NCBI GenBank assembly: GCA_000156115.1
Contig: DS995276.1
Span: forward strand, 1,191,523-1,255,522
DNA length: 64,000 bases
Direction of reading: 5' to 3'
Source of the DNA: Rhodobacteraceae bacterium HTCC2083
GTDB lineage: Bacteria > Pseudomonadota > Alphaproteobacteria > Rhodobacterales > Rhodobacteraceae
Shown here: one piece after another, positions 1 through 64,000 of the stretch
How positions within the stretch are numbered: the first letter of the stretch is position 1
Layout of the letters: each line of letters starts with the position of its first letter
Notes under the pieces: generated by a model
What the model was told of the DNA's origin: nothing
Seen by the model: the letters and a program-made list of their open reading frames with translations, nothing else
Databases searched by the model: none
Translations under genes and position numbers: made by a program

Positions 1-6
1 CCGACA

Positions 7-837
7 TTACGGACCTTCGAAGTTCCGATCATGGCCCAGCGCCGCAATCTTCCTACGTGCTTGTGCCACTTCTGCATGGTCAATTTCAACTAGGACCGTG
101 CCCTCTTCGGGTCCGCCATCAGCCAGAACCTCACCCCAAGGCGAAATCGCCAGCGAATGCCCATGTGTTTTACGCTGTTTACCAACGCTTGCGCGATGCG
201 TTCCGGTTTGCGCTGCCGCAAGAACATAGCACCCCGTTTCAATTGCACGTGCTCGCAACAGGGACTCCCAATGCGCTTTGCCCGTCACAGGTGAAAACGC
301 TGCTGGCACCAACAAGATCTCGGCCCCTGCTTGCGCCAAGGCGCGATAAAGATAGGCAAATCGCACATCATAACAGATGCTCAATCCCAACGTCCCAAAA
401 GGTGTCGGCGCAATCGCAGCACGTGTGCCCGGACGATAGCCGTCAGATTCGCGGTAGGTTTCGTCCTTGGTCACATCCACATCAAACATATGAATTTTAT
501 CGTAGCGCGTTGTCACAGCGCCAGTTGGATCAATCACGAAAGAACGGTTCGCATATCGCCCATCCGCATCATCAGTCTTCAATGCAAGCGATCCGATAGA
601 CAACCAAACGCTCAACTCTGCCGCCAATTTTTGATAGCCCGCAAGTGTCAAATCGTGTGCTTCATGCTGCAAAACAGCGTCCTGATGCTCACGGCTAAGC
701 GACAAGCAATTGCTCACCTCTGGTGTCAGAATAAAACTGGCACCATCATTTGCCGCTTCCCTGATACGCGCAGAGATCCGCACAAGGTTTTCACGCGGAT
801 CATCGCTAGAGGTGGTTTGAATAAGTGCTGCCAGCAT
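7..837 (-). CDS. Carbon-nitrogen (nitrilase-family) hydrolase
   Basis: A 276-residue cytosolic amide hydrolase of the nitrilase superfamily. The catalytic triad is visible: Glu40 in LTPEVSN, Lys114 in YDKIHMFDV and Cys155 in LSICYDVRF. Length and the YDKIHMFDVDV segment fit the Nit1 / deaminated-glutathione amidase and omega-amidase branch rather than true nitrilases; the exact substrate is inferred. It follows the glutaredoxin gene with only one base between them, so the two are probably cotranscribed, which agrees with a glutathione-related repair role. The stop codon lies at 7-9, so the gene is complete. Confidence 0.88.
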   Translation of the reverse strand: MLAALIQTTSSDDPRENLVRISARIREAANDGASFILTPEVSNCLSLSREHQDAVLQHEAHDLTLAGYQKLAAELSVWLSIGSLALKTDDADGRYANRSFVIDPTGAVTTRYDKIHMFDVDVTKDETYRESDGYRPGTRAAIAPTPFGTLGLSICYDVRFAYLYRALAQAGAEILLVPAAFSPVTGKAHWESLLRARAIETGCYVLAAAQTGTHRASVGKQRKTHGHSLAISPWGEVLADGGPEEGTVLVEIDHAEVAQARRKIAALGHDRNFEGP

Positions 838-838
838 T

Positions 839-1102
839 TTAGGCGGCCAGCATCACATCTAGCTTGCCAGCACGTTCAAGCGCGAAAAGATCGTCGCATC
901 CACCAACATGTTCCTCACCAATAAAGATCTGCGGAACCGTGCGTCCACCGTTGGCGCGTTGCATCATCTCTGCACGGCGTTCAGGCTGCACAGCAATGTC
1001 GACTTCTGCAAAATTCACATCCTTCGATGTCAGCAAACGTTTCGCAGCATGGCAAAACCCACATAGCGGCGATGTATAAATCTCAACTTCTTTCACGAGC
1101 AT
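839..1102 (-). CDS. grxC: Glutaredoxin 3 (GrxC-type)
   Basis: An 87-residue single-domain glutaredoxin, the usual length for bacterial Grx3. The redox pair is Cys14-Cys17 in SPLCGFC, where most Grx3 proteins have CPYC; the cis-Pro motif RTVPQIFI and the glutathione-binding GGCDDL loop are intact. It should reduce disulfides and glutathionylated proteins in the cytosol with glutathione as electron donor. It is the upstream gene of a pair with the nitrilase-family hydrolase and lies just downstream of comF on the same strand. Confidence 0.92.
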   Translation of the reverse strand: MLVKEVEIYTSPLCGFCHAAKRLLTSKDVNFAEVDIAVQPERRAEMMQRANGGRTVPQIFIGEEHVGGCDDLFALERAGKLDVMLAA

Positions 1103-1126
1103 ATTCCTTCTTAGCTTGCTCGTAAG

Positions 1127-1876
1127 TTAGTCATCCTTTGCGACGCGCGCTAGGGTTACGACACAAACCTCTCTTGCACGTGATTTGAGGCACGCTTCTG
1201 TACACGCGGCAAGCGTCGCACCTGAGGTCATGACATCATCCACAAGCAGTACGGAACGCCCTTCGAGCTCTTTCTCACGTTTGGGATGCACAGAAATCGC
1301 ATCGCGCATTTCATCAAACCGCGCTTCACGTGTTTTTCCGTCAAGCGTTGCAGTCGCACGATCCCGCCTAAGCAGATCAGCGCAGATCGGAACCGAAAGC
1401 CGCCCCGCCATCGCCCGCGCAATCAAGCTCGATTGATTATATCGCCGCTTAACCATTCGCGTCCAATGAAGCGGCAAGGGCGCGACCAGAACATCGCTTC
1501 GCAGGTTGTCCTGAACACAGCGCGCCATCCACTTTCCCGCAGGCTTCACAATATCGTGGCGATCCCCGTGCTTCAGCGCCAAGACCAACGCACGCCCGCG
1601 ATCTTTGTAGAGCAACGCTGACCGCCCTTGCACCCAAGGTCGCGCGGTTCTCAGGCAATCATCGCAGCGATCTCCGCTTTGCACATCCCCCCTCAAAGGC
1701 ACGCCGCATCCGTCACAAACATCTCCGGCGATAAACGCAGTATCGCGCCAACACAAACCACACAAACCATCATCGCTTGCAACACTTGCACGACAGGACA
1801 GGCATTCGGGCGGAAACACAGAATGGATCAGGGTTTGAACCCCCCGCGTTTGCGCAATATGACGTAGCATATGCAA
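1127..1876 (-). CDS. comF: ComF-family phosphoribosyltransferase-like protein
   Basis: About 249 residues. The N-terminal part has two zinc-ribbon-like Cys pairs (CLSC, CGLC and CDGC, CDDC) and the C-terminal part a type I phosphoribosyltransferase fold with the PRPP loop VLLVDDVMTSGATL. ComF proteins are linked to DNA uptake and recombination, but the reaction is unsettled. An open frame continues upstream to 2197, but that part is antisense to the methyltransferase gene, so I reject it. A strong AAGGAGG stands 8 bases before a TTG at 1876-1874; the ATG at 1870-1868 two codons later is the alternative. The start faces the divergent methyltransferase with no spacer. Confidence 0.82.
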   Translation of the reverse strand: MHMLRHIAQTRGVQTLIHSVFPPECLSCRASVASDDGLCGLCWRDTAFIAGDVCDGCGVPLRGDVQSGDRCDDCLRTARPWVQGRSALLYKDRGRALVLALKHGDRHDIVKPAGKWMARCVQDNLRSDVLVAPLPLHWTRMVKRRYNQSSLIARAMAGRLSVPICADLLRRDRATATLDGKTREARFDEMRDAISVHPKREKELEGRSVLLVDDVMTSGATLAACTEACLKSRAREVCVVTLARVAKDD

Positions 1877-2668
1877 AATGTGCCCCTCCTTACTGATCGC
1901 TCCGCTCTGATCCGCAATCGCCACCGCGCCAATGACGGGTTCTTGCGTGATATCGCACGGGATGAACTCCTTGATCGCCTGAGTCTGGTTAACAGAGAGT
2001 TTAAATCGTCCCTTATCATTGGCCCCGCGCCCCAGATTATCCCAAATGCGAAACAGATCGAGGACAGCGAAACGCTGGATGTCACAACGAACTCCCACGA
2101 TCTTGCGATCCATTTCATGGCGCTGCATTGGGCCAATGATCCCGTTGGCCAAATCATCCAAAGCGCGCGCGCACTTCAACCAGACGGATTGTTTCAAGCG
2201 GTATGCTTAGGCGGTCAAACCCTGAACGAACTGCGCATCTGTCTTGCCCAAGCTGAGAGCGAAGTGACTGGGGGTCTATCCCCTCGCATCGCGCCCATGG
2301 GCGAAATTCGCGACCTTGGCGCATTGCTACAACGCGCAGGCCTTGCGCTTCCTGTTGCAGATAACATCACGGTCCGCACGAGCTACAAAGATGCGTTCCA
2401 CCTAATGCACGACCTGAGAAATTTCGGCGAAACCAATGCTCTCAACGCGCGCCTGCGCCACCCGACAAAGCGCGCCATTTTTGATCGCTGCGCTGAGATT
2501 TACGCAAAGACCTTCGCAGAGGACGGTAAAATCATTGCGACGTTTGAATTCCTGTTCCTTTCAGGCTGGGCTCCCTCCGCAGATCAACCCAAGCCACTGC
2601 GCCCCGGTTCTGCGACATCCCGTCTCGCGGACGCGTTAAAAACAACGGAAAAGCCTTTGCGCGATTGA
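1871..2668 (+). CDS. NDUFAF5-like methyltransferase-domain protein
   Basis: A 265-residue protein matching the alphaproteobacterial relatives of mitochondrial NDUFAF5, a complex I assembly factor that hydroxylates an arginine of the 49-kDa-type subunit. Recognised from the N-terminus (LTDRSALIRNRHRAN), the LPDG-like step QPDGLFQAVCLGG, and the tail GKIIATFEFLFLSGWAP. The usual glycine-rich SAM motif I is degenerate here (IIGPAPQIIP), as in this branch. An in-frame TAG at 1865-1867 fixes the start to the ATG at 1871. No clear Shine-Dalgarno precedes it. The complex I role is inferred from family. Confidence 0.7.
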   Translation: MQNVPLLTDRSALIRNRHRANDGFLRDIARDELLDRLSLVNREFKSSLIIGPAPQIIPNAKQIEDSETLDVTTNSHDLAIHFMALHWANDPVGQIIQSARALQPDGLFQAVCLGGQTLNELRICLAQAESEVTGGLSPRIAPMGEIRDLGALLQRAGLALPVADNITVRTSYKDAFHLMHDLRNFGETNALNARLRHPTKRAIFDRCAEIYAKTFAEDGKIIATFEFLFLSGWAPSADQPKPLRPGSATSRLADALKTTEKPLRD

Positions 2669-2723
2669 CCGCAGACATATTTCGCTTATCTGGATTAAGG
2701 ACTAGACTAATCGGAGTGATCCC

Positions 2724-3788
2724 ATGACCGACACCAATATCACTAAGACATGCCCCGCGCATGCGCCAAGCGATCATCCGAAACTGCCCACCCCTAAAGT
2801 TGGCATTCTCCTGTCTAACCTCGGCACACCCGACAACACGGACTATTGGTCCATGCGTCGCTACCTTGGTGAATTTCTCTCGGATCGCCGCGTCATCGAC
2901 TACTCACCATGGCTTTGGCAGCCGTTGTTGCAGCTTATTATCCTGACTAAACGCCCTTTCACATCTGGCGCGGCCTACCGCACTATTTGGAACAAAGAAG
3001 CGGATGAAAGCCCGCTGATGACGATCACCAAGCAGCAAAATGCAGCAATCACAGAAACGATGAAAGCGCGCTATGGCGACGATGTCATGGTTGATTTCTG
3101 TATGCGCTATGGCAATCCGTCGACCAAAAGCAAAGTGCGCGCGATGGTTGAGGCAGGTTGCACAAAGATCCTGTTCGTTCCGCTTTATCCGCATTACGCA
3201 GGTGCGACGTCAGCGACAGCAAACGATCAGTTCTTCCGCATTCTGATGGAAGAGAAATGGCAACCCGCCAGCCGCACAATCGAGCCATACTTCGAACATC
3301 CGCTCTATATTGAGGCGCTCGCACAATCCGTTGAGCGCGCCTATGCCGCTGCGGAAAAAAAGCCCGACATTCTTGTCTGCTCCTACCACGGCGTTCCAAA
3401 ACGCTATTTGATGGAAGGCGATCCGTACCACTGCCAGTGCCAGAAAACGACGCGCTTGCTGAAAGAACGCCTTGGCTGGGATGACACAGAAATCGCGACG
3501 ACCTTCCAATCAAAGTTTGGCCCTGAAGAGTGGCTGCAACCCTATACAGTTAAAGAGGTCGCGCGCCTTGCAGAAGAAGATAACAAAAAGAACATTGCCG
3601 TTATCGCACCTGCCTTTTCAGCCGATTGCATCGAAACGCTGGAAGAGATAAATGAAGAGATCAAGGAAAGCTTTGAAGAGGGCGGCGGCGAACATTTCAC
3701 CTATATTCCGTGCCTCAACGATGATCCGGCTCATATCGCTGCACTCTCAGAAGTGATCGAAGACAACCTCAAAGGCTGGCTCGACTAA
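2724..3788 (+). CDS. hemH: Ferrochelatase (HemH)
   Basis: A 354-residue ferrochelatase, which inserts Fe2+ into protoporphyrin IX in the last step of haem synthesis. The family start VGILLSNLGTPD, the metal-site His in CSYHGVPKRYLMEGDPYHCQC and the acidic site in APAFSADCIETLEEINEE are intact. The protein has a somewhat long N-terminus and several Cys residues (YHCQC, SADC, IPCLND); whether it binds an Fe-S cluster cannot be told from sequence. It follows the methyltransferase gene by 55 bases on the same strand. hemW and hemJ lie further along the window. Confidence 0.95.
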   Translation: MTDTNITKTCPAHAPSDHPKLPTPKVGILLSNLGTPDNTDYWSMRRYLGEFLSDRRVIDYSPWLWQPLLQLIILTKRPFTSGAAYRTIWNKEADESPLMTITKQQNAAITETMKARYGDDVMVDFCMRYGNPSTKSKVRAMVEAGCTKILFVPLYPHYAGATSATANDQFFRILMEEKWQPASRTIEPYFEHPLYIEALAQSVERAYAAAEKKPDILVCSYHGVPKRYLMEGDPYHCQCQKTTRLLKERLGWDDTEIATTFQSKFGPEEWLQPYTVKEVARLAEEDNKKNIAVIAPAFSADCIETLEEINEEIKESFEEGGGEHFTYIPCLNDDPAHIAALSEVIEDNLKGWLD

Positions 3789-3830
3789 TCGACTTCATCT
3801 AGCCAAATAAACTCTCGCCGAAGGCAATAT

Positions 3831-3849
3831 GCATATTTCTTAAATATGC
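3831..3849. repeat. Short inverted repeat after hemH
   Basis: Perfect 8-base arms GCATATTT and AAATATGC around a 3-base loop. It is AT-rich and lacks a clean T run, so it is a weak candidate for the hemH transcript end or for a protein-binding site in the 165-base gap before the small convergent gene. Confidence 0.3.
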
Positions 3850-3901
3850 TCATCAAGCGCAGGCGACGCACGCTCAATAAAAAAACGATTACACAAACAG
3901 A

Positions 3902-3929
3902 AAAGGCGGAATCCTAAGATACCGCCTTT
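3902..3929 (-). terminator. Intrinsic terminator of the small secreted-protein gene
   Basis: Arms AAAGGCGG (3902-3909) and CCGCCTTT (3922-3929) pair perfectly around a 12-base loop. Read on the minus strand the stem is followed by TTCTGTTTGTG and, a little further, a T7 run. On the plus strand it is followed by a weaker T-rich stretch, so it may act for hemH too. Confidence 0.75.
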
Positions 3930-3953
3930 CTAAATTTGTTTCTAGCCGCTAAT

Positions 3954-4136
3954 TTACATTGAAACTGCAGCAGCAACAACCGCCAAGATCAACAAAGGAA
4001 CGACGATGCCAGCAGAAGAGCCTGCGGCAGCTTCTTCAACGATGATTGGTGCTTCCATCACAGGAGCATCCATGTTGCCAGCGAAGGCTGTGGACGCAGA
4101 AACGGAAAGTGCAGCAGCGAGTGCGATTTTTTTCAT
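3954..4136 (-). CDS. Small secreted/membrane protein, 60 aa, unknown function
   Basis: A 60-residue protein with a textbook signal peptide (MKKIALAAALSVSASTAFAG, cleavage after AFA), a short acidic middle (PVMEAPIIVEEAAAGS) and a C-terminal hydrophobic helix (GIVVPLLILAVVAAAV) ending almost at the stop. After cleavage only about 40 residues would remain, mostly one membrane helix. A good ribosome-binding site (AGAGGATATCACT then ATG) and a strong terminator support a real gene. It is convergent with hemH. I recognise no domain. Similar tiny Ala-rich proteins occur in roseobacters, but no function can be assigned. Confidence 0.7.
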   Translation of the reverse strand: MKKIALAAALSVSASTAFAGNMDAPVMEAPIIVEEAAAGSSAGIVVPLLILAVVAAAVSM

Positions 4137-4281
4137 AGTGATATCCTCTGGAATTAGCCCATCGCCGGTTCATCGACAACGAGCACGCAATACTTAAACC
4201 TCGTGACTTCTTTTAAGCAGTTATCATCAGGTAATGCAAACCCATCTTTGAGCCACATCGCGCAAGATCGACCCAATGTCG

Positions 4282-4893
4282 TCAAATAAGCAACACTTGA
4301 GTGCCTACTTTGGTGATCGCATATAATTGAGCAATGTGCTCATTATAAAGCCCAATACAGCCATTGGACGAGCGACGCCCAATTTTTCGCGTGTCATGTG
4401 TGCCATGGATTCGATAATACGTCCAGCTCAGATACAGGGCATGTGTCCCCAGCGGATTATCAGGACCCGGCTCAACCACATCAGGCCATTCAGGATTACG
4501 CTTTTTCATAGATGGTGTTGGACGCCACGTTGGCCCCTCAACTTTGCGCACAACTTTGGTGCGTCCTTTCTTCGTGAGATCAGGCGTTAAAGGCACAGAG
4601 GACGGATACAATTTGTATGTATTGCCGTCTTCCGACCAGAAGTGCAGCGCGCGGCTGGAAATATCGACCAATACCGCACCGTTGTTAAGGTTGCTGAAAT
4701 AGGGGCGCCAATCAAGCGTTCGAAAACTTGAGATGTTGCGACGCACCGCTTGGCTAATGTCTTTTTCAAGCTCCACCGTTCCATTGCTGGGTCGAGATGT
4801 ATCTTGAGCCATCGCGGGGCCCGTAAGCATCGTGGCACCTGCGGCACCGATAAACCTGCGTCGATCCATTCGTTTGCTCACTGCATCATTCAT
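4282..4893 (-). CDS. L,D-transpeptidase, YkuD family, Tat-type signal
   Basis: About 203 residues. The C-terminal half is a YkuD/ErfK catalytic domain with the motif HGTHDT...RRSSNGCIGL; counted from the longer start at 4905, the catalytic Cys is residue 183 and the His residue 167. It should form 3-3 peptidoglycan crosslinks or attach proteins to peptidoglycan in the periplasm. The N-terminus DRRRFIGAAGATMLTGPAMA reads as a twin-arginine signal. I chose the ATG at 4893 because GGAG stands 6 bases upstream; ATGs at 4905 and 4869 are alternatives. It is one of two L,D-transpeptidase genes within 2 kb. Confidence 0.85.
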   Translation of the reverse strand: MNDAVSKRMDRRRFIGAAGATMLTGPAMAQDTSRPSNGTVELEKDISQAVRRNISSFRTLDWRPYFSNLNNGAVLVDISSRALHFWSEDGNTYKLYPSSVPLTPDLTKKGRTKVVRKVEGPTWRPTPSMKKRNPEWPDVVEPGPDNPLGTHALYLSWTYYRIHGTHDTRKIGRRSSNGCIGLYNEHIAQLYAITKVGTQVLLI

Positions 4894-5033
4894 CGCGTTC
4901 TCCATTTCAGACGTCGCATTTCTTTCGCGTCTATTTACGCGCGTTTCACCAGAACTTTATTGCGCGAAAGCCTCACTCGCAATTGAAACAGGCCCTCGAA
5001 AGCCATTCTCAACAGATTGTGGGTTTGAATCGC

Positions 5034-5076
5034 AACGCATTGGGGGGTAGTGCTACCTCAACGCAGTTGGGGTAGT
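5034..5076. repeat. Imperfect direct repeat with small hairpin upstream of the CAP lipoprotein
   Basis: Two copies of a motif close to AACGCAgTTGGGGTAGT lie at 5034-5051 and 5060-5076, just before the start at 5080. Between them GGTAG/CTACC (5046-5057) can form a short hairpin. It could be an operator or a fortuitous duplication that supplies the G-rich ribosome-binding region. Confidence 0.35.
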
Positions 5077-5079
5077 ATA

Positions 5080-5631
5080 ATGACGCGCATCGGTTTTCTT
5101 CTTGTTTCAGCAGCACTTGCACTTGCAGCCTGTGGCGCACCCCAACCTTCTTCAATTGGGCCAGATGGTAAACCACTGCCGAAAGCCTATCGCATAGGAT
5201 CGAGCGAAACGTCGCGCATTCAGTTTCGCATGCTCGATTCTGTGAACTCGCTACGCCAAGCTTCTGGTGTAGCGCCACTTCAGCTCGATGCGAAACTAAA
5301 TGCTGCCGCGGCGACGCATTCGCTCGATATGTCAGTGCAAAACCGCCCTTGGCACTTTGGCTCTGACGGCTCCTCCCCGATTGATCGCGTGCGCCGCGTT
5401 GGCTTTTCCGGCCAGCTTAAGGGCGAAAACATCTCGGAAACCTATGAGACAGAGCTGGAAACACTCGGTGCATGGATGGAAGAGGCGCCAACGCGCAGTA
5501 TTATCTTAGACAAATCTGCGACCCTTATGGGCTTTTCCTACTTTCAGGAAAGCAACGGTAAGATCTGGTGGACGCTTGTCACAGGTGCGCCAGCCGCATT
5601 TGGCTCCCAGCAGCTCGCTTCCGCGAGCTAG
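5080..5631 (+). CDS. CAP/SCP-domain lipoprotein
   Basis: A 183-residue protein with a lipoprotein signal (MTRIGFLLVSAALALAAC, acylated Cys18) followed by a CAP (CAP/SCP/PR1) domain: MLDSVNSLRQASGVAPLQLD, then ATHSLDM, the W-H-F segment, GENIS and the core strand WWTLVTGAP. Bacterial CAP proteins are extracytoplasmic and poorly understood; some bind lipids or act on the wall. A GTG 10 codons upstream would put extra residues before the signal peptide, so the ATG at 5080 is preferred. It sits between two L,D-transpeptidase genes and abuts the stop of the second one, suggesting a cell-wall role. Confidence 0.85.
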   Translation: MTRIGFLLVSAALALAACGAPQPSSIGPDGKPLPKAYRIGSSETSRIQFRMLDSVNSLRQASGVAPLQLDAKLNAAAATHSLDMSVQNRPWHFGSDGSSPIDRVRRVGFSGQLKGENISETYETELETLGAWMEEAPTRSIILDKSATLMGFSYFQESNGKIWWTLVTGAPAAFGSQQLASAS

Positions 5632-6126
5632 TTACGGATAAATCGAGATCGGCGTGCCATTATCAACCATGGCATAAACCCGTTCCATTTCCTTGTTGGT
5701 CACAGCAATACAGCCGGCTGTCCAATCAGCACCCTTTGGTACAAACGCATTGGGCTGTCCGTGGATAAAAATATCACCGCCGGGCTTCACGCCAGCGGCC
5801 TTCGCATTCGCTATATCGTTCGCGTTGGGGTAGTTGATCCCAATTGAAAGATGGAATTTTGAATTAGGATTGCGCCGATTAATAATATACTCGCCCTCGG
5901 GCGTACGCCCGTCACCCTCTTCGCCCTTGTGGCCGTAGGGTGCAAATCCAAGATCAAATTCATAGCTACGCAAAGCTTCACCAAAGTGCATGAGATGCAT
6001 TTTGCGCTGGCCCTTATAGACGATCACTCGCGTCACTTTTGGACCATTGTAGCGTTTGAATTTGCTCGCACAGGCGCTCAGTATCAAAGTTGCTGCCGCT
6101 GAAAGAAGAAGAACCCGTCTTTTCAT
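5632..6126 (-). CDS. L,D-transpeptidase-family lipoprotein
   Basis: A 164-residue protein with a lipobox (LILSAC, Cys19) and a compact YkuD-type catalytic domain: VIVYKGQRKMHLM at the start, then HGQPNAF and DWTAGCIAV, with catalytic His122 and Cys139. The length and the KVDLGFAPxGHKxxEGDGRTPEGxY-type core place it with the short periplasmic murein L,D-transpeptidases (YafK/ErfK-like). Its stop codon abuts that of the convergent CAP lipoprotein. Membrane anchoring at the inner or outer membrane cannot be decided because residue +2 is Ala. Confidence 0.87.
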   Translation of the reverse strand: MKRRVLLLSAAATLILSACASKFKRYNGPKVTRVIVYKGQRKMHLMHFGEALRSYEFDLGFAPYGHKGEEGDGRTPEGEYIINRRNPNSKFHLSIGINYPNANDIANAKAAGVKPGGDIFIHGQPNAFVPKGADWTAGCIAVTNKEMERVYAMVDNGTPISIYP

Positions 6127-6215
6127 CTAAAATACCGCCTCGAAATGCTTTACGCTTATTAATTGCGCGCTGTTTAAACGGTTTTTCCCATCCTTCAAAA
6201 AGAAATCCACATCAC

Positions 6216-6770
6216 TCAACGCTCTTGTGAAACATTCTTGTGCTGTAACAATTTCTCAATCGCTTCCAGCCACGCCAAAACATCAACGCGGTTGGCGTCC
6301 GTGCGCTGTACATCTTCCTCCTGATGCGCGTCCTGCATCGAATTCACTATCAAGCCCAAAAGCAAATTCACAACCGCAAATGTTGTCACCAAGATAAACT
6401 GAATAAAGAAAGCCTAGGCGTATGGATAAACTTCAAGCACGATGTCCATCGACCAGCCTTCCAGCGCCATCACTTGGAACAGCGTATAGCCCGATTGCAC
6501 TAAAGATCTGAACCACTGCGGAAAGTCAGCGCCGAATATCTTGATGGCAATCACTCCGCCGATATAAGAGATGATCGACATCAGCAGAAACACACTACCC
6601 ATTCCGGGAAGCGCGGTGATGAAGCCCTCAACCACGCGACGCAAACGCAGCGCGACCGAGACAGCCCGCAAGTTACGCAAGGCGCGCAACACAGACAGGC
6701 CACCGCGATCACCACAATAATGAAATTGCCAACTATGGGTCGATCTAACCAGTTGCTAAATTGCTGACAT
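6216..6770 (-). pseudogene. Decayed voltage-gated sodium channel (NaChBac-like) gene
   Basis: Fragments of one bacterial Nav channel are collinear on the minus strand. After an AGGA site and ATG at 6770, the +1 frame reads QQFSNWLDRPIVGNFIIVVI, like the start of S1. It then jumps to an S4-like segment SVLRALRNLRAVSVALRLRR, skipping S1 end to S3 with a frame change near 6700. S5, the pore helix (TLFQVMALEGWSM) and S6 follow. At 6414-6416 a TAG replaces the expected Trp codon of YPYAW, and the same frame continues as AFFIQFILVTTFAVVNLLLGLIVNSM... to a TGA at 6216. Three lesions (N-terminal frameshift, deletion, amber codon) make it non-functional. It lies 17 bases after the rlmD-like gene. Confidence 0.85.
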
Positions 6771-6787
6771 ATGCGTGTTCCTGTGCC

Positions 6788-8014
6788 TTAGCCCTGCATA
6801 TGTGAGCGTGCGAACTTCGCTGCAAGCTCCACATGTGATGACCAGCGGAATTGATCCACAACTTGTGCCCACTCAAGCGTAAAGCCAGCCTTAATCAACA
6901 CATTCGCATCCCGTGCGAACGTCACCGGATTGCACGACACGTAAGCAATCTGTGCGATCTCGCTTTTGGCCAGCTCTGCAACCTGCGCCTCTGCCCCTGC
7001 ACGCGGCGGGTCAAGCACGGCGAAATCCAACTTCGCCAATTCATCCGGCAAGAACGGTCTACGGAACAAATCCCGCGCAATCGCGTCGACTTTCTTCAAA
7101 CCTTTCGCCTCACGCCATCCTCTGTCGAGCGCGGCGATCATAGGCTTCTCGCCCTCAAGCGCGATCATCTCGTAGTGCTCGGCCAACGGCAAAGTAAATG
7201 TGCCACTTCCCGCGAACAGATCGACACCTTTCTCACCGCTCACCGCGTCCAAGACCGCTGCGGTCAATGCGTCCTGTCCATGCACCGTCGCTTGCAAAAA
7301 CGCACCAGGGGGCGGGGCAACTCTGGCGGCGCCAAAGTTCTGATAAGGTAGATTGCGCATGCCGATGACTTCATCATCCCAGGTCAAACGCGCCAGTTTA
7401 TGCGCCTCAACAACGCCCGACAGGCCCAGCGTCAATTCGCGATCAAGCGGCTTTCCGCCCGTCACAAAGACATCCAGCCCCACCTCAGACAACGTGACAT
7501 TCACCGCCATCTCGCCTTTGCGAGATCCGCCAATGCGCGCGAGATCATCCATCAAGGCGTTTACACCTAGCAATTCAGGCACGACCAACTGACACTCTGG
7601 CACAGCAACAACCGTATCAGAGCCGCGAGCATGAAAACCCCAAAGCGCACCTTTCTTGGTACGCCGCACCGCGAGCGTGGCACGTCGACGGCTTTGTACG
7701 GGCGAGGTCACAATCGGGCGCAACTCCGTCTCAATCCCATGCGCATCCAACGCGCTTTTCACGATCTGCTGTTTATATTCACTAACAAACGGTTCAGAGG
7801 CGTGCTGCAACTGACATCCGCCACAGCTTTTGAAATGACGACACGCAGCGGCGACGCGTTGATCGGAGGGTTCGATGATTTTCACATCGCTCAAACGATC
7901 CCCATTGCGAATACCGCTCACACGTTCACCCGGCAAAGTGCGCGGCGCAAACACGGGGCCAGACGCGACCCCGTCGCCCTGATGCCCTAATCGTTCTATC
8001 AAAAATTCTTCCAT
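6788..8014 (-). CDS. RlmD/RumA-type RNA (uracil-5-)-methyltransferase
   Basis: A 408-residue SAM-dependent RNA m5U methyltransferase. An N-terminal TRAM-like segment precedes an Fe-S cluster motif, Cys58-Cys64-Cys67 (CRHFKSCGGC) plus a fourth Cys in VPEC near residue 143. The Rossmann motif is DLFAGSGTFTLPLA, followed by DPPRAGA and the catalytic YVSCNP. By family it modifies 23S rRNA (U1939 in E. coli), though alphaproteobacterial members can differ in target. It is followed on the same strand by the decayed channel gene and preceded by the ABC exporter pair with 15 bases between. Confidence 0.88.
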   Translation of the reverse strand: MEEFLIERLGHQGDGVASGPVFAPRTLPGERVSGIRNGDRLSDVKIIEPSDQRVAAACRHFKSCGGCQLQHASEPFVSEYKQQIVKSALDAHGIETELRPIVTSPVQSRRRATLAVRRTKKGALWGFHARGSDTVVAVPECQLVVPELLGVNALMDDLARIGGSRKGEMAVNVTLSEVGLDVFVTGGKPLDRELTLGLSGVVEAHKLARLTWDDEVIGMRNLPYQNFGAARVAPPPGAFLQATVHGQDALTAAVLDAVSGEKGVDLFAGSGTFTLPLAEHYEMIALEGEKPMIAALDRGWREAKGLKKVDAIARDLFRRPFLPDELAKLDFAVLDPPRAGAEAQVAELAKSEIAQIAYVSCNPVTFARDANVLIKAGFTLEWAQVVDQFRWSSHVELAAKFARSHMQG

Positions 8015-8029
8015 AAGCGTGCTAGTGCC

Positions 8030-9868
8030 CTATTCGGCGGCTGAACGCACGTCGATAAACCCGCCCGACTGACGGTTCCAATAGCGGGCATAAAGCCCGT
8101 CTTGTTTCAACAGACTGTCATGCGTGCCGTCTTCGACAATGCGACCCTCATCTAGAACAATGATGCGATCCATCTGGCTGAGCGTCGACAAACGGTGCGC
8201 GATCGCAAGGACGGTTTTACCTTCCATTGCGCGCTCTAACGCGGCCTGGATCGACGCTTCGACCTCACTGTCAAGCGCGCTTGTCGCTTCATCCAACACA
8301 AGGATCGGCGCGTCTTTGAGAATGGCCCGCGCGAGGGCAATGCGCTGTCTTTGACCGCCCGACAATTTCACACCGCGTTCGCCCAAATGCGCGTCATAGC
8401 CTTCGCGCTTTTGACTATCCCGAAGATTGGCAATGAACCCGTGCGCTTCGGCCTGTTCTGCGGCATGGATCATATCCTGCTCGCTCGCGCCGTGACGCCC
8501 ATAAAGAATGTTGTCGCGCGCAGACCGATTGAACATCGCAGTCTCTTGCGTGACCATCCCAATCGCGCGCCGTAGCGAAGTTTGCGTGACACTTACCAGA
8601 GGTTGCCCATCAATCAAAATGCGACCCTCTTCCGCATCGTAGAGCCTAAGAAGCAGCGAAACTAACGTTGATTTGCCAGCTCCAGAAGCACCGACAATAC
8701 CGATCTTTTCACCAGCCCCAATCGTAAGGGTCATGTCACTGACACCGCCCAGCGCATTGCCATATTGAAAGCTGACATTCTCGAAGGTGATCTTGCCTTG
8801 AGGGACTTCAAGATAGCTTGCATGCTGCGCATCCTCGACACGCACAGGGTTGGCCAAAGTGTGCATGCCATCTTCGATTTCACCAATATTGGAATAGATC
8901 GCCATCAGCGTGAACGACACCCATCCCGTCATCTGCGCAATGCGGATTGATACCGCACCAGCCGCAACAATATCGCCCGGTGTCGCTTGGCCTATTTGCC
9001 AGAAGTAGATCGACGCACCCATCAGCAAGACAGGTAAAATTCCTGCAATCACCATCAGGAAAAAGCGGAACGTCGCGGCGAGCCAACCGTAGTGCAAAGA
9101 CTGCGTACGGAACTTGCCCATCGCGTCCAATGCAACCTTATCTTCATGCGCATCATGCGCGAAAAGCTTGACGGTTTTGATGTTGGTGATCGTATCCACT
9201 AACTGGCCGGACACCGCTGCACGCGCATTTGCCCGTGTCGCAGCACGTGCGCGAATACGAGGCAAGAACCAGCCAATCAGCGCGAAGTATCCGACCAACC
9301 AGATTACAAAAAACCCAGCGACGCGCCAATCAATCGCCCCAAGCAATGCGAAGCTGCCCAACAAAGATGCCAGCGCAAAGGCCACAACATTGATCGTTTC
9401 TGACACAACATCCGTCACAGCACGTGCCGTCTGCATTTGCTTTTGCGCTATGCGACCTGCAAAATCATCATCAAAAAAGCTAACCGACTGCCCCAGTGAC
9501 CAACGATGTAGCCGTGACTGCACAAGGGTCGAGACGTTCGGCATAACGATCACATGGTTCGCTGCGGAAGACACCGCAAACATCAAAGGACGCAAAACGA
9601 CGAAAAATCCAATGGCTAGAACGGCCATGACGATGTTTTTCGTCGTATAAAAGTTCTCAGCGCCAGTCCCAACGACCGCATCGATCACGAGGCCCAAAAT
9701 ATAGGCTGTCCCCGCCTCCATTGCACCCGCGCCTGCAGACAAAAGTGCCGCAAGGATTAGAACAGGCCAAGCGCTGGCCAAGCACCACCTAACAAACGCC
9801 CACAAAGTGTTTGGCGGTGGGCCATCCGCGGGACGGAAAGCTTCAATCCATGTTTCAATCTTTTTCAT
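8030..9868 (-). CDS. ABC exporter half-transporter (second of pair)
   Basis: A 612-residue fusion of a six-helix transmembrane domain (about residues 25-330) and an ATPase domain. Walker A is GASGAGKSTL, the signature LSGGQRQRIALARAI, and Walker B ILVLDEATSALD with the catalytic Glu; the switch His is in AIAHRLST. It overlaps the upstream gene by 4 bases (ATGA) and the two products are homologous, so a heterodimeric lipid/drug-type exporter is likely. Both nucleotide sites look intact. The substrate is unknown. Confidence 0.9.
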   Translation of the reverse strand: MKKIETWIEAFRPADGPPPNTLWAFVRWCLASAWPVLILAALLSAGAGAMEAGTAYILGLVIDAVVGTGAENFYTTKNIVMAVLAIGFFVVLRPLMFAVSSAANHVIVMPNVSTLVQSRLHRWSLGQSVSFFDDDFAGRIAQKQMQTARAVTDVVSETINVVAFALASLLGSFALLGAIDWRVAGFFVIWLVGYFALIGWFLPRIRARAATRANARAAVSGQLVDTITNIKTVKLFAHDAHEDKVALDAMGKFRTQSLHYGWLAATFRFFLMVIAGILPVLLMGASIYFWQIGQATPGDIVAAGAVSIRIAQMTGWVSFTLMAIYSNIGEIEDGMHTLANPVRVEDAQHASYLEVPQGKITFENVSFQYGNALGGVSDMTLTIGAGEKIGIVGASGAGKSTLVSLLLRLYDAEEGRILIDGQPLVSVTQTSLRRAIGMVTQETAMFNRSARDNILYGRHGASEQDMIHAAEQAEAHGFIANLRDSQKREGYDAHLGERGVKLSGGQRQRIALARAILKDAPILVLDEATSALDSEVEASIQAALERAMEGKTVLAIAHRLSTLSQMDRIIVLDEGRIVEDGTHDSLLKQDGLYARYWNRQSGGFIDVRSAAE

Positions 9869-11700
9869 GTGTCCTCGGCATTCAGAAATCCACCGGACTG
9901 ACGCGCCCAGAAATCAGCATATAGCCCGCCTTTGGACAAAAGCGCGTCATGCGTACCATCTTCAACGATACGTCCTTGATCCAGCACAAGTATGCGATCC
10001 ATTTGCGCAATCGTGGACAAACGATGCGCAATCGCGATCACGGTTTTGCCTGCCATCATCCCGTAGAGCGTCTCTTGAATCGCGGCTTCGACTTCACTGT
10101 CCAAAGCGCTGGTTGCCTCATCCAAAAGCAAGATCGGCGCGTCCTTCAACATGACCCGCGCGAGCGTGATCCTTTGACGCTGGCCACCAGACAATTTTAC
10201 CCCGCGTTCACCCACTTGAGCATCATATCCCTCACGCCCTTCGGCGTCAGCAAGGTCAAGGATAAACTCATGCGCTTCGGCTTGCTTTGCGGCGGCAATG
10301 ACCTCTTCCTCAGTAGCATCAGTTCGACCATAGCGAATGTTGTCGCGCACGGACCGGTGCAGTAGTGAACTGTCCTGTTGTACCATCCCAATCTGCGCAC
10401 GAAGGCTGTCTTGCGTGACTTTTGCGATATCCTGATCATCAATCAAAATGCGTCCGCTATCGGCATCATAAAATCGGAGCAATAATTTAACGAGCGTACT
10501 TTTCCCAGCGCCAGAGCGACCGATCAAACCTATCTTTTGACCAGGTTCGATTTGCAAAGAAACAGTATCTAAACCGCCTGTTTGTCTCCCATAGTGATGG
10601 GTCAATTGATCAATCTCGATCCGTCCTTCATCAAATTTCAAAGGCTGCGCATCCACCTGATCGACAAGCGTAATCGGTTGCGAAATCGTCTCCATCCCTT
10701 CTTTCACAACACCCAGCTGGCGGAAGAAGCTGGTTAGCGCCCACATAATCCAAGCGGTCATAGCATTGAGGCGCAGCACCAGCGCCGTCGTCGCTGCGAC
10801 AATCCCAACAGAAGCCTCACCAACACTCCAAAGCCAGATCGCGCCACCGACAACACCAATGATCAACAGACCGTTTAACATCACCAAAGTGACGTCCATA
10901 ATCGTAAAAATCCGCATCTCAGTCTGGAACGTCGTACGTGCGTTTTCGATAGCGTCTTTCGCATAGTCCATTTCCTGCGGACCGTGGCTAAACATCTTCA
11001 CCGAGTGGATGTTCGTATAGGCATCCACGACCCGCCCCGTCACAGTAGACCGCGCATCGGACGAGGCTTGGGATGCAGGACCAACGCGCTTCACCGTCCA
11101 CACAACCAACATCGCATAAAGTCCAAGCCAAATGACAAGCGGCAGCGCTAAACGCGGGTCCGCATTCGCCAGCAAGATCGCAGACCCGGTGACATAGGCG
11201 AGCGAAAATGTGATTGCATCAAACACCTGAAATACCGCTTCGCCCGCGGCTGGGGGCGTTTGCATAATGCGGTTTGCGATGCGACCTGCGAAGTCATTTT
11301 CAAACCACCCCACGGATTGCCGCAGCACATGTTTATGCGCACGCCAGCGAATGAGCGTTCCAAAATTCGGAAGGATCGTGTTGTTCAAAAGCGCAACATC
11401 AATGCCTTGCATGATCGGACGTATGAACAGGATAAACAGCGAAACAATCAGAAACTCGGTGCCATATGTCTGCCAAACGAGCGCAGGATCGCCCTGCAAA
11501 ATGTCCACGACGCGCCCCATGTAGGAGATCAGCCAAATCTCCACCACAGCAACGATAACCGACATGATGCCCGCATACCAAAACACCTGTTTGAAAGGCT
11601 GCGAATAAACCATCATGAACGGCCACAGCTTTTGCGGCGGCGTATCCGTCTCAGAATAGCTCACATAAGGATCAACAAGGCGTTCAAAAAAGCGCAGCAT
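9865..11700 (-). CDS. ABC exporter half-transporter (first of pair)
   Basis: A 611-residue membrane-ATPase fusion, the partner of the downstream half-transporter. It has an N-terminal membrane domain and then Walker A GRSGAGKSTL, signature LSGGQRQRITLARVM, Walker B ILLLDEATSALD and switch AIAHRLSTIAQMD. The two proteins align along their length, which suggests an old tandem duplication. Unlike many heterodimeric exporters, neither ATPase site shows a lost catalytic Glu. It starts 26 bases after the stop of lysE. Confidence 0.9.
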   Translation of the reverse strand: MLRFFERLVDPYVSYSETDTPPQKLWPFMMVYSQPFKQVFWYAGIMSVIVAVVEIWLISYMGRVVDILQGDPALVWQTYGTEFLIVSLFILFIRPIMQGIDVALLNNTILPNFGTLIRWRAHKHVLRQSVGWFENDFAGRIANRIMQTPPAAGEAVFQVFDAITFSLAYVTGSAILLANADPRLALPLVIWLGLYAMLVVWTVKRVGPASQASSDARSTVTGRVVDAYTNIHSVKMFSHGPQEMDYAKDAIENARTTFQTEMRIFTIMDVTLVMLNGLLIIGVVGGAIWLWSVGEASVGIVAATTALVLRLNAMTAWIMWALTSFFRQLGVVKEGMETISQPITLVDQVDAQPLKFDEGRIEIDQLTHHYGRQTGGLDTVSLQIEPGQKIGLIGRSGAGKSTLVKLLLRFYDADSGRILIDDQDIAKVTQDSLRAQIGMVQQDSSLLHRSVRDNIRYGRTDATEEEVIAAAKQAEAHEFILDLADAEGREGYDAQVGERGVKLSGGQRQRITLARVMLKDAPILLLDEATSALDSEVEAAIQETLYGMMAGKTVIAIAHRLSTIAQMDRILVLDQGRIVEDGTHDALLSKGGLYADFWARQSGGFLNAEDT

Positions 11701-11726
11701 AGGTCACGGATTTCGGATCAGAAGAG

Positions 11727-12314
11727 TTAGACGAACAACATGATCGAAAACGCCACCAAGGCCAAGGCCATCACGCGCATGAATATCCGCCATGCAGCCG
11801 GTGAGGTGAGCAAAAAGGTGAGCAAAGTGCCCGCCGCTGTCCAAAAAATGCACACGCCAAGGTTTATGCCTGAAAATGCGCTTGCCAGTCGTACCGCTTC
11901 GCCAATTGGGGAAAACCCACCGGGGTAAAGAGTGATGCCACTCAAGGCGACCGCCCAAATTTTGGGGTTTAACCATTGGAACAGAACAGCTTGGGTGAAG
12001 GTCATCGGAGCATCGCTCGCGTCGTTCAAACGGGCCTCGCTGCTCCAAAGACGCCACGCCATCCACAATATCCAAACCGCAGCGATACCCTTTAATGCTA
12101 GCGTTAATTGCGGCATTGCAATCAAAATCGCGCCCAAGCCAAACGCAGTGAGGCCAGCTATAATGCCAACCCCAAGAACAACGCCCGCAAGATGAGGCAA
12201 CGTACGTTGAAATCCAAAGCGCGCCCCAGACGCGGTGAGCAGAATGACATTTGGCCCCGGTGAAAACAGTCCCAAAAACACGAACGCATAGATCGGATCG
12301 AGCAAAACGCTCAC
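11727..12314 (-). CDS. LysE-family translocator
   Basis: A 195-residue inner-membrane protein with about six helices, of the LysE/RhtB amino-acid exporter family. The family start AFVFLGLFSPGPNVILL, the step GARFGFQRTLPHLAGVVLG and the mid-protein QWLNPKIWAVAL are clear. The exported amino acid or related molecule cannot be predicted. Its start overlaps the stop of cca by 4 bases, so it is translated in one unit with cca and the NUDIX gene. Confidence 0.9.
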   Translation of the reverse strand: MSVLLDPIYAFVFLGLFSPGPNVILLTASGARFGFQRTLPHLAGVVLGVGIIAGLTAFGLGAILIAMPQLTLALKGIAAVWILWMAWRLWSSEARLNDASDAPMTFTQAVLFQWLNPKIWAVALSGITLYPGGFSPIGEAVRLASAFSGINLGVCIFWTAAGTLLTFLLTSPAAWRIFMRVMALALVAFSIMLFV

Positions 12315-13456
12315 GCCAGCAGCTCATCTCGAGAAAGCGTAAATCCAGACGCGATCCAGCGCTGCTCTAGTGTCGTTAACGCTTCACCTAATGCACAACC
12401 AGAAAGGTGAGGCAAGTCTTTCGCTTTAATAGGAAAAAGAGCGGTTTCGCCCTTATTCGACTCTTGGATAGCCTCCTCATTGATCGGCATTTCCAGAAAC
12501 GCTGACCTTAACAACAGAACATCTTTTGCAGTATTAGACCCATGAAGGTACCCAAGATGCGCAGCGGGCTTAGTCGTTTCAACTTCATCGCGCAGTACCG
12601 CCCAGCGCTTGCTTTCCAATTTGCTCAAGCGCAATTTTTTCGCAGCATCACTTGTTGTAAGCGCGCTTAAACGCCGGATCGGGTCCGGCGCAATATTAAG
12701 TCTTTGCTCCAGATGGATAAGCGGACCCAGCGCGCGATCATCCGCACTTGGTAGAACAGCATGCAAGACGCCCGAGGACCGCATAGCTGCAACTGCCATC
12801 GCGGGGTTCGCGGCAGTCATCAGTTTTTTAAGCTCTGACCCAACACGTTCGCGCGACAAACCTTCCAACCCGTCAAGGTTCGCTGCTACCGCGGCAAGAC
12901 CATCTGGATCAATGCCCAGCCCAGGATCCCCATACCACGCGGTAAAGCGAAAAAACCTGAGGCTGCGCAGGTAATCTTCGCGAATGCGCGCTTCAGCATC
13001 ACCAATGAAACGCACATGTCGCGCGTTCAAATCAGGCATGCCATTTAGCGGATCAACCACAAAGCCAGCAGGGTCAGCATAGATCGCGTTCATCGTAAAA
13101 TCACGGCGTGCTGCATCCTCTAAAATGCTCTTGGAGAAGCGCACTTTTGCGTGTCTTCCATCGGTTTCTGTATCGCTTCGAAACGTAGTTAATTCATGCG
13201 GGATACCAGCTGAAACAACGGTAATTGTGCCATGATCTATGCCGGTCGGAATGGACTTGAGACCAGCAAGACGAGCGCATTCGACAACATCTTCAGGGGT
13301 CGCATCAGTCGCAATATCAATGTCGGACACATCAACACCAAGCAGTGCATTGCGCACGCAACCGCCAACAAAAAGCGTCTGAAAACCCTGCGAGGTGAGC
13401 GCATCGCAGACCACTTGGGTCGCTGCATCCTCGATCCAAGCGCCTTGAACCTTCAT
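12311..13456 (-). CDS. cca: CCA tRNA nucleotidyltransferase
   Basis: A 381-residue class II CCA-adding or poly(A) polymerase-type enzyme. The nucleotidyltransferase head has GGCVRNALLG (31-40) and the metal-binding DID (45-47); the RRDFTMNAIY and EDYLRSLRFFRF motifs follow. It adds or repairs the 3' CCA of tRNAs in the cytosol. It lies within an overlapping run hsp33-NUDIX-cca-lysE: its start overlaps the NUDIX stop and its stop overlaps the lysE start, each by 4 bases. Confidence 0.93.
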   Translation of the reverse strand: MKVQGAWIEDAATQVVCDALTSQGFQTLFVGGCVRNALLGVDVSDIDIATDATPEDVVECARLAGLKSIPTGIDHGTITVVSAGIPHELTTFRSDTETDGRHAKVRFSKSILEDAARRDFTMNAIYADPAGFVVDPLNGMPDLNARHVRFIGDAEARIREDYLRSLRFFRFTAWYGDPGLGIDPDGLAAVAANLDGLEGLSRERVGSELKKLMTAANPAMAVAAMRSSGVLHAVLPSADDRALGPLIHLEQRLNIAPDPIRRLSALTTSDAAKKLRLSKLESKRWAVLRDEVETTKPAAHLGYLHGSNTAKDVLLLRSAFLEMPINEEAIQESNKGETALFPIKAKDLPHLSGCALGEALTTLEQRWIASGFTLSRDELLA

Positions 13457-14052
13457 GGCCTCGCCAACGTATCAGCAAACATCCGAAGCATCCGCGCGGT
13501 CGCGCCCCAAATATAATAGGGCCCGTAAGGCACGGTGTAGTAGTAACGTTTCTGCCCACGCCAACGACGAAACTGCATTTGGAAATTTTTGGGGTCGTTC
13601 AAGAAAGAAAACGGAACCTGGAAGACCTCCGCAACTTCGCCAGACTCAGGCATGACGTCAAATTCCGAGGTGATCACCCCAACAATGGGCGTCACTGTAA
13701 AACCAGTCACAGTCTCATGGGTTGGCAGGCGGCCCAAGATTTTGACCTTCTCGCGCGGCAGCCCGATTTCCTCGAAAGCTTCTCGCAAAGCTGTGTCTTC
13801 CAACGTAGCGTCGCTTGGATCATGCTTTCCACCGGGGAATGCAATTTGGCCCGGGTGATGTTTCAGTGCGCTGGAGCGCATGGTCAGCACAATCTGCCAC
13901 TCACCTTGCGCGCGCATAAGCGGCACAAGTACTGCGGCAGATCGCAACTTTCGCTCTGCCGGCAGCACAATTTCAGGGTTCAAATCATAGTCAGATGAGG
14001 GCGCACCAGACGCTGCCAACTTTTCACGTATATGATCGATCGTCTTAGACAT
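13453..14052 (-). CDS. NUDIX hydrolase, CoA pyrophosphatase type
   Basis: A 199-residue NUDIX enzyme. The UPF0035-like lead HPGQIAFPGGKHDPSDA followed by LREAFEEIGL marks the NudL/CoA-diphosphatase group, which splits CoA into 4'-phosphopantetheine and 3',5'-ADP. The frame is open upstream to 14133, but the part beyond 14052 lies inside hsp33. The ATG at 14052 (MSKTIDHIREKL) overlaps the hsp33 stop by 8 bases, which is the better start. The pairing with cca and hsp33 is common in this bacterial group. Confidence 0.9.
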   Translation of the reverse strand: MSKTIDHIREKLAASGAPSSDYDLNPEIVLPAERKLRSAAVLVPLMRAQGEWQIVLTMRSSALKHHPGQIAFPGGKHDPSDATLEDTALREAFEEIGLPREKVKILGRLPTHETVTGFTVTPIVGVITSEFDVMPESGEVAEVFQVPFSFLNDPKNFQMQFRRWRGQKRYYYTVPYGPYYIWGATARMLRMFADTLARP

Positions 14053-15022
14053 TCGCCTCAAAACCAACGCTTTGCGGGTCCAGATCATAATGCGATCCGC
14101 AGAATTGGCAGTCCGCCGTGACGCGACCATCATCAGTTGTCATCGTCTCAATGTCTTTCGCTGAATAGATCGACAAACTTTGGCGCACGCGGTCTTCCGA
14201 ACAAGTGCACCCGAATTGAACCGCCTGCGGCGCGTAAACACGTGGTGATTCTTCGCTGAAAAACCGCAACAACAACTTGTCAGGTGAAACGCTTGGGCCA
14301 ATCAGCTCCAACTCCTCGACAGTGTTGAGCAGAATGTTCGCGCGAGACCAGTTTTCCGCATCATCCCCCTCACCAACCACATCATTGGCTTGCAGCAACC
14401 CGCCCTCACCCGTCGCCTCTGGCGCGACGGAAGGCGATGCCTTTGGCATATGCTGCAACATCACGCCACCCGCACGCCAATGCGGTTCACTCTGTTCGGT
14501 TGAAACGCCAAAGCTAAGCTCAAACCGTGTTGGAATCTGCTCGGATTGCGCAAAATAGGCCTCCGCACATGCGGACAGTGACCCACCTGCGATGGGAGTG
14601 ATCCCTTGGTACGGCGTCATGCCCTCGCCCTGATCGATCATAATCGCGAAATAACCTTCGCCGATCTGATCAAACGGTTTTTCATCGGTCAGGCGCTCCT
14701 CGGTATAGGACGCATATGCGCGAATGCGTGCAGGTGCACCATCTTCTGACGGGCCATAATAGTCCGTCGCGATCATCCGTACGGCGCCCTTAGATTGAAC
14801 CTGCAATGACAGCTTCCATCGCAACTTGATCGTTTGGCCGATCAAAGCGGTCAGCACAGCCATTTCAGCCACCAACGCTTCAACGGCAGGCGGGTAATTA
14901 TGTTGCTTCAGAATGCCATCCAAGGCGCCGTCCAAACGCGCAACGCGGCCACGGATGTCTGATGCATCCAATTGAAAGGGCAGAACAGAGTCGTCCCAAG
15001 CGAGTTTTTGTCCAATTGACAT
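14045..15022 (-). CDS. hslO: Hsp33 redox-activated chaperone
   Basis: A 325-residue holdase chaperone switched on by oxidation. The C-terminal zinc motif is complete: Cys272-X-Cys274 and Cys305-XX-Cys308 (CTCSEDRV and CQFCGSHY), with 30 residues between the pairs, in the normal range. Zn is held when reduced; disulfides form under oxidative heat stress and expose client-binding surfaces. It heads the hsp33-NUDIX-cca-lysE run and is divergent from another NUDIX gene at 15100. Confidence 0.93.
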   Translation of the reverse strand: MSIGQKLAWDDSVLPFQLDASDIRGRVARLDGALDGILKQHNYPPAVEALVAEMAVLTALIGQTIKLRWKLSLQVQSKGAVRMIATDYYGPSEDGAPARIRAYASYTEERLTDEKPFDQIGEGYFAIMIDQGEGMTPYQGITPIAGGSLSACAEAYFAQSEQIPTRFELSFGVSTEQSEPHWRAGGVMLQHMPKASPSVAPEATGEGGLLQANDVVGEGDDAENWSRANILLNTVEELELIGPSVSPDKLLLRFFSEESPRVYAPQAVQFGCTCSEDRVRQSLSIYSAKDIETMTTDDGRVTADCQFCGSHYDLDPQSVGFEANV

Positions 15023-15099
15023 GGGGTTTCCTTATACGCAGGCTCTTGGCATACCGCGACCTATATAGGCGCCGCAAGCATAGGTCCAAGGGCAAGCAT

Positions 15100-15534
15100 A
15101 TGATCAGACGGTTTGGTACACCCCCGAAGAGCGGGGTTCAGTATCATTTACGCCCCGGCGCATATGCGGTTTTGATGCGCAGCACACAAGTTCTACTGAC
15201 ATTTCAGGAAGAACCTGAACCAGAATATCAAATCCCTGGTGGCGGTATTGATCCGGGCGAACATATGATTCCCGCATTGCGCCGCGAGATCATGGAAGAA
15301 ACAGGCTGGTGCGTGGGTTCACCTGTGCGACTAGGCACCTTTCGGCAATTCGTCTTTATGCCCGAATACGAAAAATGGGCGGATAAGATGTGTCACGTCT
15401 TTCTCGCGCGTCCTGCTTTGAAACTTGGGGAACCGACGGAACTGGGCCATACCTGCGTGTGGACCTCTGCAGAGAGCGCCATTGATTTGGTAAGCAGTCC
15501 AGGCGCACGCCATTTCCTCACATCAGTGCTTTAA
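15100..15534 (+). CDS. NUDIX hydrolase
   Basis: A 144-residue single-domain NUDIX protein with box GGGIDPGEHMIPALRREIMEETG, close to the consensus GX5EX7REUXEEXGU. The substrate cannot be told from the sequence. The frame is open upstream to 14962, but that part is antisense to hsp33; the ATG at 15100 starts at the conserved MIRRFGTPPKSG. Its 3' end overlaps the convergent receiver-phosphatase gene by 12 bases. Confidence 0.85.
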   Translation: MIRRFGTPPKSGVQYHLRPGAYAVLMRSTQVLLTFQEEPEPEYQIPGGGIDPGEHMIPALRREIMEETGWCVGSPVRLGTFRQFVFMPEYEKWADKMCHVFLARPALKLGEPTELGHTCVWTSAESAIDLVSSPGARHFLTSVL

Positions 15535-16809
15535 ATCAGAGCGCTTGGGATCAAATTCGTACAAAACCGCAGACACATCATCTGGAAAAGCCGCATCATC
15601 TGCAAACTCGGACAGCTTCCAAACAAGTGTTTCCAGCAAATTTGGCCCTTTCAAGCCTTTAAGCCCCTTCATAAGATCTTCAAATCCATCCTCTCCAAGC
15701 ATTTCATCAACTGCGTTTGGGCATTCAGTAACCCCATCAGATGCTAGAATGAGCTGATCACCAGGCTTCAGCGTCAATTGAAATTCCTCAAATTCGGCAT
15801 CCGGAAATAGGCCAACTGGCAACCCACCCGTACCATCCTGTTCAATCTCTCCATTTGCGCGTCGCACTAAAGGATGTGGGTGACCCGCCTGACACAGCGT
15901 TGTTTGCCCCGTTTCCATATTCGCAAGCGCCAGAATGACAGTAAAATAGTGGTCTGTTTCCATCTCTTCGAGAACAATTCGATTGAGGTCCACGACAACA
16001 TCTGAAAGCGGTCTTACGCCGATACTATCACCTTCCTCAAACGTGAGAGCTATGTTTTGTTCCGGCGAGGGGGAGGTCAGATACCCAGCAAGGCGCGCCG
16101 TCATAAGGGCTGAACTAACGCCATGTCCAGACACATCAATTGCGAAGAAACCAACATCCGTTTTCGAGACAGGAAAATACCCGACTAGATCTCCACCAAC
16201 ATGTCCAGCGGGATGAAGAACGAATGACAGATCGGCGCCTTCGAAGGATCTGTGTTTCTCGCGCACCAATGATTGTTGCAGTTTTTTCGCCTCAATCAGA
16301 TCCAGATTTATCGAATCATGCACTGTCCGCAATTGCTCCAAGGTTTCGGAAACAATGTGGGTCTGATCCAACAGTGCGCGCTGCATTTGAATGATGCGTT
16401 CACCCGCAGCCAATCGTGCGCGCAACTCTAGCCCATTTACAGGTTTGGTCAGAAAATCATCCGCACCACACTGAAGCCCCTGCGCGACTTCATCCTTTGC
16501 GCTTTTCGATGTCAAGAGGATGAAATATCCATATCCCTCTCGCGGAAGCGCTTTGAATTTCTGACAAAATTCAAGCCCATCCATTTCGGGCATCATCCAA
16601 TCACTTAAAACCACATCTGGCGGCCATTCAGCACAAACAGTCAATGCAGAAACACCAGAATCCGCCTCTCGCACATCATACCCGCGACGCAGCAAAGACG
16701 CTGAAATAATCTTGCGCTGAAGACGGCTGTCATCAACGATCAGAACGCGAATGTTCATATCCTTTGCCGTGTCAGGCACCAAGCTTTCTATCTTCTCGAT
16801 CGCACTCAC
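15523..16809 (-). CDS. Response regulator with PP2C-type serine phosphatase (RbaY/RsbU-like)
   Basis: About 428 residues. A receiver domain (RVLIVDDSRLQRK, phospho-acceptor Asp70 in VLSDWMMPEMDG, Lys in LTKPVNG) is joined by a coiled linker to a SpoIIE/PP2C phosphatase domain (GGDLVGYF, DVSGHGVSSAL, ILASDGVTEC, DDVSAVLYEF). This layout matches regulators of partner-switching systems, and resembles RbaY of Rhodobacter capsulatus, which acts on the RbaV/RbaW anti-sigma pair. No anti-sigma kinase or STAS gene is next to it here. I prefer the GTG at 16809, six bases after AAAGGG; a TTG at 16824 is the longest choice. A divergent Hpt gene lies 143 bases away. Confidence 0.85.
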   Translation of the reverse strand: MSAIEKIESLVPDTAKDMNIRVLIVDDSRLQRKIISASLLRRGYDVREADSGVSALTVCAEWPPDVVLSDWMMPEMDGLEFCQKFKALPREGYGYFILLTSKSAKDEVAQGLQCGADDFLTKPVNGLELRARLAAGERIIQMQRALLDQTHIVSETLEQLRTVHDSINLDLIEAKKLQQSLVREKHRSFEGADLSFVLHPAGHVGGDLVGYFPVSKTDVGFFAIDVSGHGVSSALMTARLAGYLTSPSPEQNIALTFEEGDSIGVRPLSDVVVDLNRIVLEEMETDHYFTVILALANMETGQTTLCQAGHPHPLVRRANGEIEQDGTGGLPVGLFPDAEFEEFQLTLKPGDQLILASDGVTECPNAVDEMLGEDGFEDLMKGLKGLKGPNLLETLVWKLSEFADDAAFPDDVSAVLYEFDPKRSDLKH

Positions 16810-16952
16810 TAAAAACCCTTTCAAGCACCGTCCTAAGCGTAAATTCCTAACGACACGTGAAATTTCAAATCGAAGATAACTTTGCCGACAAACCCATCTC
16901 TAGAAACGAAGTCTTTACCATTTCGCGCTTATGAAGCGGGCGAGGTGACAAA

Positions 16953-17282
16953 ATGATCGACTGGTCCAGAGTAGAAGAATTGCGCGACGAAATCGGCGCT
17001 GAGGATTTCGATGAAGTGGACGAGCTTTTCTTGAGCGAGGTAGAAGACCGTATCGACTTAGCGCTTACGAAAGCGGAGAGCGAAAGTTTTGAAGAGGACT
17101 TACATTTCCTGAAAGGCAGCGCATTGAACTTGGGCTTCGATCAATTTGCCCAACTCTGTGGCGCGGGAGAGCAGCAAGCTGCAAATGGCCTGCTCTTTGA
17201 ACGCATGGATGAGATTTTTTCGGCCTATAAGAACTCGAAAAAAATGTTTCTAGAGCATCTCTCGCCAGACGCCGGCGCATGA
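16953..17282 (+). CDS. Hpt (histidine phosphotransfer) domain protein
   Basis: A 109-residue acidic helical protein. The phospho-acceptor is His51 in LHFLKGSALNLGF, the typical H-x-LKG-SA Hpt motif. It should pass phosphate between a hybrid kinase and a receiver in the cytosol. Divergence from the receiver-PP2C gene suggests that the two are partners, with Hpt phosphorylating or draining Asp70 of that receiver; this is inference. It ends two bases from the convergent SDR gene. Confidence 0.88.
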   Translation: MIDWSRVEELRDEIGAEDFDEVDELFLSEVEDRIDLALTKAESESFEEDLHFLKGSALNLGFDQFAQLCGAGEQQAANGLLFERMDEIFSAYKNSKKMFLEHLSPDAGA

Positions 17283-17283
17283 A

Positions 17284-18090
17284 TTACACGAAGTTGTGCA
17301 TGTCCTTCAGCTCTCCTGTCTCTGACTCTCGCAAGAATTTGCGTCGCAGCCCCTTCATTCCTGAAAGCCAACTCGCATGATCTGCGCCCCTAATCTTGCA
17401 ATAGTCCGCCACCTGAGGATGCGGCAAAATCATAAAATCTTTAGCCGCAATTCCATTTAGGATTTGCTGTGCCGCGTCATCAGCAGACAAAAGTGATCCC
17501 GACACAACCGTATCATCCGACATTTCTATCAAAGGCGTGGCGACATATTGTGGGCAAACAACGGAAATATCGATGCCATCATCATTGTGCGAAATCGCAA
17601 GAGACTCGGCAAAACTGACAGCTGCGTGTTTAGTCGCTGAATACGCAGCATCCCCAATCTGGTTCAGCAGGCCAGCGGCAGAAGCAACATTTACCAAATG
17701 GCCGTTGCCCCGTTTGATCATGGTGGGAAGCAAAGCGCGCGCCGCATAAACATGCGACATCACATGAACTTCCCAATTTAATTGCCACACATCGTTTGCA
17801 GCAGAGGCTGCATGCGCTGGTTCAGGCTTCGCTAAACCTGCATTAGAGATGAAAATATCCACATCCCCGAACTTTTTTTGCGCTGTTTTTATCAAATTTT
17901 GAACATCCGTTTCGCATCGAACATCGCAAGCAACAGCAACACCATTTACGTCTGTTGCGATGCGATGCGCCGCATCTTCGTTCAGATCACCGACACAAAC
18001 ATGCGCACCATTCGCCGCAAACCCGCGCGCCAAAGCCGCCCCAATTCCACTACCACCACCGGTAATAACGACTAATTTTCCAACAAACAT
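17284..18090 (-). CDS. Short-chain dehydrogenase/reductase
   Basis: A 268-residue classical SDR. The cofactor motif is TGGGSGIGAALARG (about residues 10-23), the NNAG-equivalent is ISNAGLA, and the active site has Ser in NVASAAGLL with YSATK (Tyr-X3-Lys). Asp in VGDLNED after strand 2 suggests NAD(H) preference. The substrate is unknown. It follows ilvA by 9 bases on the same strand, so cotranscription is likely. Confidence 0.88.
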   Translation of the reverse strand: MFVGKLVVITGGGSGIGAALARGFAANGAHVCVGDLNEDAAHRIATDVNGVAVACDVRCETDVQNLIKTAQKKFGDVDIFISNAGLAKPEPAHAASAANDVWQLNWEVHVMSHVYAARALLPTMIKRGNGHLVNVASAAGLLNQIGDAAYSATKHAAVSFAESLAISHNDDGIDISVVCPQYVATPLIEMSDDTVVSGSLLSADDAAQQILNGIAAKDFMILPHPQVADYCKIRGADHASWLSGMKGLRRKFLRESETGELKDMHNFV

Positions 18091-18099
18091 AGTGATCCT

Positions 18100-19338
18100 C
18101 TAAATCAGGAATTGCGCTAAGATCTCATCATCTGTGATATCCGTATATCCAAATCCAGCGGCGCTTAATTTCGAAAGTAACACCGCGAAATTCTCCGCCT
18201 TTTTGGTTTCAAGGCCTATCAGGACAGAGCCAAAATTACGTGCGGATTTCTTAAGGTATTCAAACCGACTGATGTCGTCATCAGGCCCAAGAATGCCCAA
18301 AAACTCCTTCAAAGCACCGGGTCGTTGCGGCATGCGCAGCACAAAATATTTCTTCAAACCTGCAAATCTTTGTGCGCGCTCTTTGACTTCGGGAAGCCGT
18401 TCAAAATCAAAATTGCCACCAGAGGCAATGCAAACAACCGTCTGACCTTTAACCACATCCCTTAAATCGATTAACGCATCTAAAGCTAAAGCACCCGCAG
18501 GCTCCAAAACGATGCCTTCAATGTTCAACATTTCAAGCATGGTAATGCACACGCGATCTTCTTGAATTTGAATGGTATCAGCCAAAGAAACAGATTTAAG
18601 ACGCTCGAACGTGCGCATACCGATCCGTCCGACCGCAGCACCATCTGCAAAGGTATCGACTTGCCCTAAATCGACCGGCCTGCCCGCGCGTAGTGCAGAA
18701 AAGAGACACGCACCGCCACTTGGCTCAACAAAATTCATCGCACAGCGTTCGCCAAAGTAGCTTCGTGTTCCAGCAGACAAACCACCGCCACCAACTGGCA
18801 AAACGATTCGATCTGGCAGCGCGCCCAATTGCGATTCAATCTCGACTGCTACGGTAGCCTGCCCCTCAATGACATCTTCATCATCGAAGGGGGATAAGAA
18901 ATGACCATTCACCTCGGTGCAGTGACTTTGTGCGGCGCGCAGCGTAACGTCAAAATAGTCACCAATCAGCTTGATCTCGATCGTATCTCCACCGAAAATT
19001 CGCGTCTTATCAATCTTCTGCTGAGGCGTGGTAACAGGCATGAAAATCGTGCCTTTCACGCCAAAATGCTTGCACATATACGCAACCCCTTGGGCGTGAT
19101 TACCCGCGCTCGCACAAACAAAATGGCCCTTTTCAGGATCATCACTCAGCACTTTTCGCATCGCATTGAAGGCACCGCGCAGCTTGTAAGATCTCACAGG
19201 GGACAAATCTTCGCGTTTCAGCCAAATATCCGCATCAAATTTTTCGGACAAATGTACGTTTCGCTGCAAAGGCGTTGGCGGCAGAACAGCGCGGATTGCG
19301 CGCTCTGCGAGTATCGCTCTATCTTGAAAACTGGTCAT
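18100..19338 (-). CDS. ilvA: Threonine ammonia-lyase (biosynthetic, short form)
   Basis: About 412 residues. The PLP Lys is in VRSYKLRGAFNAM and the phosphate-binding loop is PVGGGGLSAG; SAGNHAQGVAY is also intact. The C-terminus carries one ACT-like regulatory domain (YFVLRMPQRPGALKEFLGIL...), as in short IlvA proteins. It converts threonine to 2-oxobutanoate for isoleucine synthesis. The frame continues upstream to 19416, but the homologous protein starts at MTSFQDRAILAERAI (ATG at 19338). It is divergent from argG. Confidence 0.92.
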   Translation of the reverse strand: MTSFQDRAILAERAIRAVLPPTPLQRNVHLSEKFDADIWLKREDLSPVRSYKLRGAFNAMRKVLSDDPEKGHFVCASAGNHAQGVAYMCKHFGVKGTIFMPVTTPQQKIDKTRIFGGDTIEIKLIGDYFDVTLRAAQSHCTEVNGHFLSPFDDEDVIEGQATVAVEIESQLGALPDRIVLPVGGGGLSAGTRSYFGERCAMNFVEPSGGACLFSALRAGRPVDLGQVDTFADGAAVGRIGMRTFERLKSVSLADTIQIQEDRVCITMLEMLNIEGIVLEPAGALALDALIDLRDVVKGQTVVCIASGGNFDFERLPEVKERAQRFAGLKKYFVLRMPQRPGALKEFLGILGPDDDISRFEYLKKSARNFGSVLIGLETKKAENFAVLLSKLSAAGFGYTDITDDEILAQFLI

Positions 19339-19454
19339 TGTTTGTGTCTGACGCAGCGCAGGCGTGGTTTCAAGCTCATAACAGCGGTGCTTATCTTGCT
19401 CCGCCTTTGAAAACACGATATCGCGCGCTGAAATTCTTCTGAAAGGAACCCGCG

Positions 19455-20675
19455 ATGACTGCGCCTAAAAAAGTCGTTTTGGCCTATTCCGGCGGCCTCG
19501 ACACATCGATCATTTTGAAATGGCTTGAAACGGAATACGGCTGTGAGGTCGTGACCTTTACCGCCGATCTTGGTCAGGGAGAAGAACTGGAGCCGGCCCG
19601 CGCCAAAGCGGAACTCATGGGCGTCAAAGACATCTACATTGAAGATGTGCGCGAAGAATTTGTGCGCGATTTCGTGTTTCCGATGTTTCGCGCGAATGCG
19701 GTCTATGAGGGCTTGTACCTACTTGGCACATCAATTGCGCGCCCCTTGATTTCAAAACGTTTGATCGAAATCGCAGAGGAAGTCGGCGCAGACGCAATCG
19801 CGCACGGCGCGACGGGCAAGGGCAACGATCAGGTGAGGTTCGAATTGGCCGCATATGCACTGAACCCTGATATCAAAGTAATCGCCCCTTGGCGCGAATG
19901 GGATTTGTCGAGCCGCACGAAACTGCTTGATTTTGCAGAACAGCACCAGATTCCAATTGCGAAGGACAAGCGCGGCGAGGCCCCTTTTTCCGTCGATGCG
20001 AACCTGTTGCACACCTCATCCGAGGGCAAAGTGCTTGAGGATCCCGCCGTCAGCGCACCCGATTATGTGTATCAGCGCACCGTTTCGCCAGAGGAAGCGC
20101 CAAACGAAGCTGAATTCATCGAGATCGGCTTTGAACGTGGCGACGCCGTATCGATCAATGGCGAAGCGATGAGCCCTGCGACCATCTTAACGAAGCTTAA
20201 CGAGGTTGGCGGAAAACATGGTATCGGCCGGCTCGATTTCGTAGAAAATCGTTTCGTTGGAATGAAGTCCCGCGGCATATACGAAACGCCGGGTGGCACT
20301 GTTCTGCTCGAGGCACATCGCGGCATTGAGCAAATCACGCTTGATAGCGGAGCCGGCCATTTGAAAGACAGCCTCATGCCACGCTACGCCGAGCTGATCT
20401 ATAACGGCTTTTGGTTCAGCCCCGAACGCGAAATGCTGCAAGTTGCGATCGACAAAAGCCAAGAGCATGTGACAGGTACGGTTCGCCTGAAACTCTACAA
20501 AGGGTCAGCGACCTGCGTGGCGCGCTGGTCTGATCACAGCCTCTATTCTGAGGCGCACGTAACCTTTGAAGATGATGCAGGTGCCTACGATCAAAAGGAT
20601 GCAGCAGGGTTCATCCAGTTGAATGCATTGCGCCTGAAACTTCTTGCCGCACGCGCGCGTCGTTTGAAAAAGTAG
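19455..20675 (+). CDS. argG: Argininosuccinate synthase
   Basis: A 406-residue enzyme that joins citrulline and aspartate with ATP in arginine synthesis. The ATP-binding start [19 protein letters not shown], then [14 protein letters not shown] and the family end are intact and of usual length. A GAAAGGAAC ribosome-binding site precedes the ATG by a few bases. It is divergent from ilvA and its stop is 3 bases from the convergent sulfotransferase-like gene. Confidence 0.97.
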
Positions 20676-20678
20676 ACA

Positions 20679-21392
20679 CTAAATTGAATGTTTTAGCGCT
20701 GCCAACCTTTCATAGATTGGTAGCGCTTCTTCACTAATCTTAGCTAGATCACCCCTCAAGACTGGTAGTGGCCCTTCCCTATCAAGGAAACCAGTCGAGC
20801 GATGCACAGCGTCATACCAGTGGTTCGCCCAAACACCATCGAAAGGTTTTGGACCGCTTTCCCAGGCCAACATTGCTGGATCCCAAGCCAGATCAATTGC
20901 CTCACACAGCGCACGAAGGCTTGTCTCTGGATGAGAACGGATATCAGCGGAATCGATCACAATCGCTGACTGTCCCATTTCGATTACCTGCTCAAAAATA
21001 TCCAACTGCTGCGTAAACCCGATATCAGACAGACTTGGCGTGTCGTGTTTATTGACCCAACTCGCCAGGACCCGCGACGGGTGACGGATTAGGAATACAT
21101 TTTTAACCTTAGTTAACCAATCTCGCGCAATCATAGGTAACATGTGTTGCGTCATGTGCTTTTGATACTGGTGCTCTGTTTTATCCGCAGACAACAAATC
21201 CGCTATCACATCGCTTACATCGCTTTTTTGCGAAGCAATCACCGCGTCTCGCACAGGATGCGCCAAACCTGTTTGCGAAAGATATGACGCATAGAAAGGC
21301 TCATCCACCGCGCTCATGTCAGCGCGATTGGCAAAGCTGTACATAAGGGCAGTCGACAGGTTACGCGGCCCCGACCACATTGCGATTTTCAT
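20679..21392 (-). CDS. Sulfotransferase-like P-loop protein
   Basis: A 237-residue protein starting MKIAMWSGPRNLSTALMYSF, which resembles the 5'-phosphosulfate-binding loop of PAPS-dependent sulfotransferases; VFLIRHPSRVLASWV matches the 3'-phosphate motif (RHP...S). Homologues are often labelled sulfotransferase or, wrongly, aminotransferase-like. The acceptor is unknown. The frame is open upstream to 21596, but that part overlaps msrA in antisense, so the ATG at 21392 is chosen. It is divergent from msrA with a 135-base gap. Confidence 0.75.
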   Translation of the reverse strand: MKIAMWSGPRNLSTALMYSFANRADMSAVDEPFYASYLSQTGLAHPVRDAVIASQKSDVSDVIADLLSADKTEHQYQKHMTQHMLPMIARDWLTKVKNVFLIRHPSRVLASWVNKHDTPSLSDIGFTQQLDIFEQVIEMGQSAIVIDSADIRSHPETSLRALCEAIDLAWDPAMLAWESGPKPFDGVWANHWYDAVHRSTGFLDREGPLPVLRGDLAKISEEALPIYERLAALKHSI

Positions 21393-21527
21393 AAACACTC
21401 CAATTGTTCTGGCGCTGAAACAAATGGCGTCATGCGGTAAATTCCGCTCACCAAGCTGTGACAAAGCATGACACACGATTGCTTGGAGCGCCAACATCCA
21501 GCTAGCTTGCTTGAAAGGAGTTAACCC

Positions 21528-22190
21528 ATGTTCCAACTCAAACAAATAAAACCCGCCATCCTCGCGAGCCTTATCGTCATTGGTTTCGCGTTCCATTCAA
21601 AACCAGCTGAGGCCGCCGGAACGGAAGTTCTCACGGTCGCAGGTGGATGCTTTTGGTGCGTTGAGAGCGATTTTGAACGCGTGCCCGGCGTGAAAGAAGT
21701 TGTCTCCGGCTACACGGGCGGCAAGAAAAAGAACCCAACCTACAAAGATGTCACCAAAGGCGGTTCAGGCCACTACGAAGCGGTTCAAATCCAGTTTGAT
21801 CCCGCTAAGGTATCCCGTGACCAGTTGCTGAATATGTTCTTCCGTTCGGTTGATCCAACGGACGCAGGGGGTCAATTTTGTGATCGTGGCGATAGCTATC
21901 GAACAGCGATTTTTGTCTCTAACAACGCGCAAAACGCCTCCGCAAAGGCAGCAAAACAGGCGGCACAAAACGCGTTGGGCCAAAAGATCGTAACGCCGAT
22001 CTTGCAAGCTGGGCAGTTCTACAAGGCCGAAGCCTACCACCAAGATTACCACAAAGGCACCAAGCGCGTGCTCACCCGATTTGGTGCGGTGAAACAGTCA
22101 GATGCGTATAAACGCTATCGTAAAGGATGTGGTCGCGACGCGCGGGTCGAGCAGCTTTGGGGCAAAGCAGCACCATTTGTATCTCACTAA
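21528..22190 (+). CDS. msrA: Peptide methionine sulfoxide reductase MsrA, exported form
   Basis: A 220-residue MsrA with an N-terminal signal peptide (ILASLIVIGFAFHSKPAEAA), so it should act in the periplasm. The catalytic Cys41 is in GGCFWCVESDFE, and GYTGG, GHYEAVQI and YHQDYH are intact. It reduces methionine-S-sulfoxide in oxidised proteins. A ribosome-binding site (AAAGGAG) precedes the ATG. Its stop overlaps the convergent ribokinase-like gene by 4 bases. Confidence 0.93.
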   Translation: MFQLKQIKPAILASLIVIGFAFHSKPAEAAGTEVLTVAGGCFWCVESDFERVPGVKEVVSGYTGGKKKNPTYKDVTKGGSGHYEAVQIQFDPAKVSRDQLLNMFFRSVDPTDAGGQFCDRGDSYRTAIFVSNNAQNASAKAAKQAAQNALGQKIVTPILQAGQFYKAEAYHQDYHKGTKRVLTRFGAVKQSDAYKRYRKGCGRDARVEQLWGKAAPFVSH

Positions 22191-23056
22191 AGACCAGAAA
22201 ACTCCTCGACCTCTTTGAGGTCGGGGATCACATCAGCTGTGCCCATTCGCATCACCATCAAAGCGGCAGCGCGCATCGCGAGTGAAATTGACTGTCCCAT
22301 CGTCAAACCGCGATCCAGTCCAGCCAGAACATATCCTGTGAACGTGTCGCCCGCGCCTGTCGTATCAATTGGGTCCACTTTAATTGCATCAAAGCTCTGA
22401 TCGATTTCTCTCCCAACCCAACGCGCACCTTTCGCACCCAAAGTGATCACAATATCTGCTACTTCCAGTTCTTCAATCGATACGTCCAGCGCCGTCTCCA
22501 ATTGCTGTGCTTCGACCGAGTTTAAGATTAGAAAATCCAGATAGGGTAGCATCGCTTTCACTGCATTCGCATCAAAGGGAGCAGCTGCATAACAGATCCG
22601 CAACCCCAATTTAGATCCTATTTTTGCGGCGATAACCTGCGCATTCGTTTCATTCTGCGTAACGAAAATATCGCCTGTACTGCCAGAACTTAAAACACGC
22701 GCAATGCTGTCTTCCGAAATCTGATGATTGGCGCCAGAAAACAGCGTGATCGCGTTCTCCCCCACATCATCAACAGTGATAATTGCATGGCCCGTTGGAA
22801 CATCCAATTCCGCGATATGGCGGGTATCAACACCATACTCTAACAAACGGTTTTTGGCCCAAAGTCCGTCGCGTCCAACCGCTCCGATTTGCACAACATG
22901 ACTGCCAGCACGCGCAGCAGCGACGGACATATTCGCGCCCTTACCGCCAAGTCCGGTCTGCATAGACGTCGCCGCAAGTGTTTCACCCGGCCCAGGCAAA
23001 TGCGGAACACAATACACATGATCCGCGTTAATCGAGCCCAGATTGAAAATCGTCAT
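22187..23056 (-). CDS. Ribokinase / PfkB-family sugar kinase
   Basis: A 289-residue PfkB kinase. The N-terminal family motif GLGGKGANMSVAAARAG and the C-terminal anion-hole motif DTTGAGDTFTGYVLAG are both present. The NxGSxNxD start and GKGAN are closest to ribokinase, but no ribose transport or rbs genes are adjacent, so the sugar is uncertain. It lies 18 bases after the malic enzyme gene on the same strand. Confidence 0.85.
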   Translation of the reverse strand: MTIFNLGSINADHVYCVPHLPGPGETLAATSMQTGLGGKGANMSVAAARAGSHVVQIGAVGRDGLWAKNRLLEYGVDTRHIAELDVPTGHAIITVDDVGENAITLFSGANHQISEDSIARVLSSGSTGDIFVTQNETNAQVIAAKIGSKLGLRICYAAAPFDANAVKAMLPYLDFLILNSVEAQQLETALDVSIEELEVADIVITLGAKGARWVGREIDQSFDAIKVDPIDTTGAGDTFTGYVLAGLDRGLTMGQSISLAMRAAALMVMRMGTADVIPDLKEVEEFSGL

Positions 23057-23074
23057 ACGACGTCCTTTTCTACG

Positions 23075-25330
23075 CTAGCCAACCTTACAAGAGGCTAGAA
23101 CTGCCATGTTCAAAATATCGTTCGCCGTCGAATTGGTCGAACAAATTTGGATCGACTTATCGATACCGCTGAGGATCGGGCCGATGACGGTAGCGCCCGC
23201 AAGTTCTTGCATAAGTTTCACAGAAATGCTCGCTGAGTGGCGCGCAGGAACAACAAGAATATTCGCAGGGCCCGTCAAGCGAGAGAACGGATACTGTTCC
23301 GCAGACTTTGCGTTCAACGCTACATCCACGGTCATTTCGCCTTCATACTCGAAATCTACACCACGTTCTTTCAGGACGCTTGGCGCAATATGCATTTTCT
23401 CAGCACGCTCGGATACAGGGTAGCCAAAAGTCGAGAAACTGACGAAAGCAACGCGCGGCTCTAGCCCCAAGTGACGTGCAACGGCAGCACCGCGTTCAGC
23501 AATTGTCGCCAAATCATGCTCGTCTGGCCATTCATGCACAAGTGTATCGGCCATCAAAACGATACGCCCTTTGTGTAAAAGCGCGGTCACGCCAACAGCC
23601 CCATGTTCCGCATCGGCGTCAAAAACATGATTAACCAACTCAAGCACATGGGCAGATTTTCGTGTGGCGCCTGTCACCAAACCATCGCCATGACCATGCG
23701 CAAGCATAAGCGACGAAAAAACGTGCCGATCGCGCGTAGCAAGGCGGTGCACATCCGTGCTGTCAAAACCTTTGCGCTGAAGTCTTTCATAGAGGTAGTT
23801 TTTATAAGTATCCAAGTGCTGTGTATTAGCGGCATTAACGATTTCCAACTCGCGATATGCATCGCCCATGCCCGCCTCTTCGAGCTTGGCTTTCACATCG
23901 TTTTCACGACCCACAACCAGTGCCTTACCTAAACCGCCACGCTGATACATAACCGCCGCGCGAAGCACTCTAGGATCATCGCCTTCCGCGAAAATCATGC
24001 GCGCTTGGGCAGACCTTGCGCGCGAGTTGATACCACGCAAAATGCTGGCTGTTGGATCCATACGGGTCTTAAGTGATAGCTCGTAAGCGTCCATGTCTAT
24101 GATCGGACGACGCGCAACGCCCGTCTTCATACCAGCCTTTGCCACAGCTGGCGGAATACGGTGAATGAGGCGCGGATCAAAAGGCGTTGGAATGATGTAA
24201 TCACGGCCAAACGTCAGGTTCTTACCATAGGCGAGCGCAACTTCGTCAGGCACATCCTCGCGAGCGAGATTGGCAAGCGCATGGGCACAGGCAATTTTCA
24301 TTTCATCGTTAATGGCGCGTGCGTGAATGTCCAAAGCGCCGCGAAAAAGATAAGGAAAACCAAGCACGTTGTTAACCTGATTTGGATAGTCAGAGCGACC
24401 CGTCGCAACAATCGCATCAGCGCGCACTTCATGCGCTTCTTCGGGTGTAATTTCTGGATCGGGGTTTGCCATCGCAAAAATAACGGGATTGTCCGCCATG
24501 CTGGTAACCATGTCTTGCGTCACAGCACCTTTGACCGAAACGCCGAGGAATACGTCTGCGCCTTTCATGGCTTCTTCCAGCGTGCGCAGCTCCGTCGTGA
24601 TCGCGTGCGCAGATTTCCACTGATTCATACCCTCAGTACGGCCTTGATAAATCACACCTTTTGTATCGCACACGACGCAATTACTGTGCTTAGCACCCAT
24701 CGATTTCAGCAACTCGATACATGCGATACCAGCGGCACCCGCACCATTCAGAACGATTTTTACTTCCTCAATTTTCTTGCCAGACAAGTGCAACGCATTC
24801 AGCAAGCCGGCCGCACAAATAACAGCCGTACCATGTTGGTCATCATGGAAAACCGGGATATCCATTTCTTCCTTGAGACGCTGCTCAATAATGAAACATT
24901 CAGGCGCCTTGATGTCCTCTAGGTTAATGCCGCCAAAAGTCGGACCCATTAACCTTACCGCTTCGCAGAACTTGTCGGGATCTTCTGTATCCAACTCAAT
25001 ATCGATGGAATTAACGTCCGCGAACCGCTTGAATAGAACCGCCTTCCCTTCCATCACAGGCTTGGAGCCTAGCGCACCTAGATTACCAAGCCCAAGCACA
25101 GCAGTACCATTCGAAATCACCGCTACAAGATTACCTTTGTTGGTGTAATCATAGGCCAATTCAGGGTTTTCAGCGATTGCTTCACAAGGCACAGCAACGC
25201 CCGGTGAATAAGCCAATGACAAATCGCGCTGCGTCGTCATTGGCACGGTTGCGCTGATCTCGAACTTACCCGGCGTCGGCTCTAAGTGAAACGCAAGCGC
25301 GTCTTCATCGGTGATTTTCTGCTTGGACAT
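23075..25330 (-). CDS. maeB: NADP-dependent malic enzyme with phosphotransacetylase-like domain
   Basis: A 751-residue two-domain protein. The N-terminal ~430 residues are malic enzyme (YSPGVAVPC, DDQHGTAVICAAGLLNAL, GAGAAGIACIEL), and the C-terminal ~320 resemble phosphate acetyltransferase (MIFAEGDDPRVLRAA, VTALLHKGRIVLMADT). It decarboxylates malate to pyruvate making NADPH; the PTA-like part is thought to be regulatory. I choose the ATG at 25330 behind AAGGA, 11 codons inside the longest frame. It is divergent from mutS. Confidence 0.95.
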   Translation of the reverse strand: MSKQKITDEDALAFHLEPTPGKFEISATVPMTTQRDLSLAYSPGVAVPCEAIAENPELAYDYTNKGNLVAVISNGTAVLGLGNLGALGSKPVMEGKAVLFKRFADVNSIDIELDTEDPDKFCEAVRLMGPTFGGINLEDIKAPECFIIEQRLKEEMDIPVFHDDQHGTAVICAAGLLNALHLSGKKIEEVKIVLNGAGAAGIACIELLKSMGAKHSNCVVCDTKGVIYQGRTEGMNQWKSAHAITTELRTLEEAMKGADVFLGVSVKGAVTQDMVTSMADNPVIFAMANPDPEITPEEAHEVRADAIVATGRSDYPNQVNNVLGFPYLFRGALDIHARAINDEMKIACAHALANLAREDVPDEVALAYGKNLTFGRDYIIPTPFDPRLIHRIPPAVAKAGMKTGVARRPIIDMDAYELSLKTRMDPTASILRGINSRARSAQARMIFAEGDDPRVLRAAVMYQRGGLGKALVVGRENDVKAKLEEAGMGDAYRELEIVNAANTQHLDTYKNYLYERLQRKGFDSTDVHRLATRDRHVFSSLMLAHGHGDGLVTGATRKSAHVLELVNHVFDADAEHGAVGVTALLHKGRIVLMADTLVHEWPDEHDLATIAERGAAVARHLGLEPRVAFVSFSTFGYPVSERAEKMHIAPSVLKERGVDFEYEGEMTVDVALNAKSAEQYPFSRLTGPANILVVPARHSASISVKLMQELAGATVIGPILSGIDKSIQICSTNSTANDILNMAVLASCKVG

Positions 25331-25458
25331 TTCTTCGCGTTCCTTATGGCGTTTACGCCTCATATCCTATGCATTGACGTCGCTCAACATCGCATCCGTT
25401 TTCGCCTTTTCCCTGCGCGCACCTGTCGCTACTCTGCACTCGAATTTCAGGGGTTTTC

Positions 25459-28104
25459 ATGAGCACTGCCAAACCAAATGTGACGCCCATGATGGCGCAA
25501 TTCCTTGAGATCAAGGAGAGCTATCCCGACGCTTTGCTGTTCTATCGCATGGGTGATTTCTACGAATTGTTCTTTGATGATGCCGTTGCCGCCTCAGAAG
25601 CTTTGGACATTGCGCTGACAAAACGTGGTAAACACCAGGGCAGCGAAATTCCTATGTGCGGTGTGCCGCATCATGCCGCTGAAGGGTACTTACTGACGCT
25701 TATTCGCAAAGGTTTTCGCGTCGCTGTGTGCGAGCAAATGGAAAGCCCGGCTGAGGCAAAGAAGCGTGGTCATAAATCCGTAGTGCGCCGCGATGTTGTG
25801 CGCCTCGTCACGCCCGGCACTTTGACAGAAGAAAGCCTGCTTGATGCGCGTCGTCACAACTACCTTGCCGCCTATGCAGATGTGCGCGGCGACGGGGCCT
25901 TAGCGTGGGCCGATATGTCCACAGGCGCGTTTCATGTTATGCCGTTGAGCACCATGCGTCTGTCTCCAGAACTCGCGCGACTCGCCCCGAGTGAAGTTAT
26001 TCTTTCTGATACATGTGATACAGAAATCGTTAATTTAGTGTCTGAAATGGGTGCATCCGTCTCGCCGCTTTCACCAGGTGCCTTTGATAGCACGCAAGGC
26101 ACAAAACGTATCTGCGATGTGTTTCAAATCGCGTCTCTCGATGCGTTTGGCGAATTCTCACGCCCCGAAATTTCCGCGATGAGTGCTTTGATCGAATACC
26201 TCGAAATCACTCAAAAAGGTAAACTTCCCCTGCTTCGCCCACCGCAAAAGGAAAGCAGTGGCGGCACAATGCAAATCGACGCTGCGACGCGTCGCAATTT
26301 GGAACTTACGCAAAGCCTGTCAGGTGGTCGCAAAGATACACTTTTGTCTGTGATTGATCGCAGCGTGACCGCTGGCGGCGGGCGCCTTTTAGAGCGGCGC
26401 TTATCCAGTCCGTCTCGCGATCTCACGACGATCCAAGCACGACTTGATGCCGTAAGCTGGTTTTTCGAGCACTCACGCGCAACCGAAGAACTGCGCGGCA
26501 CATTGCGCAAAGTTCCTGACCTTGATCGTGCCTTGTCACGCATATCTCTCGAACGCGGCGGCCCGCGCGATATTGCCGCTATCAGAAATGGGTTAGAGCA
26601 GGCTGAAGCGATCCAAGCCAGTGATCTTCCGCATTCCGCGACCCTTATTCAACAAAGCATAGCGTCACTAGGTGGTCATGAAGACCTGATTAACCTTCTT
26701 AACGACGCCCTTGTTGCCGAACCCCCCTTGCTTGCCCGTGACGGTGGGTTTGTGGCATCCGGCTACGATAGTGAACTTGATGAAACGCGCGCGCTCCGCG
26801 ACGAGGGGCGTGGCGTTATTGCGTCTATGCAAAAGAATTACGCAGAGATCGCCGGCGTCGCATCGCTTAAGATCAAGCACAACAATGTTCTTGGCTACTT
26901 TATCGAAACTACCGCAACTCATGCAGAAAAAATGCTTGCGACGCCCTTGAATGAAACCTTCATTCACCGTCAAACGACTGCAAATCAGGTACGGTTTACG
27001 ACGGTCGAACTCTCTGAGATCGAGACCAAAATTTTGAACGCGGGTAATCGCTCGCTTGAGATTGAAAAACGCCACTACCAGACTCTAACAAAGGCAATAT
27101 TGGCTGGTGCGCCAGAAGTTTCCAATACCTCTCGTGCCCTCGCAGAGATTGACCTGAACGCCAGTCTTGCCGCGCTCGCAAGTGCTGAGAATTGGAATAA
27201 GCCCACCGTTGATACCGGTCGTTCTTTCGATATTAAGTCTGGTCGTCATCCAGTGGTTGAACAAGCATTACGCAATCAAGGCGGCGCACCGTTCATTGCT
27301 AACAATTGCGATCTGGCAGACGGGAATGATGGTGCCGCAATCTGGCTTCTCACGGGTCCGAACATGGCCGGTAAATCAACGTTTCTTAGACAAAACGCAC
27401 TGATCGCAGTGCTCGCCCAGATGGGCAGTTTTGTTCCGGCTGACAGCGCGTACATCGGTATTGTTAGTCAGTTATTCAGCCGCGTTGGTGCCTCTGATGA
27501 TCTCGCGCGTGGGCGCTCTACCTTTATGGTCGAAATGGTTGAAACCGCTGCGATCCTGAACCAAGCCGACGAAAATGCGCTAGTCATCCTCGATGAAATC
27601 GGTCGCGGCACCGCGACTTATGACGGTCTTTCCATCGCTTGGGCCACGCTTGAACATCTGCACAACGTGAACAAATCACGCGCGCTTTTCGCGACCCACT
27701 ATCACGAGCTAACAAACCTCACAGCCAAGCTTGAGGGTGCGGAAAACGCAACAGTCTCCGTACGAGAGTGGGAAGGCGACGTCATCTTCCTCCATGAGGT
27801 TATCAAAGGCGCCGCTGACAGAAGTTATGGTGTCCAAGTTGCTAAACTCGCGGGCCTCCCCGCTGCAGTGGTTGAACGCGCGCGTATCGTTTTGGATGCC
27901 TTGGAAAAAGGTGAACGCGAGGGCGGTGGTCAAAAAGCGGTCATCGACGACTTACCGCTCTTTTCTGCGGCCCCTCCGCCGCCACCAATCCAAACAAAAC
28001 AGTCGCCAGCAATAGATCTGCTCAACGACATTCACCCAGATGATCTAAGCCCGAAAGACGCGCTTAACCTCATCTACAAACTAAAAGATGCGTCGCAAAC
28101 CTAA
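25459..28104 (+). CDS. mutS: DNA mismatch repair protein MutS
   Basis: An 881-residue MutS. The mismatch-sensing Phe-X-Glu is in YRMGDFYELFFDDA (about residue 37). The ATPase domain has Walker A TGPNMAGKSTFLRQ, then the ILDEIGRGTATYDG Walker B and ATHYHELT. The C-terminus ends in a helix-turn-helix and clamp region (HPDDLSPKDALNLIYKL). It recognises mispairs during replication. It is divergent from maeB with a 128-base gap. Confidence 0.97.
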   Translation: MSTAKPNVTPMMAQFLEIKESYPDALLFYRMGDFYELFFDDAVAASEALDIALTKRGKHQGSEIPMCGVPHHAAEGYLLTLIRKGFRVAVCEQMESPAEAKKRGHKSVVRRDVVRLVTPGTLTEESLLDARRHNYLAAYADVRGDGALAWADMSTGAFHVMPLSTMRLSPELARLAPSEVILSDTCDTEIVNLVSEMGASVSPLSPGAFDSTQGTKRICDVFQIASLDAFGEFSRPEISAMSALIEYLEITQKGKLPLLRPPQKESSGGTMQIDAATRRNLELTQSLSGGRKDTLLSVIDRSVTAGGGRLLERRLSSPSRDLTTIQARLDAVSWFFEHSRATEELRGTLRKVPDLDRALSRISLERGGPRDIAAIRNGLEQAEAIQASDLPHSATLIQQSIASLGGHEDLINLLNDALVAEPPLLARDGGFVASGYDSELDETRALRDEGRGVIASMQKNYAEIAGVASLKIKHNNVLGYFIETTATHAEKMLATPLNETFIHRQTTANQVRFTTVELSEIETKILNAGNRSLEIEKRHYQTLTKAILAGAPEVSNTSRALAEIDLNASLAALASAENWNKPTVDTGRSFDIKSGRHPVVEQALRNQGGAPFIANNCDLADGNDGAAIWLLTGPNMAGKSTFLRQNALIAVLAQMGSFVPADSAYIGIVSQLFSRVGASDDLARGRSTFMVEMVETAAILNQADENALVILDEIGRGTATYDGLSIAWATLEHLHNVNKSRALFATHYHELTNLTAKLEGAENATVSVREWEGDVIFLHEVIKGAADRSYGVQVAKLAGLPAAVVERARIVLDALEKGEREGGGQKAVIDDLPLFSAAPPPPPIQTKQSPAIDLLNDIHPDDLSPKDALNLIYKLKDASQT

Positions 28105-28113
28105 TCGCGACGC
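28090..28113 (+). terminator. Hairpin at the mutS stop codon
   Basis: Perfect 7-base arms GCGTCGC and GCGACGC flank the mutS stop codon with a 10-base loop. Only a pyrimidine-rich, not T-rich, stretch follows, so termination is possible but weak. It lies between the convergent mutS and grpE genes. Confidence 0.35.
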
Positions 28114-28150
28114 CCCTCTTCATCTTGCTAAAAAACTCAAATCCGACCGT

Positions 28151-28720
28151 TTAACCAGACGTAGAGCTAACCCCAACTTGCGCAGGTCGTAGTAAACGAT
28201 CATGCAGCATAAACCCTTCCGCAGCGATCTGAATGATCTCGCCAGCTTTGGTTCCGGGCACAGGCGCTTCGAACATAGCTTGGTGCAATTTGGGATCGAA
28301 CTTGTCGCCAACTTCAGGCGAAACAGGCACGATGCCATGCTTTCCAAATACGTTAACCAACTCGCGCATCGTAAGCTCAACACCTTCAATTAACGCAGAA
28401 GACACCTCGCGTTGCTCATCAGTCGCCGCTTCCAATGCACGCTTCATGTTGTCGTAGACCGGCAACAAATCACGCGCCAGCTTAGAGCCGCCATAATTCT
28501 CCGCCTCACGACGATCACGATCAGAACGTTTTCGCGAATTTTCAGCATCAGCCAAAGCACGCATGAAGCGGTCTTTGAATTCATCACGCTCAGCCGTCAT
28601 AACAGCCAAAGCGTCTGCTTCCAGCTCCTCTGCAGTTGGCTCTGCTTCTTCTTGCTCATCGAACTCCGCCTCTAGCGCGTCCAAATCATCCAAGAATTCG
28701 TTTTCATCACGATCAGCCAT
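28151..28720 (-). CDS. grpE: Nucleotide exchange factor GrpE
   Basis: A 189-residue GrpE, the ADP/ATP exchange partner of DnaK. A long acidic, coiled N-terminus (DALEAEFDEQEEAEPTAEEL) is followed by the helix bundle RFMRALADAENSRKRSDRD and the beta domain (VEKHGIVPVSPEVGDKFDP-like, then GTKAGEIIQIAAEGFMLHDRLLRPAQV). It follows hrcA by 11 bases, the common heat-shock pairing. No dnaK or dnaJ gene is in the window. Confidence 0.95.
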   Translation of the reverse strand: MADRDENEFLDDLDALEAEFDEQEEAEPTAEELEADALAVMTAERDEFKDRFMRALADAENSRKRSDRDRREAENYGGSKLARDLLPVYDNMKRALEAATDEQREVSSALIEGVELTMRELVNVFGKHGIVPVSPEVGDKFDPKLHQAMFEAPVPGTKAGEIIQIAAEGFMLHDRLLRPAQVGVSSTSG

Positions 28721-28731
28721 TTTTCTACCCT

Positions 28732-29799
28732 CTAACTCCGGTCAGAAATCAGCTTCCCGACCAGTTGCGCCGTATAATCCACAATCGGCACGATCCGTCC
28801 ATAATTCAGACGAGTCGGGCCAATCACACCAACAGCACCAATAATTTTTCGCTCAGCGTTCATATAAGGAGAAACAACCAAAGAGGAACCCGAAAGTGAG
28901 AAAAGTTTGTTCTCAGAACCAATAAAAATGCGCACACCATCGCCGTCTTGTGTCAACTCTAGAAAATCAGCGATATCGCGCTTGCGCTCAAGGTCATCAA
29001 AGAGCGTTCTGATGCGTTCCAGTTCGTCCTCTTCCGCCTCCCCCGCAAGCAGATTCGAACGTCCACGCACGATCAAACGCTCATGATGTTCACCCTCATT
29101 TTCCCAAACGGCTAAGCCACTACCGATCATATCGCGCGCAAGCACATCGATTTCCTGCCGTCGCGCTGCGATCTCGTGTTTGATGACTGTTTGAAGCTCG
29201 GAAAGCGTGCGCCCCTCCATCAGAGCATTCAGGAAATTGGCCGCTTCCCGCATGGAACTGGGCGTTTGACCTGGTGGAGGTGTGAACAATCGGTTCTCCA
29301 CATGGCCATCGCCAAACACAAGCACCACCAAAGCGCGATCCGTTGCCAAGGACACAAACTCAATATGCTTGATAGGCGCTTCATGTTTCGGGGTCAGTAC
29401 CAATGACGCACCTTGCGTCACACCGGACAACGCGGACCCAACACGATCCAGCAAATCACCCACATCAGAGCCATTTCCAACCGTCGAATTAATCTTCGCG
29501 CGGTCATCATTGTTCAGATCATCCACCTCAAGCAGACCATCGACAAACATGCGCAAACCTTTTTGTGTCGGCACGCGCCCCGCGCTAATATGTGGACTTC
29601 CCAACAGACCTAAAAGTTCCAGATCCTGCATAACATTGCGGATCGTCGCAGCGCTTACCTTTTCAGACAACGAGCGTGTCAAAGTACGTGAACCGACAGG
29701 TTCACCATTCGCGAGATATCCTTCGACGATCTGACGAAATACCTCGCGTGAGCGATCGTTCATTTCCGACAAAAGTTGTGGGCTGTCTTGCATGTTCAT
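28732..29799 (-). CDS. hrcA: Heat-inducible transcription repressor HrcA
   Basis: About 355 residues. An N-terminal winged helix (VGSRTLTRSLSEKVSAATIRNVMQDLELLG) is followed by the long HrcA effector domain. HrcA represses groESL-type genes by binding CIRCE inverted repeats. I see no CIRCE copy next to this gene. Four in-frame start codons lie between 29811 and 29793 and no strong ribosome-binding site decides; I use the ATG at 29799. It is cotranscribed with grpE and divergent from rph. Confidence 0.93.
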   Translation of the reverse strand: MNMQDSPQLLSEMNDRSREVFRQIVEGYLANGEPVGSRTLTRSLSEKVSAATIRNVMQDLELLGLLGSPHISAGRVPTQKGLRMFVDGLLEVDDLNNDDRAKINSTVGNGSDVGDLLDRVGSALSGVTQGASLVLTPKHEAPIKHIEFVSLATDRALVVLVFGDGHVENRLFTPPPGQTPSSMREAANFLNALMEGRTLSELQTVIKHEIAARRQEIDVLARDMIGSGLAVWENEGEHHERLIVRGRSNLLAGEAEEDELERIRTLFDDLERKRDIADFLELTQDGDGVRIFIGSENKLFSLSGSSLVVSPYMNAERKIIGAVGVIGPTRLNYGRIVPIVDYTAQLVGKLISDRS

Positions 29800-29907
29800 C
29801 ACCATTAACAACGACCCATTAAGTACGCCCTAAGTCTCAAAGGTCAATCGGGGTTGCGCATTGCGTTGAGAGCCCTGTATTCCATAGCCAAATCGAAAGG
29901 ATATCTC

Positions 29908-30621
29908 ATGCGACCTTCAGGACGTGACCTAAACCAAATGCGCGACGTTTCTATCGAAACCAACGTGACCAAACATGCCGAAGGCTCTTGCATGATCAAA
30001 ATGGGCGACACGCATGTACTCTGCACCGCCACGCTTGAAAATCGCGTGCCGCCTTTCATCAAAGGCTCCGGTCTTGGGTGGGTCACTGCAGAATATGGTA
30101 TGCTTCCACGTTCCACGACATCGCGTATGCGTCGTGAGGCAACAGCAGGCAAGCAAGGCGGCCGAACCGTCGAAATTCAGAGACTAATAGGGCGTTCTTT
30201 ACGTGCTGGCGTGGATCGTGTCGCTTTGGGTGAACGTCAAATCACCGTCGATTGCGATGTGATCCAAGCTGATGGTGGCACGCGCTGCGCTTCCATCACG
30301 GGCGGTTGGGTCGCTTTGAAATTGGCTGTGAACAAGCTGATCAAGGCGGGCGAGATCACCTCTGATCCGTTGATTAGCCCCGTTGCGGCGATATCTTGCG
30401 GCATCTACGCAGGTCAGCCTGTACTTGATCTCGATTATCCAGAAGATTCCGAGGCTGGCGTAGATGGTAACTTCATCATGCTCGCCAACGGTCAAATGAT
30501 CGAAACGCAGATGAGTGCTGAGGGCAGCACATATTCTCGCGATCAAATGAACCAGCTGATTGATCTGGCGGAAAAGGGCGTTTCTGAACTGGCCGCAATG
30601 CAATTGGCCGCTACCGCATGA
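29908..30621 (+). CDS. rph: Ribonuclease PH
   Basis: A 237-residue phosphorolytic 3'-5' exoribonuclease that trims tRNA precursors. The start [17 protein letters not shown], the phosphate site [15 protein letters not shown], and [13 protein letters not shown] and [12 protein letters not shown] are typical. AAAGG seven bases before the ATG at 29908 supports this start over one 18 codons upstream. Its stop overlaps the rdgB start by 4 bases. Confidence 0.96.
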
Positions 30622-31232
30622 GCCGAAAATTCTCAGACGACATACTTTTGATCGCGACCCACAATGCTGGGAAGCTGGAAGAAATGCGCGAATTGCTTGC
30701 CCCGTTCGGGGTCAGCGTCGTCGGCGCGACTGAGAAGAACTTAGCGGAGCCTGAGGAAACCGAAGATAATTTCATCGGCAACGCGCGTATCAAAGCGCAT
30801 GCCGCTGTTAAGGCAACAGGCCTGCCCGCCCTTTCCGACGATAGCGGGATCGAAGTCGAAGCACTGAACAATGAACCCGGTGTTTACACCGCTGATTGGG
30901 CTGAAACGCCCAATGGTCGAGACTTTGTGATGGCTATGACTAAAACCAACGACAAACTCGAGGCGGTTAACGCCCCACACCCGCGTCGGGCGCGTTTCTG
31001 CTCAACGTTGGTGCTCGCATGGCCAGACGGCCATGATGAGGTGTTTGAGGGAAAGGCTAACGGCTCTCTCGTATGGCCTATGCGTGGTCAGATTGGTCAC
31101 GGCTATGACCCCATGTTCATGCCTGACGGATATGACATCACCTTTGGGGAGATGGCATTTGAGAAGAAGAATGAAATCAGCCATCGCGCCGACGCATTCG
31201 CAAAACTGGTAAAGGGTTGCTTTGAACGCTGA
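30618..31232 (+). CDS. rdgB: Non-canonical purine NTP pyrophosphatase RdgB/HAM1
   Basis: A 204-residue house-cleaning enzyme that hydrolyses dITP, ITP and XTP. The family start [15 protein letters not shown], the core [14 protein letters not shown] and the tail [17 protein letters not shown]...ISHRADAF are intact. It overlaps rph by 4 bases upstream and hemW by 11 bases downstream, forming a rph-rdgB-hemW unit. Confidence 0.96.
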
Positions 31233-32376
31233 TTGGCAAAATGGGGGCTTTGGCATTTATGTGCACTGGCCTTTTTGCGAGGCGAAATGTCCCTACTGCG
31301 ATTTCAACTCGCATGTTTCACGTGAAATAGACGAAGCACGCTGGCTCAACGCTTATCTCTGCGAATTAGATCGCGCCGCTGTTGAGTTGTCGGGTCGCGT
31401 AGTGAATGCTGTTTTCTTTGGCGGCGGCACGCCCAGCCTCATGCATCCCGACACGGTCGCCGCAATCATCGAACGCATCCGCAAACATTGGCCGGTGCCT
31501 AACGACCCAGAAATAACACTTGAGGCAAATCCAGGTTCTGTCGAAGCTGGCCGATTTCGCGGCTATGCAGATGGCGGCGTCACGCGGATCTCAATGGGAG
31601 TGCAAGCTCTCAATGATCGCGACCTGAAACGTCTTGGTCGCATTCATACAGTTGATGAAGCAAAGAAAGCCTTCAATATTGCGCGTTCAACTTTTGAGCG
31701 GGTTTCTTTCGATCTTATCTACGCAAGGCAGGATCAAACGCTGGAGAACTGGAAGAAAGAGCTAAATGAAGCCCTTTGTTTGGCAATCGATCATCTATCC
31801 CTTTATCAGCTAACTATCGAGAAAGGCACAGCTTTTTCGGCTCGTTATGAAAAAGGCGGTCTCACAGGGCTTCCTGTGGAGGATCTCGCTGCAGATATGT
31901 ACGACGCCACCAACGAGCTCTGCGAGAGAGCCGGTCTTTTTGGTTACGAAGTCTCCAATTATGCCAAGCCCGGCGCCGAGTCGCGGCACAATATGATCTA
32001 TTGGCGCTATGGCGACTACCTTGGCATTGGCCCCGGTGCGCACGGTCGTCTAACCGTAGATGGCACAAAATACGCGACTGAACATTTCAGGATGCCAAGT
32101 GCGTGGCTCGAAAACAGCGAACGCGGTAAGGGCGAAAAAATTCGTGACGGCCTAAGCAACACAGATCAGGCTAACGAATACCTGATCATGGGCCTTCGCA
32201 TCACCGAAGGTATTGATAGAGCCCGACTAGAGAATCTGGCTGGCGTGCCTGTCGATCAAAGCTCCCTCGATCATTTGAATGACCTAAACCTAATTACGCA
32301 GGACGGCGCCAATTTGCGTACCACTCCGCAAGGGCGCTTGCTTTTGAATTCTGTAATCGGCGAATTGGTCTTCTAG
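31222..32376 (+). CDS. hemW: HemW, radical SAM haem chaperone (coproporphyrinogen oxidase-like)
   Basis: A 384-residue radical SAM protein. The cluster motif is Cys19-X3-Cys23-X2-Cys26 (CEAKCPYC), preceded by GIYVHWPF and followed by FFGGGTPS. HemW proteins carry and transfer haem and lack the extra Cys of true HemN (CPYCDF rather than CxxCGC), so it is probably not the oxygen-independent oxidase. The start is a TTG inside rdgB, with AAAGGG upstream. A near-perfect parS sequence lies in codons 31-36. It overlaps the convergent parB by 4 bases. Confidence 0.92.
   Translation: MNADWQNGGFGIYVHWPFCEAKCPYCDFNSHVSREIDEARWLNAYLCELDRAAVELSGRVVNAVFFGGGTPSLMHPDTVAAIIERIRKHWPVPNDPEITLEANPGSVEAGRFRGYADGGVTRISMGVQALNDRDLKRLGRIHTVDEAKKAFNIARSTFERVSFDLIYARQDQTLENWKKELNEALCLAIDHLSLYQLTIEKGTAFSARYEKGGLTGLPVEDLAADMYDATNELCERAGLFGYEVSNYAKPGAESRHNMIYWRYGDYLGIGPGAHGRLTVDGTKYATEHFRMPSAWLENSERGKGEKIRDGLSNTDQANEYLIMGLRITEGIDRARLENLAGVPVDQSSLDHLNDLNLITQDGANLRTTPQGRLLLNSVIGELVF
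31314..31329. promoter_or_regulatory. parS-like site inside hemW
   Basis: TGTTTCACGTGAAATA differs by one base (C to T at position 15) from the 16-base parS palindrome found twice nearby. It encodes part of HVSREI in HemW. Likely a third, perhaps weaker, ParB-binding site about 1 kb from parB. Confidence 0.65.
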
Positions 32377-33269
32377 CTGATGCTAAGAATTCGGCAAATC
32401 TCGTCAAGCTGATCCAAGGACGCATACTTGATGCTCACCTGACCGGACTCTCCACCTGCCTTGTGATCAACCGAAACTGTTAATCCCAAAGCAGCAGAGA
32501 GATCACTTTCGAGCGCCTTAGTGTCTGCATCCTTCTCTTTCATACTACTTTTTCCGCGCGATGAAGGCGAAGAGTTGCCGCCATCTTTCTTCTTTGCCAA
32601 AGCCTCTGTCGCGCGAACTGACAGCCCCTGCTGCACGACTTGCTTTGCCAGTGCTGATGGATCGTCAGAAGTAATCAGCGCACGCGCATGTCCTGCTGAT
32701 AGTTTTCCACCCACCAACATATCCTGGACATCACTCGGCAACTGCAACAAACGCATCAAATTCGCGATGTGACTGCGGCTTTTGCCAAGTTCTTCAGCAA
32801 GCTTTTCCTGCGTATGGCCAAACTTATCCATCAACTGACGATAGCCCGCTGCCTCTTCAACAGGATTAAGGTCTGCACGTTGAATATTTTCAATGATTGC
32901 GACTTCAAGAACTTCGGCATCCGTGAAATCACGTACAAGAACAGGAATTTCATGAAGTTGCGCCATCTGCGCCGCACGCCAGCGACGTTCGCCAGCTACA
33001 ATTTCGTATTCATCTTTCTCATTAGCTCGTTTGCGCACAATCAAAGGCTGGATAATGCCTTTCGCTTTTATAGACGCTGACAGGTCTTGCAGATGCTCGT
33101 CAGTAAAGCTTCTACGCGGTTGGTCAGGGTTTGGAAAAACCCTCTCGATCGGAACGACCAAATCGGGGCGCGCGGGCGTTGTTACTGTGTTTGTTGGTTC
33201 AGGACCTACATCAGCCATCAAAGCGGACAATCCACGTCCCAAACCGCGGTTCTTTTTGCTATCTACCAT
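32373..33269 (-). CDS. parB: Chromosome partitioning protein ParB
   Basis: A 298-residue ParB/Spo0J. The N-terminal CTP-binding ParB/Srx region has the family motif IQPLIVRK and the arginine patch GERRWRAAQ; the central helix-turn-helix (EKLAEELGKSRSHIANLMRLLQLP) reads parS; the C-terminus dimerises. The start NRGLGRGLSALM is the ParA-contact peptide. It follows parA by 12 bases. It loads on parS and spreads to build the partition complex near the origin. Confidence 0.97.
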   Translation of the reverse strand: MVDSKKNRGLGRGLSALMADVGPEPTNTVTTPARPDLVVPIERVFPNPDQPRRSFTDEHLQDLSASIKAKGIIQPLIVRKRANEKDEYEIVAGERRWRAAQMAQLHEIPVLVRDFTDAEVLEVAIIENIQRADLNPVEEAAGYRQLMDKFGHTQEKLAEELGKSRSHIANLMRLLQLPSDVQDMLVGGKLSAGHARALITSDDPSALAKQVVQQGLSVRATEALAKKKDGGNSSPSSRGKSSMKEKDADTKALESDLSAALGLTVSVDHKAGGESGQVSIKYASLDQLDEICRILSIS

Positions 33270-33281
33270 GATTTTATCCTT

Positions 33282-34091
33282 TTAAAGCTGGAGGTTAGCG
33301 TTCTTCTCGATAACTTCTCGAGCCAATTCATTATACGCCTGCGCACCTTTTGAAGCAGGATCATAATCCAACACGGGCAACGCAAAAGACGGTGCTTCGC
33401 TAACACGAACGTTGCGCGGGATCTTCGTCTTAAAGACCATCTCACCTAAGTTCTCACGAGCATCGTTCTCCACCTGCTGTGATAGATTATTCCTCGCGTC
33501 AAACATTGTAAGAACCACACCTTCGATCCGTAGATCAGGGTTTGCCGTTTGACGAACCTCGCGCACCGTCAGCATCAGTTGGGATAACCCTTCCAACGCG
33601 AAAAATTCACTTTGTAGTGGCACAAGAACGGAATGCGACGCCACCATAGCGTTCACAGTAAGCAAATTTAGAGAAGGCGGGCAATCAATCAGGATAAAGT
33701 CGAAGTCGTAATCGTCCATCAGGGGTTGGCGTAACGCGTCATGTAACAGAAAACTCCTCTTTTCGTTCGCCATCAGCTCGATATCCGCAGAACTGAGATC
33801 AATTGTGGCCGGAACGATCATCAAACCATCCGTTTTGGTTTTCTGGATCACCTCTTCAAGCGTAACATCATCTAGCAAAAGCTCATAAGTCGTTAATTCG
33901 CGGGAACGCGCATCGATGCCTAAGCCTGTCGACGCATTTCCTTGCGGATCTAAATCAATGATCAGCACACGAAGCCCTTCGGCCACCAATGACGCCGCCA
34001 GGTTAATCGTCGTCGTCGTCTTACCAACACCACCTTTTTGGTTAACGACAGCAACAATTTTCGTGTTTGTTGTACGTGTGGGATCAGACAT
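33282..34091 (-). CDS. parA: Chromosome partitioning ATPase ParA/Soj
   Basis: A 269-residue ParA with deviant Walker A KGGVGKTTT (near residue 20), DLDPQGNAS and the Walker B-like FILIDCPPSLNLLT. It binds DNA as an ATP dimer and pulls ParB-parS complexes. I choose the ATG at 34091 (MSDPTRTTNTK); four extra upstream codons are open but overlap rsmG further. The start overlaps the rsmG stop, so rsmG-parA-parB is probably one operon. Confidence 0.97.
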   Translation of the reverse strand: MSDPTRTTNTKIVAVVNQKGGVGKTTTTINLAASLVAEGLRVLIIDLDPQGNASTGLGIDARSRELTTYELLLDDVTLEEVIQKTKTDGLMIVPATIDLSSADIELMANEKRSFLLHDALRQPLMDDYDFDFILIDCPPSLNLLTVNAMVASHSVLVPLQSEFFALEGLSQLMLTVREVRQTANPDLRIEGVVLTMFDARNNLSQQVENDARENLGEMVFKTKIPRNVRVSEAPSFALPVLDYDPASKGAQAYNELAREVIEKNANLQL

Positions 34092-34698
34092 GAATAATCT
34101 CATTCACTTTCAAAATAACGGCTTCGGCGTTAGTTTCACTATTAAAGGCTTCGTATTTAAAATGCCATGAGTCGCGCGCCATATTAACTTCTTTTTCCCA
34201 ACGTTGGCCTTTTGGGAAAAGACAATGTCCGGTCTTAGCTAGGTGAAGCTTCGCATATTGAAGCAACATAGGCAGATCAGAAAGAGCGCGCGCAGATAAG
34301 ATATCAGCATTTTGCGGATCAACCCCTTCAATCCTTTGGGCAATGACAGTGATTTTAGCCCCGGTTTCGCGCGCGACGGTGCGAAGGAACGCGCATTTTC
34401 TTTGATCACTTTCGACCAAAGTAAACTGTGTTTGGGGCGCAAGTTCTTTCGAGATTATTGCAAGAACCAGGCCTGGGAAGCCTCCTCCTGATCCGAGATC
34501 GACCCATTTCAGTGTTTTCGGGTCAGCTAGCTTGAACATCTGTGCCGAGTCAACAATGTGGCGAGTCCAGATATCATCCAAGGTACTACGAGACACTAAG
34601 TTTATCTTAGGATTCCACTTTTTCAGAAGCTCTACGTACATCGAAAGTCGCTCAAATGTTTCACGTGAAACATTTAGGTTACCAATCCGCTGCTCCAT
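34084..34698 (-). CDS. rsmG: 16S rRNA (guanine527-N7)-methyltransferase RsmG
   Basis: A 204-residue SAM-dependent methyltransferase (GidB). The SAM motif is WVDLGSGGGFPGLVLAI. The N-terminal NVSRETFERL codons contain a perfect parS site. It methylates G527 of 16S rRNA, the site linked to streptomycin response. It directly abuts mnmG upstream (stop 34699, start 34698) and overlaps parA. Confidence 0.95.
   Translation of the reverse strand: MEQRIGNLNVSRETFERLSMYVELLKKWNPKINLVSRSTLDDIWTRHIVDSAQMFKLADPKTLKWVDLGSGGGFPGLVLAIISKELAPQTQFTLVESDQRKCAFLRTVARETGAKITVIAQRIEGVDPQNADILSARALSDLPMLLQYAKLHLAKTGHCLFPKGQRWEKEVNMARDSWHFKYEAFNSETNAEAVILKVNEIIHV
34657..34672. promoter_or_regulatory. parS: parS site inside the start of rsmG
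   Basis: The perfect 16-base palindrome TGTTTCACGTGAAACA, the standard bacterial parS sequence bound by ParB. It encodes VSRET of RsmG. About 5 kb from the putative origin. Confidence 0.93.
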
Positions 34699-36567
34699 CT
34701 AGGCCCGCTTTCTTTGACGAAGCTTAGCCAACAACAGTGTGAGCGCCGCGGGCGTCATACCATCAACACGACCTGCTTGAGCAAGGTTCATAGGCTGGAC
34801 CTGACCTAGCTTCTGCTTCAATTCGTTAGATAAACTGTCGATTGTAGTATAATCGAAGCCTTTAGGGATGTTCTGCGCCTCGTCACGCTTCAGCGCGTCT
34901 ACGTCCTTTTGCTGACGGGCAATATAGTTGGAGTACAACGCATCCCTTTCGACCTGCTCACGGATAACCCTCGGCGTCTCTGTCAGTTCTGGGAACAGGT
35001 CCAAAACATCTTCAAATTTTACATCGGGAAAAGCCAAAACTTGAATGCCATCACGACGATTTCCATCTTGATTCACTGAAATGCCGCCTGCGTTAATCTC
35101 TTTCGGTGTCAATAACTTAGCCTTAAGAGCGCTGACCACGCTCGCGATCTGCAATTTCTTTTCTTCAAATGCCAAACGACGTTTATATCCGACACAGCCA
35201 AGCTCAATCCCCAAGGGTGTAAGACGCTGATCGGCGTTGTCAGCACGCAACGAAAGACGGAATTCTGCGCGAGAGGTGAACATACGATAAGGTTCAGTCA
35301 CACCACGCGTTGTGAGATCGTCAATCATCACGCCAATATAGCTATTCGTTCGGCTAAAAATCACAGGATCACGACCCTGGATTTCCAAGGCTGCGTTCAA
35401 ACCAGCGACGAGTCCCTGCGCGGCGGCCTCTTCATATCCTGTTGTACCGTTTATCTGGCCCGCGAAGAAAAGGCCTTCGACCCCCTTAACGCTCAAGCGA
35501 GCATCCAAAGCTCGTGGGTCGACATAGTCATATTCAATCGCGTAACCCGGCTGCAAGATCTTCGCGTCCTCCAAACCTAAAATTGTTTGAACGTAAGCGT
35601 TTTGAACATCCTCTGGCAGGCTTGTAGAAATTCCATTGGGATAAACAGTGTGATCATTAACACCTTCAGGTTCTAAAAAGACCTGATGAGACGTTTTGTC
35701 GGCGAAACGGACGATCTTATCTTCTATCGAAGGACAATATCGCGGGCCAATGCCGTCGATATGGCCACCATACATCGCGCTTTTCTTGAGGTTTTCCTCG
35801 ATCAAAACGTGCGTACGCATATTTGTATGCGTGATGCCACAGTTTACTTGTTGCGATGTGACGCCTTTGGACATGAAGGAAAACAGCACAGGATCTTCAT
35901 CGCCCGGTTGGCTTTCCAAAATGTCCCAATTAATCGTACGACCATCCAAGCGCGGCGGCGTACCTGTTTTTAGACGTCCAAAAGGAAGTCTGAAGCTATC
36001 TATTCGCTCGGCGAGCTTGATAGATGGCTTATCACCCATGCGGCCACCCGGTTTTGAGACGTCGCCAATGTGAATGACGCCGCGCAGGAAAGTCCCCGTC
36101 GTTAGCACAACAGCGCTACAAAGCAATTGGGTTCCATCATCGAGAGCTACACCAACAACCCGAGCGCCTTCCATCAAGAAATCAACGGCCTCCCCTTCAA
36201 CAATTTTCAGGTTTTCCTGTGTTTCGATCTCTTTAAGCATTTCACCGCGATAGATTGAACGATCTGATTGCGCCCGCGGCCCTTGAACAGCAGGCCCTTT
36301 GCGACGGTTAAGTAAACGGAATTGAATACCGGCCTTATCAGCAACACGCGCCATGACGCCATCAAATGCATCTATTTCGCGAACGAGATGACCCTTACCA
36401 AGACCACCAATCGCTGGATTACAGGACATAACGCCGATGCCATCTTTGGACAGCGTCACTAAAGCGGTGCTAGACCCCATACGAGCAGACGCATGCGCAG
36501 CGTCACAACCCGCGTGACCACCGCCAATAACAACAACATCAAAATTCAATTGTTTCACGTGAAACAT
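34699..36567 (-). CDS. mnmG: tRNA uridine-5-carboxymethylaminomethyl synthesis enzyme MnmG
   Basis: A 622-residue FAD protein (GidA). It has the dinucleotide motif [17 protein letters not shown], the central [11 protein letters not shown] and the insert [16 protein letters not shown], and the C-terminal helices that bind MnmE. With MnmE it modifies the wobble uridine of certain tRNAs. The first codons (MFHVKQ) contain a perfect parS. It lies 3 bases after mnmE and abuts rsmG. Confidence 0.97.
36551..36566. promoter_or_regulatory. parS: parS site inside the start of mnmG
   Basis: A second perfect TGTTTCACGTGAAACA palindrome, overlapping the mnmG start codon region (MFHVKQ). About 3.2 kb left of the putative origin and 1.9 kb from the rsmG copy. 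Confidence 0.93.
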
Positions 36568-36570
36568 TCC

Positions 36571-37863
36571 TTACTTACCAAGACAGAAGCTTGAAAAAAT
36601 TTCATCCAAGAGATTCTCGACATCTACATGACCAATCAAACTGTTCAAAGCACGAATAGCGGAGCGCATATCCTCTGCGACCAGATCATAATAGTCAGGA
36701 CCAAAATCAAGACCTTCTTTAGCGGCACTCAGATATTTTTGAGAGGAAAGTAGCGCTTGCCGATGCCGTTCTCGCGTTGCAATTCCAGCGCTGGCTGATC
36801 GATCCAAAAGCGTTTTTGAAATAGCGGCAACCAAATGATCCACGCCTTCCCCAGTCTTGCCTGAGACTGACCGACGGGTTCGATCGACAAACAAATCTGC
36901 TTTGCCCAACATTTCAATGTCACCGGAACGCTGTTCAATCGGGAACTGCTCTTCCACGGTCGACTTTAAGAAAACCCTCAGATCAGCCTTTTCAGCACGG
37001 TCCAAAGCGCGATCTATACCGATCTTCTCGACGAAATCTTCAGTTTCTCTTAAACCAGCAGTATCCAAAATAGTCACAGGAAGACCATTCAGATCTAGCT
37101 TTACCTCAATCACATCGCGCGTTGTTCCCGCGTATTCAGAGGTGATCGCAGCGTCACGTCCCGCAATCGAATTCAAAAGGGTGGACTTGCCAACATTCGG
37201 TGGGCCAATAATCGCAACTTCAAATCCTGCGCGAATACGTTCAGCAGTTTTGACACCTTCTGCTTCCTTGATAATCGCTCTTTCACTACGTTCTAACAGG
37301 ACAAGAACTTCTGGCGTCACATCGATGGGAACATCTTCGTCCGCAAAATCAATTGTCGCCTCTAACAGAGATGCGGCACGAATAAGATCACTACGCCAAA
37401 TTTCCGCTGTACGGCCTAGATCACCAGCAAGCACCCGAACCGCTTGTTTGCGTTGTGATTCCGTCTCGGCGTCTATGAGGTCTGCCAGGCCTTCTACTTG
37501 TGCGAGATCCAGCTTTCCATTTTCTAGAGCGCGTCGCGTGAATTCCCCCGGTTCTGCCAAACGCAGACCAACGACGCCACCAAGCAACTCCATCATCCGC
37601 GCGACAATCGCAGTGCTACCGTGGAGATGAAATTCAACAACAGGTTCGCCCGTGAAACTTTTACGATCCTCGAAAGTCAGAACAAGCGCTTGATCGATCA
37701 AAGTGCCCTGCAGATCTGTCAGATTACGCAGCGCAGCTTTGTGACTAACAGGCAAGTTTTCGCAAAACGCTTCACCCGCATCCCTCGCGCGAGCGCCAGA
37801 AATACGAATTACAGAAACACCGGCTTTACCTTGCGCGGTCGCGAGAGCAAAAATCGTGTCCAT
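36571..37863 (-). CDS. mnmE: tRNA modification GTPase MnmE
   Basis: A 430-residue GTPase (TrmE). The N-terminal formyl-THF domain begins [20 protein letters not shown]; the G domain has [13 protein letters not shown] and DTAGLRET; the protein ends with the family motif FCLGK, whose Cys is important for activity. It works with MnmG. The gene lies between rho (21 bases upstream) and mnmG on the minus strand. Confidence 0.97.
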
Positions 37864-37884
37864 GACACCTGCCCCAATTGGTTA

Positions 37885-39156
37885 TTAGGTGTTCATTGAA
37901 TCAAAAAACTCTGCATTGCTCTTTGTTTGTTTGAGCTTGCCGAGCAGAAATTCAACAGCGTCCGTCGTGCCCATTGGGTTGAGAATACGACGCAAAACGA
38001 AGGTTTTCTGCATATCGACCTTATCGATGAGAAGGTCTTCCTTGCGCGTACCAGACTTGAGAATATCAATCGCAGGATAAACACGCTTGTCAGAAATCTT
38101 ACGATCAAGAACGATTTCAGAGTTACCCGTACCTTTGAATTCTTCAAAAATGACTTCGTCCATACGCGAACCGGTGTCGATCAACGCTGTTGAGATAATT
38201 GTAAGGGAACCACCCTCTTCGATATTGCGTGCAGCACCGAAGAAACGCTTTGGTCGTTGCAGTGCATTCGCATCCACACCACCCGTTAGAACTTTACCAG
38301 AGGAAGGCACCACAGTGTTGAAGGCCCTACCAAGTCTTGTGATCGAATCAAGTAGGATAACCACATCTCGCTTATGCTCAACCAAACGTTTGGCCTTTTC
38401 GATGACCATTTCAGAGACAGCTACGTGACGCGTCGCTGGCTCGTCAAAGGTGGAAGACACAACTTCACCCTTCACGGAACGCTGCATGTCTGTAACTTCT
38501 TCGGGGCGTTCGTCGATCAAAAGCACGATCAAATAACACTCTGGATGGTTGGCTTCGATGCTTGCCGCGATGTTTTGCAGCAAAACAGTTTTACCCGTTC
38601 GTGGCGGCGCAACGATCAAACAACGCTGACCTTTACCGATAGGCGCAACCAAGTCGATAATACGCGCCGAGCGATCTTTGATGGTCGGATCTTCGATTTC
38701 CAATTTAAAACGCTCATCAGGATAAAGCGGTGTGAGGTTATCAAAAGCGATCTTGTGCTTCGTCTTCTCAGGCGCTTCAAAGTTGATCTGCATTACGTTG
38801 ATAAGCGCGAAGTAGCGTTGATTATCGTCAGGCGCAGTGATCACGCCATCGACTGTATCACCTGTGCGCAATGAATATTTGCGGATCATTTCAGGAGAGA
38901 CGTAGATATCATCAGGACCCGGCAAGTAGTTCGCTTCAGGTGATCGCAGAAAACCAAAACCGTCTTGAAGGACTTCCAGAACACCGTCACCCATGATTTC
39001 CCAACCTTCATCTGCGCGTTCACGCAAGATTTGGAACATCATTTCGCCCTTACGCATGGTGGATGCGTTCTCGATCTCCAGCTCTTCAGCCATGGAAACG
39101 AGGTTTTTAGGGCTTTGCGCCTTGAGTTGCGCAAGTGCGAGCGAGTTTTGTATCAT
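37885..39156 (-). CDS. rho: Transcription termination factor Rho
   Basis: A 423-residue hexameric RNA helicase. It has an N-terminal RNA-binding domain ([21 protein letters not shown]), Walker [16 protein letters not shown], Walker [16 protein letters not shown], and the R-loop [20 protein letters not shown] region. The length is typical of alphaproteobacteria, without large inserts. It is the gene before mnmE in the leftward origin-proximal series. Confidence 0.97.
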
Positions 39157-39287
39157 GAAATATCCTTGGGCAGCACACCATTTTGGCGCTACGCAATCAG
39201 GTTAGAATTAGGAGATGCACGTTTGTCCCGAACGGGCGCGCGTTAAAGTTCTGATACAGAGCTGTCGCAAGCGAGTCAAATACGCTC

Positions 39288-39737
39288 TCAGAACTTCACA
39301 ACGACCGATACAACGATGAGAACCATCAAAAGGGTGGGTACCTCATTCATCAAGCGATACTGACGCCCTGTGAGGCTATTTGTGCCGTTAACGAAATCTT
39401 TACGACGTTTACCTAACCATTCATGAAAGATCGTCATCAAAATCACGCTAGCACCTTTGACCCAAGGCCACCAAAAGGACCAATCTACAATTCCAGGGGT
39501 CAGCACCAAACAAAGACCGAAGATCCAAGTGGCAATCATTGCAGGCTGCATAATCACTTTGAACAGCTTCATTTCCATGTCTTGGTAAGTCTCGTGCAGC
39601 AGACCTGTCAGATCAACGCGTTCTACATGATTCACAAGCAATCTAGGAAAGTAGAACAACCCTGCCATCCAAGAAATCACTGCCATGATGTGCAGTGACT
39701 TGATCCAAGGATAGGCGGAAGCGAGAAAATCAGACAT
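39288..39737 (-). CDS. hemJ: Protoporphyrinogen oxidase HemJ
   Basis: A 149-residue, four-helix inner-membrane protein of the HemJ (UPF0093) family, which converts protoporphyrinogen IX to protoporphyrin IX in bacteria without HemG or HemY. The conserved His is in KSLHIMAVISWMAGLFYFPRL and the tail RLMNEVPTLLMVLIV is typical. It borders the putative origin on its left. In relatives hemE often lies here, but it is absent from this window. Confidence 0.92.
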   Translation of the reverse strand: MSDFLASAYPWIKSLHIMAVISWMAGLFYFPRLLVNHVERVDLTGLLHETYQDMEMKLFKVIMQPAMIATWIFGLCLVLTPGIVDWSFWWPWVKGASVILMTIFHEWLGKRRKDFVNGTNSLTGRQYRLMNEVPTLLMVLIVVSVVVKF

Positions 39738-40123
39738 GTCCTATCTTTAATAATAATAAATAAAAGATAAAAGGTTGATGATTAAGTAGGGATCACCCTT
39801 TCTGTGGATTAATGATTTTTCCCCAGAAGTTTGAACATGTTGATAAGCTTGTAATCGAATACCTATAAGTAACATAATTTATAATTATTATTATTAAAAA
39901 CAATTAGTTAAGATATTTTATGATGTGGATATCCTAGGGACAGCGCGCGTATCATTCTCAACTTTGACGAAATGTAGCTTTTCAAAGTTATCCAAATCCA
40001 CAGGGTAGGAATCGGTGTGCATTTTTGTGGCACGGCGTTGAACTCCCCAGCTTGCCAAGTCACGCGGAGTTGCGCAGTAATGCTCCTTAATAAATCCTTA
40101 CTCTGATCCACGGAATTATCCAC
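39738..40123. other. oriC: Putative chromosomal replication origin (oriC)
   Basis: A 386-base non-coding gap, far more AT-rich than its neighbours. DnaA-box-like 9-mers: TTATCCACA (40116-40124, perfect), TTATCCAAA (39988-39996), and on the minus strand TAATCCACA (39803-39811) and ATATCCACA (39924-39932), each one mismatch; weaker ones at 39994 and 40104. Two AT-rich tracts (39745-39770 and 39862-39920, with ATAATTATTATTATTAAAAA) could be the unwinding element. Flanking order rho-hemJ | maf-aroE-coaE-dnaQ-secB matches the Caulobacter origin neighbourhood, and genes diverge from it. parAB and parS are within 9 kb. The function is inferred. Confidence 0.82.
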
Positions 40124-40723
40124 ATGCCTGCGCCTCTTATCCTCGCCTCTGGTTCTGAAACGCGCCGTGATATGTTGCAAAACGCAGGGCTAGAGATCGA
40201 AGTCATCAAGCCGCGTGTTGATGAAGGCATGATGCGCGATGCTATGTTGGCAGACGAAGCCAATCCACGCGATATTGCAGATGCGCTGGCGGAGATGAAA
40301 GCACGCAAGATCAGTGAAAAGCACCCTGAACGTCTGGTGCTTGGCTGTGATCAAGCGCTCGATTTTCGCGGAATCCTCTATTCTAAGGCGACGTCAAAAG
40401 AGAAAGCTGTGCAACACCTGACCGAACTGCGCGGCGCGCGTCATTCTTTGTTAAGTGCTGCAGTGCTTTATGAAGACGGCAAACCCATTTGGCGACATAT
40501 TGGTCAGGCGCGCCTGACCACACGCGTTTATTCTGATGCCTTCATAAGTGATTACGTGGATCGCAATTGGGACGAGATCCGACATTGCGTCGGGTGTTAC
40601 CAGCTTGAGGCCGAAGGCGTGCGCCTGTTCGCGCAGGTCGAGGGCAATCATTTCACTATTCTTGGCCTTCCTCTTATTGAGCTGGTCAATTATCTCACCC
40701 TCAAAGGGGTACTCCAGCAATGA
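40124..40723 (+). CDS. maf: Maf-family nucleotide pyrophosphatase
   Basis: A 199-residue Maf protein, a house-cleaning nucleotide diphosphatase linked to division arrest. The family start LILASGSETRRDMLQNAG and the core LGCDQALDFRG are clear. Its start codon overlaps a perfect DnaA box, so DnaA could affect its transcription. It opens the rightward operon maf-aroE-coaE-dnaQ, with each junction overlapping. Confidence 0.93.
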   Translation: MPAPLILASGSETRRDMLQNAGLEIEVIKPRVDEGMMRDAMLADEANPRDIADALAEMKARKISEKHPERLVLGCDQALDFRGILYSKATSKEKAVQHLTELRGARHSLLSAAVLYEDGKPIWRHIGQARLTTRVYSDAFISDYVDRNWDEIRHCVGCYQLEAEGVRLFAQVEGNHFTILGLPLIELVNYLTLKGVLQQ

Positions 40724-41553
40724 GCGATCAAAAAATTCCGTTGGCGGGCGTGATTGGTCACCCGATTGCACATTCCAAGTCGCCGCAGCTACATGGGCAT
40801 TGGCTGAAAAAGAACGGCATCAAGGGTCATTATATTCCGATGGATATCGCGCCTAAAGATTTAGAAAGCGCGATCCGCTTGTTGCCGAAAATGGGGTTTG
40901 TCGGCGTCAATGTGACGATCCCGCATAAAGAAGCAGTGCTGAAAATTGCAGACCTTGTGACGGATCGCGCCAAGCAGATTGGCGCTGCAAACACGTTGAT
41001 ATTCCGCAAAGATGGCAAAATTCACGCGGATAACACGGATGGATACGGATTTATGCAAAACCTGCTGCAATCTGCGCCAAAATGGGATCCGCGCGCAGGC
41101 CCTGCGATGGTTCTTGGCGCTGGTGGTGCTGCACGGGCAGTTTTGGCGTCTTTCATTGACATTGGTGTGCCTGAAATCCTGCTCAGTAATCGGACACGAG
41201 AACGTGCGGAAACACTCAAGGCTGATTTTGGCGATAAGATTACGGTCGTGGATTGGGTACAAGCCGGCAATGCTATTGAGGGGGCTAATGCAGTGATCAA
41301 CACCACCTCCCTTGGTATGATTGGAAAACCTGAAATGCGCGTTCCTCTGGATGCGCTCGCGCCAGGGATGTTGGTGAGTGATTTGGTTTATACCCCTCTA
41401 CAAACCAAACTTTTGCGCGCGGCGACAGAGGTAGGCGCGACGGCGGTGGATGGCCTCGGCATGCTTTTGCACCAAGCGACACCGGGATTTGAGCGTTGGT
41501 TCAAAGTGAAGCCCGAAGTCGATGATGAACTGCGCGCGGTAGTGTTGCGATGA
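40720..41553 (+). CDS. aroE: Shikimate dehydrogenase (NADP)
   Basis: A 277-residue enzyme reducing 3-dehydroshikimate to shikimate for aromatic amino acids. The substrate site AGVIGHPIAHSKSPQLHG, the catalytic Lys in TIPHKEAVL, NTDGYGF and the cofactor loop GAGGAARAV are intact; SNRTRE suggests NADP preference. It overlaps maf and coaE by 4 bases each. Confidence 0.96.
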   Translation: MSDQKIPLAGVIGHPIAHSKSPQLHGHWLKKNGIKGHYIPMDIAPKDLESAIRLLPKMGFVGVNVTIPHKEAVLKIADLVTDRAKQIGAANTLIFRKDGKIHADNTDGYGFMQNLLQSAPKWDPRAGPAMVLGAGGAARAVLASFIDIGVPEILLSNRTRERAETLKADFGDKITVVDWVQAGNAIEGANAVINTTSLGMIGKPEMRVPLDALAPGMLVSDLVYTPLQTKLLRAATEVGATAVDGLGMLLHQATPGFERWFKVKPEVDDELRAVVLR

Positions 41554-42143
41554 GCTTTAAACTTGGTCTTACCGGCTCTATCGGTATGGGCAAATCTACG
41601 ACGGCGCAAATGTTCGCGGATGCAAGCTGCGCCGTTTGGGATGCGGATGCGGCTGTGCATCGGCTTTATGCGCCAAATGGTTTGGCGATTGCGCCTGTTG
41701 CTGAGTTGGTTCCTGATGCCTTGAATGGTGACACTTTGGACCGCGAGATACTGCGTGATGCTATTCGAGCAGATACGACGCTTTTACCGAAGATTGAAAA
41801 GATCGTGCATCCATTGGTCGGGCAAGACCGTGCTCGCTTTATTGAAAATGCGACTGCAGACATACTGGTTTTTGATATTCCGATCCTCTTTGAGACAGGT
41901 GGTAACAAAGCGATGGATGCTGTTGCGTGCGTAAGTGTTGATGCAGATACACAGCGCACACGTGTTCTGGCGCGTGGCACCATGAGCGAAGAAGATTTTC
42001 AGATGATCCTGTCGCGTCAAATGCCCATTGAAGAAAAGCGCGCGCTTAGTGATTATGTGATCGAAACTGACACGCTGGACCATGCGCAAACGCAGGTTTT
42101 GGCGATTGTTGAGGACATCAAAAGGAAGCTGCAAAATGCGTGA
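41550..42143 (+). CDS. coaE: Dephospho-CoA kinase
   Basis: A 197-residue P-loop kinase for the last step of CoA synthesis. Walker A is GSIGMGKSTTAQMF, with the family motifs DADAAVHRLY and VFDIPILFETGG. It overlaps aroE by 4 bases and dnaQ by 8 bases. Confidence 0.96.
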   Translation: MSFKLGLTGSIGMGKSTTAQMFADASCAVWDADAAVHRLYAPNGLAIAPVAELVPDALNGDTLDREILRDAIRADTTLLPKIEKIVHPLVGQDRARFIENATADILVFDIPILFETGGNKAMDAVACVSVDADTQRTRVLARGTMSEEDFQMILSRQMPIEEKRALSDYVIETDTLDHAQTQVLAIVEDIKRKLQNA

Positions 42144-42825
42144 ACTGGTATTGGACACGGAAACAACAGGTTTTGATCCGCAGCAAGGTGATCGCATCGT
42201 TGAAATTGGCGCGGTTGAGTTGATTAACCAGATGCCAACGGGGCGTACGTATCATCAGTATATCAACCCCGAACGCGCCATGCCGGATGACGCGTTTCAG
42301 GTACATGGCTTGGGCGATGATTTTCTTCGTGATAAACCTGTGTTCAAACAAATTGCGCAGGAGTTTCTAGATTTCGTCAAGGATGACACAATGGTCATTC
42401 ATAACGCTTCTTTCGATATGAAGTTTTTAAACGCTGAGCTGGGTTGGCTCAACATGAAGCAATTACCGATGGAGCAAGCGCTCGATACTCTGGCAATTGC
42501 ACGCAAACGTTTTCCAGGCTCGCCCGCATCATTGGACGCTTTGTGCCGTCGCTTTAATATCGACAATTCAAACCGAACGCTGCATGGCGCTTTGCTTGAT
42601 TCCGAAATTCTTGCGGAAGTGTATTTGGAATTGTTGGGTGGTCGTCAGCCTGGTCTCGTTCTTGCCAATACTGGCGGCAGCGCGAGTGGTGGATCAGAGG
42701 AAACTTGGCGCGCATCCAAACGCCCTACCCCACTTCCCTCTCGGATCACCGAGGAAGAAGCCAAAGCGCATACAGCCTTCGTTGAGAAACTTGGCGAGGA
42801 TGCACTTTGGTCTAAGCTTGGTTAA
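42136..42825 (+). CDS. dnaQ: DNA polymerase III epsilon subunit (proofreading exonuclease)
   Basis: A 229-residue DEDDh 3'-5' exonuclease. ExoI is LDTETTGFDP, ExoII VIHNASFDMKFLN and ExoIII HGALLDSEILAEVYL. It proofreads within the replicative polymerase. The frame is open 18 codons upstream into coaE; the ATG at 42136 (MRELVLDTETTG) is the family start. Its stop is 5 bases from the convergent secB stop. Confidence 0.96.
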   Translation: MRELVLDTETTGFDPQQGDRIVEIGAVELINQMPTGRTYHQYINPERAMPDDAFQVHGLGDDFLRDKPVFKQIAQEFLDFVKDDTMVIHNASFDMKFLNAELGWLNMKQLPMEQALDTLAIARKRFPGSPASLDALCRRFNIDNSNRTLHGALLDSEILAEVYLELLGGRQPGLVLANTGGSASGGSEETWRASKRPTPLPSRITEEEAKAHTAFVEKLGEDALWSKLG

Positions 42826-42830
42826 GCCCT

Positions 42831-43337
42831 TTAGTTAGGCTTGACTTGTGCTGCTGCATCCGCTTGACGGCGCGCGATTTCATTGCGGTACAAAGCGACA
42901 AAATCGATGTTCTCAAGGTTGAGCGGTGGAAAGCCACCATCGCGCGTCACGTCTGATACGATGCGGCGCACGAACGGGAATGTCATGCGCGGGCACTCGA
43001 TCAACAAGAATGGGTGCATTTGATCTTCTGGCACACCTTCGATGTGGAAAACGCCTGCATATTCAAGCTCAAGCAAGAACAACTGCTGATCGCTTTCCTT
43101 AACCTTGGAGCTGATCTGAACCTTGGTGATCACTTCAAACTGGTGCTCGGCAGTGCGCTTTTTCGCGTCCAAGTTCACCTGAACACTGACGTCTGGGTTC
43201 ACTTCGCCCTGAATGCCTTTCTGTGCAAGTATGTTTTCAAATGACATGTCGCGAATGTATTGCGCGAGGATGTTCATCTTGATCTGCGGTGCCTCTGGGG
43301 CTGCTGCCCCCTCTGCTGCTGTTTCGTTTTCAGCCAT
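42831..43337 (-). CDS. secB: Protein-export chaperone SecB
   Basis: A 168-residue SecB with an Ala/Glu-rich N-terminus, then IKMNILAQYIRDMSFEN, the client-binding sheet (VNLDAKKR, FEVITKVQISS), ECPRMTFPFVRRIVSDVTRDGGFPPL and the short tail. It holds preproteins for SecA. It is convergent with dnaQ and follows the fxsA gene by 58 bases. Confidence 0.95.
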   Translation of the reverse strand: MAENETAAEGAAAPEAPQIKMNILAQYIRDMSFENILAQKGIQGEVNPDVSVQVNLDAKKRTAEHQFEVITKVQISSKVKESDQQLFLLELEYAGVFHIEGVPEDQMHPFLLIECPRMTFPFVRRIVSDVTRDGGFPPLNLENIDFVALYRNEIARRQADAAAQVKPN

Positions 43338-43395
43338 TGGAATTCTCCGGTAAAATGTCAGTTGGCACGGTGCTTATCAGCAAGATGCGCGGGCC

Positions 43396-43866
43396 TCAAT
43401 GCTTGGTCCAACCAGAAGGTGGCGCATTTGGATCACGTGGCACTTCTTCGAATTCACCATCGATAATGTCCGCTTCTTGCGGACGCTGACGCGGATGGCC
43501 GCCCATTTCAAAACTCTGCACTTTGATACGGGATTTAAGATAGCGAAACACAGCGGACCGTACGCCCGGAATAAGCAGTGCAAAACCAACAGCATCGGTG
43601 AAAAATCCTGGCGTTAGCAAAAGCGCGCCGGATACAAGGATCATAGCCCCGTGCGCCAGCGGTTCGGACGGATCAGAGAGCGTTCCAAACGATTGTCGTA
43701 GGCTGTTCATCGCCAAAGCACCCTGCGTTCTGACCAGGAAAGTGCCAATCACGGCCGTCAAAACAACGATTCCGAGTGTGGACCAGAGACCAATCGCTCC
43801 ACCAATTTGGATAAACAGAGCGATTTCTATCAAAGGAACCGACAAAAAGGCCAAAAATAACCACAT
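43396..43866 (-). CDS. fxsA: FxsA-family membrane protein
   Basis: A 156-residue inner-membrane protein with about three or four helices (LFLAFLSVPLIEIALFIQIGG, TLGIVVLTAVIGTFLV, LLLTPGFFTDAVGFALLIPG) and a hydrophilic tail. FxsA in E. coli suppresses exclusion of phage T7 by the F plasmid when overproduced; its native job is unknown. AGGAG before the ATG at 43866 supports that start; the longer frame runs into the divergent promoter region. Confidence 0.9.
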   Translation of the reverse strand: MWLFLAFLSVPLIEIALFIQIGGAIGLWSTLGIVVLTAVIGTFLVRTQGALAMNSLRQSFGTLSDPSEPLAHGAMILVSGALLLTPGFFTDAVGFALLIPGVRSAVFRYLKSRIKVQSFEMGGHPRQRPQEADIIDGEFEEVPRDPNAPPSGWTKH

Positions 43867-43972
43867 CTTTAGTGTTCTCCTATCACCTGGGGGCAGAATG
43901 GACTTGACCGCCGCCCTTGCGTACATAAGTCCTCAAGTAACGTGTTGCTATGCTTTAGAGGACGACCCATTC

Positions 43973-44626
43973 ATGAATTCGCCCATTATCCAGCTTTTGG
44001 TGCTTGCCGGCATCGCGGTTTTTCTTATTTTGCGCCTTAAAAACGTGCTTGGAACGCGGGAGGGCTTTGAGCAGCCGCCAGCCCAAGTGCCCTCTGGTCG
44101 CAAACGACCCGAGTTTGAAGTCATCGAAGGTGGTCCCGACCCTGATATTGCGGATCACACCGACGGTATGCCCGAAGCGGCCGAAGCATTGGCGAAGATG
44201 AAAGCAGCAGAGCCATCGTTTGGCGTGTCTGATTTCCTCGGCGGCGCGCGCGGCGCTTATGAAATGATCCTCATCGGATTCGAGCGCGGCGAAATGGCAG
44301 ACATCAAGCCATTCCTTGATGATGACGTCTATGCCAGCTTCGCGGAAGTCGTTGAAATGCGCGCAAAGCAAGGCCTGACTGTTGAGGCCGAGTTTGTCGG
44401 CATTCGCGAAATGTCATTGGCTGATGCGACATTTGATGACGAAAACGGGATTGGTGAGGTCTCCGTAAAGTTCATCGGCGAAATGACATCTGTTGTGCGT
44501 GATAACGCGGGTGAAATCGTTGAAGGCGATGCGAAAAAAGTGAAGCGTCAGAAAGACATTTGGACCTTCGCGCGTAAGATGGGGTCTGATGATCCAAACT
44601 GGCAACTTGTTGCCACTGGCGAATGA
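43973..44626 (+). CDS. Tim44-domain protein
   Basis: A 217-residue protein with one N-terminal membrane helix (IIQLLVLAGIAVFLILRL) followed by a linker and a C-terminal Tim44/TimA-like domain (ARGAYEMILIGFERGEMADIKPFLDDDVYASFAEVVEMR). Alphaproteobacterial relatives are membrane-bound and may aid folding or placement of membrane proteins. The frame is open upstream to 43598, antisense to fxsA; the ATG at 43973 is chosen. It overlaps mltA by 4 bases. Confidence 0.88.
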   Translation: MNSPIIQLLVLAGIAVFLILRLKNVLGTREGFEQPPAQVPSGRKRPEFEVIEGGPDPDIADHTDGMPEAAEALAKMKAAEPSFGVSDFLGGARGAYEMILIGFERGEMADIKPFLDDDVYASFAEVVEMRAKQGLTVEAEFVGIREMSLADATFDDENGIGEVSVKFIGEMTSVVRDNAGEIVEGDAKKVKRQKDIWTFARKMGSDDPNWQLVATGE

Positions 44627-45660
44627 TCCGTGCCCTTAGGGCATTACTATTCGCAGGGGGCGTTTTAATGAGTGCCTCTGCGCAGGCGGAAACCGTCTAC
44701 AGCATTCTCGATTTCAAAGGCCTTGATGGTTGGGCAGAAGATGATCATCAAGCGGCGCTTGATACGTTTCGCAACACATGTCGCGATATGAAAACACCCG
44801 ATTGGCAAACGTTATGTCGCACCGCAAATAATCAAAAGAATGCCCGAGCGTTCTTTGAATTGTTCTTTCGCCCATTGCTAATTGAAGATGGCAAAGACGC
44901 GATGTTCACCGGTTATTTTGAACCCGAACTCGACGGATCACGCAAGCGCACTGCACTCTACAAATATCCGATTTATACCATGCCGCGCGATGCTAAGACT
45001 GCGGGCCAATGGTACACGCGGCGACAAATTCTCGAAGACGGTGTGATGGACGGTCTCAACCTTGAAATTTGCTATGTCGATGATCCTGTTGAGCTGTTCT
45101 TTTTGCAAATTCAAGGATCAGGCCGCGTGCGTTTGCCGGATGGTAGCTTTCTGCGTGTTGGGTTTGGTGGGTCAAACCGCCACAATTACCGTTCGATAGG
45201 GCAGGAAATGGTGCGGCGAGGGATTTATGAGCCGCATCAGGTTTCTTCCGAAGTCATCAAAAATTGGGTACGACGTAATCCCAAAGAAGGCAAAGAACTG
45301 CTGTTTCACAATCCATCTTATGTATTCTTCCGCGAAGTAAGCGAAGTGCCTGCCGATAAAGGCCCGCTTGGTGCGATGAACCGCTCGATCACGACGATGC
45401 GATCTATCGCGGTTGATCCGAAATTCACACCTCTTGGCGCGCCCGTTTGGATTGAAAAGGATGGGAAAGCGCCCCTCCGTCGATTGATGATCGCGCAGGA
45501 CACTGGATCCGCGATTAAGGGTGCACAGCGAGCGGATGTGTTCTTTGGGACTGGCGATCAAGCGGGTAAAGAGGCGGGCCGGCTTCGTGATCCAGGCCGC
45601 ATGGTTGTGCTGATGCCTATCCAGCGCGCATACGCCTATTTGCCAGAGAACGTTCAGTAA
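44623..45660 (+). CDS. mltA: Membrane-bound lytic murein transglycosylase A (MltA)
   Basis: A 345-residue periplasmic lytic transglycosylase with a signal peptide (ALLFAGGVLMSASAQA). The MltA domain (FTGYFEPELDGS, QIQGSGRVRLPDG, NPSYVFFRE) and the 3D domain with the catalytic Asp (MIAQDTGSAIKGAQRADVFFGTG) are complete. No lipobox Cys follows the signal, so it may be soluble. It overlaps the Tim44-like gene and is followed after one base by the Smr gene. Confidence 0.95.
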   Translation: MIRALRALLFAGGVLMSASAQAETVYSILDFKGLDGWAEDDHQAALDTFRNTCRDMKTPDWQTLCRTANNQKNARAFFELFFRPLLIEDGKDAMFTGYFEPELDGSRKRTALYKYPIYTMPRDAKTAGQWYTRRQILEDGVMDGLNLEICYVDDPVELFFLQIQGSGRVRLPDGSFLRVGFGGSNRHNYRSIGQEMVRRGIYEPHQVSSEVIKNWVRRNPKEGKELLFHNPSYVFFREVSEVPADKGPLGAMNRSITTMRSIAVDPKFTPLGAPVWIEKDGKAPLRRLMIAQDTGSAIKGAQRADVFFGTGDQAGKEAGRLRDPGRMVVLMPIQRAYAYLPENVQ

Positions 45661-45661
45661 G

Positions 45662-46249
45662 ATGTCGCGCCGCCGTGTGAAGCCGGACGAGCTTGATCTA
45701 TGGAATCAAGTAGCAAGCACGACAGAACGCCTTGCCCCACTGCGGCGTAGCTTGATCGTTGACGCGCCTTTGCAAGAGGCCCCGAAAAAGCGCGAAGCAA
45801 AGCCGATTGCACCTTTCTCTTTGGGAGCTTTGCCAACGTCCACCCGCGAAATGCGGGATGTATTGCCTGCGCTCAGTGAGCGTTTGCGCAGCGCGCCTGT
45901 CAAGATGGACGCGAAATCCTATAAGACGATGCAGCGCGGCAAGCTCAAACCTGAAGGTCGTATTGACCTGCACGGAATGACTGTTGCACAGGCGCATCCG
46001 GCACTGATCTCTTTCATTATGACTGCGCAAGCGAATGGCAGACGCCTTGTTTTGGTGATTACTGGCAAAGGTGGCAAGCGCGAGGAGTTGGGAGCAATTG
46101 CGCCGCAACGCATGGGCGCGCTTAAGCGGCAAGTGCCGATTTGGCTAACGATGGCCCCTGTCTCGTCAGCGGTTTTGCAGGTGACCGAAAGCCATATCAA
46201 ACATGGTGGCGCGGGAGCATACTACGTCTATTTACGCCGTGCTCGGTAA
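45662..46249 (+). CDS. Smr/MutS2-C-domain protein
   Basis: A 195-residue protein with a basic N-terminus (SRRRVKPDELDLW) and a C-terminal Smr domain (RIDLHGMTVAQAHPALISFI ... LVLVITGKGG ... HGGAGAYYVYLRR). Smr domains can nick DNA or cleave RNA, for example on stalled ribosomes. It ends the Tim44-mltA-smr run and overlaps the convergent MFS gene by 18 bases. Confidence 0.92.
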   Translation: MSRRRVKPDELDLWNQVASTTERLAPLRRSLIVDAPLQEAPKKREAKPIAPFSLGALPTSTREMRDVLPALSERLRSAPVKMDAKSYKTMQRGKLKPEGRIDLHGMTVAQAHPALISFIMTAQANGRRLVLVITGKGGKREELGAIAPQRMGALKRQVPIWLTMAPVSSAVLQVTESHIKHGGAGAYYVYLRRAR

Positions 46250-47452
46250 TGACTTTTGCGCGTTTGAGACGCCGATCCAGATCGAAATTGACGCGAGCAC
46301 AAAGTAGATAGCGACCCATGCGTATTGAGCTTCGAGCCCAATGCCAAAGTCGATCAGAATACCTGTCAGCCCTGGTCCAATCGCAGAGCCAAGCACCATG
46401 ACAGCAGCCGCAATCGCCTTGATCGCGCCTAGGTGTGCGGTGCCGTAAAACTCTGCCCAAAAGGCGGCAATCAATGTCGTTTGCGCGCCAGCGGTGAGTG
46501 CGAGGAAAAAGAATCCCCAGCCAAGTCCTAAGATGTGAGTCGAAAATATTGCAAAGGCCGCGACCATAGGAAGTTGGTGATAGGGCAGCAAACGCGGGGT
46601 GCCAAAACGATCGACAAGCATCCCCGTTAAGATCATCGCTATTACAATCATTGCGGTGAAAAACGGGAAGTAACTAACCATCTGCATCGTGCTGATTCCA
46701 ATGACCGACGCATAATGCACCTGATGGAAAAAGAACGCCGTGCTGAACGCCGACGGCCCAAGGATCGCAGGGACCATCAGCCAAAAGAGCGGATGTTTGA
46801 GCATCTCATTTCGGCTCCAATGCCGCCCATTCATCCCGAGGCTTTCGCTGCTTTCAGTCATCGACGCGGGCGTGCGTTCTTTGGATAAAAGCATCATGAG
46901 AATTGGAATGCCGATCAGTGAAATACCAGCGCAGAGCAGCCAGATCACATGCCAATCAAGAAACGCCATCAGCGCGACAACGGCGATTGGAAGGAAGGCT
47001 TGCCCGATAGAAAACCCTAGAGCGGAAATCGACAAAGCGCGCCCGCGAGTCGCAACAAACCAGCGTGCCATCGCGACGGCGGCGATGTGGCTCATCATTC
47101 CTTGCCCGGTCAGGCGCAACGCGAAAATTACGAACGGGAGTGCCCAAAGCCATGGGTTTAACGCCATCGCGACGCAGGCTAGCGCTAGGGCGAGTAAGCT
47201 AAGCACACCTAAGGTGCGCACGCGAAAGACGTCTGCTTGTCGCCCTGCCCAGACCATCACTATTGCCGAAGCCGTCGTGCCGGCAGTGTACATCGAGCCC
47301 CATCCGCCATGGCTTAGTTCGAATACGCTTTGAATATCATCGGCGAACAGAGCGATGAAAAAGGTTTGCCCAAAGCTAGACAAACAGGTCAGCAGAATGC
47401 CAGCTGTTAGCCATCTTGCGTTATTTTGCAGATAGTCGCTAAGCGTGCTCAC
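46232..47452 (-). CDS. MFS transporter
   Basis: A 406-residue inner-membrane protein with about 12 helices. The MFS-type loop after helix 2 appears as VWAGRQADVFRVRTLG (GxxxDxxxRR-like). The pattern resembles monocarboxylate/oxalate-type symporters of the NarK-OFA breadth, but the substrate cannot be predicted. It lies 6 bases after hslU on the same strand and overlaps the Smr gene at its 3' end. Confidence 0.85.
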   Translation of the reverse strand: MSTLSDYLQNNARWLTAGILLTCLSSFGQTFFIALFADDIQSVFELSHGGWGSMYTAGTTASAIVMVWAGRQADVFRVRTLGVLSLLALALACVAMALNPWLWALPFVIFALRLTGQGMMSHIAAVAMARWFVATRGRALSISALGFSIGQAFLPIAVVALMAFLDWHVIWLLCAGISLIGIPILMMLLSKERTPASMTESSESLGMNGRHWSRNEMLKHPLFWLMVPAILGPSAFSTAFFFHQVHYASVIGISTMQMVSYFPFFTAMIVIAMILTGMLVDRFGTPRLLPYHQLPMVAAFAIFSTHILGLGWGFFFLALTAGAQTTLIAAFWAEFYGTAHLGAIKAIAAAVMVLGSAIGPGLTGILIDFGIGLEAQYAWVAIYFVLASISIWIGVSNAQKSLPSTA

Positions 47453-47458
47453 GCGAAA

Positions 47459-48766
47459 TTACAAAACATAGCGGGAGACGTCTGTAGATCGGGAAAGTTC
47501 ACCCAAATAAGTCTCTACAAAGGCGGAATCAACTGAAATTTCTTCGCCGCCACGATCTGGCGCGGTGAAAGACAATTCTTCGAACACACGCTCAAGCACC
47601 GTATACAAACGTCGTGCACCGATGTTCTCGACGCTTTGATTAACCTCTGCCGCGATCTTTGCCAGCGCGGCAATACCATCATCTGTAAAGGACACGATCA
47701 CTTCTTCGGTTTGCATCAACGCTGTATATTGGCGCGTCAGAGCGTTGTCTGTTTCTGTCAGAATGCGAACAAAATCTTCTTCTGTCAGCGCGCGCAATTC
47801 AACGCGGATCGGCAAGCGACCCTGAAGTTCGGGCAACAGATCTGACGGCTTGGCGATATGAAATGCACCAGATGCGATAAACAGGATATGATCAGTTTTC
47901 ACAGGGCCATGCTTGGTGCTGACGACTGTGCCTTCTATCAAAGGAAGTAAATCACGCTGCACACCTTCGCGTGATACATCACCGCCGCGAGCATCCGCGC
48001 GGGTGCAGACTTTGTCGATCTCATCAAGGAAGACGATGCCATTCTGCTCCACCGCCTCCAAAGCAGCACGCGTCACGCTTTCATCATCAAGCAGTTTGTC
48101 AGCTTCATCGCCAATCAGCACATCGTAGCTTTCCGAAACGGTCATCTTCTTGCGCGTCGTGCGTCCGCCCATGGCTTTGCCAAACAGATCACCAATGTTC
48201 ATCATGCCCATGTTAGAACCTGGTTGTCCTGGAATTTCGAAACCCGACATGGGGTTGGAGGTATCCGCGATTTCTAACTCGATCACTGTGTTATCCAGAT
48301 CGCCAGAGCGCAGCTTTTTGCGGAACATCTCACGGGTTGCATCACGCGCACCTTCGCCTGCAATCGCTTCGATCACGCGCTCCTCCGCAGCGGCTTCTGC
48401 TTTGGACTTCACATCCTCGCGCATGTACTCGCGTGTTTCGCTAATCGCATTTTCAACCAAGTCACGAACGATCTGCTCCACATCGCGGCCCACGTAACCG
48501 ACTTCGGTGAATTTTGTCGCTTCGACCTTGATGAACGGTGCGCGCGCGAGTTTGGCGAGGCGGCGAGAGATTTCAGTCTTACCCACACCAGTTGGCCCAA
48601 TCATAAGAATATTCTTGGGATAAACCTCGTCACGTAGATCGTCTGCCAATTGCTTGCGCCGCCAACGGTTGCGCAGCGCGACTGCGACAGCACGTTTGGC
48701 ATCGTTCTGGCCGATGATAAAACGATCCAGCTCGGACACGATTTCGCGGGGGGTGAGGTCGGTCAT
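47459..48766 (-). CDS. hslU: HslU, ATPase of the HslUV protease
   Basis: A 435-residue AAA+ unfoldase. The start [20 protein letters not shown], Walker [18 protein letters not shown], the pore motif VGYVGRDVE and Walker [13 protein letters not shown] are present, with the I domain between. It unfolds proteins into HslV. The ATG at 48766 is the family start; a longer frame runs into the upstream gene. Its start overlaps the stop of a membrane protein gene by 4 bases, not hslV directly. Confidence 0.97.
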
Positions 48767-49833
48767 AGTGAAGTCTCCGTCAGGCCCCATGGGGGTAGTT
48801 TGTCTTTGCCGGGAAAGCCGGGCAATGCATCCATGATGCGTGCGCGCAGCCCTTCCCATTTTGCGCCCAGCAGGACGAGTCCTAGGCCAAGAATAAGGAT
48901 AACAATCGCTGCATTTCCTTCAAGTACGGTGATTGCAATCGCCACGATGTAACCGATGCCAGCCACTAGAAAGCTACGGCGATCAATAATCATCGCAAAG
49001 AGGGCCATGGCAGCAAGGAAGGCAAGTAGGATAATTTGCGCCGTGATTGTTCCGTTCTCAAAAAGCGTCAGTGCGATGGTGTTCACAATCGCTGGGGCTG
49101 CAATCACATGCAGCCAGAACCCAGCAGACGCACGGCGTGTCACGCGATGTGGATCGGACATGTCGAAACGCAAAGCGATGCCGAGGCCGATGAGGCCCAA
49201 GATAATCGTGATATAAGCGTATGGACCATCATTCGTGAGCATAAAGAAATCGTTAAAGCTGGGAGTGTTAACACCACCTTGTACGACAAGCGCGCCGATG
49301 CCGACGAACACACCGAGTGCGATGAAAAACACCGTGATGGGAATGCGGAACACAGCGTAAAACGCGACAAGAAGAAGGGCAGAAAGGCTCACCGCGAAAG
49401 CGACCAACGATGCGCCCGCGAAGCCAAACAGATTGGAGAGGCTTGCGCCGACTTGCAAACCACTCAACGCCATCAAGATAACCAGCATGATTGAAGGAGC
49501 CACCATGCGGCGTTGCAAAGTGAAATAAGTTGCGAGGAAATAGGTGACGACAATGGAAATAACACCGTAGATTAGCGTACTAAGATTTGCATCATCAGAC
49601 AGGAAAATGTTGATCCCTGTCAGTCCCATCCATCCAGAATACAAAATGATGAGGCCGATAACGATAAACACTTCGTTAAAGCCGCGAAACAACTCGAACG
49701 GTTCATCGAGACCATCCATATTTTCACGTGTTCCACGACGACTATCAGCCAGCGCCATCAAGGATGCAGCCTGCGGTTCTGTCAAAATATTGGACGCAAC
49801 AGCGGCACGAATATCGTCTTTATCAAGGCTCAT
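48763..49833 (-). CDS. Polytopic membrane protein between hslV and hslU (DUF2157-like)
   Basis: A 356-residue protein: a soluble N-terminus of about 70 residues ([27 protein letters not shown]) followed by about ten hydrophobic helices, closing with a short cytoplasmic tail. The N-terminal helix-turn segment that scans for I/LxxxQ and the following membrane block resemble DUF2157 proteins, whose function is unknown. It overlaps hslV upstream and hslU downstream by 4 bases each, so it is translationally coupled inside the protease operon. The ATG at 49833 is chosen over a longer frame that runs into hslV. Confidence 0.82.
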
Positions 49834-50387
49834 GCTTTGATCGTTTCTACGGTGAGTTTGCCGTTGGTGTAGACGCAAATGTCAGACGCAATCGCCATCG
49901 CTTTGCGCGCGATCTCTTCGGCAGTGCCATCCCCCTCCATCAAGCCACGCGCAGCGGCGAGGGCGAAGTTACCGCCAGAACCGATAGCTGTGACATCATG
50001 CTCTGGTTCTAAAACATCGCCAGCACCAGTGATCACGAACAGATCTTTGCCATCCGTTACAATCAACATCGCTTCCAGTTTTTGTAGATACTTATCCGTG
50101 CGCCAGTCCTTGGCGAGCTCAACAGAGGCGCGCGCAAGTTGACCGGGGGTCGCTTCCAGCTTCGCTTCGAGCCGTTCCAACAAAGTAAACGCATCGGCGG
50201 TAGAACCAGCAAACCCACACACAACATCGTATCCACCAGGGGATAAACGGCGCACTTTCTTCGCCGTTCCCTTGATCACCGTTTGCCCGAGAGAGACCTG
50301 ACCATCGCCCGCAATAACCACCTCGCCGCCTTTGCGAACGCCGATAATCGTTGTGCCGTGCCAGCCGGGAAATTCATTGCTGCTCAT
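49830..50387 (-). CDS. hslV: HslV, peptidase of the HslUV protease
   Basis: A 185-residue proteasome-like peptidase. The N-terminal Thr nucleophile would be exposed in [12 protein letters not shown] (Thr12) after removal of the propeptide. [11 protein letters not shown], the [13 protein letters not shown] region and [14 protein letters not shown] are typical. The frame continues upstream to 50495, but the family starts at [11 protein letters not shown] (ATG 50387). It is followed by the membrane protein gene with a 4-base overlap. Confidence 0.97.
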
Positions 50388-50462
50388 GCGCTCTCTCCAT
50401 CTTTGTTGGTCTCTATATGGCGAGGCGAGCAGGGCGGTGCAAGAAAGCAGCCTAAAAAAGCA

Positions 50463-50489
50463 AAAGGGCGCACTGCTGGTACGCCCCTT
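50463..50489 (-). terminator. Intrinsic terminator downstream of trxA
   Basis: On the minus strand the stem AAGGGGCG/CGCCCTTT (one G-T pair) with an 11-base loop is followed by TGCTTTTTTAG. It lies 20 bases after the trxA stop and 76 bases before the hslV start, separating the two transcripts. Confidence 0.8.
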
Positions 50490-50509
50490 CCTCAACCTAT
50501 CAACGCGAT

Positions 50510-50830
50510 TTAGATCGCGTCGTCGATCCAGCTTTGCAACGCTGCTTTTGGTGCTGCGCCCGCTCGGTTGGAAACAACTTCGCCGTCTTTGAAGATGAAC
50601 AAAGCAGGAATGCCACGCACGCCCATAGCCGCTGCGGAGTTTGGGTTGCTGTCGACATCGACTTTCACAACCTTAACCTTATCCCCGTATTCAGCGGACA
50701 ATTCTTCCAGCGCTGGGCCGATTTGTTTGCAAGGACCACACCATTCTGCCCAAAAGTCGACAACGACTGGAACGGAGGAATTTTTGACTTCTGCGTCAAA
50801 TGTGGCGTCGGTTACGGCTACTGTGGCCAT
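50510..50830 (-). CDS. trxA: Thioredoxin
   Basis: A 106-residue thioredoxin with active site WCGPC in [16 protein letters not shown] and the cis-Pro motif GIPALFIF. It reduces cytosolic disulfides. AGGAG before the ATG at 50830 fixes the start; the longer frame extends into the addA end. It lies 46 bases after addA and has its own terminator. Confidence 0.97.
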
Positions 50831-50876
50831 GGGAGCATCTCCTAAGGAATATCGCGATAAATCTTCGGTTGCGAAC

Positions 50877-53800
50877 CTAGGTATTGGGGGTCGCGCCGTC
50901 AAGGAGCATAGATGCACCCGCTCTGCGCATTGCTGCATCAACATGGCTCGCGGGCAATTCCATCAAGCTTGCGTTGCGGGTCCAGATAATGGCGGTGCGA
51001 ATGTGATGCGTCGGATAAACTTGTCGCAAAGCAGATCTATAGGCCCCCATCTGCCGTAAAAGACCTTCGGGGCAAAGGCCCGCACCGGCAGGGACCGCAG
51101 TGTTGGTTTTAAAATCAATTGCCCAAACGTCGGTGTCGTTCACGATAAGGCGATCAATGATACCGTGAATGGGTTTGTTCGAAAGGTTTGGCAAAGTGGC
51201 GGTGATTGGCACCTCAGACATCGTACCATGGTCGAAGATGAAAGATAGGTTAGGGGCGGTGATTACCTTTGTTGCTTCAACGATAAGGTCGTTAAGGTAG
51301 GGTGTGTCGGGAAGCAGCGCTTCAGCGATGGTGTCCCACTTATCGACGGGCGTTTGCGAGAAATGTTCGAGAAGTAAATGCACCTGCGTCCCGCGCATTT
51401 TTGCGGCTTCTTCATCCAAACCGGTTTCGCTTGGCAGCGCCTTTGCACCACCAAGGTTTGATGGGCTGATCGTCGTTTCACTGGGTACGGTTATTGAAAT
51501 AGCTTCGCGAAACAGTGGGTCCAATTCGATCGATTGTGCGAGCGGCGCTTGCTTAGGAGTCTCTTCAACATCGCCCCAAGGTACAGGCTCAATGCGCAGA
51601 CCTTTGCCAAAGGCAAAGTCATATTCCACATGCGGACGCTCGCGCGCAGCGGCACTCACAAGGCCGTACCAGCTTTCATCGTCAGTCTTGCCAAGGTCAC
51701 CCGCCGCTCCCAAAATCAACCATTTCTCAGCGCGAGTCATCGCCACATACAACAGGCGCATCCGCTCTTCCGCTTGACGCTCTTCGCGTTGTGCTTTGGC
51801 GGTCTTTATAATGTCGGGCGCATCTTCATTGCGCACGCTCCACCCCACTAGATCATCCATTTTGATCAAGGAACCACCACCGGGGCTTTTACGTTTTTGC
51901 GTCTCCGGCATGATCACAATCGGTGCTTCTAGACCTTTTGCACCATGTACCGTCATTACCCGTATTTCGTCTCTATCTTGGCTAAGTTGGCGCTTTATCG
52001 TCAGGTCATCGCTTTCCATCCACGTAAGAAACCCGGTCAGCGAAGGAATGCGGGAGCGCTCGAACGACAGCGCCTGAGCAAGGAGTGCGTCAATTCCGTC
52101 TTCCGCCTCTCGCCCAAGACGACCAACGAAATGACGACGTCCATTATGGCGCGTCAAAACGCGTTCAATCAGATCATACGGACGAAGAAAATCTGCCTGC
52201 TTGCGCAAATCTTCAAGTATGTGAAGCACATCGGAATGCATGTTCTTTCGCGAGCGCAATTCTTGCCATAAGAAACGTCCACTGCGATCATGGGCAAGAT
52301 CGAAAAGCCGCTTTTCGCTCCACCCAAACAGCGGAGATTTTAAGACAACGGCGAGGGAATAATCATCCTCGGGCGTCGCTAGAAAACTTAACAAAGCTTG
52401 CAAGTCGCGCACTGCCATTTCAGCACCAACTTTCAGGCGATCTGCGCCAGCAATCGGCAGGCCTTTGGTTTTGCACGCACGAATGATTTCTTCGAACAGA
52501 TCAGATCGACGTTGAACAAGGATCAAAACATCGCCTGCGCGCACTTTGCGAAAGATCCCTTTGTCAAAAAGGGCCTCGCCCATAGGTCCGGTCATGCGCG
52601 CAATTTCATCTGCGATGCGGTGCGCCATCAGGACGGTTTCATCGTTCTCACCCAGCTTATCGACCGTGTCTGACCAGTCGCCGCCATCGAGTTTTTCAGC
52701 CTTTGGAATGGCGGGCCAAATATCGACGCGACCAGGTGGGCCACCTTCAAACGCAAGATGATTGGAACCGCTAAAACCAGCGGTGGGGTGGTCTTCAAAC
52801 ACTTTATCAACCAACTCCAAAATACACTGGGAAGAGCGGAAAGAGTAATGTAACTCAGCAGGAACCAAGGGAGAATTGGTGGGGCGTAGTCGCACGTCAA
52901 ACTCGCTGCGCATGCGGTCAAACTCACGCGGATCAGCGCCTTGGAACGAATAAATCGACTGCTTTTTATCACCGACAACAAAGATCGTCCGCGGCACCTC
53001 ACCTCGTGCGCCATCACCTGCTGTAATTTCGGAGGTCAGCCGTTCAATCACATCCCATTGCGTCGGGCTGGTGTCTTGGGCTTCGTCCACCAGAATATGA
53101 TCGATGCCGCCGTCTAGTTTATAGAGGACCCATTGCGCCATCTCAGAATTGGCGAGAAGATCGCGTGTTTTCAGGATGAGATCGTCAAAATCAAGCCATC
53201 CGCGCGCCTGTTTGCTTGCCTCATAGCGTGTTAGGAAAGCGGCAGCGAAACGGTTGAGGTGCAGCGTTTTCTGAACCGCCGCAAGCTTTAGGCGTGAGCC
53301 GCGCGCGGCCTCAACGCGAAAGATCCAAGCATCAAGCGCATCCTGATATGCGACGAAATCCTTTTGCACGCCTTTCGCTGGGATCTTCCCGACCTTGGCG
53401 CTACCATCTTTCTTAAGGAGAAAGGCATCTTCCAAAATTGGCAAAGCGCTCGCATCAAGTGCCGTGATCGTGGTTAACTTTGCAGCCATCTTCACGTCCG
53501 TCACGCTCGATGTGTTAAGCACGTTGACGAGTGCTGACAGCAGATCTGCCTCACCGCCCATAAAGACGGAGGCGGCAATTTGCTCTTCGCTCATCAAGGG
53601 GTCGAGATCATAGGCGGCAAATACTGCATCGTCGGTTGGTGGCGCGATCAATGCAATGCGTTGCCCAACAATCTCACCACTGAGTTCGGTCAGATCATAG
53701 GCGCCCGTTATTGTCGCAAGATTCATGATCAACGTCGCATCTTCGCCGGACGCCATGTCTTCGATCAACTCCTCGCGCAGCAATTCGGCGGCGCGCTCTT

Positions 53801-54245
53801 CCATTTCAGCAAACTGCGGACTGACATTTGCCTCTAGCGGAAAGCGCCGCAAAACGGTGGAGCAGAAGGAGTGGATCGTTTGGATCTTCAAGCCACCGGG
53901 TGCTTCGATTGCAGCCGCAAAAAGCGTGCGGGCCATGCGGAGTGCGTTTTTGTCAATCCCACCCTCTTCGCCTAATTCGCGAAGCGCCTCACGCAATGCG
54001 CTGTTCTCAAGCATTGCCCACTCACCAAGGCGTTTGAACAAGCGGTTCTGCATTTCTGCGGCAGCGGCTTTGGTGTAGGTCAAACACAAAATGCGTTCCG
54101 GTGGAACTTGGGCGAGCAACAGGCGCGCGACGCGATCCGTCAACACGCGAGTTTTGCCGGAACCCGCATTGGCGGATAGCCACGTGGACATGCGTGGGCG
54201 CGCGGCATCGACTTGGGCTTGGGACGCGTCATTCCGTGCGTTCAT
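50877..54245 (-). CDS. addA: AddA, helicase-nuclease for double-strand break repair
   Basis: A 1122-residue UvrD-type helicase with a C-terminal RecB-like nuclease. Motif I is [19 protein letters not shown], motif [11 protein letters not shown], motif [14 protein letters not shown]; the nuclease has [19 protein letters not shown]. It is the alphaproteobacterial AddA subfamily by its start and length. With AddB it processes broken ends for RecA loading. Its start overlaps the addB stop by 4 bases. Confidence 0.95.
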
Positions 54246-57184
54246 GAGCGCACTCCACCATCGTCGGGCTGATCCGTTTCATCCCATTCCCCAAAGCGGG
54301 AAAGCTGATCGTAGCGTCCGAAACCTTTTGACTTCTCCATCGCGCGTCGGGCCGTAAAGCCTTTATTAGACACTTGATAGTCTGAAATCAGCTTGTAAAG
54401 TTCTGCCCAAACTTGTGCTGTTGGTTTGTCATCCAAAGGCGCTTCCACTGATTTTGTACCAGAGCCGACGCCAAGATATGTCGCGCCCTCAATGTGTCGC
54501 GGATGTAGGCTATCAAAGTCACCACGCTCCGCCATCGCGGCCTCTAGTAAGAGCTGCATATCAAAGGCGAGTTGTTGGGGTTTGCTCGGAATTGCGCCCG
54601 TTTTGTAGTCATACAGATATGCGCCGCCGCGCTCGTCGAGATCAATGCGATCAGCCTTAACAGTCAACGTAAAGCCGAGTTCGGGGAGGGTGCTTTCACC
54701 CTTCACTTCCAAGCGAGACGACATAGCAATTTTTTGCCTTTCGCGCTCCTCAGCGACGAAATCGTCAGCCAAACGTGCGATGCGCGCGGCCCACATCAGG
54801 CGCGCGGAAGGCCAATCCACATCGCTATCAAAAATACGCTTCGCGTGTGCCATGAGATCAGCGGCGGTTTCCCCTTTGTCCCAACTGCGTACGAAATCCT
54901 CAAACACCTGATGCACCGCGATCCCGCGCAAACGCGCATCAGCGGTTTTCACGAGACTATCGAGCGGTGCCAATCGTAAAACATGCTTGGCATAGATTTC
55001 ATAGGGATCGCGTACGAGCGTTTTGATTTCCGTGACAGACAGCTGATTTGGCCGAACTTCAATCGCGGGTTTTGGGGAAGGGCGTTTAGCTGGGTTCGCC
55101 CCAATAGGGGTCTCAAGCTGATGCGCCCGTTCTAGCCAATCGTTGCCACGCGTTTGCATCTGTTCGATTGTGACTGGTCCGTCTTGGTCAGGCAACCCGT
55201 TCATCAAATTAGTTAACCGATTGAGCCATCGCGAGGGTACAGTTTGTGCATCATCAGAGCGCTGGGCGCGGGTAAGCCAGACTTCAGGTGCGGCAATCGC
55301 TTGCTGAAAATCATGTGCGGACAGACCGATACGGCGTTCAGGCAACAAAAGCCCTGCATCTGCGCGCATACGGCGGTTGAGCCAAGGATCGGGGCTGGGT
55401 GCTTCGGGCCAGCTACCCTCGTTTAGACCCGCGAGTATTAGCAAGTCCGCGCCCTGAACGCGCGCTTCGAGCGTTCCCCAGATCAACACGTTCGGATGAC
55501 CCGCATCAGGATTGCGCACTTCGCCGCGCGACAGAACACCACCAAAAAGATCAGCGTAATCACGTGTGGAGAGATCAGGCAAAGCATCCAAATTGGAACG
55601 CAGCGCAACCCATTGCGACATCGCCTCGCGGCCTGCGCCTTCTTTCCAAAGGTCACCCGTGCCCACATCTTGCGCCCCTTGGGAGATGCGCTCAGCTAAA
55701 CCTATGTGACGTTCGGCCAGCTCGACTGCGTTCTGAGGACCATCGCAAAGATGCCCGCAAAATGTGTTTGCGACCCAGTCAATCCAGCTTTTAGCACCGT
55801 CCAGCTTGTTATCTTTCGCCCAAGCCAAAAGGCTGTCTTTGGTCGGGAAAGCGGGGCCGTTCTTGCGGATCGAAAGCTCTAGCTCGCGGGTTAACAAAAG
55901 ATGCGTTCCGCGCTCTGAACCCGTATGTGTCAGGGGGTGCTTTAGTAGCGTCAACAAAGCTTCTGCATCAAGCGGTCGCGTGAACAACTCAAGCACATGA
56001 CGCAAAAACCGACCTGGTGGGGAAAGCTGCAACGGCAAACCCGCGCTATCGTCGGGTTTGATATCCCAGCGATCCAAAGCTGCGGTGACTTGACGGGTTA
56101 ACATGCGATCCGGAGTGATAAGTGCGGCCGTTTTTCCCTGTTCAGCAGCAAAGCGAAGCCGCATTGCGATGGCAAGCGCCTCTTCGCGGCTTGTTTGCGG
56201 TTCCAAAAGTGTGACGTGCTGCATTGCGCTTGGCAGGTCGCCCAGATTAGGACCGTCGCGCAGCCATCCGTCTGTCACGGGAACGGGGCGCAAAGCGAGC
56301 GAGACAACCTTATTGCGGGCGGTGTCCACTGGAGGCGTGTCATGCCAAAGCGGTACGGTTTTTGGATGCATGGAAAGCGATTTCAACAGGTTTGCAAAGC
56401 GATATTGCGGGTGATCTTCTGGGTCCATGCGCGTTGGGTGATCCGCGATCAGCTCTTCCCAAACTTCGGGTGGCGTATCAGTGTCAAAGCCGGGCAGAAT
56501 AACGGCACCCTGAGGAAGTTTTGAGATGGCTTCCATCAACAAAGCAGTGGTGCCGCGTGACCCTGTTGAGCCCGCCAAAATCACAGGATGTGTTGGTGGA
56601 TTGATTTGCCAATCCGCAATCTGGGCAAGAACCACAGCGCGTGCGCGTGCCTCGTTATCGGGGCGTACTTGCGAGAGATCAAGGAAGCGACCAACAATGC
56701 TGATAAATTCCTGCGCTCGCGCCCAATGGCCGGAAATGTCGGTAACTTCGAGGTTTGAAATATCCTCTAGCGGTACGCCCTCGCCCTGCATTTCATCCAT
56801 GAGACCAGCAAGTGAATCCGCTAAATCAAAAAGCGAACTGCGGGAGGCCAAAGCAGGATTGCGCCGCAACAATGCGTCAACCAGCGCGATGATTTCGATG
56901 CGCCGCGATAGAGGGGAGATCGCTTGGGGGATCGCATGAAACTTGGGGTGTTTTCCGATGTTCCCCAGTAGAGTGATCTGCGGTAAAAGCTTGGCCTTTC
57001 CATCAATGAAAAGGGTGCTCACACGTCGCCGCATCCGCGCTGTATTCACGATGATCTGTATCTGCGCGATGTCGGTTGGCGCATTATTTTGAGTACGATC
57101 TAGTACGCCCTTAACAAGCGCCTTTGGAAAATCAACACCAAGGCCGAGCGCAAATATGCGTGGGGTTTCTTGCGCCTCAAACAT
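54242..57184 (-). CDS. addB: AddB, inactivated-helicase nuclease subunit
   Basis: A 980-residue protein of the alphaproteobacterial AddB type. The N-terminal helicase-like region is divergent (no clear Walker A), and the C-terminus has a RecB-like nuclease with VKADRIDLDERGG and YLYDYKTG. It is the Chi-sensing and nuclease partner of AddA. It overlaps addA by 4 bases and the MurU-like gene by 8 bases, so it is coupled to both. Confidence 0.93.
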   Translation of the reverse strand: MFEAQETPRIFALGLGVDFPKALVKGVLDRTQNNAPTDIAQIQIIVNTARMRRRVSTLFIDGKAKLLPQITLLGNIGKHPKFHAIPQAISPLSRRIEIIALVDALLRRNPALASRSSLFDLADSLAGLMDEMQGEGVPLEDISNLEVTDISGHWARAQEFISIVGRFLDLSQVRPDNEARARAVVLAQIADWQINPPTHPVILAGSTGSRGTTALLMEAISKLPQGAVILPGFDTDTPPEVWEELIADHPTRMDPEDHPQYRFANLLKSLSMHPKTVPLWHDTPPVDTARNKVVSLALRPVPVTDGWLRDGPNLGDLPSAMQHVTLLEPQTSREEALAIAMRLRFAAEQGKTAALITPDRMLTRQVTAALDRWDIKPDDSAGLPLQLSPPGRFLRHVLELFTRPLDAEALLTLLKHPLTHTGSERGTHLLLTRELELSIRKNGPAFPTKDSLLAWAKDNKLDGAKSWIDWVANTFCGHLCDGPQNAVELAERHIGLAERISQGAQDVGTGDLWKEGAGREAMSQWVALRSNLDALPDLSTRDYADLFGGVLSRGEVRNPDAGHPNVLIWGTLEARVQGADLLILAGLNEGSWPEAPSPDPWLNRRMRADAGLLLPERRIGLSAHDFQQAIAAPEVWLTRAQRSDDAQTVPSRWLNRLTNLMNGLPDQDGPVTIEQMQTRGNDWLERAHQLETPIGANPAKRPSPKPAIEVRPNQLSVTEIKTLVRDPYEIYAKHVLRLAPLDSLVKTADARLRGIAVHQVFEDFVRSWDKGETAADLMAHAKRIFDSDVDWPSARLMWAARIARLADDFVAEERERQKIAMSSRLEVKGESTLPELGFTLTVKADRIDLDERGGAYLYDYKTGAIPSKPQQLAFDMQLLLEAAMAERGDFDSLHPRHIEGATYLGVGSGTKSVEAPLDDKPTAQVWAELYKLISDYQVSNKGFTARRAMEKSKGFGRYDQLSRFGEWDETDQPDDGGVRS

Positions 57185-57872
57185 CGCGACCTGCGAGCAT
57201 GGCTTCGGCCAATTTCACACCCTCTGGCGTCCCTACATCACACCATTTGCCATCAAACTCTAATCCGTACATTCGGTTTTCTGCAAAATACTTTTCCCAA
57301 AGAAGCTTTACCGAAAATGAGCTTTGTTTAATCTCGTTGAGGGCGGCAGTCTTGACGATTTGAAGGCCCGTATAGATGCTGCCCGCGCCATAAGAGAGTT
57401 GCCCGTCCTGCGCCAAATGCAAATTTCCTCGCCCCTCATGCCCAATTGCATTCGCTTTGGGAACGCATAGCAAAAGCGCATCCATTTTGGCGGGATTCCA
57501 CGCCTTCAATAGTGCGTTCAGTGGATTTTCACCACTCCAAACGGCATCCGTATTCATAGTAAACACAGGGCCATCACCAAGCAGGGGCAACGCGTTTTTA
57601 AGACCGCCGCCAGTTTCTAAAATCTCGCCGACTTCTTCGATAATCGTTATGTCGTCTTGGTCTCTGAAGTGAGCTTTGATTTGCTCGGGAAAATAGTGAC
57701 AATTCACTACCTTCGTTTCGAGGGTGACCGCCTCCACCTCTGTTAAAGCGTGATCAATCAACGCGCGACCTGCGACTTGTACTAGGGGTTTGGGCGTGTT
57801 CGCGGTAAGCGCGCCCATGCGAGTGCCAAAACCGGCAGCGAAGAGCATTATAACGTTGGGACTGTCGCGCAT
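57177..57872 (-). CDS. Sugar-1-phosphate nucleotidyltransferase, MurU-like
   Basis: A 231-residue enzyme. The nucleotide site is MLFAAGFGTRMGALTANTPK, with Lys in PKPLVQVAGRALIDHAL; NTDAVW is the metal site. With the neighbouring kinase it matches the MurU/AmgK pair that recycles N-acetylmuramic acid to UDP-MurNAc in Pseudomonas; annotation as mannose-1-phosphate guanylyltransferase is a common alternative. Two starts are possible: ATG 57872, or ATG 57848, which overlaps the kinase stop as TAATG. Confidence 0.82.
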   Translation of the reverse strand: MRDSPNVIMLFAAGFGTRMGALTANTPKPLVQVAGRALIDHALTEVEAVTLETKVVNCHYFPEQIKAHFRDQDDITIIEEVGEILETGGGLKNALPLLGDGPVFTMNTDAVWSGENPLNALLKAWNPAKMDALLLCVPKANAIGHEGRGNLHLAQDGQLSYGAGSIYTGLQIVKTAALNEIKQSSFSVKLLWEKYFAENRMYGLEFDGKWCDVGTPEGVKLAEAMLAGRDV

Positions 57873-58873
57873 TTGTCTTTCAATCGTTGGAGGATTTCGG
57901 GCGTAGGCGCAGGAAGCGCGGTGGTGATCAGGTTGGCGACTTTCGCGTTAACTGGATGGTTTAGATCGCGCTGGATGAAGTCCCAAACGCGTGGGATCAA
58001 ATCAATATAGGAGGGCTTTCCAAATTGCATCGAAAGCCGCGCGAATACACCCAGAATGCGAAGGTTACGTTGCAGGCCTAGCAGATGATAAGCGTCACGA
58101 AAATCTTGCGCATCCGTTCCAGAGGCCTCGATGTAATGGGCGATCATTTTCTCCTCAATTGCTTCGGGCACATCGCGGCGCGCGTCTTTAAGCAGTGAAA
58201 CGAGATCATAAGCGGGGTGGCCAAGTTGTGCGTCTTGATAGTCCAACAAACCAACGCGCGCGATGCCCTCACGCTCTGGTAACCAGAGTAGATTTTCTGC
58301 GTGATAGTCGCGCTGGATAAGAACGCTAGGTGGGGTAATTTTAGTGTCTAATAAATTGAAAAATGCATCAGAAAAGCCGGTTTTGGCGTTAATATCTACC
58401 GCGTCGGACGCACCGTGTTGATACCAATCAAAGGCTAGCGCGGCCATGTTGGTCATGACCGTTGCATCGTATGTCGTGAGGGTTGGTGGAGCCGCGTTGT
58501 GAAGGTGGAGCAAAGTGTCAGTTGCTGCAGTGTAGAGTGGTTCTTCAAGTGTGTGGTCCTGCGCAACAACCCGCGCAAAAAGCGCATCACCAAGGTCTTC
58601 GATAATTAAGAGGCCTTGTACTGGATCGGTGGCGAAAATCTCTGGCGCACTTAGATCGATACTGCGCAGGTAGTTCGTGATTCTGACGAAGGGGCCAACA
58701 TTGTTGCCAAGTGCAGGATCGGCGTCCATCAGCACCGCGATCCGACCATCATCACCGGGACCTAGTCGCAAATATTTTCGCATCGATGCATCGCCAGCAA
58801 GGAGCGTGTATCGTGCGGATTTCCAATTTGTCGTTCCTATAAAACCCGAGATTACTTGTTCGCGTGTCGTCAT
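57848..58873 (-). CDS. Aminoglycoside-phosphotransferase-like sugar kinase, AmgK-like
   Basis: A 341-residue APH-fold kinase. The catalytic loop is QRDYHAENLLWLP and the metal motif LLDYQDAQLGHPAYDL. In operon with a MurU-like enzyme it is probably the anomeric MurNAc/GlcNAc kinase AmgK rather than a resistance gene. It overlaps tsaE by 4 bases upstream and the nucleotidyltransferase downstream. Confidence 0.83.
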   Translation of the reverse strand: MTTREQVISGFIGTTNWKSARYTLLAGDASMRKYLRLGPGDDGRIAVLMDADPALGNNVGPFVRITNYLRSIDLSAPEIFATDPVQGLLIIEDLGDALFARVVAQDHTLEEPLYTAATDTLLHLHNAAPPTLTTYDATVMTNMAALAFDWYQHGASDAVDINAKTGFSDAFFNLLDTKITPPSVLIQRDYHAENLLWLPEREGIARVGLLDYQDAQLGHPAYDLVSLLKDARRDVPEAIEEKMIAHYIEASGTDAQDFRDAYHLLGLQRNLRILGVFARLSMQFGKPSYIDLIPRVWDFIQRDLNHPVNAKVANLITTALPAPTPEILQRLKDKCATVPTL

Positions 58874-59343
58874 AGAAGGGCTTTCGAAATTCGGGATCTT
58901 AGCGACTGTGTGCCGCCTGAGAATGATATCTGACGCATGTCATCGTTTGCCAAAGTGGTAAAGAAGAGGGTGATCGCATCGGGAGGCACTAAGTTTGCCA
59001 GTCGATCAGGCCATTCGATCAAACAAATTGCGTCACTGAAGGCTTCGGCCAAGCCAAGTTCCTCTGCTTCGCTTGGGTCGTTCAGACGATAAAGATCGGC
59101 ATGCCAAACCTCGCCAATGTTTGTGGTGTAGGTTTGTACAAGCGTGAAAGTGGGGGAGGGCACGTCCTCCGGGTGATCCTGCAAAGACTGGATCAAGGCG
59201 CGTGCGAAAAAGCTTTTGCCAGCCCCGATGTCACCTTGCAAAAGCAGCGTGTCGCCAATGCGCAACTGAGCCCCGATGCGCGCCGCGAGGTCTGCAGTCT
59301 CGTCAGATGTATTGAGGATTTGGTTTGGCAGCTCGATCAACAT
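58870..59343 (-). CDS. tsaE: TsaE, tRNA threonylcarbamoyladenosine ATPase
   Basis: A 157-residue P-loop ATPase (YjeE). Walker A is GDIGAGKSFFARALI, then SPTFTLVQTY and the HADLYRL motif, and IEWPDRL. It supports the TsaBCD complex that makes t6A37 in ANN-decoding tRNAs. It starts 48 bases after the PAS protein gene and heads the overlapping tsaE-amgK-murU-addB-addA run. Confidence 0.95.
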   Translation of the reverse strand: MLIELPNQILNTSDETADLAARIGAQLRIGDTLLLQGDIGAGKSFFARALIQSLQDHPEDVPSPTFTLVQTYTTNIGEVWHADLYRLNDPSEAEELGLAEAFSDAICLIEWPDRLANLVPPDAITLFFTTLANDDMRQISFSGGTQSLRSRISKALL

Positions 59344-59391
59344 GTGATCAAGCTACGGTGCTTTCGAGGGCGGGGGAACCGCGAATTGTGT

Positions 59392-60960
59392 TTACGCGAC
59401 CGCTGAATTGGACGCGGTGATGCGTTTTCTAGGGATCGCGATGCGACTGGGCGCGGCTCCGCTTGGTGCCTCAGGGGTTAGGGCGATCAAGCTTGCGCCG
59501 GACGCGAGTGGCGAAACCTTGAGCGCAAGCGTTTGGCCGTCTTTGCTTTGCAATGGTGCGCTCCATGTTTCGCGCTCTGCATTTTCGATAACGAAGTTGC
59601 GAATTTCGCCCCAAACCGGGCTAGGCTTGCAGGTGCGCTGACATAGGCGGGTCACATCACGCACGCACATATCTTCAAGGTCTTTATCACTCTGCTGTCC
59701 GATCAAAGACCTCATTGCGGAATTGTGGTACTGAACGAAGCCCGCACGATTAAAGATCGCTATGGCTTGATCAAGCGCATCCAGCGCAGAATGTGTGACG
59801 TCTGCTTCGTCACGAAAACGGCGTGTTAGGGAAATTTCTGCACTGATGTCTTCAAACAGGAACGCAATTGCCCCGTCTGGATGGGGTCGGCCCGTGACAC
59901 GGTAAGTCAGGCCATTTGGTAGGTGCCAGGTTTCGCTGAAATTATCGTCGCTTGCGGCTGTGATAACATCGGCAATGCGTTCGCGCCAATTCGCGTAGCT
60001 TTTGGGTTCTGGCATGATCTGCTTGTCGCGCAATTGATCAAAGAAGGAAAACAGGTTCGGACGCGTTGTCAGAAACTCGGGTCGCAAATCTGTTAGGTCA
60101 AAAAGCGAAGGATTGAACAGGACTAATTGGCGATTGCGATCAAAGATCGCGAGGCCTGTTGCAAGATGTGCGAATGTTTTAGCAAGGGTTTGCACGAAAT
60201 TACGCTGGGCGGTTTCGGCCTTTACGACCGCATGTACATCTATCGCAAAATTCACATATCCGTCTTCAAAACACTGCCGAGTCACATCAAACCAATGGGT
60301 GCGATTATTGGTGTTATCGCGTAATTTGATGCGTTGAGCACCGTCATTTGCGTCCATCGTTTCAGTAATCTCAAAAAGTTGATCTTGATTGTGCGCCACG
60401 CGACGATTTAGCGATTGATAGAAGGCGTTGGACCACCCAAGACTGCCATCTGCCTTGCTTTGCCAAACGGGAAAAGGCGCATTTTCACTGACTGATTTAA
60501 CAAGCGCGAGATTGGGCAGGGGAGCGAGTTCATTATGTACATCATTGTGGTTCAACTTGTTGTCTTCTCGCGTGCTCATCAGGAGCGTTAATCCGTTTGC
60601 GTGCTGCTCGATCTCTAACGTGAAGGGGTCGACCACTGAGCGGGCGGGATAGAAACGTGTCTGCGGGGGATTGCAGGCAAAAATCGTGTCAGGCAGGTCG
60701 GCGAACCGACTGCTAAGTGCGTGGTGCAACGTGTCCCAATCAGGATCGGGCAACTTTATGCTTTGCAGGAAATCAAACGCTTCGATGTTGGTGCACACCA
60801 ATGTCCCTGAAAGGTCAAATTCAAAAGTGGAGGTGATTTTTGCATGCTTCACAGGAGCGAACACTGTCTTTGGTTTATTGAACACCTGTAAGAACGCGGC
60901 GGTCGCCGCAGCAGCCCCAACAATAGCGCTTATGTCGATCCAAGTCAGAGTAAAAATCAT
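59392..60960 (-). CDS. PAS-domain membrane protein without kinase domain (DivL-like)
   Basis: About 522 residues. One N-terminal membrane helix (WIDISAIVGAAAATAAFLQVF) is followed by repeated PAS-like segments: one around QSKADGSLGWSNAFYQSL, one around HLATGLAIFDRNRQLVLFNP, one around ALDQAIAIFNRAGFVQYHNS. No HisKA or HATPase motif follows, so it is not a complete histidine kinase. Position before tsaE and the PAS layout resemble DivL of Rhodobacter capsulatus, a PAS protein acting in the CckA-ChpT-CtrA pathway; this identity is inference. AAGG eight bases before the ATG at 60960 favours it over a GTG two codons upstream. Confidence 0.7.
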   Translation of the reverse strand: MIFTLTWIDISAIVGAAAATAAFLQVFNKPKTVFAPVKHAKITSTFEFDLSGTLVCTNIEAFDFLQSIKLPDPDWDTLHHALSSRFADLPDTIFACNPPQTRFYPARSVVDPFTLEIEQHANGLTLLMSTREDNKLNHNDVHNELAPLPNLALVKSVSENAPFPVWQSKADGSLGWSNAFYQSLNRRVAHNQDQLFEITETMDANDGAQRIKLRDNTNNRTHWFDVTRQCFEDGYVNFAIDVHAVVKAETAQRNFVQTLAKTFAHLATGLAIFDRNRQLVLFNPSLFDLTDLRPEFLTTRPNLFSFFDQLRDKQIMPEPKSYANWRERIADVITAASDDNFSETWHLPNGLTYRVTGRPHPDGAIAFLFEDISAEISLTRRFRDEADVTHSALDALDQAIAIFNRAGFVQYHNSAMRSLIGQQSDKDLEDMCVRDVTRLCQRTCKPSPVWGEIRNFVIENAERETWSAPLQSKDGQTLALKVSPLASGASLIALTPEAPSGAAPSRIAIPRKRITASNSAVA

Positions 60961-61029
60961 GAGCACGCCTTGTAGAAAATTTGACTCTATTTAGCGTGCT
61001 GTTTCTTAATGAATGCTTAAGGTCAAAAG

Positions 61030-62418
61030 CTAATGCGCGGCGTTGCGGAAATTTTCTCCAGTCACCTGAGCCAGCTCTGAATAGGCGGCATCAATCTTGT
61101 TGCGTGGCCAAATAACGTCAATAATCGCGCCCCTCTTTAGCTTTTGCTCACGTACCAACAGGGAGGAACCGTTCGAAAAATGCAACTCGGCACCAGAGCG
61201 TTCCAACAAAGTCTTTGCGATGAAAAGACCAAGCCCCATGCCTTCATACTCGGGACGCGCTTTGCGCTCTTTTTCTGATTTGCGTCGTCCCATGAAAGGA
61301 TCGCCAATCCGTCCGATCAGGTGAGGAGGAAATCCTGTGCCGTCATCAACAATACGAATTGTTATAAGATCGTCCGTCCAATTGGTTTCCATCCAGACAG
61401 TGCCGTGCGCGAAATCGACAGCGTTCTGAACAAGGTTGCGCAGGCCGTGAATAATTTCTGGGCGGCGCAGAATTTCAGGTTGGGGCGTCTCAGTCTCAAG
61501 GTTTTGCTCAAAAACGATATCCTTGCCGCGATTAAGATGCGGTTCTGCGGCTTCTTCCAGCACGGCACTCAAGGGGGCTTTGCGCAGATGAAGATCGTCT
61601 TTGCCCGCGCGCCCCATGGACTGCAATATTTCTCGACATCTGTCCGCTTGTTCGCGGATCAATGCGGCGTCTTCTGCCAGAGCGGGCTTGTCAGATAACT
61701 CATCCATCAGCTCAGAGCTTGCCAGTTTGATCGTCGCAAGTGGTGTGCCAAGCTCATGTGCGGCAGCCGCGACGACACCGCCAATATCGGTGAGCTTTTG
61801 TTCGCGTGATAATGCGAGATGTGTGGCTTGCAACGCTTCGGCCATCATGTGCATTTCGTTCGCGGTTTTCCAACTATATGCGCTGAGAAAAAGCAGCGCG
61901 ATCACTGTAGCGACCCAATTTCCAAAAACAAAAACCTGAGGGATTTGAAGGATAAACCCCTGCTCTGTTCGAAGCGGTAAATGAAACTGCGCAAGCAGTG
62001 ACACAATAATCAGCGCCAAAAAGCCAAGCAGCACAGTTGAGCGTAGCGACATTACCGCAGCAGACACGGTAACAGGGCCAAGGATCAGTAAAGAGAAGGG
62101 GTTGTGAAGACCACCCGTCAAGAACAGTAAGAACGACAGTTGCAGCAGATCAAACATCACCATCAAAAGGTTTTCTGTTTCTGACAAACGCTTGTTTTCG
62201 GGGAAGTGGAAGATTGCCACAAGATTGCCGATTACAGAGGCGCCGATGACAAGATAGCACAATCCAAGCTCTAACTGCAGGTTATACATGTTCTGTGCCA
62301 CGATGATCGCGATCAGCTGACCAAGAATCGCAGTCCAACGCAGCATGGTGATCGTGCGCAAACGTATCCAGTTATGGCGTTGCGTGCCTGAAGGCGAATA
62401 GGGAACGGTATATGCCAT
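61030..62418 (-). CDS. regB: RegB/PrrB redox-sensing histidine kinase
   Basis: A 462-residue sensor kinase with six membrane helices in the first ~185 residues. The ubiquinone-sensing heptad GGLHNPF is at 102-108, the phospho-acceptor His221 in AHELGTPLATIK, and the redox Cys261 in ADRCREILQSMGRAGKDD; both sit four residues before their Rhodobacter capsulatus equivalents. ATP-binding boxes NLVQNAVDFA and GMGLGLFIAKTLL follow. It controls genes for respiration, and in phototrophs photosynthesis, through RegA. It is divergent from senC. Confidence 0.96.
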   Translation of the reverse strand: MAYTVPYSPSGTQRHNWIRLRTITMLRWTAILGQLIAIIVAQNMYNLQLELGLCYLVIGASVIGNLVAIFHFPENKRLSETENLLMVMFDLLQLSFLLFLTGGLHNPFSLLILGPVTVSAAVMSLRSTVLLGFLALIIVSLLAQFHLPLRTEQGFILQIPQVFVFGNWVATVIALLFLSAYSWKTANEMHMMAEALQATHLALSREQKLTDIGGVVAAAAHELGTPLATIKLASSELMDELSDKPALAEDAALIREQADRCREILQSMGRAGKDDLHLRKAPLSAVLEEAAEPHLNRGKDIVFEQNLETETPQPEILRRPEIIHGLRNLVQNAVDFAHGTVWMETNWTDDLITIRIVDDGTGFPPHLIGRIGDPFMGRRKSEKERKARPEYEGMGLGLFIAKTLLERSGAELHFSNGSSLLVREQKLKRGAIIDVIWPRNKIDAAYSELAQVTGENFRNAAH

Positions 62419-62535
62419 CTGCCAAGTGGTCCTTTTTGTCGCACGACTTCACACATTGGTGCATATGCATCGTGGCGCGACAGTGATAGTCAGAGCGAGA
62501 TTTACGCCCTCTCAATTTGACCGCCACAGCCGGAG
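62419..62535. promoter_or_regulatory. Divergent regB-senC promoter region
   Basis: This 117-base gap must hold promoters for regB and senC-regA. It carries the perfect palindrome TGCATATGCA (62460-62469) flanked by GTCGCACGAC and GCGCGACAG, which resemble the G-C-rich GCGNC-type half-sites described for RegA. Autoregulation by RegA is inferred. Confidence 0.5.
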
Positions 62536-63162
62536 ATGTCTATGACCCGCTTACTTGCAATTCTCGCAGTACTTGCCGTTGCTCTTTGTTTGGGTCTTTT
62601 TTTGGTGCTGACGTTTTTTGGCGCACCAAAGGATCAATTCGCGCAATGCCGGATCGGTCAGGTCGCGGGGGGCGGAGGCCAGATCGGTGGTCCTTTCACC
62701 TTGATCGACAAAACCGGAGCAGAGGTGACGGAGAAGGATGTCATCACAGAGCCGACTTTGATCTATTTCGGATATTCCTTCTGTCCTGATGTTTGCCCGT
62801 TTGATCTGTCGCGTAACGCAGAGGCAACGGACGTGTTGCTTGAGCGCGGAACAGAGATCACCCCTGTTTTCATCTCAATCGATCCAAATCGTGACACGCC
62901 TGAAGTTGTTGGTGAATTCGCTGACAATCTGCACGAACGTATGATCGGACTGACCGGATCTCCTGCACAGGTGAAAGCAGCGAGCCAAGCGTATCGCACC
63001 TATTACAAAGCTCAGCCCGCGGACGATGAGTTCTATCTCGTCGATCATTCGACTTTCTCATACCTTGTCCTACCTGAGTATGGATTTGTCGAATTCTTCC
63101 GACGCGAAATCCAACCCGAGCAGATGGCCGATACGATCCAGTGCTTTGTGAAAAACTCTTAG
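62536..63162 (+). CDS. senC: SenC/PrrC, SCO1-type copper chaperone
   Basis: A 208-residue SCO1/SenC protein with an N-terminal membrane anchor (LLAILAVLAVALCLGLFLVLTFF) and a periplasmic thioredoxin-like domain. The copper site is Cys83-X3-Cys87 (SFCPDVCPFDL) with the distal His in VDHSTFSYLV. It delivers copper to cytochrome c oxidase and influences redox signalling by RegB. ATGs at 62536 and 62542 are both possible. regA follows by 76 bases. Confidence 0.95.
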   Translation: MSMTRLLAILAVLAVALCLGLFLVLTFFGAPKDQFAQCRIGQVAGGGGQIGGPFTLIDKTGAEVTEKDVITEPTLIYFGYSFCPDVCPFDLSRNAEATDVLLERGTEITPVFISIDPNRDTPEVVGEFADNLHERMIGLTGSPAQVKAASQAYRTYYKAQPADDEFYLVDHSTFSYLVLPEYGFVEFFRREIQPEQMADTIQCFVKNS

Positions 63163-63238
63163 AGTGCGCAAAGGTTTGACCGTCCAACAGCTTAGGCGTA
63201 GGGTTCGTAAACGACGCTAATGCCCCGGGGATCCCCGC

Positions 63239-63793
63239 ATGAACACTAATGCTGCTCAAAACCTTGGTGACGACAAGTCACTTTTGCTTGTGGACGATGA
63301 CGAGCCGTTTCTGCGCCGTCTTGCCAAAGCCATGGAGAAACGTGGCTTTGAGGTCGAAACAGCAGGCTCCGTCGCTGCGGGAAGCGCGATTGCGACAGCG
63401 CGTCCATCTGCTTACGCTGTTGTGGATTTGCGCCTTGAAGATGGGAACGGTTTAGACGTTGTCGAAGTTCTGCGCGAAAAGCGTCCCGATTGTCGTGTGA
63501 TCGTACTGACAGGCTATGGTGCAATCGCAACTGCGGTGGCCGCCGTGAAGATCGGCGCGATTGATTATTTATCCAAGCCCGCGGATGCCAATGATATCAC
63601 CAACGCGCTTTTGGCGAGCGGCGATGAGTTACCACCGCCCCCGGAAAACCCGATGAGTGCGGATCGCGTGCGTTGGGAACATATCCAGCGTGTCTATGAG
63701 TTGTGCGATCGCAATGTCAGCGAAACAGCGCGTCGCTTGAACATGCACCGCCGTACTTTGCAGCGCATTCTTGCCAAGCGCAGCCCGCGTTAG
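63239..63793 (+). CDS. regA: RegA/PrrA/ActR response regulator
   Basis: A 184-residue regulator. The receiver has LLVDDDEPF and phospho-acceptor Asp63 in VVDLRLEDGNG, Lys in LSKPADANDI; a Pro-rich linker (LPPPPENP) leads to a Fis-type helix-turn-helix (NVSETARRLNMHRRTLQRIL). Asp63 has the same number as in Rhodobacter RegA. It is phosphorylated by RegB under reducing conditions and binds many energy-metabolism promoters. Confidence 0.97.
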   Translation: MNTNAAQNLGDDKSLLLVDDDEPFLRRLAKAMEKRGFEVETAGSVAAGSAIATARPSAYAVVDLRLEDGNGLDVVEVLREKRPDCRVIVLTGYGAIATAVAAVKIGAIDYLSKPADANDITNALLASGDELPPPPENPMSADRVRWEHIQRVYELCDRNVSETARRLNMHRRTLQRILAKRSPR

Positions 63794-63796
63794 GGT

Positions 63797-64000
63797 TTAG
63801 AGCTGCATTTCAATCATGGTGCGCACGGCATCTAGGTCGCGTGACAAGTCTTGCGCAATACCTGAGAGCTGCATCAGATCATCGCGTCCTAATCCATTCA
63901 ACGCTTGAACCGTAGAACCTGCGCGCGCCGCACTTGCATTTAGCGATCTTAGAAGAGCTTTACGATAGGTCGCGATGTCATTTGTGCGCGTTTTTAGGGT
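63797..64000 (-). CDS. Unrecognised protein, C-terminal 67 residues (gene runs off the window)
   Basis: An open minus-strand frame enters from the right edge and stops at TAA 63797-63799, three bases after the regA stop. The visible end reads TLKTRTNDIATYRKALLRSLN, then ASAARAGSTVQALNGLGRD and DLMQLSGIAQDLSRDLDAVRTM. It is polar and likely helical or coiled. I recognise no family. Convergence with regA and uninterrupted coding support a real gene. Confidence 0.55.
   Translation of the reverse strand, partial: TLKTRTNDIATYRKALLRSLNASAARAGSTVQALNGLGRDDLMQLSGIAQDLSRDLDAVRTMIEMQL

Follow-up and report, generated by a model that had tools for sequence, protein, structure and literature searches.

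A predicted chromosomal origin between hemJ and maf in Rhodobacteraceae bacterium HTCC2083, with a conserved DnaA box at the maf start codon

Using motif scans, GC-skew profiles and comparison with relatives, we find that the intergenic gap separating the divergent genes hemJ and maf is in all likelihood the chromosomal origin (oriC) of this bacterium, and of the kind that is standard in its family. In the 64-kb stretch of DNA that was analysed (the window), the open reading frames delimit this gap as exactly positions 39738-40123, a length of 386 bases. The assignment, first proposed in an initial annotation of the window, is supported by a cluster of DnaA boxes, a switch in GC skew, parS sites nearby and conservation across the Rhodobacteraceae. 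The outermost box is fused to the start codon of maf, and the conservation of this fusion among relatives may be the one point here that is new.

Boxes, composition and skew of the hemJ-maf gap

We scanned for DnaA boxes with the consensus TTATCCACA, counting matches with up to one mismatch, and found one perfect and four one-mismatch boxes in the gap (Table 1), in keeping with the earlier count of one perfect and at least three one-mismatch boxes. The boxes are in reverse orientation on the hemJ half of the gap and in forward orientation on the maf half. None of 5000 Markov sequences with the dinucleotide make-up of the gap reached five boxes (mean 0.15). Moreover, the gap is the densest box cluster in the window and sampled stretches taken together (765 kb, or 19%, of the 3.95 Mb chromosome), within which no second place has at least three boxes per 350 bp; a locus with denser boxes, which had been named as evidence that would speak against the call, did not emerge from this sample. 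Two other sites in the genome carry two perfect boxes close together (C5:1433025/1433042 and C5:3117602/3117614, C5 being the main contig), compared with one perfect box in the gap; they were set aside as origin candidates, being without three boxes per 350 bp. A genome-wide search for directly repeated boxes returned one match with three mismatches, which is not above control. The strong AT richness ascribed to the gap is borne out by the 160-bp segment of lowest GC in the 64 kb (GC 0.24), which starts inside it at 39746.

The order of the flanking genes is also as the initial annotation described it, with a leftward series from parB to hemJ, a rightward series maf-aroE-coaE-dnaQ and the gap between them. 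The latter four genes overlap one another and, judged by this arrangement, look like one operon. Both perfect parS sites lie 3-5 kb to the left of the gap, and parS and parAB are found within about 8 kb of it. We take the par/gid and maf-aroE-coaE-dnaQ neighbourhood to be shared with that of the Caulobacter crescentus origin, Cori.

Table 1. Features of the predicted origin and its surroundings (positions in the window)
Feature	Position	Strand	Basis or remark
parS, 1 mismatch	31314-31329		8 kb left of the gap
parB	32373-33269	leftward series	named by eye from the sequence
parA	33282-34103	leftward series	named by eye from the sequence
parS, perfect, TGTTTCACGTGAAACA	34657-34672		at gidB start; motif search
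parS, perfect	36551-36566		at gidA start; motif search
hemJ	39288-39737	-	best NCBIfam TIGR00701, 131.8 bits, slightly below cut-off 138.05
Predicted oriC	39738-40123		between divergent hemJ and maf; boxes, skew, gene order, conservation
AT-rich tract (AAT repeats), candidate unwinding region	39746-39775		beside hemJ; composition, conservation
GATGATTAAGTAG tract	39777-39789	+	local form of a GATGATG...GTAGG-like family element
DnaA box TAATCCACA, 1 mismatch	39803-39811	-	same sequence in the six genus members compared
DnaA box TTATCAACA, 1 mismatch	39838-39846	-	consensus scan
DnaA box ATATCCACA, 1 mismatch	39924-39932	-	perfect in 3/5 genus relatives
DnaA box TTATCCAAA, 1 mismatch	39988-39996	+	consensus scan
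Weak CtrA-like site TTAATAAATCCTTAC	40087-40101	+	1 mismatch to TTAA-N7-TTAA
Weak DnaA box TGATCCACG, 2 mismatches	40104-40112	+	12 bp upstream of the 40116 box, in phase
Perfect DnaA box TTATCCACA	40116-40124	+	final base coincides with the A of the maf start; GGAA just upstream
maf, Maf-like nucleotide pyrophosphatase family	40124-40723	+	best NCBIfam matches under curated cut-offs
aroE	40720-41553	+	4-bp overlap with maf
coaE	41550-42143	+	4-bp overlap with aroE
dnaQ, DNA polymerase III epsilon	42136-42825	+	overlaps the end of coaE

The window sits on a contig of 3,953,882 bp in an assembly of 4,018,415 bp, and we followed the chromosomal skew in sampled 20-kb stretches and in a contiguous 104 kb around the window. 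Skew is negative in all eight stretches sampled left of the window and positive in all ten sampled between the window and 3.07 Mb on the right (two of them near zero); the two sampled past the terminus are negative again. Within the window, it is negative in each of the five 8-kb pieces to the left of the gap and positive in two of the three to its right. The running G-C count of the 104 kb has its minimum at window position 39684 (-2763), 54 bases from the gap, and a second minimum at 55826 (-2744), only 19 units shallower; these being nearly equal, skew alone cannot choose between them. Carried out on the 104 kb and the sampled stretches, the skew check that had been proposed with the original call favours the gap by the place of the deepest minimum and the opposite signs on either side, but is blunted by the second minimum. 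It is between 46000 and 56000 of the window that the skew falls below zero again, producing the second minimum; in the 48-56 kb piece, which is negative, every open frame of at least 200 codons lies on the minus strand, perhaps reflecting a local inversion.

In the terminus region the skew has its maximum at C5:3286665, about 78 kb from the exact antipode of the gap. When the terminus stretches were searched with a looser pattern, a dif-like site emerged at C5:3288495-3288522, which is 1.8 kb from this maximum and differs from E. coli dif at 7 of 24 positions; the arms from the gap to this site measure 2.06 Mb and 1.90 Mb. Allowing up to three mismatches, the dif-like pattern has a single match on the main contig here and a single match in each of 8 relatives among 25; all 8 are among the 15 relatives belonging to the family, and the 10 from outside the family give none. 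The reversed pattern, used as a control, matches in none of the 26 genomes. An E. coli-like dif pattern gave a single match, with three mismatches, at C5:1054937, which was ruled out as lying on the origin side. Contig C3 (1-17408) at first seemed to hold two dif-like sites. Its two ends, however, share 922-924 bp at 99.8% identity, as in an unclosed circular plasmid, and this overlap duplicates what is a single site.

An alternative account of these data is that the gap only holds promoters for the divergent genes, together with DnaA boxes of a regulatory kind, and that the true origin lies elsewhere, whether near 55.8 kb, at dnaA (C5:1532134) or at hemE (C5:986653). The divergent hemJ and maf do need promoters in the gap, and the running skew has its second, nearly equal minimum at 55826. 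However, no box with up to one mismatch occurs between 48588 and 64000, the interval around that minimum, and there is no change of skew sign at hemE or dnaA, the stretches at 1.00 and 1.10 Mb being negative and those from 1.35 to 2.05 Mb positive; both of these places were rejected on this ground. Nor does a promoter region on its own account well for five boxes far beyond chance, for parS nearby, or for the conservation of both the gap and its boxes presented below, and we regard this alternative as very improbable.

The origin locus in the family and in Caulobacter

For comparison we fetched 100 loci around hemJ, made up of 20 from family genomes, this one included (L022-L041), and the best 80 of 585; finding loci by hemJ favours genomes that keep the hemJ neighbourhood, and the best 80 of 585 favour near relatives. 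A further ten loci, L042-L051, of which two belong to the same family, had no maf beside the hemJ match and were left out. In this set, with the best 80 of 585 included, maf lies directly beside hemJ in 93 of the 100 loci, across gaps of 357-455 bp, and of the other seven, two have ppsR/DUF299 between, three have something else and two are too short. Thus hemJ-oriC-maf is the usual layout in the family. Counted per genome over 25 family genomes, with this one among them, hemJ is followed by maf in 17 and by ppsR in two; the remaining six gave no hemJ-maf or hemJ-ppsR arrangement when searched by hemJ. The 95 gaps of the maf and ppsR classes, again with the best 80 of 585 included, hold a mean of 3.3 boxes compared with 0.11 in Markov controls, so the comparison across the family that the initial annotation called for finds both gap and boxes conserved. 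GANTC and GATC show no enrichment in the family gaps. In one relative with a single-contig genome (G008), the running skew minimum of 80 kb falls about 1.1 kb from hemJ, and the skew sign is wrong in 2 of the 12 stretches sampled there if the terminus is assumed to lie opposite. In two family members (L031 and L038) ppsR still separates the origin from maf, which is possibly the older layout.

Kopejtka et al. 2019 predicted oriC for 101 Rhodobacteraceae chromosomes (PMC6699656), and according to the available portion of that study the predictions were curated by proximity to the skew minimum, a local GC minimum and proximity to parAB. The gap shows all three properties, the skew minimum being placed on the 104 kb and the sampled stretches and parB and parA being named by eye, and it holds a DnaA box cluster as well; on these points we noticed no difference from the origins of that set.

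The accessible part of the description of Caulobacter crescentus Cori (PMC1914354) presents an origin that, like the gap here, is AT-rich, intergenic and provided with five DnaA boxes. Cori is flanked by hemE and DUF299/COG1806, whereas here about 244 kb separate hemE from the gap and a DUF299/ppsR family search of the genome gave no match, so that both genes are indeed missing beside the gap, as had been remarked at the outset. The accompanying description of the locus as a compact version is apt relative to Caulobacter, but not as a special trait, since this layout is the usual one in the Rhodobacteraceae (in the 93 of 100 loci above, which include the best 80 of 585). The same part of that description gives Cori five CtrA sites and an IHF site; the gap has one weak CtrA-like site and no exact IHF match, and the window, also lacking an exact match, has three IHF matches with one mismatch. 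Across the family gaps (best 80 of 585 included) CtrA sites have a mean of 0.75 per gap compared with 0.31 expected, and exact IHF matches a mean of 0.27 compared with 0.04 expected.

The predicted unwinding side

Reading inwards from hemJ, the gap presents the AT-rich tract, then GATGATTAAGTAG, then the first reverse box. The AT-rich tract is kept in six members of the genus and, in a looser form, in many of the family gaps. As for the tract that follows it, 52 of 95 gaps (best 80 of 585 included) contain GATGATG in their first 200 nt, against an expectation of 2.4, which points to a conserved element; this genome carries a shorter GATGAT form. We consider the GATGATG tract a probable, candidate unwinding element of uncertain type that would mark the unwinding side. 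That an AT-rich tract is followed by one with a three-base period and then by a DnaA box is the order expected from the BUS/DnaA-trio module, which in the accessible part of its description has 5'-TAG repeats (PMC8287927), whereas this tract reads mainly 5'-GATGATG and is no more trio-like than controls. With a trio match defined as a DnaA box, a spacer of up to 16 nt and at least three trios, there is a formal match of four beside the 39924 box; over the 95 gaps, however, the mean trio run of 2.62 is hardly higher than the 2.49 of the shuffled-tail control and lower than the 3.29 of the A-middle control, and the DnaA-trio reading of the tract was set aside as not exceeding these controls.

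The single-strand folding of the gap is ordinary (z -1.45). In the predicted fold the AAT/ATT tracts at 39748-39765 and 39880-39897 pair with each other; by eye, the latter tract is common to at most one close relative.

From this arrangement we infer that DnaA would bind the box cluster of the gap, and that melting would most likely start on the hemJ side, where the AT-rich and GATGATG-like tracts adjoin the first box. Two forks would then depart from the gap in opposite directions. At the right edge stand two forward boxes spaced 12 bp, the last of them fused to the maf start codon and taking up the spacer between purine-rich, ribosome-site-like bases and the ATG.

A DnaA box overlapping the start of maf

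The perfect box of the gap shares its last base with the maf start, as the A of the ATG, in agreement with the initial annotation, which had a DnaA box overlapping this start codon. To place this overlap in the family, we took as maf starts the ATG, GTG or TTG closest to the extrapolated place in 92 loci, namely the 93 with maf next minus L039, which has no start codon near the expected place. A box with up to one mismatch ends exactly on the first base of the maf start in 52 of these 92 loci (best 80 of 585 included), among them this genome and five congeners, and 26 of the 52 boxes are perfect (in loci that likewise include the best 80 of 585). The exact overlap spans many genera and is seen in 43 of 76 loci from named genomes among the best 80 of 585. 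Within 60 nt of the start, offset 0 is found in 52 of the 92 loci and offset -12 in 12, with no other offset in more than four. A forward box ending at the maf start or up to 35 nt upstream of it is present in 80 of the 92 (best 80 of 585 included), and no reverse box with up to two mismatches occurs in any of them from 30 nt upstream to 12 nt downstream of the start. Positions -12 to -9 are purine-rich in the 52 loci (G at -11 in 36, G or A at -10 in 51) and read GGAA ahead of maf here; the box thus occupies the stretch that separates a sequence resembling a ribosome site from the ATG. On a quick tree of the 92 Maf proteins the overlap needs 15 changes compared with a shuffled mean of 30.2. 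The well-supported branches of this tree force only 2 changes, so that it gives no firm sign of independent gains. Literature searches brought up no report of such a box at the start of maf, though this speaks only weakly for there being none, and the available portion of the text of the Rhodobacteraceae study has no mention of a start-codon box (PMC6699656).

We lean towards explaining the overlap as an effect of packing, whereby the outermost box of the origin came to meet the first gene once ppsR had been lost, with no regulation of maf by DnaA. Both ppsR-containing origins carry, near the same edge but off the start codon, pairs of weak forward boxes in a 12-bp phase (up to three mismatches each), which favours the boxes being parts of the origin onto which maf moved, and 40 of the 92 loci are without the exact overlap. 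What packing explains less readily is that a single exact register, in forward orientation, has been held over many genera. The conserved start-codon box and the overlapping maf-aroE-coaE-dnaQ genes make it possible that DnaA bound to this box represses or times the operon around initiation. A perfect, conserved box at the start of the first gene, the frequency of nearby forward boxes in the other loci and the presence of dnaQ, which codes for a replisome subunit, in the same overlapping gene run are all consistent with such control. A box within an origin, however, needs no second role, and in a simple scan the promoter-like forward matches stand at 39849 and 39926, with none from 39956 to the maf start; the four promoter-like matches in 39600-40300 are little above the shuffled mean of 2.1 (sd 1.3). 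We treat control of the operon around initiation as a tentative and rather unlikely reading. The link from origin state to maf expression that the initial annotation drew should be toned down to a possibility, while the position of the box itself is real and conserved. The fuller proposition, that the outermost oriC box serves across a large part of the Rhodobacteraceae as the spacer between ribosome-binding site and ATG and that the loading of DnaA directly shuts or times the maf...dnaQ operon, appears to us doubtful.

Placing the origin in the hemJ-maf gap also gives the rough terminus and the replichores of the chromosome, which are needed for gene-dosage and cell-cycle arguments. The fusion of a box with the maf start, for its part, offers a simple testable case of an origin possibly regulating a neighbouring gene directly. 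If DnaA loading does act on this operon, it would constitute a built-in wire from origin firing to the nucleotide pool, division and fidelity via Maf and DnaQ.
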